Source: Clostridia bacterium
GTDB lineage: Bacteria > Bacillota > Clostridia > Christensenellales > UBA1242
Direction of reading: 5' to 3'
Length of the DNA: 47,933 nucleotides
Assembly (NCBI GenBank): GCA_017619495.1
Contig: JAFZSF010000028.1
Span: forward strand, 1 to 47,933
The translations under genes and the position numbers were made by a program. How positions within the stretch are numbered: the stretch's first letter is position 1; each line of letters begins with the position of its first letter. Positions 1 through 47,933 of this stretch are shown piece by piece. A model generated the notes under the pieces. The model had not been told where the DNA came from and did not search any database. It worked only from the letters and a program-made list of their open reading frames with translations.

Positions 1-1
1 C

Positions 2-655
2 AATGTTTGTATTATTGGTTGTCCGAATGCGGGCAAAAGTAGTTTGTTTAACGCGTTAGTTGGCGACAATCGTAGTATTGTAACCGACATTGCGGGCACG
101 ACCACCGATATCATCACGGAAAAGATTACTTACCAAGGGATTAAAATTAATTTAATTGATACCGCGGGCATTCGCGACAATGCGGCTACCGCCATTGAAG
201 CACAAGGCATTACCCGCGCCAAAACCGCTTTACAAAATGCCGACATTTTATTGGTGGTGGTTGACGCCACGACCCGTCAGATACTAGATTTCCCGCGTCA
301 GAAAAAACATTTAATTATTTACAATAAATGCGACCTTTGCCCCACTACACCAACCGATGGCATCGCCGTTTCCGCCAAAACCGGTCAAAATATTGACTTA
401 GTTTTGTCTACGCTGGTTAAAATGGTTACCAATACCGCACCAGCAGGTAACACGGTCAACCTGACTAACGAAAGACAAGCCAACTTATTACGCCAAGCGC
501 AAGCCTTACTGAACGCGATTGACCCCCATGAGCCATTAGATAAAATTTCCGCCAACATCACTTTGGCACTCAGCTATATTGGCAAGATTACTGGCAACGA
601 TGTCGACGAAAAGACTTTGGACGAAATTTTTGCTAAATTCTGTTTGGGTAAATAA
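2..655 (+). CDS. mnmE: tRNA modification GTPase MnmE, 3' part (5' end outside window)
   Basis: MnmE works with MnmG to install the (carboxymethyl)aminomethyl group on U34 of some tRNAs. The frame is open from base 2, so the gene starts before the window. What is present is the G domain and the C-terminal helical domain. The P-loop reads GCPNAGKSS, the switch region DIAGTTTD, then DTAG and NKCD for guanine recognition. The protein ends FCLGK, matching the conserved C-terminal Cys motif (FC[I/L]GK) of the family. The ORF does not need the TTG at 44; that codon lies inside the P-loop. mnmG follows 12 bases later, the usual mnmE-mnmG order. Confidence 0.97.
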   Translation, partial: NVCIIGCPNAGKSSLFNALVGDNRSIVTDIAGTTTDIITEKITYQGIKINLIDTAGIRDNAATAIEAQGITRAKTALQNADILLVVVDATTRQILDFPRQKKHLIIYNKCDLCPTTPTDGIAVSAKTGQNIDLVLSTLVKMVTNTAPAGNTVNLTNERQANLLRQAQALLNAIDPHEPLDKISANITLALSYIGKITGNDVDEKTLDEIFAKFCLGK

Positions 656-667
656 TAGGAGATGAAG

Positions 668-2434
668 ATGACAAAAGATTTTGATGTAGTAGTTGTGGGC
701 GCTGGGCATGCGGGCTGTGAAGCCGCCGTAGCCGCCGCCCGTTTAGGTAAAAAAGTTTTGCTGACCACACTGCATGAACGCAGTATTGGTATGTTACCCT
801 GCAACCCATCGATTGGTGGCACCGCCAAAGGTCACTTAGTCTGCGAAATTGATGCTTTGGGTGGTATCATGGGAATTTTGGCTGACCAAACCGCAATTCA
901 GATTCGCATGTTAAACGCTGCCAAAGGTCCCGCCGTGCGTAGTTTGCGCGCCCAAATTGATAAAGCCCGTTACCACGAAGCAATGGTCGATTTATTAAAA
1001 CACACACCTAACTTGACCTTGGCAATTGGTGAAGTGAACGGCTTATTATGGCAAGACCAACATATAACTGGTGTCATTTTTAATGGTGAACAAATCAACT
1101 GTCGCGCGGTCGTGGTTGCCACGGGAACTTACTTGCAAAGTAAAACTTTTGTCGGCAGCGTGGTGAAATTTGAAGGGCCCACCGGTCTTCCCAACGCCAC
1201 CACTTTGGAACAATCGTTCATCGACATGGGTATTGAAATCCGTCGTTTCAAAACTGGTACTCCCGCCCGCGTTGATATTGACTCGATTGATTACAGTCAG
1301 ACCGAAATTCAAAACGGCGATGATAATATCCGCGCTTTTTCGTTTTTAGCCACTCACCCGATTAAGAACATTTGCCCGTGTTATTTGGCTTATACCAACG
1401 AAACAACCCACCAAATCATTCGTGACCACATTAAAGAGTCCGCCATGTACAGCGGTTTAATTAAAGGTGTGGGTCCGCGTTACTGTCCAAGTATCGAAGA
1501 TAAAATTACGCGTTTTGCCGACCGCACCCGCCACCAAACTTTTTTGGAACGCGAAAGTATGTCCAGCCGTGAAATTTACTTACAAGGTTTATCATCTTCA
1601 TTACCCGCCGAGGTACAAAGCCAATTTATTCACAGCATTAAAGGCTTAGAAAAAGCCGAAATCATTCGTTCAGGTTACGCGATTGAATACACTTGTATCA
1701 ATCCGCTCGAATTACTGGCAACCTTGCGTCACAAAAAATACCAGGGTCTGTATTGTGCCGGACAGATTAATGGTACCAGTGGTTACGAAGAAGCCGCCGC
1801 CCAAGGACTGGTTGCTGGTATCAATGCGGCCCGTGAAATTGACAATCTACCACCGATGATTTTATCGCGCACTAATTCCTACATTGGTGTCTTGATTGAT
1901 GATTTAACCACGGAAGGTACCTTAGAACCCTACCGCATGTTTACCGCGCGCGCCGAATACCGTTTGTCTTTACGCCAAGATAATGCCGATGAACGCTTAA
2001 CCCCCATCGGGCGTGAAATAGGTCTGGTTGACGATCAACGCTTTAATGCTTTTACCCAAAAACAAGCCCATTTGGCAAAAATTCGTCAACGGGTCACACC
2101 CAAAATTCGTCAAGAAGTTGCCAAGCAAGACCACACTTTGGCGGACTATATCCATGACGAACCCGCAGACTTACTCGACCAAATTACCACCGAAATTAAA
2201 TACGCTGGTTACATTACCCGCGAACAAGCCGCAATCGCCGAAATTCGTCGTCAAGAAGCCACGCGATTGTCACCCGACATGGATTATAATACAGTCACGG
2301 GCTTACGCCGCGAATCCCAAATTAAATTAAACCAAATCAAACCATTAAGCATTGGACAGGCGGCGCGCATTTCGGGGGTCACCCCCGCCGACATCACGGT
2401 ACTGCTCATTCATTTACGCAAACAAGGCAATTAA
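668..2434 (+). CDS. mnmG: tRNA uridine-5-carboxymethylaminomethyl modification enzyme MnmG
   Basis: FAD-dependent partner of MnmE in U34 modification. The N-terminus has the Rossmann FAD motif GAGHAGCEAA (about residues 11-20), followed by the family's PCNPSIGG segment near residue 45. The protein is about 588 residues, slightly shorter than the usual 620-630, but the helical C-terminal region that binds MnmE is recognisable. The ATG at 662 directly abuts the AGGAG at 657-661, so the second ATG at 668 (6-nt spacing) is the better start. It is cotranscribed with mnmE and ends at a strong bidirectional terminator. Confidence 0.97.
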   Translation: MTKDFDVVVVGAGHAGCEAAVAAARLGKKVLLTTLHERSIGMLPCNPSIGGTAKGHLVCEIDALGGIMGILADQTAIQIRMLNAAKGPAVRSLRAQIDKARYHEAMVDLLKHTPNLTLAIGEVNGLLWQDQHITGVIFNGEQINCRAVVVATGTYLQSKTFVGSVVKFEGPTGLPNATTLEQSFIDMGIEIRRFKTGTPARVDIDSIDYSQTEIQNGDDNIRAFSFLATHPIKNICPCYLAYTNETTHQIIRDHIKESAMYSGLIKGVGPRYCPSIEDKITRFADRTRHQTFLERESMSSREIYLQGLSSSLPAEVQSQFIHSIKGLEKAEIIRSGYAIEYTCINPLELLATLRHKKYQGLYCAGQINGTSGYEEAAAQGLVAGINAAREIDNLPPMILSRTNSYIGVLIDDLTTEGTLEPYRMFTARAEYRLSLRQDNADERLTPIGREIGLVDDQRFNAFTQKQAHLAKIRQRVTPKIRQEVAKQDHTLADYIHDEPADLLDQITTEIKYAGYITREQAAIAEIRRQEATRLSPDMDYNTVTGLRRESQIKLNQIKPLSIGQAARISGVTPADITVLLIHLRKQGN

Positions 2435-2461
2435 AAAAGAACGCCGTAGCGTTCTTTTTTT
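2433..2461. terminator. Bidirectional intrinsic terminator after mnmG
   Basis: A 12-bp perfect stem (2433-2444 with 2449-2460) around the loop CGTA, A-rich on one side and T-rich on the other. It can stop mnmG transcription rightward and the minus-strand unit starting near 3011 leftward. Confidence 0.9.
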
Positions 2462-2465
2462 ATGT

Positions 2466-3011
2466 TTATAATTCCTTCAGGCGTTGGGTTAATAAGTTTT
2501 TCGTGGTACCCGCTTTCATTTTAGAAACAAAATCAAATAATAAAATGGTTTGTTTGTGGTTCAAACTGGCTTTCTTGGTACCAGTCTTACCCATGGATAA
2601 AGCAAAAACAGCATCGACCACCGCGTGCATACGAGCCGCAAAATCACCAGTTGGATTATTTTTGACCATTTTCAAAATATCTTCGGCTTCGTTAATTTTG
2701 GAAGTTACAATCAAGGTAGCCAAGAACTGTAAGTTCGCACCACTGCAACTGGCTTCACTGGTTCCGTAAATTAATTTTTGTAAAGCGGGGTTACCTAACA
2801 CTGCCGCACGCAATTTACTTTCGGAAACGCTTTCCAATATTTGGAAAACATCTTCTCCGGCGAAAGTGTCAATGTTTTTCAACATTTTATATTCCCATAA
2901 ATCAACCGCCAAGTTAAAATCAAGACCAGCCAATTCTTTAATTGCCGCCGCCCCACCTTGGTTACCAATTTGCACCATTAAATCATATTTGCGTATGTCT
3001 TTATTGTTCAT
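2466..3011 (-). CDS. Hypothetical helical protein, 181 aa
   Basis: I do not recognise this protein. It is soluble, apparently all-helical, with no signal peptide, membrane segment or obvious catalytic motif. It has a single CSG pair near residue 89 and a basic C-terminus (KKASLNHKQ..., KMKAGTTKN...). It lies downstream of lysS on the same strand with a 22-base gap and has its own promoter (TTGCAA-17-TATAAT) whose -10 ends 8 bases before the ATG, with no ribosome binding site. The reading frame, the terminator beyond it and this promoter support a real gene. Confidence 0.8.
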   Translation of the reverse strand: MNNKDIRKYDLMVQIGNQGGAAAIKELAGLDFNLAVDLWEYKMLKNIDTFAGEDVFQILESVSESKLRAAVLGNPALQKLIYGTSEASCSGANLQFLATLIVTSKINEAEDILKMVKNNPTGDFAARMHAVVDAVFALSMGKTGTKKASLNHKQTILLFDFVSKMKAGTTKNLLTQRLKEL

Positions 3012-3019
3012 AATGCACT

Positions 3020-3048
3020 ATTATATACAAAAATTAAATTTCTTGCAA
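3020..3048 (-). promoter_or_regulatory. SigA-type promoter of the 181-aa gene, leaderless geometry
   Basis: On the minus strand: -35 TTGCAA at 3043-3048, a 17-bp spacer and -10 TATAAT at 3020-3025, 8 bases from the ATG at 3011. The predicted start of transcription is within two bases of the start codon. The -35 lies in or next to the lysS 3' end. Confidence 0.75.
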
Positions 3049-4602
3049 GAGTTTCAAGTAGTCGGCACGATTAGCCACTGCCAAGTACAAATACAAGCGT
3101 GGACCCGCATCACGACCGAATAACATGTTATAGAAAATCTTAAAGTAGGTTTGTTGGCGTTGTTGGTTTTCTTTCTTAGTCAAATTGGGGTCATTAATAA
3201 TTTGGTACAAGAAAGTTTGGATTTCGTTTTCGGTATGGTTATTTTGCAAGAATTGCGCTAACTGTCCCAAAACGCCTTTTTGTTCCGCCGTCAAAGTTTG
3301 GTAATAAGTTTGGTTAAAAGCGGGTAATAACTTATAGATGCGGTCGGGTTGATAATTTTCTAACCAGAATTTAACTTTGGCAAAGCGTTCTTCAAAGTTA
3401 CCTAACGCCGTAATCCCCGCTTGTTTTAACATTTTCAAGGTCAACGCTTGGTTGAAGCCAGTCAATGGTGCTACGGTCGCCAAGGTACTGAAATTAACGC
3501 GCGAACCCTGACTGTTCGGCATTAAGCACAAATCATAAACTGCGCGGTCATATTCAGGTAAACTTTCATCGTGCGCCAAATATTTTTCCAAGTTGCGGTC
3601 AAATTCCATGTAGTGGCGAATGATGGTATCGTCATAACCAAAATCAAACGCGTCGCCGACCGGATACTTAGCGTATAAGTAACGCAAAATTTCCGGTTCG
3701 TAAACTTGTAACAATTGGTTAGGAGTAATGTTAATGCCCGTACTGCTGTGCATGTTACCAACCCCACGAATCCCAACCCATGCATAGCAAGTGGAAACCG
3801 GCGGTTCAATGCCAAAAATTTCGCGTGCAATGCGCGAACTGACATCATAACTGCCCCCTTCACTATGGTGGTCAATACCCGCTGCTTCAAAACAAATATT
3901 TTCCGCTTGCCAGCGCATCGGCCAGTCCACTTTCCAAACTAACTTAATATTATTGGCGGTTTTCACATCTTCACTGTGTTGATGACCGCAACGGCACTTG
4001 TAAGTCAGAACATCGGTTTTTTCGTCGAAACTGATGATTTTGGTATCGTCTTTACCACAAACGGGACAATAAACATTAATCGGATAATAATTTTCGCGTT
4101 CGCCTTCGTCGCCGTCTTGGGTTTTGAAAGACATAATAATGTCATAAATTTGTTTGCGTTTTTTAATTGCTGCGGCAATCGCTTTACCATAACGACCACT
4201 GCGGTATTCGTCCGCTTGGTAAATCATTTGTACCGGAATTTCATTCATGCCCAATTTCTGTAAGGCACTTTCAAATTCGCGTTCAAAATACTTAGCGCTG
4301 CTTTCGCCCTGACTATACGGAGATGGAATTTCTACATAGGGTTTACCGATGTATTGGGCATAGTCCGCCGGGAAATTTTTCGGAACTTTACGGAAACGGT
4401 CAAATTCGTCCCATGAAAAGATTTCACGCACTTTTTTGCCCATGGCCTTCAACGCTTTCGCCACATAATATTGTGTGACAAATTCACGGTAATTACCGAT
4501 ATGCACACTACCTGACGGCGAAATACCACTGGCAACCACATATTCGGCGCGGTCAGGATATTTTTTCAAAATTTCTTGTGCTAATTCAAAACTCCAATGC
4601 AT
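3034..4602 (-). CDS. lysS: Lysyl-tRNA synthetase, class I
   Basis: Charges tRNA-Lys. This is the class I (archaeal and spirochaete-type) LysRS, unrelated in fold to the class II enzyme found in most Bacillota. The HIGH-type motif is SGSVHIGN near residue 35. A zinc-finger-like CPVC...CRC segment follows around residues 180-205, then the family blocks DWPMRW and DHHSEGGSYDVS. The KMSKS-type loop, expected to read KMSSSKG, reads NMHSSTG here (about residues 283-289), so both lysines are missing. Length (522 aa) is normal. The promoter TTGCAT-17-TATATT sits 6 bases before the ATG and there is no ribosome binding site. It is divergent from the germinant-receptor operon. Confidence 0.93.
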   Translation of the reverse strand: MHWSFELAQEILKKYPDRAEYVVASGISPSGSVHIGNYREFVTQYYVAKALKAMGKKVREIFSWDEFDRFRKVPKNFPADYAQYIGKPYVEIPSPYSQGESSAKYFEREFESALQKLGMNEIPVQMIYQADEYRSGRYGKAIAAAIKKRKQIYDIIMSFKTQDGDEGERENYYPINVYCPVCGKDDTKIISFDEKTDVLTYKCRCGHQHSEDVKTANNIKLVWKVDWPMRWQAENICFEAAGIDHHSEGGSYDVSSRIAREIFGIEPPVSTCYAWVGIRGVGNMHSSTGINITPNQLLQVYEPEILRYLYAKYPVGDAFDFGYDDTIIRHYMEFDRNLEKYLAHDESLPEYDRAVYDLCLMPNSQGSRVNFSTLATVAPLTGFNQALTLKMLKQAGITALGNFEERFAKVKFWLENYQPDRIYKLLPAFNQTYYQTLTAEQKGVLGQLAQFLQNNHTENEIQTFLYQIINDPNLTKKENQQRQQTYFKIFYNMLFGRDAGPRLYLYLAVANRADYLKLLQEI

Positions 4603-4608
4603 GAAGAC

Positions 4609-4637
4609 AATATATAATTTTTTTCAGAAAAATGCAA
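4609..4637 (-). promoter_or_regulatory. lysS promoter, leaderless geometry
   Basis: -35 TTGCAT (4632-4637), a 17-bp spacer and -10 TATATT (4609-4614), exactly 6 bases before the lysS ATG at 4602. No Shine-Dalgarno sequence can fit. Confidence 0.75.
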
Positions 4638-4648
4638 ATATTATCCAT

Positions 4649-5788
4649 ATGGCAAAGACCGATTCCACCACAGTACCAGAACGCAGTTTAACTGAGCCAC
4701 CCACGGGACAAGTTTTATTGGGACCGCGCGAAGGCTTTATTGAAAGTATTGATACCAATGTGGCATTAATAACCAAGCGCATCAAAAGTAAAGACCTAAA
4801 ATGGGTTGAACTGACGATAGGAAAATACACACAAACCAAAGTTTTACTCGGCTATATCAAGTCCATTGCCGACCCGTCCGTTGTTAAAGCCGTTCGGCAC
4901 CGTTTACAACAAATTAATTGTGACGGTATTATTGATGCTTCCTACATCAGCGAATACTTGAATCCTGACCCCGTAGCACTGTATGCCACCGCAGCTGCGG
5001 AAGAAAAACCCGACATTGTGGCTGCAAGACTGCTGGAAGGCCGGATTGCCATTTTAGTTGATGGTAGTCCTGTTGTATTAACGATTCCACACATATTTTT
5101 AGAAAATATACAAAACAGTAACGATTACTACGGTGGTAACGCGGGTGTTAATCTGAAACGCATCATTCGGTTATTAGGGGCTTTTATCGCCATTCTACTA
5201 CCTGGTTTTTTCTTGGCTGTCAGTTTATATCATTTATCGATTATCCCATTAAATACTTTGGCAACCATTGCGAATGCCACAGATAATGATTTATTCCCAC
5301 CGATTATTGAAATGATTATTGTGATTTTACTGTTTGAAATCATTTATGAAGCCACCTTAGTCATGCCCAAACACCTAGGTTCCGCTACCAGTATTATTGC
5401 CGTGTTCGTAGTAGGTGAAGTAGCAGCTTCGGTAGGTTTATTATCCGCACCAACCGTTTTAGTAGTTGCGATTTCCGGAATTACTTCCTATATCATGCCG
5501 AACATGATTGCCCAAATCAGTGTGTTACGCTTTATCTTTTGTTTAGTGGGTGGTTTTTTGGGACTTTATGGTTTGGTGGCCGGCTTGGTCGTGCTGTTAG
5601 TTTACACCGCCAGTTTAGATAGTTACGGAGCACCATTTTTGGCACCGTTCGCCCCGTACATTGCTGATGACCAAAAGGACGCTTTGGAAAAAGTACCTTT
5701 CCCCGAGATGATTAAACGCCCACAAAGTATTCCGAATTGTAACCCGATTCGACAAAAGGCAATGGAGGACGACCATGGACAAAACTAA
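4649..5788 (+). CDS. gerAA: Spore germinant receptor subunit A (GerA family), N-terminally short
   Basis: GerA-family A subunits sit in the inner spore membrane and form the receptor with B and C subunits. The motif GPREGF (residues 25-30) and ESIDTNVALITKRIK just after it match the second half of the usual N-terminal soluble domain. About four or five membrane segments follow between residues 170 and 345, then a short tail. At 379 aa it is about 100 residues shorter than typical A subunits, because the first soluble subdomain is absent; lysS is immediately upstream, so the missing part is not in another frame. An ATG at 4601 would add 16 unrelated residues and run through the lysS promoter, so 4649 is preferred. 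No ribosome binding site is visible. The promoter may belong to a sporulation sigma factor. Confidence 0.88.
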   Translation: MAKTDSTTVPERSLTEPPTGQVLLGPREGFIESIDTNVALITKRIKSKDLKWVELTIGKYTQTKVLLGYIKSIADPSVVKAVRHRLQQINCDGIIDASYISEYLNPDPVALYATAAAEEKPDIVAARLLEGRIAILVDGSPVVLTIPHIFLENIQNSNDYYGGNAGVNLKRIIRLLGAFIAILLPGFFLAVSLYHLSIIPLNTLATIANATDNDLFPPIIEMIIVILLFEIIYEATLVMPKHLGSATSIIAVFVVGEVAASVGLLSAPTVLVVAISGITSYIMPNMIAQISVLRFIFCLVGGFLGLYGLVAGLVVLLVYTASLDSYGAPFLAPFAPYIADDQKDALEKVPFPEMIKRPQSIPNCNPIRQKAMEDDHGQN

Positions 5789-6650
5789 TCATCACCAAAA
5801 CATTAACCTACGCCAATTGTGCATTGGTTATTTTCTATACAGTATCAGCATTAAAGTCCTAACCTTACCCGCCGCTTTGTCCAGTAGTGCGGGTAATTGG
5901 GCGTGGCTAGCCGCCGTGCTGGGCGTAATTTTTGAATGTGCCTTAGTGTTGATTGCCAGTTTAGTTTTGAAATTTACCAACCAACAAAATTATTGCTTTC
6001 GGATACTATGTTGGATTTTAGTTCCTGTAATGATTTTTGAAACCGTATTGACTGCCAAACAAATTTTCCACTTAGCGTATACTGACCTATTTACGAATTT
6101 AGGTATTACCGTGTTCGTAATTACTTTAATCGGCTTAGGCTTATTCTTTTTAACCCGCAAGCCAAGATCTGTTTTTCGTGTGGGTGAAATCTTATGGTTA
6201 TGCTTTGCATTCGGTTTGATTTTAGCGATTACCCCTACCCTATACAACCTTAAAGTAAATTGGGGCGATTTAATCACTGGTAGTGCTAAGCAAGTTTTAC
6301 CGACCGCACTAATTAACCTCGGTTTTTTTGAATCCGCCATTTTTGTTTTAGTCTTTGGTTCGGAAACTAAAAAAACTAACCGTGAACTAGTACGCATTAA
6401 TTTAATCGCACTACTGTGTGGGATTGGCTATGCGGCGTTTATGGTTTTGTTCGTCTTACTGTTTGGACCCTTGGGACGCCACCAAAACATGGGCATAGTT
6501 GACTTAACCACGGCCGCCCAGTTTATTACTAGCAGTGGTAGTATGGATTGGTTGATCGCGATTGCCATTCTCGCCGCGTTAGTTTTACGCTTTGGCGTAC
6601 AATTGGTGGCCATTGTTACTTTGGCGAAAAGGGGGTTAAACCGTCAATGA
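5775..6650 (+). CDS. gerAB: Spore germinant receptor subunit B (GerB-type permease), short
   Basis: Member of the APC-superfamily spore permeases that form the ligand-binding B subunit of germinant receptors. It begins with a polar stretch (HHQNINLRQL) and then about eight hydrophobic helices; KVLTLPAALS near residue 30 resembles the broken-helix region of the family. At 291 aa it is roughly 70 residues shorter than normal, so one or two C-terminal helices seem to be missing. The start overlaps the A-subunit gene by 14 bases, with GGAGG 6 bases upstream, so the two are translationally coupled. Confidence 0.85.
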   Translation: MDKTNHHQNINLRQLCIGYFLYSISIKVLTLPAALSSSAGNWAWLAAVLGVIFECALVLIASLVLKFTNQQNYCFRILCWILVPVMIFETVLTAKQIFHLAYTDLFTNLGITVFVITLIGLGLFFLTRKPRSVFRVGEILWLCFAFGLILAITPTLYNLKVNWGDLITGSAKQVLPTALINLGFFESAIFVLVFGSETKKTNRELVRINLIALLCGIGYAAFMVLFVLLFGPLGRHQNMGIVDLTTAAQFITSSGSMDWLIAIAILAALVLRFGVQLVAIVTLAKRGLNRQ

Positions 6651-7072
6651 TTAAGCGTACTTTACATTATTTATGGGGTAAAAAGTTTGCGATTTTAATT
6701 TTAGCATTAGTATTAATCCTCTTACCCAACACCATCAGTCACGGCATGCAAGTGCTTTCCACTACGGTAATTACCCAAATGACGATTGACCGCACGGGCG
6801 CTACCATTCATATTACCGCCGAAAAATTTAAGCCCACCGCGGGCGAAGACCACATTAGCTACGAAACCGTGGAGTACACTGGTACTGATATCCGCCAAAT
6901 GTTAGCGGATACATCACTCGCCCACTGTACCAATTTACAGTTTACTGGGGCACCAGATTTGGACATACTGCACGCTTTATACCATTACCAAGATTTACGC
7001 GGTAACACTACCGTTAACCATGAAAAGACTATGAACGAACTTTTACGCAACTATGATGAAACCGCGCATTAA
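6647..7072 (+). CDS. Putative minimal germinant receptor C subunit, 141 aa
   Basis: The ATG overlaps the B-subunit stop (ATGA), and the gene occupies the position of gerAC. It has one N-terminal membrane segment (about residues 12-30), then about 110 residues. The segment from QMTIDRTG through YETVEYTGTDIRQML resembles the first subdomain of GerAC proteins. It lacks the lipobox Cys normal for C subunits and most of the usual 370-residue length. Assignment rests mainly on position and weak pattern similarity; an unrelated small membrane-anchored protein is possible. Its stop codon shares TTAA with the convergent gene. Confidence 0.6.
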   Translation: MIKRTLHYLWGKKFAILILALVLILLPNTISHGMQVLSTTVITQMTIDRTGATIHITAEKFKPTAGEDHISYETVEYTGTDIRQMLADTSLAHCTNLQFTGAPDLDILHALYHYQDLRGNTTVNHEKTMNELLRNYDETAH

Positions 7073-7521
7073 AAATCCTGATTGTTATTATCAACAATTT
7101 TAGGTGTACACAAATTTAGCACACCGCTGATAATCATTACAACACTGGGTGCCAAAGCATTGGACAAATCGACCAAAAACCAACGCCAAATTGTCACCAA
7201 TAATAAGCTGGTAAAGACAATTTGATATAAAATAAACATGTTATCGGCTTTCCAAATTTGTTTGGCTTCGACGCGGATAATCATATTACCCACATAATAA
7301 ATGATAAAACAGCAACCTAACATAAATAAAACGGGAAAAACCAAATGATACCATGGATTGGCCGCTGAACCAAGTGGCGCTGTTTTGTCCCAACCCAAAT
7401 CGCGTTTGAACGCATTAAAGTTAAGAAACAAATACAAACAACACGAAAACAATAACCCCAAAGCGGAAATGATTTTCATAATTACAATCGCTTTATTGGA
7501 AATGCGACGCTGTTTTGCCAT
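7069..7521 (-). CDS. Small four-helix membrane protein, 150 aa
   Basis: Unrecognised protein with four predicted membrane helices (near residues 14-36, 55-80, 95-117 and 120-140) and a basic N-terminus (AKQRRISNK). The ATG at 7521 begins one base after the addA stop; a GAGG lies about 12 bases upstream inside the addA 3' end. It probably belongs to the addB-addA transcription unit. It overlaps the convergent GerC-like gene by 4 bases. Confidence 0.75.
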   Translation of the reverse strand: MAKQRRISNKAIVIMKIISALGLLFSCCLYLFLNFNAFKRDLGWDKTAPLGSAANPWYHLVFPVLFMLGCCFIIYYVGNMIIRVEAKQIWKADNMFILYQIVFTSLLLVTIWRWFLVDLSNALAPSVVMIISGVLNLCTPKIVDNNNQDF

Positions 7522-7522
7522 A

Positions 7523-10414
7523 TTAAAAGGATACCTCAATCAACGCTTTGTGTACAGTAGAATAAATATACGCGCGAACTTGATAATTTGGCACAGCTTG
7601 GGCATACAGGCGTAATTGTTCACGGTATTTGGCAACCAATTGCGCTTGGGGTAAGCGCGTCGTTTTGTAATCAACAATGATAGCGTTATGATCGCGTACC
7701 GCCAATAAATCCATAATTCCTTGCACAATAGTATGGTCTTGGGTGTACAAAAAAGGAATTTCGCGGTAGACCGTATACCCCGCTACTAAATCAGCGACAG
7801 CTTCCGGTAAGTCGCCGTATTGAACCTGACGGTGAAAAGCCGTACCAAACGCTTTACCACCAGCGTCGGCAAATTTAACCGGGGTAACATAATCTTGAAA
7901 GGGGTCTTCCGCCGTCGCTAACGCAGTAACACTTTGCTTAACCAAAGTTTCGGGCTGCCCCACCACCGGACAAGTCGGTACCGTAACCGTGGCGGTACTA
8001 CGGGCGACGGTTTGTGGAGACGAAAGTTCTATTTCGTCGTGTTCAATTACGCCTAACGGGTTAATCAATTGCATCATCGAATTCGGTTGAACTAAATAGC
8101 TGTTGCGTTTGCCGTCACCAATAATGACCATCTTCTTTTTGGCACGGGTTAATGCTACATATAATAAGCGAATCTTTTCCTGCACATTAAGTTCATCGTG
8201 GTATTTTTTGATACCCAAATGTAATACTGGACTTTTCAAAACATAGTTCTCGGTATCCACCGAAGAAATACAAACCCCCATTTTTTTATCGTAGACAACT
8301 TTTACATTGCTATGGTCATTATTTTGCGATGACCATAAATTACCCATATTGAACAAGATGACCATCGGAAATTCCAAACCTTTGGAATTATGAATGGTCA
8401 TTAAACGCACAGCGTTTTGGACGGCGGCGCCAACATTAACTTCCACTTTGACCAATTCATGTTCAATCAAGTATAAGTAACGCGCTACCGTATCGAAGTC
8501 ACGCGTGCTACGGATTGCAGTTAAAAATGCATTCACAACGGGCATTTCCAGCATGCCAAATTCGGTCGCTACTTGGGTCAATACTTCATAAGTTGCGGAA
8601 GTGCGTCCCAAGGTGCGATATTTAGTCAAAACTGCATCACTATGGGCGACCTTCTCCGTCAAGTCTGCGTCCAAACGCCCTAAACGGAAATGCGCTAATT
8701 CGTCAGGTGTAAAATGAAATAAATACTGTAAAACAATGTAACGCGCCATATCATTGGTCGGGTTCATCGCCGCAAACAAAAATTGATTTAATAAAACGAT
8801 TTCCGGTTCATTTAGGGCGTTAGTCTTACGGTCGATGACAGCGGTAATACCACGCTCACTTAAATATTTTTGCAATGCGACCAAATGCGTACCGGCTTCG
8901 GTCAAAACCACAATATCTTGCCACTGAAAGGTCGGACTGGCCGCCTTGATGTGTTGGTAAACTAATTCCATTTGGGCGGGTAATTTTTTGGCTGATTCAA
9001 TCACGACGGCAGCCTTCATCGCCGCAGGATCAGGCGCACCAATTTCAGTAAACTTATGGTAATCCATATAATGCGGAATCAGCGGTTGCATAACCTTGTT
9101 CACAAAATGTAAAATCGGGTCGGTACTACGGAAATTTTTTCCCAATAATAAAACGGGTACCAAGTTACCATCTTCATCTTTCAAACTTTCAAAGATTTCG
9201 GGTTCGCAAGCACGGAAGCCGTAAATACTTTGTTTAACATCGCCCACAATACAGAAAAATTTATCGTCACCTCTCAAAAGGTTAATAATCTTAAATTGTA
9301 CGGGGTTAGTATCCTGACCTTCATCAACGAAGATGTACTTAAACTGTGCCCTAATCGCGGTCAGGGCTTCCGGATTGGCCAAAACTTTCAGGGCGTACTT
9401 TTCCAAATCGCTAAAATCTAATTGTCTGGATTCCGCTTTTTTCGCTTGGTAAGCGCGGTCAAACGCTTGAACCAAAATCAATAACTGCTCCACCACTGCG
9501 CGTTCCGCCTTAATATCAGCGGTAATTTGAGCAACCGGGTATTTACAAATTTCAGGAATCACGCGACATACTTTATCGCGGAAATCTTCGCGTAATTTAC
9601 GGAAAGCATCGCTTTGTGTTTTTAATTCACCGTTCTTGGCATCAGGCACCGTTAATTCCAAGCGTCCAAACTCCGCATAAGTTTTAGCTGCCAAAATCTG
9701 ATTACATAAATCCACCAGCGTGTCTAACATTGGCGACAGCGTACCCGTTTCAAGGAAAAAAGTACGATACTTTTCCGCGGTATGATGATAATAATCAATT
9801 AACGCCTGAATCGCGGGGTTGCGGTCAACATCAGGTTCGTATGCCGTCAATGCCGTATTTTGTAGCCACGCAGTACGGTCTTCGCGAGTATCCAAAAAAT
9901 CTTGCAACGCAAAAACCACATCACGCAATTGATCTAGTTTACGACTGCTGGCGGTAAATAAATCCACGACCTTGGCAATCTGGGCGTATTGCTCTAAAAC
10001 TACTTGTTCAAAAATAGACGCTTTGATTTTTTCGCTTTCAATAGCGTCCATGACCACAAAACTGGGACTGACTTCGGCAATCGTAAACCATGCCCGCACA
10101 ATACTGGCGCAAAAACTATGAAATGTTCCGATAGTTGCCGCTTGCAATTCCGCTGGTTTAACTAAATCGCCCAACTGCTCTTTAAGTTTTTTACGCATGT
10201 CTTTGGCGGAAGCTTCGGTAAAAGTCAAAACTAACAATTGGTCTAAACGACTGCTCCCGTTGGCGATAATGTGCGCAATGCGTTGCATAATCGTAAAAGT
10301 TTTACCACTGCCCGCATTGGCAGAAACTTTGAACTTACGCGCGGAGGTCGCAATCACTTTTTGCTGTTCGACGGTGGGACTGACCACCCGTTTAGTTGGT
10401 ATGTTTTTAGGCAT
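7523..10414 (-). CDS. addA: ATP-dependent helicase/nuclease subunit A (AddA)
   Basis: UvrD-type helicase and nuclease of the AddAB double-strand break repair complex, the Bacillota counterpart of RecBCD. It has Walker A (ANAGSGKT, near residue 35), Walker B VDEGQDTN (the usual Y after DE is G), GDVKQSIYGFRACEP and motif VI LLYVALTRAKK. The C-terminal PD-(D/E)XK nuclease shows GIMDLL, IIVDYKTTRL and the following REQLRLYAQAV. At 963 aa it is shorter than the roughly 1200 aa usual for the family. The ATG at 10414 has AGGAGG 6 bases upstream and overlaps the end of addB by 8 bases. Confidence 0.96.
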   Translation of the reverse strand: MPKNIPTKRVVSPTVEQQKVIATSARKFKVSANAGSGKTFTIMQRIAHIIANGSSRLDQLLVLTFTEASAKDMRKKLKEQLGDLVKPAELQAATIGTFHSFCASIVRAWFTIAEVSPSFVVMDAIESEKIKASIFEQVVLEQYAQIAKVVDLFTASSRKLDQLRDVVFALQDFLDTREDRTAWLQNTALTAYEPDVDRNPAIQALIDYYHHTAEKYRTFFLETGTLSPMLDTLVDLCNQILAAKTYAEFGRLELTVPDAKNGELKTQSDAFRKLREDFRDKVCRVIPEICKYPVAQITADIKAERAVVEQLLILVQAFDRAYQAKKAESRQLDFSDLEKYALKVLANPEALTAIRAQFKYIFVDEGQDTNPVQFKIINLLRGDDKFFCIVGDVKQSIYGFRACEPEIFESLKDEDGNLVPVLLLGKNFRSTDPILHFVNKVMQPLIPHYMDYHKFTEIGAPDPAAMKAAVVIESAKKLPAQMELVYQHIKAASPTFQWQDIVVLTEAGTHLVALQKYLSERGITAVIDRKTNALNEPEIVLLNQFLFAAMNPTNDMARYIVLQYLFHFTPDELAHFRLGRLDADLTEKVAHSDAVLTKYRTLGRTSATYEVLTQVATEFGMLEMPVVNAFLTAIRSTRDFDTVARYLYLIEHELVKVEVNVGAAVQNAVRLMTIHNSKGLEFPMVILFNMGNLWSSQNNDHSNVKVVYDKKMGVCISSVDTENYVLKSPVLHLGIKKYHDELNVQEKIRLLYVALTRAKKKMVIIGDGKRNSYLVQPNSMMQLINPLGVIEHDEIELSSPQTVARSTATVTVPTCPVVGQPETLVKQSVTALATAEDPFQDYVTPVKFADAGGKAFGTAFHRQVQYGDLPEAVADLVAGYTVYREIPFLYTQDHTIVQGIMDLLAVRDHNAIIVDYKTTRLPQAQLVAKYREQLRLYAQAVPNYQVRAYIYSTVHKALIEVSF

Positions 10415-12968
10415 GGTCGTCCTCCTCAAAAATCTTATAAGTAATTTTTTTACCCGCTAATTGTTCATTACGACAATTAATGCCGGTTTGCGGACATAAA
10501 CCACGCAACGGACAAAATGAACAAGTATTTTTATGTACCGCTTGTGGCGTTATATCGCCCGCCAAGATATTGGCCACCGCTTGATTAACCAATTGTTTGG
10601 TGTGTTGGTTAATCCGGGCAATGGTTGTTTCAGAAAGTTTTGTCGCCGTTTTACCTAACAACGCCGGCGGGAAAAGGTCTTCATACTTTTCATCGTAAAA
10701 TCCTTGTAGTGCATAGGACTTTTTATCGGCAGCGTAACCACTTTTCAAAGGCAAATAGCCCGCCCCGGCAAAATGCGTGTGTTCATTGGTTAAAGCGTAA
10801 CTGTAAATGGGCAACTGTAATTTATTACCAAGGTAAAGACTATGTGCAACGCTGTCGACCTTGCCCGTTTTATAATCCAGCACCATAAAGGCGCGTTCGC
10901 CGTTGCCCAAATCAGCAAAATCAACACGGTCAATCCGCCCCGTTAAAGTCAAACTGTGTGCCAATGGGGCTTGCATAGTACATTCAACATCGGTGGCTAA
11001 ATGGAATTGACCCGTTTCAAAAATTGCACTTAGTTGTCCAATAATAAAACGCATTTCTTTTTCAATGTTTTTAGTTAACGGCGGGTAATCAAAATCCAAT
11101 TCGGCTTTACCGATGGCAATTGATTGTTCCAAGTTACCGTGTGCGGGGCCTGGTCCGAAGTAGGCTTGCAAAGCCGCGTGAATAGCAGAACCTACGGTGT
11201 TCGGGTCTAATTGATGCAACGGACGCGGATTAAGTTGTAACCCGTTTTGCCAAAAATTTAAGTACGGGCAAGTATAATACCGTTCAATCATGGTTGGTTT
11301 TACATGCTGTTTTGGGAAAAACAAATCACGCCCTACGGTGATGCGGGACTGGTCAAATTGGGGCCAACTAAAATTAACCGTCGGTGTATATGGTACCACC
11401 ACAAAATCTTCATGCGTCCCCGAAAAGGTAATTTGCTTAGTCGCCACCGTTGATAAAAGTTCGGCGCGACGATAATTGCGTTCGCGTTGCAAAGATGGCG
11501 TCGGCGTAATCTGCGTACCAACTAAATCAGCTTCCTGTAAAATATCATCATCGGATTGTGGTTGTGGAAAATTATCCGCCGTACAATTAGCAATAAACAG
11601 ATACTGCACACGGGTTGGCACCCAATCATTAACGGGTGCAATCAGTACGCGGTCAATGTATTGCGGGATATTGGAAACCTTAGTCGCACTACACAAAGTC
11701 CAATACAAAGTAATTAATTCGCGTAAAGTTAAGATCTGCTGTTGACACGCGGTGGCAATTTGATCCCAAATGGTTTGTAATTTTTCGTGCGTAGTTAACG
11801 CTTTTAATTGCGCACATAAAGCAACCAAATCTTTGGTAGCGGTTAATTTTTTCAGTGCGGGTATCATGCGCGCGCGTAAATCAGATGCCACAATTTGATT
11901 GTCCAAAGCAAAAACGGTGGTATCGTCAATACCGCTACAATGATTAAATAGGACTGCGAGTGTATTCGCGGCATCATCATTCACCAATAGTTCCAATAAA
12001 TCACGCAGATATTTGGCTTCGGGTAAAGTACTTAATTTCGTTCCCACATCGAGATTAACCGGTAAGTGGAACTTATCTGCAACTACCTGCCACACTGGCG
12101 CCAAAGTATCAAATTCGGTTAACAAAACTACAATTTCTTCGGGTGGTACGCCCTCAGTCAAAAGTTTAACGATTTTTTCAAGCACAATATGGGCTTCCCC
12201 GCGTTCAGTTTCATTGCGCACGGTCAAAGTTTGGGGATTAAACGGTGGCGTTTCAATGGTGTAATGGGGATAACTCGACAATTGCGCACTAAGTTCATCT
12301 TCACTGGCGGCAATGGTTACCGCTGGCGCGGACTGACACAAAGTGGACAAGACCTGCAAGCGTGCTGGTGATAGACTGGTAAAACCACAGACAAAAATTT
12401 GCGCATTTTGTACCACCGTACTCTTAGCGGCGTGAGTAGTTAAATACTCTAACATACCCGAAGCATCGGTACGCGGGGCCAGCACTTGACAATAAGCTTG
12501 GTAGATTAAATTAATATCATGGTACTTTTTTTTCGCCACAGCAGACACTGCTTGGTTTTCCAAACTGGCAAAGTTGACACAAGAACTGCGCATTTGGTTA
12601 AGCGTATTAAACATTTTTTCGGCAAAATCATAATGTCCCGCACTATTTTTGAACCAAGTCAATTGACCTTGAACTTGACGAATGGCCGTCCATAAGTGCA
12701 AAACCGCACTGGTTTTATCCAGAACTTCCACCGGAGTACTGTTAAAATTTAATTCATCAGCAACTAAACGGTACAACATAGAAAATGTAACCACACGCGT
12801 GTTTAATAAATGCGGTTGTTGTTGTAATAACCAGCGTTCGGCTTGCAAAGTAAAACGGTCCGGCACCAAAACTAAAACTGGCTGTAACAAAGGCTGTTCC
12901 GCCGCTTTACGCAAAACAAACTCATTCGTTGCTACGAAATTTCTTCCACGGTAAACAGTTACTTTCAC
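10407..12968 (-). CDS. addB: ATP-dependent nuclease subunit B (AddB)
   Basis: Second subunit of AddAB. The C-terminal nuclease is clear (GRIDRVD, MVLDYKTGK), and the four iron-sulfur cysteines are present: one in YTCPYLNFW and three in CSFCPLRGLC near the C-terminus. The N-terminal Walker A found in Bacillus AddB (G..GSGKT) is not present; the same place reads GRNFVATN, as in RexB-like subunits. A long open frame extends upstream, but the likely start is GTG at 12968 (or 12971), because the promoter TTGCGG-17-TATATT ends 7 bases before it. Length is about 853 aa. Confidence 0.92.
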   Translation of the reverse strand: MKVTVYRGRNFVATNEFVLRKAAEQPLLQPVLVLVPDRFTLQAERWLLQQQPHLLNTRVVTFSMLYRLVADELNFNSTPVEVLDKTSAVLHLWTAIRQVQGQLTWFKNSAGHYDFAEKMFNTLNQMRSSCVNFASLENQAVSAVAKKKYHDINLIYQAYCQVLAPRTDASGMLEYLTTHAAKSTVVQNAQIFVCGFTSLSPARLQVLSTLCQSAPAVTIAASEDELSAQLSSYPHYTIETPPFNPQTLTVRNETERGEAHIVLEKIVKLLTEGVPPEEIVVLLTEFDTLAPVWQVVADKFHLPVNLDVGTKLSTLPEAKYLRDLLELLVNDDAANTLAVLFNHCSGIDDTTVFALDNQIVASDLRARMIPALKKLTATKDLVALCAQLKALTTHEKLQTIWDQIATACQQQILTLRELITLYWTLCSATKVSNIPQYIDRVLIAPVNDWVPTRVQYLFIANCTADNFPQPQSDDDILQEADLVGTQITPTPSLQRERNYRRAELLSTVATKQITFSGTHEDFVVVPYTPTVNFSWPQFDQSRITVGRDLFFPKQHVKPTMIERYYTCPYLNFWQNGLQLNPRPLHQLDPNTVGSAIHAALQAYFGPGPAHGNLEQSIAIGKAELDFDYPPLTKNIEKEMRFIIGQLSAIFETGQFHLATDVECTMQAPLAHSLTLTGRIDRVDFADLGNGERAFMVLDYKTGKVDSVAHSLYLGNKLQLPIYSYALTNEHTHFAGAGYLPLKSGYAADKKSYALQGFYDEKYEDLFPPALLGKTATKLSETTIARINQHTKQLVNQAVANILAGDITPQAVHKNTCSFCPLRGLCPQTGINCRNEQLAGKKITYKIFEEDDHA

Positions 12969-12975
12969 CACTTTC

Positions 12976-13004
12976 AATATACCATTTTTATTACTTCCCC
13001 GCAA
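12976..13004 (-). promoter_or_regulatory. addB promoter, leaderless geometry
   Basis: -35 TTGCGG at 12999-13004, a 17-bp spacer and -10 TATATT at 12976-12981. The -10 ends 7 bases before the GTG at 12968. Confidence 0.65.
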
Positions 13005-13022
13005 CCGCGAACAAGAAACCAT

Positions 13023-13052
13023 TTGCACCACAGCCCTAACAACCATTAAAAT
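13023..13052 (+). promoter_or_regulatory. Promoter of the U32 peptidase-family gene
   Basis: -35 TTGCAC (13023-13028), an 18-bp spacer and -10 TAAAAT (13047-13052). The -10 ends 4 bases before ATG 13057 and 7 bases before the adjacent ATG 13060. Confidence 0.6.
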
Positions 13053-13056
13053 AGAA

Positions 13057-14220
13057 ATGATGAAACCAGCAATTGAACTTTTGGCACCCGCCGGCGATAT
13101 TACACGCGCCCGTATTGCTTTGGATTATGGTGCCGATGCAATTTATTTGGGTGGTAAAGATTTCAGTTTACGCGCCCACGCGATTAATTTTACGGACGAT
13201 GAAATGCGTCAAATCGTTGAATTAGCACACAGCCGCGGTAAAAAGGTTTATGTTACCGTCAATATTATCCCGCGTAACGACGACTTTGACCAGATAATTG
13301 CGTATGCAAAACGCTTACAAGCCTTAAAGATTGACGCGGTCATTGTCGCTGACTTAGGTGTGATTAAAGTGTTCCGCGATTACACGAACATTCCCGTACA
13401 TGTTTCGACCCAAGCCAATGTTACCAACCAGTACACCGCACTGGAATATGTCCGCATGGGGGCAACGCGCATTGTTTTGGCACGCGAACTCAGCATTACC
13501 GAAATTAAAACCATTTGTGATGCCGTCAAAGGTCAAGCCGAAATTGAAGTTTTTGTCCACGGCGCAATGTGTGTTTCTTACAGCGGGCGTTGTTTATTAT
13601 CGAATTACATGACCAATCGTCCTAGTAACCGCGGTGAATGTGCACATGCTTGTCGTTACAATTACGCCCTACAAGAAGCCAAACGCCCCAATGAATATTG
13701 GCCGATTGAAGAAGACGAACACGGTACTTACATCTTGAATAGTCGTGATTTATGTTTAATTAACCACTTAGACGAACTAGTTGCAGCTGGTGTTGCCAGT
13801 TTGAAAATTGAAGGTCGCGTCAAAAGCGCGTATTATGTAGCGGGTGTCGTTCATGCTTACCGCCAAGCGTTAGATGGTATTAAACGGGACTACTTAACCG
13901 AACTAGATAAAATTTCGCACCGCCCCTATACCCTTGGTTTTACCTTCGGGAAAGAGCCAACACAATATTATCCCGCTTCACGCGAGGAACAATCCTACGA
14001 ATTCATCGGTTTAGTTAACGGCGACACGACCATGATTTTGAAAAATAAAGTTCAAATGGGTGACACCTTGGAAATCTTGTCACCATATGCTGACGCTGAT
14101 GGAAAAACTTTTGTTTGGCAAGGTGCAGTACAAAACCAACCCGAAACGACAGTGACCGTGGTCGGTTGCCCCTATTCCTTACATATTAACGATATATTAA
14201 GGCGTCCAAAGCAGCAGTAA
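13057..14220 (+). CDS. trhP: U32 peptidase-family protein (TrhP/YrrO-like tRNA hydroxylation)
   Basis: The sequence matches the U32 family: ELLAPAGD at the start, VFVHGAMCVSYSGRC with RGECAHACR after it, then the EEDEHGTYILNSRDLC block and SLKIEGRVKS. The cysteines fit the conserved set used for cofactor or metal binding. Members of this subgroup (YrrO/TrhP in Bacillus and E. coli) are needed for prephenate-dependent 5-hydroxyuridine formation in tRNA; I infer that role, since U32 proteins have several functions. Two ATGs stand in tandem; 13060 fits the promoter spacing better. The 3' end overlaps the convergent holA by 35 bases. Confidence 0.88.
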   Translation: MMKPAIELLAPAGDITRARIALDYGADAIYLGGKDFSLRAHAINFTDDEMRQIVELAHSRGKKVYVTVNIIPRNDDFDQIIAYAKRLQALKIDAVIVADLGVIKVFRDYTNIPVHVSTQANVTNQYTALEYVRMGATRIVLARELSITEIKTICDAVKGQAEIEVFVHGAMCVSYSGRCLLSNYMTNRPSNRGECAHACRYNYALQEAKRPNEYWPIEEDEHGTYILNSRDLCLINHLDELVAAGVASLKIEGRVKSAYYVAGVVHAYRQALDGIKRDYLTELDKISHRPYTLGFTFGKEPTQYYPASREEQSYEFIGLVNGDTTMILKNKVQMGDTLEILSPYADADGKTFVWQGAVQNQPETTVTVVGCPYSLHINDILRRPKQQ

Positions 14221-15100
14221 CCGTTGTTTGTCCCGATTTAATTTGATATTCCAATTCCAAAATACGGGCGTAACAGGCTTTAACCGTCGTGGCTTGGGTA
14301 CCATAATCGCGCCGGCTGTATTTAATCGCATACGGGGAACAGCCTAACAGTTTACCCACGACATTAATATCTGCAGTACTGGCGGTCGCATAATAGGCAC
14401 GGCGGATTTGCGCCACTACCCCACCAAAAATGGCGTACTCGTTGGTATTGCTACTGGACAACCATGTCAATATCTTAGTGGCAGCGGTAACTTGATGTGC
14501 CAAAATAGCGGCACCTAATTCATAAATTTGAAAGTCTAATGTCTTGGTCAAATAAGGTTGTAAGTGTTCGACACCCCAAACTGGTACATCTTGGTAGTAC
14601 GCCAAAAACTTATTTAATTCATTATCAATCAAAGTGTAATAACCACCCGTAGCTTCGATCAAATACTGGGCAGCATCACGGGTGATTTGGTGGGGCGCGA
14701 TTTGTTTGGCAATTAACGGCACCAAAATTTCCGCTGGCATCGGATTGCAATTAACCGCAGTCGCATCTTTTATATTAACGGGTTTATCCTGGTAGCAAAT
14801 CAAGACCAAGGTATTACCCGCCACTGGATTTTTCAAATATTGGTTAATGCCCGACAAACTTGGTTTGTCACTTAATGTCGCCACCACTAAACGGGCAGTG
14901 GTAAAAAAAGAAGTGGTCGCCAAAGCCGTAACAATTTCATCGGTGGTAGCATCTTCGCCGTATTTGGTTAATTCCGCATCAGGCATAGCGGCTTGAATTA
15001 AAGCCACCGCTTTATTGATTAAAAAATAATCAGTGCCATACAGTACATACGCTGGTGCCACACTAGTTTTCAAACTGGCTTTCAACTGTGCAAAATCCAT
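14186..15100 (-). CDS. holA: DNA polymerase III delta subunit (clamp loader)
   Basis: Delta subunit opens the beta clamp during loading. The 304-aa length is near the family norm, and the N-terminus (APAYVLYGTDYFLINKAVALI) matches the HolA pattern of a degenerate AAA+ domain; the C-terminal helical part carries GGVVAQIRRAYYA. It follows comEC by 8 bases, the same order as comEC-yqeN (holA) in Bacillus, which supports the call. No clear Shine-Dalgarno is seen. A TAATAT overlaps the comEC stop 5 bases before the ATG, but no good -35 accompanies it. Confidence 0.9.
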   Translation of the reverse strand: MDFAQLKASLKTSVAPAYVLYGTDYFLINKAVALIQAAMPDAELTKYGEDATTDEIVTALATTSFFTTARLVVATLSDKPSLSGINQYLKNPVAGNTLVLICYQDKPVNIKDATAVNCNPMPAEILVPLIAKQIAPHQITRDAAQYLIEATGGYYTLIDNELNKFLAYYQDVPVWGVEHLQPYLTKTLDFQIYELGAAILAHQVTAATKILTWLSSSNTNEYAIFGGVVAQIRRAYYATASTADINVVGKLLGCSPYAIKYSRRDYGTQATTVKACYARILELEYQIKSGQTTVTAALDALIYR

Positions 15101-15108
15101 CTACCATA

Positions 15109-16272
15109 TTAAACCACAAGTAATACCAAATAACAAGTAAACAACACGGCCGCTAAGGAATATTTAACTTTAGGCTTTAAGAAAATAAAGCGCGACAGTA
15201 ACCAAGTCAAAATTAAATAAACACAAACTGCGGGTAAACTTTGGTGGAGCGGAATAATGGCCCAACTGATTTGACTAATTCCCGTAGCAACCCAACGCAC
15301 AAGATTTAACAACGGTTCAGCTAAATACAAAACCGCGCCACCGACGAAAGTAACAATCGCAAACAAGCCTAAATAGAAAGAGGCTACTAATAATGGCACT
15401 AAAACTATTTCAGAAACCAGACCAAACAGCGGTTCCCCGCCAAAGAAATAAACAAAGAACGGAAAACTTCCCAATATGATAGACAGATACATGGCCACTG
15501 ATTTAACTTGAATTTTACGGTAAATGGTATCGTACCACAAATAAATACCTAATACACAAGTAAATGATAATATAAATGACGCCGAAGCCAAAGCGTACGG
15601 ATAAATAATTAGAATAATGACTGCGGCCAAGGACAGCACCGATAACGGGTCAGCCACATATAAGTGCCGTTTCGCGATTGCATAAACTAAACACATAATA
15701 ACGGCACGCATTACGGCATATTGCCAACCGCATAAGTAACCATAAAATAGCAACAACGGCGCCACAATCCACAAATGTGCGCGTTGAGGTACATGACATA
15801 ATTTTAAAATTGCACTAACTACCCAATATAACAAGTCCACATGAAAACCAGAAACAGCCAACATGTGTGCCAAACCCGCCACTCGAAAACTGCTTAGTGT
15901 GTACCAAGTAAGCACACTTTTGTCACCAAACATCATGGCATACAAAATATTCGCATTGGTATTAGATAAAAACAGCGACAGATACCAACGCACATAACCT
16001 AACACAATACCGCGTAAACCAGCGTGCGGGTCGTAAGCATGACGATACGGATTTGATACGAAACAAGTGGTTAAAATGTAACTATAAAGCGCTGCGGCAC
16101 AAACCGCCATGGCAACAACTTTGAATTGATACGGCAATTTAGCAAACCACAAAATGAGAAATAAAACCAGCGCCACCATCAATGCTAACCAAACGGAAAG
16201 CATTGCCGCCCCCAGCGTCACAATTACAATGAGTGCCAAACAGACCAAGGGACGAAAATTACAAATTTTCAT
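15109..16272 (-). CDS. comEC: ComEC/Rec2-family competence protein, core domain only
   Basis: ComEC forms the inner-membrane channel for single-stranded DNA uptake. About ten hydrophobic helices and the family signature LAHMLAVSGFHV are present (near residue 130). At 387 aa it is about half the usual 700-800: the N-terminal OB-fold region is reduced, and the C-terminal metallo-beta-lactamase-like domain is absent. The ATG at 16272 lies one base after the stop of the upstream gene; an in-frame ATG at 16296 would overlap it by 23 bases. It is third in the recR operon. Confidence 0.87.
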   Translation of the reverse strand: MKICNFRPLVCLALIVIVTLGAAMLSVWLALMVALVLFLILWFAKLPYQFKVVAMAVCAAALYSYILTTCFVSNPYRHAYDPHAGLRGIVLGYVRWYLSLFLSNTNANILYAMMFGDKSVLTWYTLSSFRVAGLAHMLAVSGFHVDLLYWVVSAILKLCHVPQRAHLWIVAPLLLFYGYLCGWQYAVMRAVIMCLVYAIAKRHLYVADPLSVLSLAAVIILIIYPYALASASFILSFTCVLGIYLWYDTIYRKIQVKSVAMYLSIILGSFPFFVYFFGGEPLFGLVSEIVLVPLLVASFYLGLFAIVTFVGGAVLYLAEPLLNLVRWVATGISQISWAIIPLHQSLPAVCVYLILTWLLSRFIFLKPKVKYSLAAVLFTCYLVLLVV

Positions 16273-16273
16273 A

Positions 16274-17263
16274 TCAGCGCGACATTTCAGTCTCATCGGT
16301 GACTGTCGGTTGGTTTATAGTTGGAGTATTTTTTTGACTGGTTGGGCGGGCGCGGAACGCCGCTTTAATTTGTTGCAAATCTGACTTAATGTGATTAACT
16401 TTGGTTTTTGATGCAGTAACATTATCTTGCTTTTCAGCGGCCACAAATGTTTGTTTATCATCAATAATGGTGGGTGCCGCGGGTAAATCTTTTACCACCT
16501 CTTCTTCACTGGTTAAGTACGGGGTCATTTGTGGAGCGCGTACCGCGTAATACTTTTCAAAGTCGGCGCGTTTAGACGGATCAAGTGTACCAATCCCCGT
16601 ATGCTCTTGCGTACCAATGCGCGCTGACGCGTCTTTTGCCTTGGGCAACTTCAAAGGCTGGGTCAACCATTTTTCGTTTTTGGCGTTAATTTTCTGGTCG
16701 TATTCCACCAACAGTTTAGCCAAAGTTTCATCGTCTTTACCGTATTTGGCAAGAATCGCCACTTGGGCTTGGTAGTAATCTTCCTTACCGAGACGCACAA
16801 AGCGTTTATCCTCTTCCAATTCCTTTTGCCATTTTTTAATAATTTCGTCGTTTTTTAATTGCTTTTGAATTTTCTGTAAACTAGCCTGTGCAATGCGTTC
16901 ACATTCCTGTAATTGGCGCGCGCGTTGTTTAGCTTTAGCATCTTTCACCCGCACAAGGTAATCTAACTCCGCCCCTGTTTCGTCGTCGCCCCAAGTAAAC
17001 TCACCTAAATTAATCAAGGCACTATCTTGCACTAACCCGCCCACCGAACTCACGCTTTCACGCAAAAACAGTTGCCCGCGCTTTTCAATGTAACGGAACG
17101 CTTTACCGTCCAACTTAGGAATACTGACAAATTCGCGGACACCTAAGTTGGTTATTTGGTATTCATTTTTAATTTCGATTTTTTTCAAATTACGCAAAAT
17201 GCGTTTAGCCTCTTCGTCTTCATAAGCATACAACTGCGGTAAAAACTTCGGCGCAATGACCAT
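16274..17263 (-). CDS. Hypothetical protein with central coiled coil, 329 aa
   Basis: Not recognised. The N-terminal 110 residues look folded (mixed strands). A charged, probably coiled-coil region runs about residues 105-190 (KAKQRARQLQECERIAQ and onward), and the last 120 residues are low complexity. No signal peptide or membrane helix. The ATG overlaps the recR stop by one base (TGATG), with GAGGTG a few bases upstream, so translation is coupled to recR. Confidence 0.8.
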   Translation of the reverse strand: MVIAPKFLPQLYAYEDEEAKRILRNLKKIEIKNEYQITNLGVREFVSIPKLDGKAFRYIEKRGQLFLRESVSSVGGLVQDSALINLGEFTWGDDETGAELDYLVRVKDAKAKQRARQLQECERIAQASLQKIQKQLKNDEIIKKWQKELEEDKRFVRLGKEDYYQAQVAILAKYGKDDETLAKLLVEYDQKINAKNEKWLTQPLKLPKAKDASARIGTQEHTGIGTLDPSKRADFEKYYAVRAPQMTPYLTSEEEVVKDLPAAPTIIDDKQTFVAAEKQDNVTASKTKVNHIKSDLQQIKAAFRARPTSQKNTPTINQPTVTDETEMSR

Positions 17264-17856
17264 CACAACACCTCGGTGCGGTTGCGTAAAGCCATGCCAA
17301 TCGTCATTTCGTCCGCGTATTCGATTGCCACACCCATTGCGATGCCCGTTGCTAAGCGTGATACTTTAATGCCACTGGGTTTAATCAACGCCGCTAAATA
17401 GTTCGCGGTAGCTTCGCCTTCTACATCGGCAGATAAAGCAATAATCACTTCTTTAATGTCCCCACCCTGTAAACGCTGCATTAAAGACTTAATATTTAAC
17501 TGCTCCGGTCCTTTTTTATTTAGCGGCGATAACACCCCGTGCAAAACATGATAGGTACCGTGGTAAGCGTGACAGCGTTCAATCACAGTAATATCTTTGG
17601 GGTGCGCCACTACACAGACCGTATCGCTATGACGGTTGGCACAAATTGCGCATTTATCTTCGGTCGCGAAATTGCCACACACTTTGCAAAATTTAACTTG
17701 GTTTTTAACCGCCATAACGGCTTGACTAAATTGTTCGGCGTCAGCGCGTGACATTTCAATCACACGGTAAGCATAGCGTTCGGCGGTCTTATAACCGACC
17801 CCGGGTAGTTTGGTAAAACAATTAATCAACGCATCGACGCACGATAAGTTCGCCAT
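17263..17856 (-). CDS. recR: Recombination mediator RecR
   Basis: RecR helps RecF and RecO load RecA at gaps. The protein has the helix-hairpin-helix LPGVGYKTAERYAY, the zinc finger CKVC...CAIC (about residues 57-72) and a Toprim domain with IIALSADVEGEATANYL. At 197 aa it is full length. It leads the operon recR - unknown - comEC - holA. A -10 TATATT ends 5 bases before the ATG, with TTGCGG 16 bp further up. Confidence 0.97.
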   Translation of the reverse strand: MANLSCVDALINCFTKLPGVGYKTAERYAYRVIEMSRADAEQFSQAVMAVKNQVKFCKVCGNFATEDKCAICANRHSDTVCVVAHPKDITVIERCHAYHGTYHVLHGVLSPLNKKGPEQLNIKSLMQRLQGGDIKEVIIALSADVEGEATANYLAALIKPSGIKVSRLATGIAMGVAIEYADEMTIGMALRNRTEVL

Positions 17857-17861
17857 ACTTT

Positions 17862-17889
17862 AATATAACATTTTCTCCATAAACCGCAA
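17862..17889 (-). promoter_or_regulatory. recR promoter, leaderless geometry
   Basis: -35 TTGCGG (17884-17889), a 16-bp spacer and -10 TATATT (17862-17867), ending 5 bases before the ATG at 17856. Confidence 0.6.
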
Positions 17890-17890
17890 A

Positions 17891-20176
17891 TTACATTTTT
17901 ACCAGTTGGGCGACCGTTACCGTACAATCATCGGCAGGATAACCATCAGAGAGTGCCGTAACCTTAGCGATAATTTGGTCGGCTAATTGCTGGGGTGTGA
18001 TGACATCTAAATTATTAATAAACCCCGCCAGTGCGACCCGCTCGCCGCCAAAAACATCAAGTACACCATCACTGACCAAAACTACCATGTCCCCAGCACT
18101 TAGAACGGCCTTGGTAATTTTGGGTTCAATTTCATCAAGAATTCCGAGCGGTAAAGAACCGGCTTCGACCACTTCGACTTCGCGGGCGCGTTTAATATAA
18201 CCGTCCGCTGCACCAACCTTAACAAAATCAACATCACCCGTTGCCAAATCAAAGACACACATATCCAACGCGGAAAAAACATCTTGTCCGGTAAAAGTTA
18301 ACAGTTGATTCACCGAATACATAATAATTTCATCAGGGAAACCGGCTTTATAGAAATTTTCTACTAAAGACAAGGCCAAAGTACTGGCACGAGCAGCGCG
18401 TTCCCCCGCTCCCATGCCGTCACATAACGCCATTAAAGTTTTTTCGTTGGTGACCCTTAAAAAAGTGAAATTATCTCCACTAGTTTGGTTAACACCTTTG
18501 GTAACTCCTGCCATGCCGAACATGACACTGTACCGTGGTGCTGAGCGTACCGAAACAATGGCATACCCTTTAGTATCCGCATCGACAATCTCGTCAACGA
18601 TCATTTTATGACCACAAACTCGACTGACAACTTTTTCAATGCGCTGGTTTCTGGCATCACTCCGCGGTACTAAAACCGATACGACATATTCATTTTGCGT
18701 GTTTTTAGTGATAAGGCAATCTTCGGCAAAAATATTGCGGAACAATAATTCTTCTTTGACCATTTCCCCGCGTTCGTTATCAAAAACCACACTACGACAG
18801 ACATCATTCGCGAAATTACCACATAACTGTGAAATGCCCGATAACAAGTTCGCCATTAAAATTTTGCCACTATCCAGTCCCGCAATAATTTGTTCTTTAT
18901 TTTGATTCACTAGTAATAATTTGTTCAAGGCGGTAATCAAAGTATTAATGCGCGTACATTTCACCGATAAAGTATTCGGCACATCTAATAAAGTTACCGT
19001 GCCGTGTTTCAAACCGTTTTTCGCCAAAGTCGTAATCCCCGTTTCAACTTCACTGGTTGCGATGGTGGTTTTGCGACAAACACTGCGGTGTGGACAACTG
19101 GCACAAACACTGCCCGTAATTTCTCCGCATAGTAAAGTCGCAGTTTCCTGTGGTGGTAAGGCAGCGCGGGTCAAGTTGCGGTATGTATTTTGCATTTCGT
19201 TAAAAACTGCTGCCAAAGAGCGCATGCGCATGGAAATACCCGCCGTATTGCGATTGATGGTATTTTTGGAAACCAAGAAACCACCCAAACCATCGGCGCC
19301 AAAAGTAAAATAGCGGGCAGTAGAACGCGGTACACACAGAAAGACCACCATGGCTACCGCTAGCGGTAATAAACTCCACCAATCATACGCCTGATAACCA
19401 TTAAAATATAAACCAATCACTAAGTCGCCGAAGAACAAGGCGACGATACTGTAAACACGATACTTGCTTTTGAAAACTACGCAGATAATTGCCAGTAAGA
19501 CCATGATGGCAACATAGGTCAAATCCGTAGTCGCAAACGCTTTACCCAACCCCAACGCCGCCGCCAACAATACGGTCGATTTGGGGTTAACATAAAACAC
19601 GCCCCACAATATAATTAACAAACTACAAAACTTATAAACATCAAAATACGGACTATCAAAGCCACACAGTCCAAGAGCCAAAATCGTTACTACCGACAAT
19701 AGACTGACAATTTGGTCAATGGTCCACGGGAAAACAAATTTCTTTTGCGCAATGGCTTTAACACATACATACGCTGCCAACAAGAAAATGCCACCCACTA
19801 AAATCGAGATTAAAGTTTGTGCTAAAATACTGTGCTGTACGATGGCGATATAAACCTGTACCCCCTGAGAAACGATAAAGCCACCTAATAGAACTGGAAA
19901 GTACCAGCGTTTCTTACCTTTAATGCAACGAATTAACAATGCGGTTAACAAAAAGATACCACTGACATACAGTACACTAATCATATTAAGTTGTTCAGGA
20001 CAACGCCACAACTCGGTTAAAATTAAAGCTAAAACTGGCACCACTTTAGGTACTGGGGTAACCGCCCAAACAAAAAGAAAAGCAGCAGCAAACGGACGAA
20101 TGATTCCCGCCACCGCCGCATAATCCAACACACCCAGCAGAATAATCGACAGAACCGACAACAAAAATTTTTTCAT
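17891..20176 (-). CDS. spoIIE: Stage II sporulation protein E (membrane PP2C phosphatase)
   Basis: SpoIIE dephosphorylates SpoIIAA to release sigma F in the forespore and also acts at the asymmetric septum. The first 280 residues hold about ten membrane helices. A regulatory middle region follows, with Cys-rich segments (LLCGEITGSVCASCPHRSVC). The PP2C domain is C-terminal, with ALCDGMGAGERAAR and VVLVSDGVLDVFGG carrying the metal-binding aspartates. Length is about 761 aa (Bacillus subtilis about 827). The ATG at 20176 is preferred to the upstream TTG at 20182, because the -10 ends 6 bases before it. The promoter region carries Spo0A-box-like repeats. Confidence 0.96.
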   Translation of the reverse strand: MKKFLLSVLSIILLGVLDYAAVAGIIRPFAAAFLFVWAVTPVPKVVPVLALILTELWRCPEQLNMISVLYVSGIFLLTALLIRCIKGKKRWYFPVLLGGFIVSQGVQVYIAIVQHSILAQTLISILVGGIFLLAAYVCVKAIAQKKFVFPWTIDQIVSLLSVVTILALGLCGFDSPYFDVYKFCSLLIILWGVFYVNPKSTVLLAAALGLGKAFATTDLTYVAIMVLLAIICVVFKSKYRVYSIVALFFGDLVIGLYFNGYQAYDWWSLLPLAVAMVVFLCVPRSTARYFTFGADGLGGFLVSKNTINRNTAGISMRMRSLAAVFNEMQNTYRNLTRAALPPQETATLLCGEITGSVCASCPHRSVCRKTTIATSEVETGITTLAKNGLKHGTVTLLDVPNTLSVKCTRINTLITALNKLLLVNQNKEQIIAGLDSGKILMANLLSGISQLCGNFANDVCRSVVFDNERGEMVKEELLFRNIFAEDCLITKNTQNEYVVSVLVPRSDARNQRIEKVVSRVCGHKMIVDEIVDADTKGYAIVSVRSAPRYSVMFGMAGVTKGVNQTSGDNFTFLRVTNEKTLMALCDGMGAGERAARASTLALSLVENFYKAGFPDEIIMYSVNQLLTFTGQDVFSALDMCVFDLATGDVDFVKVGAADGYIKRAREVEVVEAGSLPLGILDEIEPKITKAVLSAGDMVVLVSDGVLDVFGGERVALAGFINNLDVITPQQLADQIIAKVTALSDGYPADDCTVTVAQLVKM

Positions 20177-20182
20177 TGCCAA

Positions 20183-20216
20183 ATTATGACAACTACGCCG
20201 CTTTTTGCACTGTCAA
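20183..20216 (-). promoter_or_regulatory. spoIIE promoter with 22-bp spacer
   Basis: On the minus strand a perfect -35 TTGACA (20211-20216) is separated by 22 bp from -10 CATAAT (20183-20188), which ends 6 bases before the ATG. Long spacers of 21-22 bp are known for the Spo0A-activated spoIIE and spoIIG promoters of Bacillus subtilis. Confidence 0.65.
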
Positions 20217-20247
20217 TTTGTGTCAAATTTCGGCTAAGCATGTCAAA
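20211..20247 (+). promoter_or_regulatory. Three Spo0A-box-like heptamers upstream of spoIIE
   Basis: TGTCAAT at 20211-20217, TGTCAAA at 20221-20227 and TGTCAAA at 20241-20247 lie 10 and 20 bp apart on one face of the helix. The 0A-box consensus is TGTCGAA, so two of them differ by one transition and the first by two changes. The innermost overlaps the spoIIE -35. Position, phasing and target gene support Spo0A binding; this is inference. Confidence 0.6.
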
Positions 20248-20264
20248 CGCACCCAAGATTATGA

Positions 20265-20293
20265 TTGTGGCATAACCGAATTTTGTATATACT
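20265..20293 (+). promoter_or_regulatory. secA promoter, leaderless geometry
   Basis: -35 TTGTGG (20265-20270), a 17-bp spacer and -10 TATACT (20288-20293), ending 6 bases before the ATG at 20300. Confidence 0.7.
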
Positions 20294-20299
20294 GTGTGT

Positions 20300-22939
20300 A
20301 TGGGTTTATTTGCAAGTGATAATACGCGTTCCGTGCGCAAGTTACAACGCATCGCTGATTTGGTGGTAGCGTTAGAAGATGAATACGCCGCACTGGACGA
20401 CCACGCCTTAGTGGCAAAAACCGCCGCATTTAGACAGCGTTTAGCGGCGGGCGAAACTATGGACGATATTTTACCGGAAGCTTTTGCCACGGTGCGTGAA
20501 GCCGCTTACCGTGTCCTCGGACAAAAAGCATATTATGTACAGATTTTGGGTGCTATTGCCCTGCACCAAGGCCGTATCGCCGAGATGAAAACGGGTGAAG
20601 GCAAAACCTTGGTTTCCACCATGCCTGCCTACTTAAATGCCTTAGCGGGTAAAGGTGTACATATTGTTGAAGTCAACGAATACTTGGCCAAGCGCAACAG
20701 CGAATGGATGGGTAAAGTCCACCGCTTCTTAGGCTTAACCGTCGGTTTAAGTTTGTCACGCGCAACCCCCGATGTTAAAAAAGACGCATACAGTCAAGAT
20801 ATTACTTATGTAACCAGCAGTGAAGTTGGTTTTGATTATTTGCGCGATAATGTTGCCCACCACAAGGAAGAACGCGTCCTACGCGGTATGAACTACGCCA
20901 TCATCGATGAAATTGATAGTATTTTAATTGATGAAAGCCGTACTCCTTTAATCATGTCCGCACCGACCAAAGACAATAGCGAACTATACAAAGTGGCGGA
21001 TAAGTTTGCGCGCTCATTGACGCCCGAAGATTACGAAATTGATTTGAAAGAACGCGCCGTGCGTTTTACCGAATCGGGATTCGCCAAAGCCGAACGCGCC
21101 TTTAACATTGAAAACATTAGTGATGCGAATAACATGGAATTGAACCACTTCATCAATAACGCGATGAAAGCGCACCACTTATTTACGCGCGATGTAGATT
21201 ATATCATCAACGCCAATAAAGAAATTATCATTATTGACCAGAATACCGGTCGTGCGATGGTGGGCCGCCGTTACAGTGACGGGTTACACCAAGCAATTGA
21301 AGCTAAGGAAGGCGTGCCAATTAAGAACGAAGATAAAACGGTCGCCACGATTACCATTCAAAATTTGTTCAAATTATACCGCAAATTATCGGGTATGACC
21401 GGTACTGCCAAAACCGAAGAAGACGAATTTAAAAAAATCTACGGTATCGATGTTGTGGCAATTCCGACGAATAAACCTGTCATTCGTGAAGATGCCCCCG
21501 ATGTGATTTTCCAAAACATGCAAAACAAATTAGGTGCGATTTACGAAGATGTGCTCTACCGCTACGAACGCAAACAACCGGTTTTGATTGGTACGACCAC
21601 GATTGAACACAGTGAAGAAATTTCGCGCTACTTAAAATCCAAAAAAGTTCCCCATGTAGTTTTGAACGCCAAAAATCACGAAAAAGAAGCCGATATTGTC
21701 GCGGACGCCGGTCGTTTGGGTAGCGTAACCATTGCCACCAACATGGCGGGTCGTGGTACGGATATTCATTTGGGTGGTAATCCGGAACACATGGCGATGA
21801 CGCAATTAAAAAAAGACGGCTTAACCGACCAAGAGATCTACAATGCAACGGCGTACTTTGAAACCAAAGACGAAAAGATTTTAGCGCACCGTAAATTATT
21901 CAAAGATTATTTGGCACAATTCAAAACCGAAACTGACGCCGAACGCGAAAAAGTTGTCGCACTGGGTGGCTTACACATTATCGGTACCGAACGCCATGAC
22001 AGTCGCCGTATCGATAACCAATTGCGCGGTCGTGCGGGTCGTCAAGGTGACCCCGGCAGTTCAATTTTCTATATTTCTTGTGACGACGAAATCATTAAAC
22101 GCTTCGGTAAAGATGTGATCAGTGGTACCATGCGTTTCTTAAATTTGGACGATGTCCAAAGTAAGATGATTACCCGACTATTTGAACGCGTACAAAAGCG
22201 CGTGGAAGGCTACTATTTCGACAGCCGCCGTGTAACTTTTGAGTACGATAATGTTTTGAATGACCAACGCATGGTAATTTACCGTGAACGCGATAAAATC
22301 TTAGATGGTGAAAATGTCCATGAACAGATTTTAAAATGCTTCCCCGATATCGTTTACAATGTGGTCAGTCAAGCCATCGACCCGATGAGCCACTACTCCG
22401 AATGGGATTTAACCAAAGCCAATCAGATTTTGTCCGACCGTCTTTTCGGTACACACACTAAATACTTAGACCAAAACAATACGGACAAAGCCAATTTTAA
22501 CGATGTCTACGAAATGGTTTTGGACGCGGTCAACGAACAATACGAAGCAAAAATTAAAAAATTAAAAGATGATGGTTTCAACTTTGACGCGTTTGAACGC
22601 GATGTTTTATTATCTGTTGTCGACCGCAAATGGGTTGACCATATTGACGCGATGGTAAACTTGCGTAACGGCATCGGTTTGCGTGGCTACGGCGGAAAGG
22701 ACCCCTTGGTCGAATATCGTCGCGAAGCGATTGGTATGTTCAACCAAATGGTCGAAGGTATTAACAACGAAAGTGCGATTTTCTTATTCAAAGTCCGCAT
22801 TGAACGCAAGGAACCACCCAAACCAGCACCATCAACCGTCATGGCGAAAAATGTGAATTTGAAAAAAGTTGGTCGCAACGATCCCTGTCCGTGCGGCAGT
22901 GGCAAGAAATACAAAAACTGTTGCGGCAAAAACATTTAA
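20300..22939 (+). CDS. secA: Preprotein translocase ATPase SecA
   Basis: Motor of Sec-dependent export. It has Walker A (MKTGEGKT, about residue 100), the DEAD-like site IIDEIDSILIDESRTPL, GMTGTAKTEE, TNMAGRGTDIHLGG and QLRGRAGRQGDPGSS. The C-terminus holds the zinc-binding tail RNDPCPCGSGKKYKNCCG. At 879 aa it is full length. An in-frame GTG at 20294 overlaps the promoter spacing; ATG 20300 fits the TATACT promoter 6 bases upstream. It is divergent from spoIIE and followed after 14 bases by the GH10 gene. Confidence 0.98.
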   Translation: MGLFASDNTRSVRKLQRIADLVVALEDEYAALDDHALVAKTAAFRQRLAAGETMDDILPEAFATVREAAYRVLGQKAYYVQILGAIALHQGRIAEMKTGEGKTLVSTMPAYLNALAGKGVHIVEVNEYLAKRNSEWMGKVHRFLGLTVGLSLSRATPDVKKDAYSQDITYVTSSEVGFDYLRDNVAHHKEERVLRGMNYAIIDEIDSILIDESRTPLIMSAPTKDNSELYKVADKFARSLTPEDYEIDLKERAVRFTESGFAKAERAFNIENISDANNMELNHFINNAMKAHHLFTRDVDYIINANKEIIIIDQNTGRAMVGRRYSDGLHQAIEAKEGVPIKNEDKTVATITIQNLFKLYRKLSGMTGTAKTEEDEFKKIYGIDVVAIPTNKPVIREDAPDVIFQNMQNKLGAIYEDVLYRYERKQPVLIGTTTIEHSEEISRYLKSKKVPHVVLNAKNHEKEADIVADAGRLGSVTIATNMAGRGTDIHLGGNPEHMAMTQLKKDGLTDQEIYNATAYFETKDEKILAHRKLFKDYLAQFKTETDAEREKVVALGGLHIIGTERHDSRRIDNQLRGRAGRQGDPGSSIFYISCDDEIIKRFGKDVISGTMRFLNLDDVQSKMITRLFERVQKRVEGYYFDSRRVTFEYDNVLNDQRMVIYRERDKILDGENVHEQILKCFPDIVYNVVSQAIDPMSHYSEWDLTKANQILSDRLFGTHTKYLDQNNTDKANFNDVYEMVLDAVNEQYEAKIKKLKDDGFNFDAFERDVLLSVVDRKWVDHIDAMVNLRNGIGLRGYGGKDPLVEYRREAIGMFNQMVEGINNESAIFLFKVRIERKEPPKPAPSTVMAKNVNLKKVGRNDPCPCGSGKKYKNCCGKNI

Positions 22940-22953
22940 CTGAGGAGCAATCC

Positions 22954-24468
22954 ATGGATATAAATAAATTACAGGTTGATACAGGAATTGTTGGTGGCTA
23001 TTTTAGTAGTGAACAAATTGATTTATTATCCATTATACAATGTAACGATATCAATGCTTTAATTGATTTTATCCTTCATTGTGACCAAATCAATAACCGT
23101 TATACCGAGAAAGATTTGGCAAAACTAAGCACAACCCCATTGGATACCGCTCAGCGAAAAGTTTTTCAAGATTACCAAGATTCTTTGGTATCGCACAATG
23201 CTAGCCGAGAATTAATCATTCAAAACAAATTAAACCGATGCGGGATTGCGGCAGAAAACCTAGCAGTTGAAACATTACCACAAACTACATCTCATTTTAA
23301 AGAATTAATCCAGCAACAGTACCCCGACCAAGCCGAAGTCATTTTTGATCTATGTCATCACTTCGTTTCGGTGGAAAGCAATCAAATTAAAGATGCCAAC
23401 ACCTACCATGAAATGACTTTTTTAAACCAACATTTAAATACTTTTAACACTATATTAATCGGTTCGGGGAAAATTTATAAAGTCGTTAATGATTTTTACA
23501 GCTCCGACCGTCCTGACAAAAGATTTGATTTTTACCACACCAAAAGGGATTTGGATTTTGCTTATCGTAATAGTAAGCAAGTCCGCTATCACGCCTTGTT
23601 AGTAAAAGACGGCATGGACGGCCTATTTGCCGGAAAATCTAAGGAACAAATTATTACAACGATCAAAGACTATGTCAAAGCGACCATTGATTTTATTAAC
23701 ACATACAATCAAAGTCATCGCTTGAAAATTAATGGTCAAGATGCGCCTTTAATTAACGCCGTTGATTTATTCAATGAAATTGTTAGTTTTGATAAAAATG
23801 CCAATGGTGAATATGATTATGTTTGGGAAAGTAAATACCAAATAACTCTCGATGAACTTTTACCAGCCTTTGATTATGCGTTACAACACAAACCAGCACA
23901 GGTAAACTTTTTGTACAACGAACCATTTTTGGAAGATGAGGAACGCCGAAAAAAAGTGTTAGCAACCTTAGCAAAAATTGATATGAAACGCCCGGGACTA
24001 ATTGACACTTTGGGTTCACAAATGCACATAACGGTTACACCTAATGAAAATAAAATTAAACGGTGCTTTGACGATTTTAAGAAACTACAATCCACCACTG
24101 GTAAACGCATACAAATTACCGAATTTGATATGTCTTTGAGTAAAACCCAAATTCCTAGATTATTTGGCGAACACCCTGATGTAACTTTGGAACAAGTTTA
24201 CGCATATAAACACAAAAAAATTGCTGATATTTCCCATATCATACAAAAATCCGGAGTACAACTTGACGGCATTTCGTATTGGTCATTAACCGATGGGATT
24301 GATTCTAACCTAGAACGCATTCGAACAAATTGTTTACTCAATGGCAGTATCACCGATATTCACCAAGTTCCAACTGCTTGTGGCGGATTATTTTCAACCC
24401 ACAAAAATTTAATTAAACAACAAATTTTCGTTGCAAAACAAAACCCTAATTATTCGTTGCAATATTAA
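22954..24468 (+). CDS. GH10-family glycoside hydrolase (xylanase-like), no signal peptide
   Basis: The C-terminal 330 residues follow the GH10 pattern. The acid/base Glu is E275 in LFNEIVS, the nucleophile E390 in QITEFDMS, and LGSQMHI and YWSLTDG are the other strand motifs. The usual HTLVWH block is altered to YHALLVKDG. The first 150 or so residues are an unrecognised helical extension. There is no signal peptide or membrane helix, so the enzyme looks cytosolic, unlike most bacterial xylanases. GAGGAG precedes the ATG by 6 bases, and the gene follows secA closely, so it is probably cotranscribed. Codons are AT-richer than in secA, which may indicate acquisition. Substrate is unknown. Confidence 0.85.
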   Translation: MDINKLQVDTGIVGGYFSSEQIDLLSIIQCNDINALIDFILHCDQINNRYTEKDLAKLSTTPLDTAQRKVFQDYQDSLVSHNASRELIIQNKLNRCGIAAENLAVETLPQTTSHFKELIQQQYPDQAEVIFDLCHHFVSVESNQIKDANTYHEMTFLNQHLNTFNTILIGSGKIYKVVNDFYSSDRPDKRFDFYHTKRDLDFAYRNSKQVRYHALLVKDGMDGLFAGKSKEQIITTIKDYVKATIDFINTYNQSHRLKINGQDAPLINAVDLFNEIVSFDKNANGEYDYVWESKYQITLDELLPAFDYALQHKPAQVNFLYNEPFLEDEERRKKVLATLAKIDMKRPGLIDTLGSQMHITVTPNENKIKRCFDDFKKLQSTTGKRIQITEFDMSLSKTQIPRLFGEHPDVTLEQVYAYKHKKIADISHIIQKSGVQLDGISYWSLTDGIDSNLERIRTNCLLNGSITDIHQVPTACGGLFSTHKNLIKQQIFVAKQNPNYSLQY

Positions 24469-24509
24469 ATCACCAATGATAAACTCAATTAAACCAGAAG
24501 GAGAAAATT

Positions 24510-24761
24510 ATGGAACGCGAAGTTAAACCATTTACGGTATGGCAACATTTCAAAGGCGCACGCGCTATGGTAATTACCTTAGCTAAACATAGTGAAACTG
24601 GCGAAGATTTGGTTGTTTACCGTTGTTTAGATAACAATGGTAAAACCAATCATAAAGACGGCATTTATGCCCGCCCGCTTACTATGTTCTTATCCGAAGT
24701 TGACCACAAAAAATACCCTGATGTAAAACAAAAATACCGTTTTGAAGAAATTGTCGGCTAA
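24510..24761 (+). CDS. DUF1653 family protein, 83 aa
   Basis: The pattern [31 protein letters not shown]...[12 protein letters not shown] matches the small DUF1653 family, whose function is unknown. AGAAGGAG stands 6 bases before the ATG. It follows the GH10 gene by 41 bases and is followed by a conserved 40-bp element and an intrinsic terminator, so it is the last gene of the secA unit. Confidence 0.88.
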
Positions 24762-24777
24762 TCTCACATAAAAAAAT

Positions 24778-24817
24778 ACAGTGGTAATAGTTAGTGCATT
24801 TTGAAACTAGCAGAATA
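24778..24817 (+). repeat. 40-bp element, copy 1 (3' UTR of the DUF1653 gene)
   Basis: Matches 26925-26964 on the other strand at 36 of 40 positions, including an unbroken 19-base core (AGTGCATTTTGAAACTAGC). All four differences are transitions. It begins 17 bases after the DUF1653 stop and runs straight into the terminator. Confidence 0.9.
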
Positions 24818-24848
24818 AGAACTCGAATTTAATTCGGGTTCTTTTTTT
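24817..24848 (+). terminator. Intrinsic terminator of the secA unit
   Basis: Stem 24817-24827 with 24833-24843 (one G-T pair), a 5-base loop, and a T run to 24848. Confidence 0.88.
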
Positions 24849-24944
24849 GTAAAAAATATTCCTTTGCATCACAGGCAAGTAATACGAACGGAAAATTTGG
24901 GCTAACTGGCATCTTCTTTGCCAGAGATTTTCGGGGTGTGAAAA
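24849..24944. other. Non-coding spacer with one small hairpin
   Basis: No gene is visible. A short palindrome, CTGGCA at 24906-24911 with TGCCAG at 24919-24924, is the only structure seen. The stretch is AT-rich. Confidence 0.5.
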
Positions 24945-25154
24945 TCAGATTATTATAGAAAAACCAAAACAATTAAAGTTATGCCTTTTACTAAAAACGA
25001 CATTAGGTTCTTTATAATAGTAATAATATGAACGCATATTTATACCTAAATAACTAAATTCTTGCATTAGTATTTGAGCTTCGCTATCTTCAATTGGTTT
25101 GGATATATCAATATCACTTCCATCAAAATTACATTCACTTAATGTATAACTCAT
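24945..25154 (-). CDS. Small hypothetical protein, 69 aa (weak)
   Basis: An AT-rich frame with no recognisable family; it contains a run of tyrosines (SYYYYYKEP). TATAAT ends 5 bases before the ATG, as for other first genes here, but no convincing -35 accompanies it. It could be a real small gene or the remnant of a longer one in the AT-rich segment. Confidence 0.4.
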   Translation of the reverse strand: MSYTLSECNFDGSDIDISKPIEDSEAQILMQEFSYLGINMRSYYYYYKEPNVVFSKRHNFNCFGFSIII

Positions 25155-25198
25155 ACTTAATTATATCATTTATGAACTAATATACATTAAATATAAAA

Positions 25199-26749
25199 TT
25201 ATTTTTTTATATACTTTACATAGTTTTCTTTATCACTTGTGTCATTTTCAAAATACCTATAAAGATATTCATCAGTTGTATTTTCGCTTGGTAAATAAAC
25301 AGTTTTTAAACTCGTAGGGATATAATAACTCCAACTAACATAATAACTAGGAGAATAACCAGTTTGATGGTAACAATCAACACATGTAATATCCCCAAAA
25401 ACAAATCCTAAGCGTTGACATTTCACCATTGTGTCATATGACCAGTATGAATAATTGCTTGCAAATTCACCAACAAAAGGTAAAGTTATTTCCGTAATAG
25501 CATTACACCCACCTAAAGCACCAATACCTATTTCTATAACGCTGTTTGGAACATAAACCTTTTCTAAACTTTTCCAATTAAAAAACTGGTAATTACTTAA
25601 CCGAAGTTTTCCATCTGGAATGGTAAGCTCAGTAATAATTATATTATCTACATAGATGTTACTAGTATAACATGCGGGGTTTGCATATAAGTTCCCTAAA
25701 TTTACATTTAACCAATTATCTAATTGATTAATATTAATTCTGCTTATAGATGAACAACCTAAGAAAGCATCACTACCAATTGAATTAATATTTGTTAAAA
25801 AATTAACTGTTTCGATTGATTCACAATTTATAAACAAATTACCACTTAATGAGTTAGTATCGACATTAATTTCTTTTACTTCATTACCGTTACAATATAA
25901 TTTTTTTGAATAATAAACAGGATTTGATGTTTGATACAAGAATGTTGATTGCATCCATGATTTTATATCAGTTATATTAACTTTCTCAATATTTACACAA
26001 TCTGCAAAACAACTATCAGCAGTAATTTTGCCATTGAAAAATACATTCTTTAAAGATGTATCACCAGAAAATGATGCATTACCAATAGTAATTGAATTAC
26101 CTAAAAATTCTATACTTGTTAGAGATGTATTATTTGAAAATGCTGCATCTCCAATCGTAACAGAATCAGCTAAAAATTTTAGTTCCGTTAATTTATAATT
26201 GTAAAATGCATAAGAACCAATTTTTGAGGAATTAGTACTCAATTGAATGATTTCGTTATCTTTTTCAAACAGTGTTGCACCATTGCTTATTGGATTTCCT
26301 TTTTCGCTTGAAAACTCAGAAGAATACCAATCTTCCAAACTTTGAATTTTAACACTTTCTATTGCGGCACATCCGTCAAAACATTCATTATACTTTTTTA
26401 TTCCTTCTAAGCTAATAGTTTTGAGATTTTTGCAGTTAGTAAATGCTCCTTTGCCAATTATAGAAATACTATCTGGAATGCTAATTGATTCAATACCAGT
26501 ATTATTTTTAAATGCATTTTCTTTTATTTTAACCACAGGAAGTTTATTGTGTGTCGCTGGAAATATTATATTTTTATCTACACAATCGCCTATTCCTGTA
26601 ACGGAATAGGTTTGCATATCCGAAGATAATTCGAACGAAAGTCTTTCAGAACTTTTGCTACTATCAGTGTTTCCACAAGCAGTAAACAAAAAAACTGGCA
26701 ATAATACAATTATCAATAAAGATAAAATTTTCAAACATTTTGATTTCAT
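25199..26749 (-). CDS. BspA-like leucine-rich-repeat lipoprotein
   Basis: The N-terminus is a lipoprotein signal with lipobox LFTAC (Cys near residue 25), so the protein should be anchored outside the membrane. The rest is built of LRR_5 (Treponema/BspA-type) repeats, seen in phrases such as GDAAFSNNTSLTSIEF and GNASFSGDTSLKNVFF, mixed with the W...SNP.Y...LY.NG units often found in BspA-like surface proteins. Such proteins often mediate adhesion; that is family knowledge. Codon use is strongly AT-biased compared with the neighbours, suggesting recent acquisition. The ATG at 26749 has the promoter TTGACT-17-TACAAT 6 bases before it. Confidence 0.9.
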   Translation of the reverse strand: MKSKCLKILSLLIIVLLPVFLFTACGNTDSSKSSERLSFELSSDMQTYSVTGIGDCVDKNIIFPATHNKLPVVKIKENAFKNNTGIESISIPDSISIIGKGAFTNCKNLKTISLEGIKKYNECFDGCAAIESVKIQSLEDWYSSEFSSEKGNPISNGATLFEKDNEIIQLSTNSSKIGSYAFYNYKLTELKFLADSVTIGDAAFSNNTSLTSIEFLGNSITIGNASFSGDTSLKNVFFNGKITADSCFADCVNIEKVNITDIKSWMQSTFLYQTSNPVYYSKKLYCNGNEVKEINVDTNSLSGNLFINCESIETVNFLTNINSIGSDAFLGCSSISRININQLDNWLNVNLGNLYANPACYTSNIYVDNIIITELTIPDGKLRLSNYQFFNWKSLEKVYVPNSVIEIGIGALGGCNAITEITLPFVGEFASNYSYWSYDTMVKCQRLGFVFGDITCVDCYHQTGYSPSYYVSWSYYIPTSLKTVYLPSENTTDEYLYRYFENDTSDKENYVKYIKK

Positions 26750-26755
26750 CAATTG

Positions 26756-26784
26756 ATTGTATATGCAAAAACTAAAAAAGTCAA
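26756..26784 (-). promoter_or_regulatory. Promoter of the LRR lipoprotein, leaderless geometry
   Basis: -35 TTGACT (26779-26784), a 17-bp spacer and -10 TACAAT (26756-26761), ending 6 bases before the ATG at 26749. Confidence 0.75.
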
Positions 26785-26829
26785 AAAATTAAGTTTAGAA
26801 TATCAATTCTAATAATTGGCGGTTAAATG

Positions 26830-26880
26830 TGTGCTTGTCTATATACAAGTGGCGTCGCTTCATTCCGCCAGACAAGCACA
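26830..26880. other. Long imperfect hairpin with alternative pairings
   Basis: TGTGCTTGTC (26830-26839) pairs with GACAAGCACA (26871-26880). Inside it, TGGCG (26850-26854) pairs with CGCCA (26866-26870). A competing small hairpin can form from CTTGT (26834-26838) and ACAAG (26845-26849). It abuts the next terminator hairpin. Confidence 0.6.
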
Positions 26881-26919
26881 AAAAAGTGCGTGCTTGTAAA
26901 CAAGCGCACGCACTTTTTC
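26880..26919. terminator. Bidirectional intrinsic terminator
   Basis: 26880-26896 pairs with 26901-26918 around the loop TAAA, with a two-base bulge (GC) on the right arm. A run on the left, T run on the right. On the minus strand it ends the 105-aa gene. Confidence 0.85.
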
Positions 26920-26924
26920 TTTAA

Positions 26925-26964
26925 TATTCCGCTAGTTTCAAAATGCACTGACCATTGCCACTGT
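26925..26964 (-). repeat. 40-bp element, copy 2 (3' UTR of the 105-aa gene)
   Basis: Minus-strand copy of the element at 24778-24817 (36 of 40 identical). Read in the direction of the 105-aa gene it starts 11 bases after the stop codon and comes just before the intrinsic terminator, the same arrangement as copy 1. Confidence 0.9.
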
Positions 26965-26974
26965 TTTTTTATAT

Positions 26975-27292
26975 TTACATGGTTTTACCGTGGGGTGCAA
27001 TGACTTTACTTTTGATTCTATCGATTAAACTAGTTTTCTTTTGTGTGCATAAATTTTCCATTAATGGCTCAACCGTAACCGCAACAGGAGACCAAAAATT
27101 ATCATTCTTTAAACAGTTTCCCTGAGTACCACAACGGTTAAATCCATTGGGAATATATAGCTGAGCAAGTGGAACACTGCTTTGGATTGTCATTTCATAA
27201 AGTCCTGGTTTTATTTTAGCATGGGGATTCATCGCTTGTAATTCACGAACTAATTCATCGTAAGTTAGCATACCAGTAATACCTTTATTCAT
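26975..27292 (-). CDS. Hypothetical protein, 105 aa
   Basis: Not recognised. It is soluble, with a YDELVRELQAMNP opening and three cysteines (one pair as CGTQGNC). Unlike most lead genes in this window it has a normal leader: GGAGGTG stands 2 bases before the ATG, and the promoter TTGTAA-17-TATAAT is about 30 bases upstream. Its 3' UTR carries copy 2 of the 40-bp element and a terminator. Confidence 0.75.
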   Translation of the reverse strand: MNKGITGMLTYDELVRELQAMNPHAKIKPGLYEMTIQSSVPLAQLYIPNGFNRCGTQGNCLKNDNFWSPVAVTVEPLMENLCTQKKTSLIDRIKSKVIAPHGKTM

Positions 27293-27321
27293 AACACCTC
27301 CGTGATAAATTTACCATTTTC

Positions 27322-27350
27322 ATTATATTACGGTAGATAGAGAATTACAA
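27322..27350 (-). promoter_or_regulatory. Promoter of the 105-aa gene (with leader)
   Basis: -35 TTGTAA (27345-27350), a 17-bp spacer and -10 TATAAT (27322-27327). The expected transcript has a leader of about 20-25 bases containing GGAGG. It serves as an internal contrast to the leaderless units. Confidence 0.7.
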
Positions 27351-27363
27351 TCCATTATGTAAT

Positions 27364-29070
27364 TTATCCGTGGTAACGGCGGTAGTATTCACCTTTTAGC
27401 GCCATTAATTCGTCGTGGGTACCGGATTCGACAATGCGTCCGCCTTGGCAAACATAAATGCAGTCGACATTTTGAATCGTTCGTACCTTGGTAGTAACAA
27501 AAACACGGGTACGGTTTTTCAATTTGTTAATGATGATATCATTACAGCGCTTTTCTGATGCCGTGTCAAAGCAATTAAGCGCTTTATTTAAAACCAACAA
27601 ATCTGGGGCGTGTAAAACGGTGCGGGCTAAGTTCACAGCTTGTTGTTCCGCATTAGTTAACATAACCGTATTTTCGGTGATATGTGTATTATAACCGTTG
27701 GGCAACAAACGGATAAATTGGTCGAAACCGAACATGCGTGCGGATTGAATGACATTCTCCGGTAAAGTTTTACCGACCCCGTACATTATGTTTTCTGCAA
27801 TCGTACCATCTAATAAAAACGGACGATCCGAACACATACCCACGCGTTCGTAGAACTTTTGACTGCGGATACGCGCCAAATTAATCTCGTTGATTTTAAT
27901 TTCCCCCGCCTTGGGTAATTCAAACTTAGTCATTAAATCCACAATCGCCGAGGCGGTACCGCTCTCTTCTTCCGAAAACGCCACGGTACTGCCAAACGGA
28001 ATAGTAAAGCTAATATCTTTTACTTTTTCGGTCGAAACATGGTCAAACACAATATTACCATCGATTTTTTTAATCTTTACATCTTCGTCGGCGGTAACAT
28101 CATCAGGACAATCAATAATACCAAAGAAAACTTTGGCGTAACTTTCGGTCGGTTGAATTACATTAGACGCCGTGGTAATAATTTTAGTATTGGACAAGAA
28201 ACGCGAGCTGTACAATAAAAAGGCGGGCAAAATTGCGAAGTCTGACATTGACAACGAACCGTTAATCGCCAAAATACCAAACACTACTGTAATCGCCAAA
28301 TACATAAAGTTGGACAAGAAACTGATATACCCATCGTTCAAACCGACCACAGTATCGGTGGCAATCACATTTTTTCCCGTGTTAATTGATTCAAATTCGT
28401 CGTCACCTTTAATACCGTTTTCTTGGAAGAAACCATGCAAAGTTGCGTGCTGTTCAATAAAATTGTAAATTTTGGAACTGGCTTCTTCACGGCGCGTATA
28501 ATACTTTTGTGTTTTCTTAACTACAATTTTGGCAATGATTAAAGTCACTGGCAACAAGGCAATGACCAAGAAACTCAAAGTGACATTCAACGACAACATC
28601 ATAACAATATTTAAAATGAAGAAGAAAATCGTTCGCGCAATAGAATAAATCATCGCCAAACATTGTTGCAACAAAACACGCCCCACGGCAAATTGGTGCG
28701 TAGTTTCGCTGATTTCAAATTTATCGATAAAGGACAACGGCACGACATCTAACTTACGACGCGCGTCGTACATAATGCCCAGCGTAACTTTGTACTCATA
28801 ATTAATAATGATACACTTACACGCCAAAGCGAAAGTTTCCGACAAAATGCACAACACTAAATACAAAATTAGCGGTTGTAAAACTACGGCAATATTATGG
28901 TGTAACCCCCAATCCTCAAAAGTGTTCAAAGCTTGGGCGGTCAAATTAGGCATGTATGAATACATCGCGATGCCGATTAGCCCAAGTAGAATAACCAGCA
29001 AGATGCGCCATTTCAGTGGTTTAAAATAGGACATTACACGCATAAAGATGGACTGCTTGTGTTTTTTCAT
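27364..29070 (-). CDS. ABC exporter half-transporter with degenerate ATPase domain (2)
   Basis: Residues 1-320 form a normal type IV exporter membrane domain with about six helices. The nucleotide-binding domain is recognisable by length and spacing, but no catalytic motif survives. The A-loop region is shortened; Walker A reads SEEESGTAS (near residue 365, no GKS/T); the Q-loop reads MCSDRPF; the signature LSGGQ reads LTNAEQQ; Walker B plus Glu reads LLVLNKAL; the switch His is Lys (VTTKVRTI). The frame is intact over 568 aa. The start overlaps the upstream partner by 4 bases, with GGAGGAGG upstream, so the two are made together and probably form a heterodimer. Confidence 0.9.
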   Translation of the reverse strand: MKKHKQSIFMRVMSYFKPLKWRILLVILLGLIGIAMYSYMPNLTAQALNTFEDWGLHHNIAVVLQPLILYLVLCILSETFALACKCIIINYEYKVTLGIMYDARRKLDVVPLSFIDKFEISETTHQFAVGRVLLQQCLAMIYSIARTIFFFILNIVMMLSLNVTLSFLVIALLPVTLIIAKIVVKKTQKYYTRREEASSKIYNFIEQHATLHGFFQENGIKGDDEFESINTGKNVIATDTVVGLNDGYISFLSNFMYLAITVVFGILAINGSLSMSDFAILPAFLLYSSRFLSNTKIITTASNVIQPTESYAKVFFGIIDCPDDVTADEDVKIKKIDGNIVFDHVSTEKVKDISFTIPFGSTVAFSEEESGTASAIVDLMTKFELPKAGEIKINEINLARIRSQKFYERVGMCSDRPFLLDGTIAENIMYGVGKTLPENVIQSARMFGFDQFIRLLPNGYNTHITENTVMLTNAEQQAVNLARTVLHAPDLLVLNKALNCFDTASEKRCNDIIINKLKNRTRVFVTTKVRTIQNVDCIYVCQGGRIVESGTHDELMALKGEYYRRYHG

Positions 29071-30815
29071 GCTGGCTCGCCCTCCTCCTGTGCGTTCTGT
29101 AAAAAGAATGCGGCATACTCTTGATTATCCGCCAACAATGATGCATGAGTACCCTTAATGTAACTATGGTCAGTTTTAGCAAAGAACACTTCGTCGGCAT
29201 TTTCACAAACCAAAGAACGATTGGTAGTAAAGATGCACGCTTTATTTTCGGCGCGTAATTTTTGCAGAATACTACGCACAATCGTATTACGCAGGTTGAC
29301 AAAACTGCCGTCAAAAACATAGAATTCCGCCGGTTTTAAAATACAGCGTGCCACATTAATTAACGCTTTAATATTTTCAGGTAGTTGCGAACGTACCGAT
29401 AATGGCGTGTCCAAAAACGATGGTAAGACCGCTAAATTAGCCGCCCCAATTTCATTAAAGGTCGCCAAAATTTCCTCATCAGTCACCGTGGGATTAAATA
29501 ATTGAATATTTTCACGCACCGTACCCGTAATAAATTCTGGATATGTCGGACAATACGAAATAATTTTGGAACGATAATATTGCTTATTAAGTTCTTTAAT
29601 GTTAACGCCATTGACCAATACCACACCGGTAGTCGGTTCAATATAGCGTAACAGAATTTTAATCAAAGTGGTACGCCCCACACCGACTTCACCACAGAAT
29701 GCTAACATTTTACCTTTGTGTAATTCTACTGATAAATTTTCGATTGTTTTACGACCATTCCAGTAACGGTGGTTTACTTGGTACATGACCAATGAGCTAC
29801 CAAAATCGGTATCCAGTTGTGTAATGCCATTGTCAATATCTTCTTCGGGTAATTGCATAAACTGGTCAATGCGTTCGTAAGCGATGCGACCGCGCGTCAT
29901 CGGATTAATTACCAAATTGAAAATATTAAGCGTAGCCGCAGTACACAAAGTGATGTATTGTAAAATCGTATTAATGATGACCAATTGTTCCGCAACATTT
30001 TGCGGCGTAACCGACAATGCACCGGCCAAGATAATTCCGAAAGTAACAATGCCAAAAATAATATTATTAGTACATTCAAAAACATGCTTTGATTGGTCAA
30101 TGTCATAAACTTCACGCGATAATTTTTCGTTCTGGACTGCCGCATCTTTTAAGCGTTCCGACTGTTTACCCAAAATACGAATATCGCGCGCCCCCGCAAT
30201 ACTTTCACGGGTGGTCACAATGGATTTATCATAAGCCACCACGGCTTCCGCCATACGCTTAGCAATAACTTTACGGTGAATTAACAAGATACCAATTTCC
30301 ACTAAAATCGCCACCACAATGAACAAAACATAAATGGGCGACAAAGTCATAATTAAAATACAACTACCCAAAATGGTGATGATAAAGTAAACATACGCGC
30401 GCAAGTATTGTTCATGGCGGTATTTGACCCAATAAGAATCTTCAATCATACAAGACAAAAATTTACTGGTGCCCCATTCGTATAATACATTGGTCGGAAC
30501 ACGGGTCATTTTTTCGTAAAGCATGCGGCGCGCGTTAGAGCGACAATGAATACCGTAAACACTAACTCGATTACGGGCGTATAACGATACAAAGAAAATC
30601 ACGACAAGTAGTACCAAAACGATGGCGGCGTTAATTAAGAAATGCCCCACTGCGGGCAAAGTACCAGCGTCGTTGTTAATTTCTTCGGTCACCAAATTTT
30701 TCAAAACCATGGGGTACAAAATATTCAGAATTTCCATCAGACCAAAGAAGAAAACAGCCCAAAACAAATCCTTTGCTGCACCGCGCTGAAAACGATAGAT
30801 CCGCATGTTACGCAT
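29067..30815 (-). CDS. ABC exporter half-transporter with degenerate ATPase domain (1)
   Basis: Membrane domain of about 320 residues with the usual coupling-helix region (ESIAGARDIRILGKQSERL). The ATPase domain keeps the fold pattern but has changed key residues: Walker A GEVGVGRTT has Arg381 in place of the catalytic Lys; the Q-loop Gln is Thr (SYCPTYPEF); the signature is LPENIKA rather than LSGGQ; Walker B ends FDGS so the catalytic Glu is Gly; the switch His is absent (IFTTNRSL). First gene of the two-gene unit. The promoter TTGCGA-17-TATATT ends 8 bases before the ATG; a second ATG at 30806 is possible. Confidence 0.9.
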   Translation of the reverse strand: MRNMRIYRFQRGAAKDLFWAVFFFGLMEILNILYPMVLKNLVTEEINNDAGTLPAVGHFLINAAIVLVLLVVIFFVSLYARNRVSVYGIHCRSNARRMLYEKMTRVPTNVLYEWGTSKFLSCMIEDSYWVKYRHEQYLRAYVYFIITILGSCILIMTLSPIYVLFIVVAILVEIGILLIHRKVIAKRMAEAVVAYDKSIVTTRESIAGARDIRILGKQSERLKDAAVQNEKLSREVYDIDQSKHVFECTNNIIFGIVTFGIILAGALSVTPQNVAEQLVIINTILQYITLCTAATLNIFNLVINPMTRGRIAYERIDQFMQLPEEDIDNGITQLDTDFGSSLVMYQVNHRYWNGRKTIENLSVELHKGKMLAFCGEVGVGRTTLIKILLRYIEPTTGVVLVNGVNIKELNKQYYRSKIISYCPTYPEFITGTVRENIQLFNPTVTDEEILATFNEIGAANLAVLPSFLDTPLSVRSQLPENIKALINVARCILKPAEFYVFDGSFVNLRNTIVRSILQKLRAENKACIFTTNRSLVCENADEVFFAKTDHSYIKGTHASLLADNQEYAAFFLQNAQEEGEPA

Positions 30816-30823
30816 CTAACCTT

Positions 30824-30852
30824 AATATACATAAAAATCCGTTACTTCGCAA
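30824..30852 (-). promoter_or_regulatory. Promoter of the ABC exporter pair
   Basis: -35 TTGCGA (30847-30852), a 17-bp spacer and -10 TATATT (30824-30829), ending 8 bases before the ATG at 30815. It overlaps the presumed 5' region of the divergent cwlD. Confidence 0.6.
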
Positions 30853-30857
30853 TTGGT

Positions 30858-31520
30858 TTGTGTGCTGTCATAATCTTACTGGGGCTTTGGTTAGATGCCG
30901 TACAAAGCACTGCCACCGTAATTGCTCCGGAACAGTTTCATGTGGTTTTAGATGCGGGACATGGGGGATACGACAATGGTGCTTGCGTCGACGGAGTCAG
31001 TGAAGCCGGACTCAATTTACAAATCGTCAAAGTCTTGGCGACCGAACTACGCAATCGTGGCTGTGCCGTATCCTTAACGCGGGTGGATAGCGAAAGTCTG
31101 AACCCACCCTATGCGAAAAACAAAAAAGTGGCGGACATGGCCAAACGCCGTGAAAAAATTCGCACACTAAACCCAGACTTAGTTATTTCAATTCATTTGA
31201 ACACTTACCCATTAAGCTCCGTTAGCGGACTGCAATGCTTTTATGCCAACGAAACCACCGGTAGCCAAGACTATGCCACCGCGATTCAAGACCAATTTAA
31301 CCGAAGCGGTTTACCTATTTATAAAGCAGTGAAGCCAACAGATTTTAATTTAGTGGAACATTCGCCTTGCCCCGCGGTTTTGATTGAGTGTGGCTTTTTA
31401 ACCAACCCACGCGAACGACAATTATTACAGACTGCCAGTTATCAACAAATTTTAGCGTACAACATTGCCACCGCCGTCATCACCGCTAAGCACAAATCCA
31501 GCACGATTCGCGTATGCTGA
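30858..31520 (+). CDS. cwlD: N-acetylmuramoyl-L-alanine amidase CwlD (start uncertain)
   Basis: Amidase_3 enzyme. In spore formers CwlD cleaves the peptide from muramic acid as the first step towards muramic-delta-lactam in spore cortex. The zinc ligands are visible in VVLDAGHGGYD and SIHLN, with the catalytic Glu in LIECGFLTN. One N-terminal hydrophobic segment (signal anchor) precedes the domain. No ATG or GTG is found at a sensible place: the frame runs open far upstream into the divergent ABC gene. TTG at 30858 is the only standard start close by; an ATC at 30837 would give a better signal anchor, ending ...RYFAIGLCAV. The next gene begins 20 bases after the stop. Confidence 0.88.
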   Translation: MCAVIILLGLWLDAVQSTATVIAPEQFHVVLDAGHGGYDNGACVDGVSEAGLNLQIVKVLATELRNRGCAVSLTRVDSESLNPPYAKNKKVADMAKRREKIRTLNPDLVISIHLNTYPLSSVSGLQCFYANETTGSQDYATAIQDQFNRSGLPIYKAVKPTDFNLVEHSPCPAVLIECGFLTNPRERQLLQTASYQQILAYNIATAVITAKHKSSTIRVC

Positions 31521-31539
31521 AACAAAGGAGGTACCAAAG

Positions 31540-31758
31540 ATGTGTCATTGTCCTACTGTCGGCGATTTAGTCCACTGGGCTTTCCGTTGTGTGCGTTGCG
31601 GTAACCATTGTCAAACCAGCCATTGCCAATCAAATAGCAATTGCCACCAAAGCTGTGCTAGTTATTGTTGCTCATGTACGCAAAATAACAATCAAACCAA
31701 CGCTTGCCCCATCGCCCCTAATCATAATTGCACTAGTAATACTAGCGGAAGATACTAA
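31540..31758 (+). CDS. Cys/His-rich mini-protein, 72 aa
   Basis: The ATG at 31540 has a near-perfect ribosome binding site (AAAGGAGGT). The 72 residues contain 13 cysteines and 6 histidines, with CxC and CxxC pairs (CHC, CVRC, CCSC) and Ser/Asn/Gln-rich linkers, but no signal peptide. I do not know the family. Cotranscription with cwlD and the composition suggest a metal-binding or disulfide-linked spore component, possibly coat-associated, but this is inference. Confidence 0.75.
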   Translation: MCHCPTVGDLVHWAFRCVRCGNHCQTSHCQSNSNCHQSCASYCCSCTQNNNQTNACPIAPNHNCTSNTSGRY

Positions 31759-31806
31759 CCGCGCATAATACCACCACGCATGATAGATACTATCCGTGGA
31801 GGTAAA

Positions 31807-32145
31807 ATGCAATCATACACTACGCAAGCACACCAACGCAATTATCAAGGAAATGTCATACTCCCCAACAAGTTTAATGTTACCAAGCGTAAAGCGACAC
31901 GCGGCATAGCGGTCTGGATTTTGGCGCTGACGGTTGCGATAACCAGCAGTTTGTTAGGAGTTGTGACATTACATAATCAACAATTAAAACACCGGATTCA
32001 AGCTTTGGAAACACAAAGTACCGCTGTGACAGCGCCGACCACCACCAACAACAAACCAACACGCCGCGGTAAAACTTTACCCAGCGTGCCAATTTCCGAA
32101 CAACAACACGAAACCGAAAACCTACCCTTACTGAATCAACATTAA
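31807..32145 (+). CDS. Single-pass membrane protein, 112 aa
   Basis: Layout: about 35 cytoplasmic basic residues, one membrane helix (about residues 34-54), a short coiled-coil-like stretch (HNQQLKHRIQALETQ), then a Thr/Pro-rich tail. This resembles FtsL/DivIC-like small proteins in shape only. GGAGGT stands just before ATG 31807, which is preferred to the in-frame ATG at 31780. Third gene after cwlD. It shares its TTAA stop with the convergent ABC-F gene. Confidence 0.7.
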   Translation: MQSYTTQAHQRNYQGNVILPNKFNVTKRKATRGIAVWILALTVAITSSLLGVVTLHNQQLKHRIQALETQSTAVTAPTTTNNKPTRRGKTLPSVPISEQQHETENLPLLNQH

Positions 32146-33689
32146 ACCAAAACGCGGTCGTGCATTTTATCAGCCGTAATTTCAATCACACGGGTTGCCA
32201 CCGTATTAATAATTTCTTCGTCGCTAGTGTAAAACAACATTACGGCTTTGGTGCGTTCCATACCTTGGTTCAAGGCGGTAATACTTTCCAAATCCAAATG
32301 GTTGGTTGGTTCGTTGAAAATTAATAAGTTACCTTGCTCTAACATAGTTTTGGCTAGCATACAACGCACGCGTTCCCCACCCGATAACACATTAGCTTTT
32401 TTTAAGGCTTCTTCGCCCGAAAACAACATACGCCCTAGCCAACTACGGATAAAAGTTTCGTTCGTATCCGTCGAATATTGTTTCAACCAATCCAACAAGT
32501 TCAAATCGCACTTTTCAAAATAACTACGGTAATCCACCGGCAAATAAGAAGTTGTAATCGTTTTCCCAATCGTCACGGTACCACTATCGGGCTTTTCCAA
32601 GCCCATAATGCAGTTAAACAACTTATCCATGCGGAAACTCTTATCGGTTAAGAAAGCAATCTTTTCGCCTTTGTTCACACGGAAAGAAACATTGCGGAAA
32701 AAACCATCGACAGTTAAATTTTCCACCGCCAAAATTTCATTACCCGGCTCACGCGCACATTCAAAGTTGATGTACGGATATTTACGCGAAGACGGTTTAA
32801 TGTCTTCAATCGTTAATTTTTCCAATTCCTTTTTACGGCTAGTCGCTTGACGCGACTTACTGGCATTAGCAGAGAAACGCGCAATGAAGTCTTTTAATTC
32901 TTGGGCGCGGGCTTCGGCTTTTTTGTTCGCCTCTTTTTGTTGTTTTAATAATAATTGACTGGTTTCATACCAAAAATCATAGTTACCCACAAACATGTTA
33001 ATTTGGTTAAAATCCACATCACAAATATGCGTACAAACTTGGTTTAAGAAATGACGGTTGTGCGAAACGATAATGGTCGTATTTTTGAAATCCAGTAAAA
33101 ATTCTTCTAACCAATGCGTACCCGCCAAATCAAGGTTATTGGTCGGCTCATCGAGAATCAAAATATCTGGATTACCAAACAAAGCACGCGCCAACAAAAC
33201 CTTAACTTTAATTTTAACATCAAGGTCTTTCATCTGTTGGTCGTGTAAATCTTCATCAACACCCAAGCCCGATAACATAATGCGGGCATTACTGTCAGCA
33301 TCCCAACCGTCCAGTTCAGCAAATTCGGCTTCCAAAGCTCCCAGTTCATTTCCCTGTGCCTCGGTCATTTCCGGCAAAGCATAGTATTTCTCTTTCAAGG
33401 CAATAATTTCTGCCAAGCGTTGGTGTCCCCCGATTACCGTGTTGATAACGGTCAAATCATCAAAGGCGTTTTGGTTTTGCGCCAAAGTGGAAATGCGTTG
33501 GTTCTTGCCAACAATCACTTCACCTTTGTTCGGTGTAATTTCACCCGACAAAATTTTCAAGAAAGTTGACTTACCCGCGCCATTCGCCCCAATAATGCCA
33601 TAACATTCGCCGGGTAAAAATTTCAAATTGACATCTTTGAACAAAACCCGTTTACCGTACTGTAAAGATACATTTACTACTTGAATCAT
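32142..33689 (-). CDS. ABC-F ATPase, YkpA/YbiT-like, with degenerate second domain
   Basis: ABC-F proteins bind ribosomes and have two ATPase domains on one chain. The first is intact: GANGAGKST, LILDEPTNNLD and VSHNRHF. The second keeps LSGGERVRC, but Walker A reads LTDKSFRMDK, Walker B reads LLIFNEPTNHLD (Asp changed to Asn), and the switch His is Ser (YTSDEE). YkpA/YbiT-type members already have an unusual second Walker A, but this one lacks more. The linker region (about residues 240-285) is rich in Lys and Arg. The start ATG 33689 (residue 29 of a longer frame) fits TATACT, which ends 7 bases before it. Confidence 0.9.
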   Translation of the reverse strand: MIQVVNVSLQYGKRVLFKDVNLKFLPGECYGIIGANGAGKSTFLKILSGEITPNKGEVIVGKNQRISTLAQNQNAFDDLTVINTVIGGHQRLAEIIALKEKYYALPEMTEAQGNELGALEAEFAELDGWDADSNARIMLSGLGVDEDLHDQQMKDLDVKIKVKVLLARALFGNPDILILDEPTNNLDLAGTHWLEEFLLDFKNTTIIVSHNRHFLNQVCTHICDVDFNQINMFVGNYDFWYETSQLLLKQQKEANKKAEARAQELKDFIARFSANASKSRQATSRKKELEKLTIEDIKPSSRKYPYINFECAREPGNEILAVENLTVDGFFRNVSFRVNKGEKIAFLTDKSFRMDKLFNCIMGLEKPDSGTVTIGKTITTSYLPVDYRSYFEKCDLNLLDWLKQYSTDTNETFIRSWLGRMLFSGEEALKKANVLSGGERVRCMLAKTMLEQGNLLIFNEPTNHLDLESITALNQGMERTKAVMLFYTSDEEIINTVATRVIEITADKMHDRVLV

Positions 33690-33696
33690 ACTCGGC

Positions 33697-33725
33697 AGTA
33701 TACCACAGAACCCACCCGAATTAAA
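33697..33725 (-). promoter_or_regulatory. Promoter of the ABC-F gene, leaderless geometry
   Basis: -10 TATACT (33697-33702) ends 7 bases before the ATG at 33689. The -35 is weak (TTTAAT at 33720-33725, 17-bp spacer). Confidence 0.5.
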
Positions 33726-33740
33726 GCGTAATTTTAACCA

Positions 33741-33769
33741 ACAAAAAAGCAGTGTTGCCACTGCTCTTT
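33741..33769 (-). terminator. Intrinsic terminator of the DUF6273-like gene
   Basis: On the minus strand AGCAGTG pairs with CACTGCT around a 4-base loop, followed by six T residues. It lies 17 bases downstream of the stop at 33786. Confidence 0.8.
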
Positions 33770-33785
33770 GCATGATTACAAACGA

Positions 33786-34937
33786 TTAAGCTTCGTGGGT
33801 TTGGCGGGTACGACGCACTTTCACAATCACACCAACTACCACCAAAGTCAAACCAACCACGCCTAAAATACAAACCGTCATAAATAATACTTTCAACCAA
33901 TCATCGTCCCACCAATTTTTGCTGCTGGCACGATTGATATGTTCTGCGTATTCTTCATCAATTTTGGATATATCCAAATGGACAGCGGGACGCACGCCAG
34001 CCGCTTGGGCGACGGTACGCGCATGGATATAAGATTCTTGCGACTCACTACCATCCTTAGTTTTATTTGCCGAAAGTACCAGTGCATAATAACTTTCACT
34101 TTCTACACCAATGTCCGGATTACGCAACCATACGCGGTTAGCGATGGTAGTATCTTGCCATTGCAAAGTATTGGGTCTTAATACTTCTTTTGCGTCATCT
34201 AAGACTTGCCAAACCTGTAAATCACCCACCGATGGCAACCACAAACGATCACTACTATCCAAATCAAAGTAGGCGGTTAATTGGTTTTTATCGGCTTCAA
34301 CTTCATCGCGTTCAACTTGGGTTAAACCCTGTTTGGCGTAAGCCATGTATACAATTTTACGGTTAGCGTCATCATTGGCTTCGTTATGTCCTGCCACGAA
34401 GCCTGGAATTACTTTGTCTTTGTACTTAGCATACGCTTTATCGTCAAGCATGGTTTTCGCTGCTTCGTACAAGAATTTACGAATATCGCTACCGCCATCT
34501 TGATCTAAGATAACTTGACCATTTTCTTGTCCACTGGTATAAGCATCATTTTTCCAAACGGTTTTACTGTAACCATTGGTCCAAATATTGGCGCCATCTT
34601 GATAAAGATTAATGCCGGCACGGGCGGTTTTGTTAAAGTGTGTTGAAGTGTATGGATCAGCCATCCAGAAAGTTGCCACGCCATCATCAACTTTGGTTAA
34701 GCGCCAATCATGACCAAAAAATTTAAAAATGTTACCTTCAATTAAACCAGTTTTATCGACGGCATAACAGCCAGCATCATCGAACAAAATTTGACCGCTT
34801 AAATCGCCGTTAGCGTTACTGGCCGGCTGTAAAGACATAGTTTGCGCTTGCATAACTGGTACCAAAGTAGCCGCACCCACCACCAATAATGCTAAAACAA
34901 AAACCAATGTGCTGAATAATAGATTGATTTTTTTCAT
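33786..34937 (-). CDS. DUF6273-like cell-surface protein with C-terminal anchor
   Basis: The protein has an N-terminal signal peptide (KKINLLFSTLVFVLALLVV...), an extracellular domain of about 300 residues and a C-terminal membrane helix (about residues 345-370) ending in a basic tail. Phrases such as FKFFGHDWRLTKVDDGVATFWM and AGVRPAVHLDIS match the DUF6273 pattern found in many clostridial surface proteins; function unknown. There is no LPXTG sorting motif. The ATG 34937 has AAGGGG about 8 bases upstream, and the promoter TTGACT-17-TATCAT gives a leader of about 20 bases, unlike most units here. Confidence 0.85.
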   Translation of the reverse strand: MKKINLLFSTLVFVLALLVVGAATLVPVMQAQTMSLQPASNANGDLSGQILFDDAGCYAVDKTGLIEGNIFKFFGHDWRLTKVDDGVATFWMADPYTSTHFNKTARAGINLYQDGANIWTNGYSKTVWKNDAYTSGQENGQVILDQDGGSDIRKFLYEAAKTMLDDKAYAKYKDKVIPGFVAGHNEANDDANRKIVYMAYAKQGLTQVERDEVEADKNQLTAYFDLDSSDRLWLPSVGDLQVWQVLDDAKEVLRPNTLQWQDTTIANRVWLRNPDIGVESESYYALVLSANKTKDGSESQESYIHARTVAQAAGVRPAVHLDISKIDEEYAEHINRASSKNWWDDDWLKVLFMTVCILGVVGLTLVVVGVIVKVRRTRQTHEA

Positions 34938-34960
34938 TTTATATCCCCTTTCAAGTATCA

Positions 34961-34989
34961 ATGATAGCCAAAAAAAGGGGAAAAGTCAA
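34961..34989 (-). promoter_or_regulatory. Promoter of the DUF6273-like gene (with leader)
   Basis: -35 TTGACT (34984-34989), a 17-bp spacer and -10 TATCAT (34961-34966). It overlaps the 3' end of the upstream gene by a few bases. Confidence 0.65.
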
Positions 34990-35477
34990 TCCCCCTGCTT
35001 AATTTTTTTCAACATTTTTTGTTCAGACTTACTTAACGCTGACCGAGCCGACGAACGCACCTTAACGGGTGTTACACCGTCGCCCTTGGCCAATACCTTT
35101 TTGTGCGTGGGTGTTTGGTCAAAAGCCGAACGCGAAGCAGTGATATCATCGGTACCTTGTGGTGTACCAAACATACGACGCACTGCTGATTGCACCAATT
35201 CTTCCGAACTTAAAGTTTCAATCGCGGCTTTTAATTGTGGGTCATCATTACCCGAAAAAGTAGCATTCTCAATATAATCTATGGCGCTGGCTTTGGCGTA
35301 TTGGTCTTCCAAAAATTCACTTTCCGCCGCTGCGGTGCGTTCAGCAATATCTTTTTTGGCTAGGCGACGCGCTTCATCGTGAACTTTCAAACGCTCCGTT
35401 AGTTTTTCCATGGTAATAATTAGCAACCATAACAGACCTAATCCGGCGATCCCCAAAATCAACCATAACCATTCCAT
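34986..35477 (-). CDS. Small membrane-anchored protein, 163 aa
   Basis: N-terminal membrane helix (EWLWLILGIAGLGLLWLLII), then a charged, partly helical cytoplasmic part of about 140 residues and a basic C-terminus. Not recognised. The promoter TTGTCA-17-TAATTT ends 6 bases before the ATG, with no ribosome binding site; TATAAT one base before the ATG would be too close. It follows the RND gene on the same strand by 36 bases. Confidence 0.75.
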   Translation of the reverse strand: MEWLWLILGIAGLGLLWLLIITMEKLTERLKVHDEARRLAKKDIAERTAAAESEFLEDQYAKASAIDYIENATFSGNDDPQLKAAIETLSSEELVQSAVRRMFGTPQGTDDITASRSAFDQTPTHKKVLAKGDGVTPVKVRSSARSALSKSEQKMLKKIKQGD

Positions 35478-35483
35478 GATTAT

Positions 35484-35512
35484 AAATTAGCTTTAAATGG
35501 CGGTTTTGACAA
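35484..35512 (-). promoter_or_regulatory. Promoter of the 163-aa gene, leaderless geometry
   Basis: -35 TTGTCA (35507-35512), a 17-bp spacer and -10 TAATTT (35484-35489), ending 6 bases before the ATG at 35477. Confidence 0.55.
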
Positions 35513-35513
35513 C

Positions 35514-38500
35514 TTATTTTACAGGCTGTGCAGAGTTGGGAGCGCTTTTATCGGTTATTACTTTTACTTTTTTCTCACGACAGAAAATCGCATAGAACGC
35601 TGGCACCACGATTAAAGTGGTTAAAGTACCAAATAGTAAGCCACCAATGGAAACCACCGCCAACGGCTTAATCATATCGCTACTGCCCCCGGGGTTAAAT
35701 AGTGACCAACCAAACGCCATGGGTACCATCGCTAAAATCGTCGTCAGCGCTGTCATGAAAATCGGACGCATACGCGTGTGCATGGCGGTAACCAACGCTT
35801 CTTTAACCGATAAACCATCAGCACGGGCTTGGTTCGTATAATCGACCGCCAAAATACCATTGTTAATGACCACACCCATCAAAATTAACAAGCCAATCAA
35901 AGCCGGAATTGACAACGGCATGCCGGCAAAGAACAAAAAGAAGAAAGCACCGGTAAAGCCCAATGGTACACAAATTAAGATAATGAACGGCATCAAGAAA
36001 GATTGGAAAATGGCGACCATGACTAAATAAATCAAAGCAAAACCAACAGCCAAGGCGATGCCCATGGATTGATAACTTTCTTGCATTTCACCTTCCATAC
36101 CATTATCCAAAATGGTAACTCCCGCATCTTTGAAATCGCCATGGATTAATTCATCAACATAGCGGTTCATTAATGATTGAATTTGATTAGTATTAGCACT
36201 GGGGTTGGCTTTAACTTCGATGACCGCAGCATACTTGCCGTTTTGCTTCAAAATTTGTTGCACCCCGTCGTCATAACTTTCATAAATGATTGAACGAATA
36301 TTCAAGTTCTCTTTTTGGTCGGCGAACTTCGCGTCAATCGCTTTACCAAATTGTCCCAGGGTATTAAACGCCGCACTGTAATCACTGTTATCAACCGTTA
36401 ATGTAACCGAAACACTATTGGCTACCATATTGCTAGCCATACTGGCGGCCGTAACATCAATATCACTATAATATGTTTGGTCGAAATTTCGGAAGGCCTT
36501 GTACAACTTTTCACTAGCCTCGTCGGTCGTCAGGCTGCGTTGATCTTTCAATTTAATTTCGACCGACATACCAATTCCATTAGAAAGAATATTGGAGCCG
36601 TTATCATAGGCAATTACGCATTTATCTAAGTCGTTACCTAAGACATCAACTACCTGTTGGTATAAAGGTTGCGCCAAGGTTACTTTTTCGGCAACTGCTT
36701 GACCTTTGGCATTCAAAGTAGCCGTAACGGTCAAAGCACCTTCATCAGTTGACGGCAGCAAAATAAAGCCGTTAATCATCATCAAAGCGCCCGAACCCAC
36801 AAACAAAATCAATGCTAATAACACGGTCAACCATTTCTTGTCAATCGCAAAGCGCAACACCTTGTCAAAAACATGGTTAGCACCGGTGGTAAATTTACGC
36901 CAACTCGCACCCATTTTTTGCCAAAAGTTGGGCTTTCCTGTCGTAGCCACTTTGGTAATTGACGGATTAATTTTGAATGTAGACACAATCGACGGTAAGA
37001 ACATAACCGCAACTACAAACGAACACAATAGTGACAAGATAACCACCCAAACCAAATCAGTAAAGATTTGCATGATTAAACCGTCTAAGAAGAACATTGG
37101 GAAGAATACACAAATCGTAGTCAACGACGAAGCCAACATCGCCAGCATAATTTGTGACGCCCCTTTGATACACGCTTCGCGTAACGGGAACCCTTTACTG
37201 CGTAAACGGAAAATGTTTTCCAAAACCACGACCGAGTTATCAACCAACATACCAACCGCTAACGCTAAGCCGGACATCGAAATGATATTTAAGTTGATAC
37301 CCATGAAGTACATTGCGACAAAGGTACCAACCAAGGCTAACGGAATCGAAATTCCAATCGCCAAAGTCATTTTGAACGAACGCAAGAATAAGAACAAAAT
37401 CAATAAAGCCAATAAGCCACCAACGACCAAATTTTCCCCCACCGAACCCACAGTTTGGTTAATGTATTCGCCTTGGTTGTTGGTAATATCATAGTTAAAG
37501 CCCGGATTTTCCGCTTTAATTTTATCCAAAGTAACGATCACATTGGCGCAAGTTTCAGCCGTTACCGCGTTACCAGTTTTTTGAATTTGAATACTATAAG
37601 TATCAACCAAACCATGATCGGCAGAATTTTGCCACGCTTGGTTGTGGTCTTGTCCTTCAATTTTAGTTTCAATATTAGATGAAATTGAACCAACCCCTAC
37701 CGTAGCCGAAATTTTATCCAAAACATTGTTTTTGAACCAAGTCGTATCCCCAGCTTTATCCGTATGTGAAACAGTAACGAACATAACTGGCAATAAAGTG
37801 GGATCAATTTTTAAGATTTGTTGATTATAAACCGTATCATGCGCCCCAATATTATCCAGTCCCATATTTTCCAGCGCCATATTTAATTCGGTTAAATCGA
37901 CCGTGGCATCATTATAATATTCCAAAGTCATCATCACCACACCCATGGATAACATAGTCGTGCTACGCGTATTTTTAATCCCCGAAATATTCGCTACCGC
38001 TTGGGTCGCATCGGTCGTCAATTTTTCCAATTCAGCCGCAGTCGGCATCACTTCGGGCAAGACCAACCCCGCCATAATGGTTTGACCTTGTTTAAGATAA
38101 TATTGCGCAATTTGGTTCGCAGTTAACCCCTGCAAAGCAACTGGGTCATTCACATGCGCCATAAAATCATCTTTATCGGCATTGTAAGTGGCATCATCAT
38201 CGTAGTAGGCACGCGCATTGGTAAGCACCAAGATTATGAAGTCTTGTTGAAACTTAGTTGCTTTGGTAGCATCGTAATCTGGGTCAGAGGGGTCGGTATA
38301 GGTTTTAAGTAAAGCACCCAAGCGATTCATCGTTTTAGTTTGGTCAGGATTTAAGACCACCACCGCATACGGTAAATTCATGGACGGGAATAAATCGACC
38401 GTCATTTTAGAAAAGGCAAAAACACCCAAAATTAGGATCGCCATAATACAGACAAAAACGGTATAGGGTTTATGTACCCCGATTTTAGCGAACCAATTTT

Positions 38501-38540
38501 CTTTAATATTTTGATCTAACTGTGCTTGATTTTGTGACAT
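35514..38540 (-). CDS. RND-family efflux transporter (HAE1/SwrC type) with porter insert
   Basis: Proton-driven exporter of about 1008 aa with 12 membrane helices in the usual two halves. TM4 carries GLALAVGMLVDNSVVVLENI with the coupling Asp; TM10 has GVVINNGILAVDYTNQ. Between the first porter strand (MNLPYAVVVLN) and AELEKLTTDATQAVANISGI, where relatives have only about 12 residues, there are roughly 105 residues of unfamiliar Asp/Tyr/Thr-rich sequence. No membrane fusion protein lies next to it. The ATG 38540 is taken because CATAAT ends 8 bases before it, with a perfect TTGACA 17 bp up. Confidence 0.93.
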   Translation of the reverse strand: MSQNQAQLDQNIKENWFAKIGVHKPYTVFVCIMAILILGVFAFSKMTVDLFPSMNLPYAVVVLNPDQTKTMNRLGALLKTYTDPSDPDYDATKATKFQQDFIILVLTNARAYYDDDATYNADKDDFMAHVNDPVALQGLTANQIAQYYLKQGQTIMAGLVLPEVMPTAAELEKLTTDATQAVANISGIKNTRSTTMLSMGVVMMTLEYYNDATVDLTELNMALENMGLDNIGAHDTVYNQQILKIDPTLLPVMFVTVSHTDKAGDTTWFKNNVLDKISATVGVGSISSNIETKIEGQDHNQAWQNSADHGLVDTYSIQIQKTGNAVTAETCANVIVTLDKIKAENPGFNYDITNNQGEYINQTVGSVGENLVVGGLLALLILFLFLRSFKMTLAIGISIPLALVGTFVAMYFMGINLNIISMSGLALAVGMLVDNSVVVLENIFRLRSKGFPLREACIKGASQIMLAMLASSLTTICVFFPMFFLDGLIMQIFTDLVWVVILSLLCSFVVAVMFLPSIVSTFKINPSITKVATTGKPNFWQKMGASWRKFTTGANHVFDKVLRFAIDKKWLTVLLALILFVGSGALMMINGFILLPSTDEGALTVTATLNAKGQAVAEKVTLAQPLYQQVVDVLGNDLDKCVIAYDNGSNILSNGIGMSVEIKLKDQRSLTTDEASEKLYKAFRNFDQTYYSDIDVTAASMASNMVANSVSVTLTVDNSDYSAAFNTLGQFGKAIDAKFADQKENLNIRSIIYESYDDGVQQILKQNGKYAAVIEVKANPSANTNQIQSLMNRYVDELIHGDFKDAGVTILDNGMEGEMQESYQSMGIALAVGFALIYLVMVAIFQSFLMPFIILICVPLGFTGAFFFLFFAGMPLSIPALIGLLILMGVVINNGILAVDYTNQARADGLSVKEALVTAMHTRMRPIFMTALTTILAMVPMAFGWSLFNPGGSSDMIKPLAVVSIGGLLFGTLTTLIVVPAFYAIFCREKKVKVITDKSAPNSAQPVK

Positions 38541-38548
38541 AATCACTT

Positions 38549-38577
38549 ATTATGCTGATTATGCCAATATTTGTCAA
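38549..38577 (-). promoter_or_regulatory. Promoter of the RND gene
   Basis: -35 TTGACA (38572-38577), a 17-bp spacer and -10 CATAAT (38549-38554), 8 bases before the ATG at 38540. Confidence 0.75.
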
Positions 38578-38580
38578 TGT

Positions 38581-39483
38581 TTATTTTGATTTAGTTTTGG
38601 GTTTATTCACCGCTTTTTCGTTGTTGGTAGAAACGGTTTCTTTAATCGTGGTAAACAAAGTTGAAACATTGGCAAGGTCATTCGGTACAATAATTTTGGT
38701 AGCTTCGCCCGCCGCTAAGGCTTTCAAAGCTTCGTAACCCTGTAAGGTTAAATAAGCTGCGTCAGGTTTAGCCGCGACAATTTTTTCAATCGCTTGTTTT
38801 TGACCTTCGGCTTCGGTTAACAACGCCACTTTACGCGCTTCGGCTTTCAAAATTTCAGCTTCTTTTTCACCTTCGGCGACCAGAATTTTACTGCGCTTTT
38901 CACCTTCGGCTAACAAAATATTTTCACGGCGTTCGCGTTCCGCACGCATTTGCTTTTCCATGCTTTCTTGAATGGCTGCGGGTGGTAAAATATTTTTTAA
39001 TTCGACACGGTTGACTTTAATGCCCCATGGGTCGGTTGCCGTATCAATAATTTCACGCATCTTCGTATTAACCGTATCACGACTGCTTAAAGTTTCGTCC
39101 AATTCCAATTCGCCAACAATGTTACGCAAAGTGGTAGCGGTCAAATTTTCGATGGCAGCCATCGGGCGTTCAATCCCATAGGTATATAATTTGGGGTCAA
39201 CAATTTGGAAGAAAACCACACTGTCAATTTGCATTGTAACATTATCTTTGGTAATCACGGGTTGCGGTTTGAAATCGGCAACCTGTTCTTTCAAGCTGAT
39301 GGGCGCTGACGCGCGATCAATAAACGGCATAATAAAGCGCATACCCGTTCCCAGTGTTTTATAGTATTTACCTAAGCGTTCCACGATAACCGCGGTTCCC
39401 TGTTTAACGATGCGAATTGATAGTGAAAAAATTATCACTAAGGCGACACCGATGATGATAATAGCAATTAACCAAGGTTGCAT
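38581..39483 (-). CDS. SPFH/band 7 domain protein (stomatin/QmcA-like)
   Basis: Membrane-microdomain scaffold family. N-terminal membrane helix (about residues 4-24), the SPFH domain (VKQGTAVIVERLGKYYKTLGTGMRFIMPFID...) and a long helical region with repeated AEGEK/AEAR motifs, as in stomatin and QmcA. The protein is 300 aa. AAGGAG lies 9 bases upstream of ATG 39483, and NfeD is directly upstream, the standard NfeD-SPFH pair; such pairs often act in membrane protein quality control. Confidence 0.94.
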   Translation of the reverse strand: MQPWLIAIIIIGVALVIIFSLSIRIVKQGTAVIVERLGKYYKTLGTGMRFIMPFIDRASAPISLKEQVADFKPQPVITKDNVTMQIDSVVFFQIVDPKLYTYGIERPMAAIENLTATTLRNIVGELELDETLSSRDTVNTKMREIIDTATDPWGIKVNRVELKNILPPAAIQESMEKQMRAERERRENILLAEGEKRSKILVAEGEKEAEILKAEARKVALLTEAEGQKQAIEKIVAAKPDAAYLTLQGYEALKALAAGEATKIIVPNDLANVSTLFTTIKETVSTNNEKAVNKPKTKSK

Positions 39484-39502
39484 GATTGAATTCTCCTTTT
39501 TC

Positions 39503-39943
39503 TTATTTTTTAATTGTGCGCGCGGCAGGTTGCACAATCATTTTGTTACCTTCAACGCGTTCAATCACAACTTCATCATTTTGTTTTAAGTTAACACTGC
39601 ATGTTACTTTCCAAACCACATCATTAATTTTAATGGAAGATGTACCGTCCACAACATCGGATAACAAACGGGCGGTTTTGCCAAAGTATTGATCCACATT
39701 GGTCGGCACCGTCGGTTTTTTAATCAAGCGTTTTAACAACGGACGAGCTGTGCAAAGAGCGACCACAGTAACTACAAAAAAGATGCCCACCTGCCAATAA
39801 ACATTCACATGACAAGCCGCCAAAATTAACGCGACCAAAGCACCGACCGAAAAACAGCTGGCGAAAAAGTCGACTGTGAAAAATTCTAATAATAAAGTGA
39901 GTGCCATGACGACAGCCCAAACCACAATCATTGTTGTTGTCAT
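39503..39943 (-). CDS. NfeD-like membrane protein (short type)
   Basis: 146 aa: two or three membrane helices in the first 75 residues, then an OB-fold domain (GKTARLLSDV...DEVVIERVEGNKMIVQP) typical of short NfeD proteins, which partner SPFH proteins; no ClpP-like protease domain. First gene of the pair. TGGACA-17-TATAAT ends 8 bases before the ATG, or TAATAT 6 bases before it. Confidence 0.9.
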   Translation of the reverse strand: MTTTMIVVWAVVMALTLLLEFFTVDFFASCFSVGALVALILAACHVNVYWQVGIFFVVTVVALCTARPLLKRLIKKPTVPTNVDQYFGKTARLLSDVVDGTSSIKINDVVWKVTCSVNLKQNDEVVIERVEGNKMIVQPAARTIKK

Positions 39944-39951
39944 ACTACTAT

Positions 39952-39980
39952 ATTATAGTTTTTTCTTGGTCTTATGTCCA
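39952..39980 (-). promoter_or_regulatory. nfeD promoter, leaderless geometry
   Basis: -35 TGGACA (39975-39980), a 17-bp spacer and -10 TATAAT (39952-39957). It lies almost wholly in the 3' end of uvrB. Confidence 0.6.
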
Positions 39981-41914
39981 GTTTTTTGTTGCAAAGCGTT
40001 AATACGCTCGCGGTACTGAATGGCTAATTCAAAGTTCAAGTTTTGGCTGGCATTGTTCATTAAAGCCGTTAACTGCTCGACTGACAAATCTTCGGTGGTG
40101 GAACCGTCCTTTTCTTTCTTGGTGATATAAAGTGAATTCTTAATCGAACTATAAACGGTACGCGGTGTAATGTTATGTGCCGCATTATATTGCATTTGAA
40201 TTTGACGACGCCGTGCCGTTTCATCCATGGCGGCTTGCATACTGGGCGTGACGCTATTAGCGTACAAAATTACACGAGCTTTGGCATTACGCGCCGCACG
40301 ACCAATCGTTTGAATTAATGACCGCGTCGAGCGGAACAAACCTTCTTTATCCGCGTCCAAAATCGCGACTAACTCAACTTCGGGCAAATCCAAACCTTCA
40401 CGCAATAAGTTAATGCCGACAATAACATCAAATTGGTCTTGACGGAAAGCAGTTAAAATTTCCGTACGCTCCAAAGTGTCAATCTCACTGTGTAAATAAC
40501 GCACACGCACTTGGTTTTCGGTTAAAAATGCAGTCAAATCTTCCGCCATTTTTTTGGTTAAAGTGGTGATCAGAACTTTACCCTTGCCCGCCACCACGGT
40601 GCGAATTTCTTGCAAAACATCGCTGACTTGATGGTCTTTACCCCGCACAATTACCACAGGATCAAGTAATCCGGTCGGGCGAATAATTTGTTCGACGACA
40701 TGTTGCCCCGCCATTTCCAATTCGTACTTTTCAGGGGTTGCGGAAACATAGATACACTGCCCCAAGCGTTGATTGAATTCACGGAAATTCAACGGGCGAT
40801 TATCATAAGCCGATGGCAACCGGAAACCAAAATCGACCAAAACTTTTTTACGCGCACGGTCACCATTATACATACCGCGAATTTGCGGAATGGTAATGTG
40901 CGATTCGTCGATAAATACTAAGTAATCCTTAGGAAAATACGAAAGCAAAGTGTATGGTGGCTCGCCGGGCTGACGGCCATCAAAATAACGGGAGTAGTTT
41001 TCAATACCTTTGACAAAACCAAGTTCGGCTAACATTTCTAAATCATAATTAGTGCGTTGCGTAATACGGTGACTTTCCACCACCATGTTATGATCATCGA
41101 AGAATTTTTTTTGCACTGCCAAGTCGGCGCGAATTTTTTCAATGGCTTCGTGTAGGCGTTCCGACCCCACGGCAAAGTGCGACGCAGGGAAAATGGCGAT
41201 ATGCGATAACGATGAAATTTTGTTACCGGTCAAAGCGTCGACTTCAAAAATACCTTCAATTTCGTCACCCCAAAACTGTACTCGTACTGCCACATTAGAA
41301 GCATACGACGGGATAATATCCACGACATCACCATGCGCACGGAAACTGCCACGCACAAAATCGACATCGGCGCGCTTATATTGGTTATTCACCAAACGGG
41401 TAACCAAGTCGCGACGGTTCATTTCCATACCCGGACGCAACGAAATTCCCATTTTAAAATACTCTTGCGGTTCACCCAAACCATAAATACAGGATACCGA
41501 AGCCACCACAATCGTATCATTACGCTCACATAATGATGTGGTTGCCGCGTGACGCAATTTATCAATTTCGTCATTAATAGCCATGTCTTTTTCTATGTAA
41601 GTATCGGTCGCGGGCAAATAAGCTTCGGGCTGGTAATAATCATAATAGGATACGAAATATTCCACGCGGTTTTCGGGGAAAAATTCACGGAACTCATTAC
41701 ACAATTGCGCCGCCAAAGTTTTGTTGTGCGCAATGACCAGCGTCGGTCGATTAATGTTTTTAATTACATTGGCCATGGTAAAAGTCTTACCACTACCAGT
41801 AACACCCAAAAGTACTTGGTGGCGTACCCCGTCTTTAATTCCTTGTGACAAAGCCGCAATCGCTTGCGGCTGGTCTCCGGTAGGTTGATACTTGGCAACT
41901 AACTTAAAATCCAT
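39953..41914 (-). CDS. uvrB: Excinuclease ABC subunit B (UvrB)
   Basis: Damage-recognition helicase of nucleotide excision repair. It has Walker A GVTGSGKTFTMA, the beta-hairpin region VSYYDYYQPEAYLP, the helicase motif LVFIDESH, motif VI QTIGRAARN, and a C-terminal UVR motif (LTALMNNASQNLNFELAIQYRERI) for UvrC contact. At 653 aa it is full length. It starts 7 bases after the stop of the 124-aa gene without a ribosome binding site; AATAAT lies 6 bases before the ATG, but no convincing -35 is seen. Confidence 0.98.
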   Translation of the reverse strand: MDFKLVAKYQPTGDQPQAIAALSQGIKDGVRHQVLLGVTGSGKTFTMANVIKNINRPTLVIAHNKTLAAQLCNEFREFFPENRVEYFVSYYDYYQPEAYLPATDTYIEKDMAINDEIDKLRHAATTSLCERNDTIVVASVSCIYGLGEPQEYFKMGISLRPGMEMNRRDLVTRLVNNQYKRADVDFVRGSFRAHGDVVDIIPSYASNVAVRVQFWGDEIEGIFEVDALTGNKISSLSHIAIFPASHFAVGSERLHEAIEKIRADLAVQKKFFDDHNMVVESHRITQRTNYDLEMLAELGFVKGIENYSRYFDGRQPGEPPYTLLSYFPKDYLVFIDESHITIPQIRGMYNGDRARKKVLVDFGFRLPSAYDNRPLNFREFNQRLGQCIYVSATPEKYELEMAGQHVVEQIIRPTGLLDPVVIVRGKDHQVSDVLQEIRTVVAGKGKVLITTLTKKMAEDLTAFLTENQVRVRYLHSEIDTLERTEILTAFRQDQFDVIVGINLLREGLDLPEVELVAILDADKEGLFRSTRSLIQTIGRAARNAKARVILYANSVTPSMQAAMDETARRRQIQMQYNAAHNITPRTVYSSIKNSLYITKKEKDGSTTEDLSVEQLTALMNNASQNLNFELAIQYRERINALQQKTGHKTKKKL

Positions 41915-41921
41915 ATTACGA

Positions 41922-42296
41922 TTATTTACCGAAAATGCGGTTCAAAATGACACCTAGAACGAAAGCCAAAATGGCACCACCGACGGTTAAACCAAGTTTC
42001 CACAGTAAGGAGCGCATCATTTGGCGTTTTTGCGATTGGCGTTCACGGTCAAAAGCCGCACCACGCATAGTCAAAGAAACCAAGAAATAAACTTTTCCGT
42101 TCTTTTCTTTCTTTTCGCATTCAATGTAATCATCCAACGCTAAATTACTAACCACCACATCTAATTGCTTAGCGGTGATTTCGTATTTCGGCATTAAAGC
42201 GGTCAACAATTCCTTAGGAGTGAAAATGCCTTTGTTTTCACCCTTGCACTTTTCAAAGATGTACGACATCACACGGGTTTCAGTCTTATTTAGCAT
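41922..42296 (-). CDS. Winged-helix-like protein with C-terminal membrane anchor, 124 aa
   Basis: The first 80 residues (LNKTETRVMSYIFEKCKGENKGIFTPKELLTAL...LALDDYIECEKKEKNGKVYFLVSLTMRGAAF) read like a winged helix-turn-helix domain with a final wing strand. A basic segment (RERQSQKRQMMRS) and one membrane helix follow. A membrane-tethered regulator is possible; I do not recognise a family. The ATG overlaps the end of the giant surface-protein gene by 11 bases, with GGAGGAGG about 12 bases upstream, so the two are coupled. Confidence 0.75.
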   Translation of the reverse strand: MLNKTETRVMSYIFEKCKGENKGIFTPKELLTALMPKYEITAKQLDVVVSNLALDDYIECEKKEKNGKVYFLVSLTMRGAAFDRERQSQKRQMMRSLLWKLGLTVGGAILAFVLGVILNRIFGK

Positions 42297-45200
42297 CTTT
42301 TTTAGGAGCCTCCTCCGCTTTGGGCGCGGCTACCGGTTGATTTGCTTTTTCGTCTTTGTTAGTCTCAGCTTGGGCAGCTTTTTTGTCCTTACCTCTCAAA
42401 GCGCGTGGTGCGTCAACAAAACGGGTGGCACGCGCGGTCTTGATGAAGTAGAAGATAACACCCGCTAACAAACCAACTGACAAAACGATCAGGATAATAC
42501 CCCAAACGGTATTCAAATTGACACTTTTGTTTGTTGATTCGGCGTCCAAAGTAAACGCGATGGAAGAACTAACCGTACTGCTGGTGTAGTTATTATACAA
42601 TTCAGCCGTAACTTTGTAAGTACCACTACCCTCGGTCAAATCAAATTTATAGGTATAGTTGTTGGGGTCTTTAATCGCCTTGGTAGCATCGTTATCGGTC
42701 GACCAGTCACTGCTGCTAATGAAGGTACCGTCATCAAAAGTAACGGTTACGGAAACTTTATCCCAATAGTATTTTAATGCGTCGTCATTTTCGTTAATCA
42801 AATTCAACATGGTTTCGTTGCCGTCAAAAGCGAACTTTGACATATCAATTGTCACATAACGATGACCATTACTATCTTTATCAATAATCAATTTATCTGA
42901 AGATTCGGTAATGGTTTTATTTTCCTTACCATCGTTATAGGTTAAGAAGCCCTCACTTAATTTAACTTGCCCATTTTCCAAGTTACCGAAAGTGACATTA
43001 TAACTAACCGTCGAACTACCTAATTTGTAAGTTACCGTGTAAACACCGGAAACAGTACTCTTACTGGAAGCCCCCAAAGCAGTATAGTTATTAGCGTTGT
43101 ATTTGCTGTTGGTTTTAACATCAGCGAAGAAAGTACCTTCGGGACGGAAAACATAGTAGCCATTAATGGGTGCAATGATGCTTTCTTTACCCGCAGCTTT
43201 CTTTTGTTTGTTAGAAACCAAGAAACTGCTGCTACCACTCTTTTGAACTGTAATTTCAACATCGTCCGAACTAGCGTTACCCGCTGTAACATTGGCCATC
43301 GGAATGGCAATCGCTGGGTACATATAGCCAGTTACAGTGCTACCATCATAAATTGGTTCCAAATAGTCATACAAGTACGCGCTATTAACCACGAAGTCGG
43401 TGGCGGCACCGTAGTTAGCGTCTTTGAATTCGTCTAAGGTAATTGCATATGCCGGTTTATCGGTGGTATTTGTACCATTGTCACCAAGTAAATATTTTTC
43501 GTTTTTAATGCGGTAAATTTTGGTTTCATCAATTTCCGATGTGGTGGTAATACCGTTTAACATCATTTTTTCGGTATTATAATCCTCGCCCATCAAAATG
43601 TTTGATGCGGTACTGGAAGCGTTAACTTGAACTACACAGTTGATATTATAGAAAGGATCAGCCTCACCAGTAAAATAACAATCGAAGCGCAATTTATGTT
43701 TGCCAGTTTCATTTGGTGTGAATTTATTACCCGTAACGCTGTTCGGGTCACTGACTTCACCCATTACTGTAACGGTATAGTCACCGACTTCGGCACCATC
43801 AGCAGCTTGGTATAATTTACGATTACTGGAAATATAAACTAATTCGTTTGATTCGTTGTAAATGTGCACATCGGGTAAGGTCATGCTGTTACCCAAAGTC
43901 AAGGTCGCATCAACCGCATCACTGTCTGTGCTTAAACCGTCCAAGCGACCATGCCATTCACCACTGCTTTCAATGTTAATTTGTTTAACCAAAACGGAAA
44001 CTTGACTGCTGGCGTATTCCTTAGCGGTAATGACCAAAATGTAATCATCTTTCACATCAGGTGTAAAATACAATTCCTTACCAACGCCACCTAAGGTATA
44101 ACTGTCGCGGTTAAAAGCAACTGAACTAACGATTTCCGCACTGGCGCTGTTACCATTGTAAATGTTATAGCGTTTATGGTCTTTTTTTGAATAAACCGCG
44201 ATGCTCATTTGACCGTCAATCGCAGTACCCCAGTTAGCAGTAATACTGGTAATTTTTACCGGTTTACCCGCTTTGAAAGTATTGTCGGCAATGTTATCAC
44301 TGATTGTAGCATTAAGCGTTACGCTGTGACCGGCCGTTTCATCATAAATTGTAAAGGCAGCCCGTTTCCATGCGTAACCGTATTGTGCCACTGTGTCTTT
44401 GGTTTGATAAATAGCGTCCGCAAACAATTCTGTGTGGAAGTAATCATCTGAATCGGCGTTACTGGTTGCTTTACCTAATTGGTGTTTCAAAGCGGACTGT
44501 AACCCGTTGAAGTTTTGGGCTACCGCGTAAATGTAGTAGTTACCGGCCCCCACTGCCAAATCGGTCATGTCAACCGTAAGTGAAGTGCCGGCAGTATAAT
44601 CCAATGCCTTAACATCACTTCTATTATCAGCGTTAACCAAATAATAACTTTTTTTAAGGTCATTTTCAGGAGTGTGGTCATCGTCGAAATCTGGCACTTG
44701 GAAATCAAAAGTATTACCTTCAACTTGGTAAACATCGCTCACTTGGAAAGTTTTATTCGCGTCAATAATGGGTGAGTTAATACCATCGGTACCACAATTA
44801 AAGGCGCTTTCACCATCAACAAAGAAATACAAATATTTATAAGTTGAATGAGCGGTGTCATACGCACTATATTTTTCGTTGTTACCTTCAAAACGCGGTT
44901 CAGTATCGCGTACCGCAAAAGTTACACGGTACAAGCCCGGAACTTTTTTCAAAGTAACTACATTAGCACCTTGGTTGGACGGAGTGCTATCCGCAAAACC
45001 AATTGTCAAAGGTTTACTTTGGTCATAAGTGAAAGTTGTCGCATTGATTTCACTGCCCTTGCTGGCGCGGTTACTTTCTTCAACACTATTACCGTCGGCA
45101 GTTTTCCATTGTTCAACTGTCACGGCGGTCACATCAATATCCGCAAAAGCGGTAGCGTTATCGTGCGGGAAGATGGCTGGTAAAATTAAACCTTGGTTAT

Positions 45201-46599
45201 AGTTTACCGTGATTTTTTTGGTTGTGGTTGAATCCGGTTGGGTGGTCAATGGTAAATATTCATCGAAGTCAGTCAAGGTACTGTACTTTTCGTTCATTTC
45301 CGCAATTTTAGCGGCGTCCTCTTTATTATACGCCTCAACCCAAGCAAAATCTGGAGAAACGGTATCACGATAGATTTTTACACTGTCACTCCAATATTGA
45401 ACATTGTCGCCGTTTTGAGTTACTGCGTCATTGCTGAAAGCGGAATCCATTTTATAACCGAACAAGGTTGAGGTTTGGAATTGGAAACGGTACCAACCCA
45501 ATTTTTTAACTTTAACATTCAATCCGTCAATTTCAATAAATTCATTATCCAATTTACCATTTTCAACCGTAAAGGTTAAAGTTTGAGTTTTGTCGCTGGT
45601 GTTGTTGTTAATTGCCCAAGTTTTGGGTTCATCGGCAAACAAGTGTGCTTGTACTTTAACAATCGAAGTCTGGGCTTCCACCGTAAAAGTGTTTTTACCC
45701 GCTTGCGCACTATCAGCAGCTGGCGCAGTCAAAGCCACAGTCGAATTATAAGACAAGTTAGCCACACTAGGCGCGGTCGGAATGTTCGCAAAAGTAACAT
45801 CGTCTTGGTTAACATTTTTAATTTCAATCGCGTTTAAGGGTAAAGCCACCAATAAACTACCATTGTCCTGATCTTCTTTCAAAGCATAAGTAACTTTCAG
45901 ATTACCAGTCAAAGCTCGGTAGTCAGTCATATCAATGGTCATGTGTTTTGCATCAAAAGCCAACTTGGTGTTTGCTAAATAACTATTTTCCAAAGAAACC
46001 GTCGCATACAAGCGATAAGTTTCTTCGTTTTGCTTTTTATCCTTTAAAGTTACTACCGCGTAGTGACCGGCGTCGTTACCTTCAATTTTAACCAATTCCC
46101 GACTGTCACCGTTAACCGTAAAACTTTCCGGCAACGGCAAAGCCAATTCACTTAAACCTTTGGGTGCTACTGTAACCACATTGCTGGGCATCGCCATAGT
46201 GTAAGTACTCTTGGTTGCGGTCACCTTGTAGGTGTCAAACAAAACCTTGTTATCACCGGTACCAATATAGAAACGCCATTCATATTGACCAATTTCGTTG
46301 TATAAGCGCGGATTACCAATGGTACCAAAATCGGTAATTTGTCGTCCAGCGTGCCACAATTCAGCGGTATTGCCTACGGTAATGTCTGGCACTTTAATTG
46401 GATCGGTAATTTTAACCGTGCGCGCCGGTAAATTCGTAATAGTAACATCGTTACTTGCGGTTACCCCTGCTGCCGCGGCATGCAAATGTAAAGCAGCCGC
46501 CACCGAAATCACGGGACTGAAAATACCCATGATCGCCACTAGTAACAAAACGATGGCCGGTGCCAATAATTTTTTCAGATTTTTTTTCAATTTGTCCAT
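42286..46599 (-). CDS. Giant cell-surface protein with Ig-like regions, 1437 aa
   Basis: N-terminal signal peptide (about residues 1-34, ending before ALHLHAAAAG), about 1340 extracellular residues rich in Thr, Asp and Val strands, one C-terminal membrane helix (VWGIILIVLSVGLLAGVIFYF) and a 55-residue Lys/Ala-rich cytoplasmic tail. Stretches such as PKGLSELALPLPESFTVNG look like Ig/Big-type beta domains, but no family is certain. There is no LPXTG; the protein seems held by its own helix, like the DUF6273-like protein. The start ATG 46599 (not the upstream extension) is set by the signal peptide and by TATAAT 7 bases before it. Confidence 0.88.
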   Translation of the reverse strand: MDKLKKNLKKLLAPAIVLLLVAIMGIFSPVISVAAALHLHAAAAGVTASNDVTITNLPARTVKITDPIKVPDITVGNTAELWHAGRQITDFGTIGNPRLYNEIGQYEWRFYIGTGDNKVLFDTYKVTATKSTYTMAMPSNVVTVAPKGLSELALPLPESFTVNGDSRELVKIEGNDAGHYAVVTLKDKKQNEETYRLYATVSLENSYLANTKLAFDAKHMTIDMTDYRALTGNLKVTYALKEDQDNGSLLVALPLNAIEIKNVNQDDVTFANIPTAPSVANLSYNSTVALTAPAADSAQAGKNTFTVEAQTSIVKVQAHLFADEPKTWAINNNTSDKTQTLTFTVENGKLDNEFIEIDGLNVKVKKLGWYRFQFQTSTLFGYKMDSAFSNDAVTQNGDNVQYWSDSVKIYRDTVSPDFAWVEAYNKEDAAKIAEMNEKYSTLTDFDEYLPLTTQPDSTTTKKITVNYNQGLILPAIFPHDNATAFADIDVTAVTVEQWKTADGNSVEESNRASKGSEINATTFTYDQSKPLTIGFADSTPSNQGANVVTLKKVPGLYRVTFAVRDTEPRFEGNNEKYSAYDTAHSTYKYLYFFVDGESAFNCGTDGINSPIIDANKTFQVSDVYQVEGNTFDFQVPDFDDDHTPENDLKKSYYLVNADNRSDVKALDYTAGTSLTVDMTDLAVGAGNYYIYAVAQNFNGLQSALKHQLGKATSNADSDDYFHTELFADAIYQTKDTVAQYGYAWKRAAFTIYDETAGHSVTLNATISDNIADNTFKAGKPVKITSITANWGTAIDGQMSIAVYSKKDHKRYNIYNGNSASAEIVSSVAFNRDSYTLGGVGKELYFTPDVKDDYILVITAKEYASSQVSVLVKQINIESSGEWHGRLDGLSTDSDAVDATLTLGNSMTLPDVHIYNESNELVYISSNRKLYQAADGAEVGDYTVTVMGEVSDPNSVTGNKFTPNETGKHKLRFDCYFTGEADPFYNINCVVQVNASSTASNILMGEDYNTEKMMLNGITTTSEIDETKIYRIKNEKYLLGDNGTNTTDKPAYAITLDEFKDANYGAATDFVVNSAYLYDYLEPIYDGSTVTGYMYPAIAIPMANVTAGNASSDDVEITVQKSGSSSFLVSNKQKKAAGKESIIAPINGYYVFRPEGTFFADVKTNSKYNANNYTALGASSKSTVSGVYTVTYKLGSSTVSYNVTFGNLENGQVKLSEGFLTYNDGKENKTITESSDKLIIDKDSNGHRYVTIDMSKFAFDGNETMLNLINENDDALKYYWDKVSVTVTFDDGTFISSSDWSTDNDATKAIKDPNNYTYKFDLTEGSGTYKVTAELYNNYTSSTVSSSIAFTLDAESTNKSVNLNTVWGIILIVLSVGLLAGVIFYFIKTARATRFVDAPRALRGKDKKAAQAETNKDEKANQPVAAPKAEEAPKKDAK

Positions 46600-46606
46600 G
46601 TTGATA

Positions 46607-46635
46607 ATTATAAAGCCAAACCCAAAGCTTGGCAA
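46607..46635 (-). promoter_or_regulatory. Promoter of the giant surface protein, leaderless geometry
   Basis: -35 TTGCCA (46630-46635), a 17-bp spacer and -10 TATAAT (46607-46612), ending 7 bases before the ATG at 46599. Confidence 0.75.
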
Positions 46636-46655
46636 GATATTATTTGCAACAATTC

Positions 46656-46685
46656 TTGACTTTATTAACCCAGCTGTCATACAAT
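46656..46685 (+). promoter_or_regulatory. corA promoter, leaderless geometry
   Basis: -35 TTGACT (46656-46661), an 18-bp spacer and -10 TACAAT (46680-46685), ending 5 bases before the ATG at 46691. Confidence 0.7.
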
Positions 46686-46690
46686 AGCGC

Positions 46691-47707
46691 ATGACAAATA
46701 TCTTGCTAAATAAGGACGGTAAATACATCAAAATCGACAATCCCAGTCTGCGGGATTTGCCAACCGATGAACGCGTTTGGGTGCAATTAATTAATCCGAA
46801 CGAAATTGAAGTACACCGTGTCATTGATGAACTAAAAATTCCCGAAGATTTCGTGCGTTCAGCGTTGGACGATGAGGAAGGACCGCGTTTAGACGAAGAC
46901 GATGATACGCATTATACTTTGACGGTTTTCGATATTCCGGTCATTCAGCGCGAATCCGACAGTGATGCGCCCTACACTACTATTCCATTGTCAATTATTC
47001 AAAAGGGCAACTTAACCGTTACAGTTTGTTTGCAAGATAATTTCAAATTTCACGAAATTAAACACGGTACTTTACGCCGTAATATCTTATTGGACAGCCC
47101 AAGGATTACTTACCAATTCTTGCTGGCTTTCCACAGTTTGTACGAAGTTTACCTGCGTGCAATTGACAAAACCAGCACTCGTCTGGAAAGTAAATTGATG
47201 GAATCTAAAGATGCCGATACCAGCTTGCGTGAATTGATGCGTTTGAAAAATGCTTTGATTTATTTCTCTTCATCCTTACGTCAAAACAATTTGGTGGCGG
47301 AAAAGTTAATGAACCAAAAAGGCTTGACCGAAGATGATGTTGAAACCTTGGAAAACATCGTGGTTGAAATTAAACAAGCGTTTGCCACCTGTAACATTCA
47401 ACGCGAATTGATGAACGAAACCATGGGCACCTATTCAAACATTGTCAACTATCAATTAGCCGAACGCATGCGTTTATTAACCATCGTGACGATTATTTTG
47501 GCAATCCCGACTTTGATTGCAGGTATTTACGGCATGAACGTACGTTTACCGTTTGACCAATTACCTGGTTTGAACGCCTTTTGGATTGTAATTGCGGTAA
47601 CCTTAATCGCCTGTATTGCGACCGCAATTTGGATGGTACCCAACCGCCATATTTTTAACAAGCCGAAAAAGAAACACCGCAGGCACCACAAGAAAAAAGA
47701 AAATTAA
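46691..47707 (+). CDS. corA: CorA-family magnesium/divalent metal transporter
   Basis: Large soluble N-terminal domain (about 270 residues) forming the cytoplasmic funnel, then two C-terminal membrane helices. The family signature GMN is at residues 281-283 (GIYGMNV), between the helices as expected. The 338-aa protein ends in a strongly basic tail (KPKKKHRRHHKKK). It forms a pentameric channel for Mg2+ and related ions in the cell membrane. Single-gene unit, ending at a bidirectional terminator. Confidence 0.96.
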   Translation: MTNILLNKDGKYIKIDNPSLRDLPTDERVWVQLINPNEIEVHRVIDELKIPEDFVRSALDDEEGPRLDEDDDTHYTLTVFDIPVIQRESDSDAPYTTIPLSIIQKGNLTVTVCLQDNFKFHEIKHGTLRRNILLDSPRITYQFLLAFHSLYEVYLRAIDKTSTRLESKLMESKDADTSLRELMRLKNALIYFSSSLRQNNLVAEKLMNQKGLTEDDVETLENIVVEIKQAFATCNIQRELMNETMGTYSNIVNYQLAERMRLLTIVTIILAIPTLIAGIYGMNVRLPFDQLPGLNAFWIVIAVTLIACIATAIWMVPNRHIFNKPKKKHRRHHKKKEN

Positions 47708-47733
47708 AAAATGACCCGCTCGGGTCATTTTTA
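47707..47733. terminator. Bidirectional intrinsic terminator between corA and recN
   Basis: Stem AAAAATGACCC with GGGTCATTTTT around the loop GCTC. It serves corA on one strand; the recN stop codon lies in its right flank. Confidence 0.88.
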
Positions 47734-47933
47734 TTTACCCAATAAAGCGCGGGCGTGAGCCAAGGCCGTATCGCCGCCACCGATGATGCGAGCAATTTCT
47801 TGTTCACGCGCCGCCGCATCTAACGGATAAACATTGGTTACGGTTTGATTGTCGCTAACGTTCTTTTGAATTAAGAAATGCGTATCCCCCGCCGCCGCTA
47901 CGGACGCCAAGTGCGTTACCACAATGATTTGTG
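47731..47933 (-). CDS. recN: DNA repair protein RecN, C-terminal fragment (rest outside window)
   Basis: The frame is open to the window edge. The visible C-terminal part (VVTHLASVAAAGDTHFLIQK, then YPLDAAAREQEIARIIGG and ALAHARALL) matches the end of RecN, an SMC-like protein for double-strand break repair, including the switch His in VTHL. The GTG at 47922 is internal, not a start. Confidence 0.9.
   Translation of the reverse strand, partial: QIIVVTHLASVAAAGDTHFLIQKNVSDNQTVTNVYPLDAAAREQEIARIIGGGDTALAHARALLGK

Follow-up and report, generated by a model that had tools for sequence, protein, structure and literature searches.

The window, that is, the whole stretch of 47,933 nucleotides that was analysed, carries two adjacent minus-strand genes that each encode one half of a type IV ABC exporter, termed here half A and half B. 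These and two nearby genes are as follows.

29067-30815, minus strand: half A, type IV ABC exporter half-transporter of 582 amino acids, first gene of the pair; orthologues in 17 genomes
27364-29070, minus strand: half B, type IV ABC exporter half-transporter of 568 amino acids, second gene of the pair; orthologues in 17 genomes
20294-22939, plus strand: SecA (assigned from sequence), neighbour of the pair on one side in most relatives within the genus
30642-31520, plus strand: Amidase_3 (CwlD-like) cell-wall amidase open reading frame (Pfam), divergent from half A in the genus

Both open reading frames of the pair are intact, the start codon of half B overlaps the stop codon of half A in the sequence ATGA, and each half matches ABC_membrane and ABC_tran with scores above the Pfam gathering threshold. 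The original prediction of two adjacent, full-length exporter halves is thus borne out. Over their full length, single-chain models of the two halves (mean pLDDT near 69) are matched by Foldseek to TmrAB, TM287/288, MsRv1273c/72c, BmrCD and other type IV exporters. Pfam and these moderate-confidence models give each half six membrane helices fused to an ABC ATPase domain, and the overall exporter fold appears to be kept in both. The halves are encoded together, with the overlap in the window and direct adjacency in all 17 genomes that have the pair. TM287/288, TmrAB, BmrCD, EfrCD and MsRv1273c/72c have the same arrangement of adjacent genes, with six helices and an ATPase domain in each half; heterodimeric exporters with one degenerate site are the best fold matches of the pair and are also found among its sequence matches. 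Details of the ATP sites are not readable from these single-chain models of moderate confidence, in which pLDDT falls below 50 at the tip of the half A P-loop (residues 377-381).

A BspA-type LRR_5 protein with a lipoprotein-like start is encoded near the pair (25199-26752, minus strand), and a GH10-like protein (22891-24468, plus strand; Pfam 68 bits) overlaps the end of the SecA gene, in a genome of about 0.84 Mb. Small Cys/His/Pro-rich open reading frames lie beside the pair in several genera (31465-31758, plus strand, in the window; L110:9980-10330; L112:5219-5524), and the one in the window has no Pfam match. A YbiT-like ABC-F protein (32142-33773, minus strand) has a second Walker A without the GxxGxGK[ST] pattern (FLTDKSFRMDKL). 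None of 30 aligned family members has an intact second P-loop; the copies of G000 and G009 also carry Asn for the second Walker B Asp and lack the switch His. This protein shows a degeneration of its own, against the background of an intact exporter pair. The protein encoded next to it (33786-34961, minus strand) has no Pfam match; its counterparts in G001, G005, G006 and G009 share 33-48% identity with it across most of the protein. An RND (ACR_tran) transporter is also encoded near the pair (35514-38546, minus strand). RND transporters are usually driven by ion gradients, and the neighbourhood thus holds an export system of such a family.

Nucleotide-binding sites of the two halves

Alignment with intact relatives places the nucleotide-binding motifs of the pair as follows.

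29670-29693, minus strand: P-loop of half A, GEVGVGRT (residues 375-382), with its glycines retained and Arg381 in place of the Walker A Lys
29370-29384, minus strand: signature of half A, degenerate, LPENI (478-482) instead of LSGGQ
29307-29324, minus strand: Walker B of half A, FYVFDG (498-503), which retains Asp502 but has Gly503 at the position of the catalytic acid
27949-27972, minus strand: half B former P-loop EEESGTAS (367-374), with no nucleotide-binding pattern
27646-27660, minus strand: half B degenerate signature LTNAE (471-475)
27583-27600, minus strand: half B degenerate Walker B LLVLNK (491-496), Asp replaced by Asn495 and Glu by Lys496
27490-27492, minus strand: half B position of the switch His, occupied by Thr527

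In half A the Q-loop Gln is replaced by Thr424 and the switch residue by Asn532, and the alignment confirms every substitution that had been named for this half, including the absent switch His. The further statement that both halves have lost all motifs goes too far. Across the 10 genomes of the genus, half A keeps Gly375, Gly378, Gly380 and Thr/Ser382 of the P-loop; position 381 is always basic (Arg in eight, Lys in G009 and G007); and the Walker B residue 502 is Asp in nine and Asn in G007. Nine of the 10 half A sequences thus have the makeup of a degenerate ATP-binding site, with P-loop and Walker B Asp kept and the catalytic Glu lost, the Walker A Lys position being Arg in eight of the nine and Lys in one (G009). 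In half B the Q-loop Gln is replaced by Asp415. The predicted absence of a P-loop, the LTNAE signature and the degenerate Walker B all stand for this half, but the switch His is not replaced by Lys: Lys528 aligns with the Arg that comes after the switch His in intact relatives, and the switch position itself is Thr527.

ABC exporters are defined by ATP hydrolysis, and in an ordinary heterodimer of this kind one site is dead. In this pair neither site, in the window or elsewhere in the clade, combines a Walker A Lys, a catalytic Glu, a switch His and an opposing LSGGQ. The missing catalytic residues at both sites support the original view that the complex should not hydrolyse ATP, to the extent that activity can be predicted from sequence. 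The pattern does not reflect a base rate, since GxxGxGK[ST] is present in all 29 intact-type halves of the same family and order, and DEATS and the switch HR in all 19 B-type intact halves. A lineage-wide loss of ABC motifs is ruled out as well, as the other exporter pair in the same genome is intact.

In intact heterodimeric relatives, it is the degenerate-site half that half A resembles and the consensus half that half B resembles. In the closest intact pairs, which include those of G056 and G017, an Asp-Asp Walker B and a Gln switch mark the A half, as is usual in degenerate-site halves, and consensus DEATS and a switch His mark the B half. By this resemblance to the A half of TM287/288-type relatives, the surviving half A site is probably the ancestral non-hydrolysing one, and the site lost would be the ancestral hydrolysing one. 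Unlike heterodimers of the TM287/288 type, the pair is also without its consensus hydrolysing site.

Two other genera that carry the pair, g4 and g7, show other stages. Several P-loops are still intact in both halves of these, with signatures and Walker B Asp gone, whereas in g1 the half B P-loop is lost. In half A of g4 and g7 the Walker B Asp is Asn, and one g7 member (G114) has Thr at the Walker A Lys position. Accordingly, motif loss is graded between species, and nucleotide binding at half A may not be general to the clade.

Distribution, descent and selection

At E <1e-70, half B is found in 17 of 309 genomes of the family and is absent from the other 292. The carriers comprise every genome sampled from three genera, with 10 from the genus, two from g4 and five from g7; the 39 other genera of the family have no match at this threshold. 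No further member of this kind is present among 297 genomes of the order at E <1e-60, where the remaining three matches (L092-L094) are intact at Walker A, Walker B and the switch. A scan of named genomes gives six orthologues, all in metagenome-assembled genomes (MAGs). These are titled Clostridia, with one titled Prevotella, and their source labels include water buffalo rumen, water buffalo cecum and water deer cecum.

In a maximum-likelihood tree of 17 half A and 16 half B sequences, each half forms one clade with 100/100 support. The stems of the two clades are long, 1.83 changes per site for half A and 1.55 for half B, and the branching broadly matches between them. Single clades, long stems, matching branching and constant adjacency point to an old pair that has been inherited together and that diverged fast once and then settled.

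Between orthologous pairs dN is 0.07-0.29 and pS is 0.69-0.79; synonymous differences are thus saturated, and where they exceed the limit of correction no exact omega is used, so that the conclusion is limited to dN being far below dS. The ATPase domain evolves no faster than the membrane domain in most comparisons. Search matches across the 17 genomes contain no in-frame stops. Contig ends cut two copies (half A of G004 and half B of G002), and half A of G008 (L115, L064) has one frameshift, in its last ~30 codons, with the expected C-terminal residues in another frame; this may be an assembly error.

The intact exporter pair on contig C6 serves as a control. Between G000 and G001 its two proteins are 79 and 83% identical, and degenerate halves B and A 88 and 83%. 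Between G000 and G006 the intact pair is at about 81%, half B at 81% and half A at 76%; between G000 and G009 the figures are about 51, 69 and 62%. In these genomes the degenerate pair reaches roughly the conservation of the intact exporter pair, and this strengthens the conclusion of purifying selection. Relaxed selection or stop codons in relatives had been named beforehand as evidence that would tell against a maintained pair; both were looked for, with the outcome just given. Low dN, open frames and conservation at the level of an intact exporter rule out simple decay, as originally argued. Decaying pseudogenes or an assembly artefact, for which the G008 frameshift and the reduced size of these genomes (about 0.6-1.2 Mb) might speak, are already refuted as a general explanation by the same data, with frames open in 17 genomes that include MAGs from several projects.

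Entropy windows, ranked across the ATPase domains of the clade with low percentages for conserved windows, indicate where constraint lies. The half A Walker A is in the lowest 10% and Walker B in the lowest 8%; the half A signature is at 87% and the switch at 85%, and the half B Walker A is at 98%. Q-loop/coupling-groove segments are conserved in both halves (lowest 19% in half A and 5% in half B), as is the helix after the signature (lowest 6% and 9%, respectively). Several charged membrane positions are fixed or nearly so in the clade, and such charges are absent or rare in intact relatives.

30732-30734, minus strand: Glu28 of half A, within TM1; invariant in the 16 clade sequences that cover it, Val/Ala/Thr in 10 intact relatives
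28633-28635, minus strand: Arg146 of half B, within TM3; shared by 16 of 17 clade members, with Asn/Ser/Thr/Gly instead in 19 intact relatives
28201-28203, minus strand: Arg290 of half B, within TM6; shared by 17 of 17 clade members, whereas most intact relatives have Gln and one of 19 has Arg
28837-28839, minus strand: Glu78 of half B, within TM2; shared by 14 of 17 clade members and by none of 19 intact relatives
28795-28797, minus strand: Glu92 of half B, where TM2 ends; shared by 17 of 17 clade members and by none of 19 intact relatives

The alignment with intact relatives is at about 25% identity, and single membrane columns are of limited certainty. Charged residues in the membrane core average 4.6 in half B vs. 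2.6 in intact relatives, and 2.8 in half A vs. 5.4. As core charge is up in B and down in A, only the fixed or near-fixed sites are claimed and not a general gain. Judged from these alignments, the link between membrane and ATPase domains is kept while catalysis is lost, with constraint moved to the coupling segments, to the half A P-loop and Walker B, and to membrane charges.

Possible modes of action

Catalytic parts are lost in both halves, yet the pair is under strong selection in 17 genomes of related gut bacteria, which suggests that it now moves or senses something without ATP-powered pumping. The probability that it is a non-hydrolysing heterodimer held by selection is put at about 0.85. 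Channel, sensor, scramblase and scaffold, the functions first proposed, are possibilities.

The pair would be an old heterodimeric type IV exporter, akin to TM287/288, TmrAB and BmrCD, in which ATP hydrolysis has been given up. Half A may bind ATP without hydrolysing it, and the bound site would serve as clamp or sensor between the ATPase domains of the two halves, like an ordinary non-hydrolysing site. Degenerate sites can hold ATP as a lasting clamp, and the degenerate site of ABCG5/G8 has Arg for Lys (PMC7756269). Since no catalytic site is left, the pair is not expected to run on ATP hydrolysis, and an ion or substrate gradient might instead drive the substrate. Precedents from the degenerate-site clamp, LmrA, MsbA and SbmA point the same way, to a secondary transporter, facilitator or ATP-gated channel. 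The chances are about even that this account holds as a whole, from a former exporter without hydrolysis, with its membrane domains and their mechanical link to the ATPase domains kept, to ATP binding at half A and movement down a gradient. Gradient-driven movement with ATP, if any, as a regulator is plausible at somewhat less than even odds. It is a tentative suggestion that the pair, having lost all hydrolysis in one bacterial lineage, stands as a natural intermediate between ATP-driven exporters and secondary transporters without ATPase domains, being driven by an ion or substrate gradient and using its ATPase domains as an ATP-responsive gate.

Type IV membrane domains can be driven by ion gradients, as in the ion-coupled modes of LmrA and MsbA, and the pair may operate similarly. 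LmrA without its Walker A Lys has 4% of normal ATPase activity, but when ATP-bound it carries out ion-coupled HEPES+ transport, and ATP-dependent ion-exchange currents remain (PMC6155054); ATP binding without hydrolysis thus supports one transport mode. Ethidium transport by LmrA did need hydrolysis, which counts against the analogy (PMC6155054). The membrane domain of MsbA alone performs proton-coupled drug transport (PMC4979069). Unlike the pair, wild-type LmrA and MsbA are normal ATPases. The transporter SbmA descends from ABC membrane domains and is driven by protons (PMC13316013), and the pair resembles SbmA-like peptide transporters (SLiPT) in having exporter membrane domains without ATP-hydrolysis power and with conserved membrane charges. 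SLiPT proteins have neither ATPase domains nor coupling helices (PMC13316013), whereas the pair keeps and conserves both ATPase domains and has its coupling segments among the most conserved windows. SLiPT proteins have a ladder of conserved membrane glutamates. In the pair, half A Glu28 and half B Glu78 and Glu92 are conserved in the clade, but they do not by themselves show a ladder, and the analogy is loose, given the opposite shifts in membrane-core charge. CFTR (ABCC7) and SUR (ABCC8/9) are exporter folds reused as a channel and a regulator, with an ATP-holding, non-hydrolysing site such as the pair may have. They keep one catalytic site; the pair keeps none.

Perhaps the pair is a non-transporting scaffold or sensor for an envelope protein, for example the neighbouring amidase or the Sec machinery, with its ATPase domains as binding platforms. 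SUR, a regulator of a potassium channel, offers a precedent as an ABC protein without transport (PMC7756269). The order SecA, pair, Amidase_3 is conserved within the genus and, in part, also in g4 and g7, and in G056 and G017 an intact pair lies two genes from SecA, which also hints at its common descent with the degenerate pair. This role is less likely, as the neighbourhood is broken in G055, G096, G077 and G114, so that no partner gene is obligatory, and the membrane domains are retained over their whole length. A slow ATPase, in which noncanonical residues at the half A site permit a very slow cycle, would fit the retained P-loop glycines, Thr382 and Asp502 and the residual activity of the LmrA mutant (PMC6155054); it is improbable because substitutions that vary from species to species have removed the catalytic acid, the switch residue and the opposing signature alike. 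Mixed transporters, in which each half pairs with an intact half from contig C6 encoded in the same genome, are very improbable, given the overlapping and always adjacent genes and changes in both halves on the same lineages.

The literature searched holds no described exporter in which both sites are dead and conserved, though this is weak evidence, since subscription papers were mostly outside the search; the term "pseudo-ATPase" together with ABC transporter yields nothing beyond an unrelated dynein paper. If the preferred reading of a non-hydrolysing heterodimer is true, a full-length exporter heterodimer that lost hydrolysis at both sites has been kept by selection across three genera, and ABC ATPase domains would be useful without catalysis. 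The graded states between species, those of g4 and g7 vs. g1, would then offer a system for studying how a pump is converted to a gated or gradient-driven protein.
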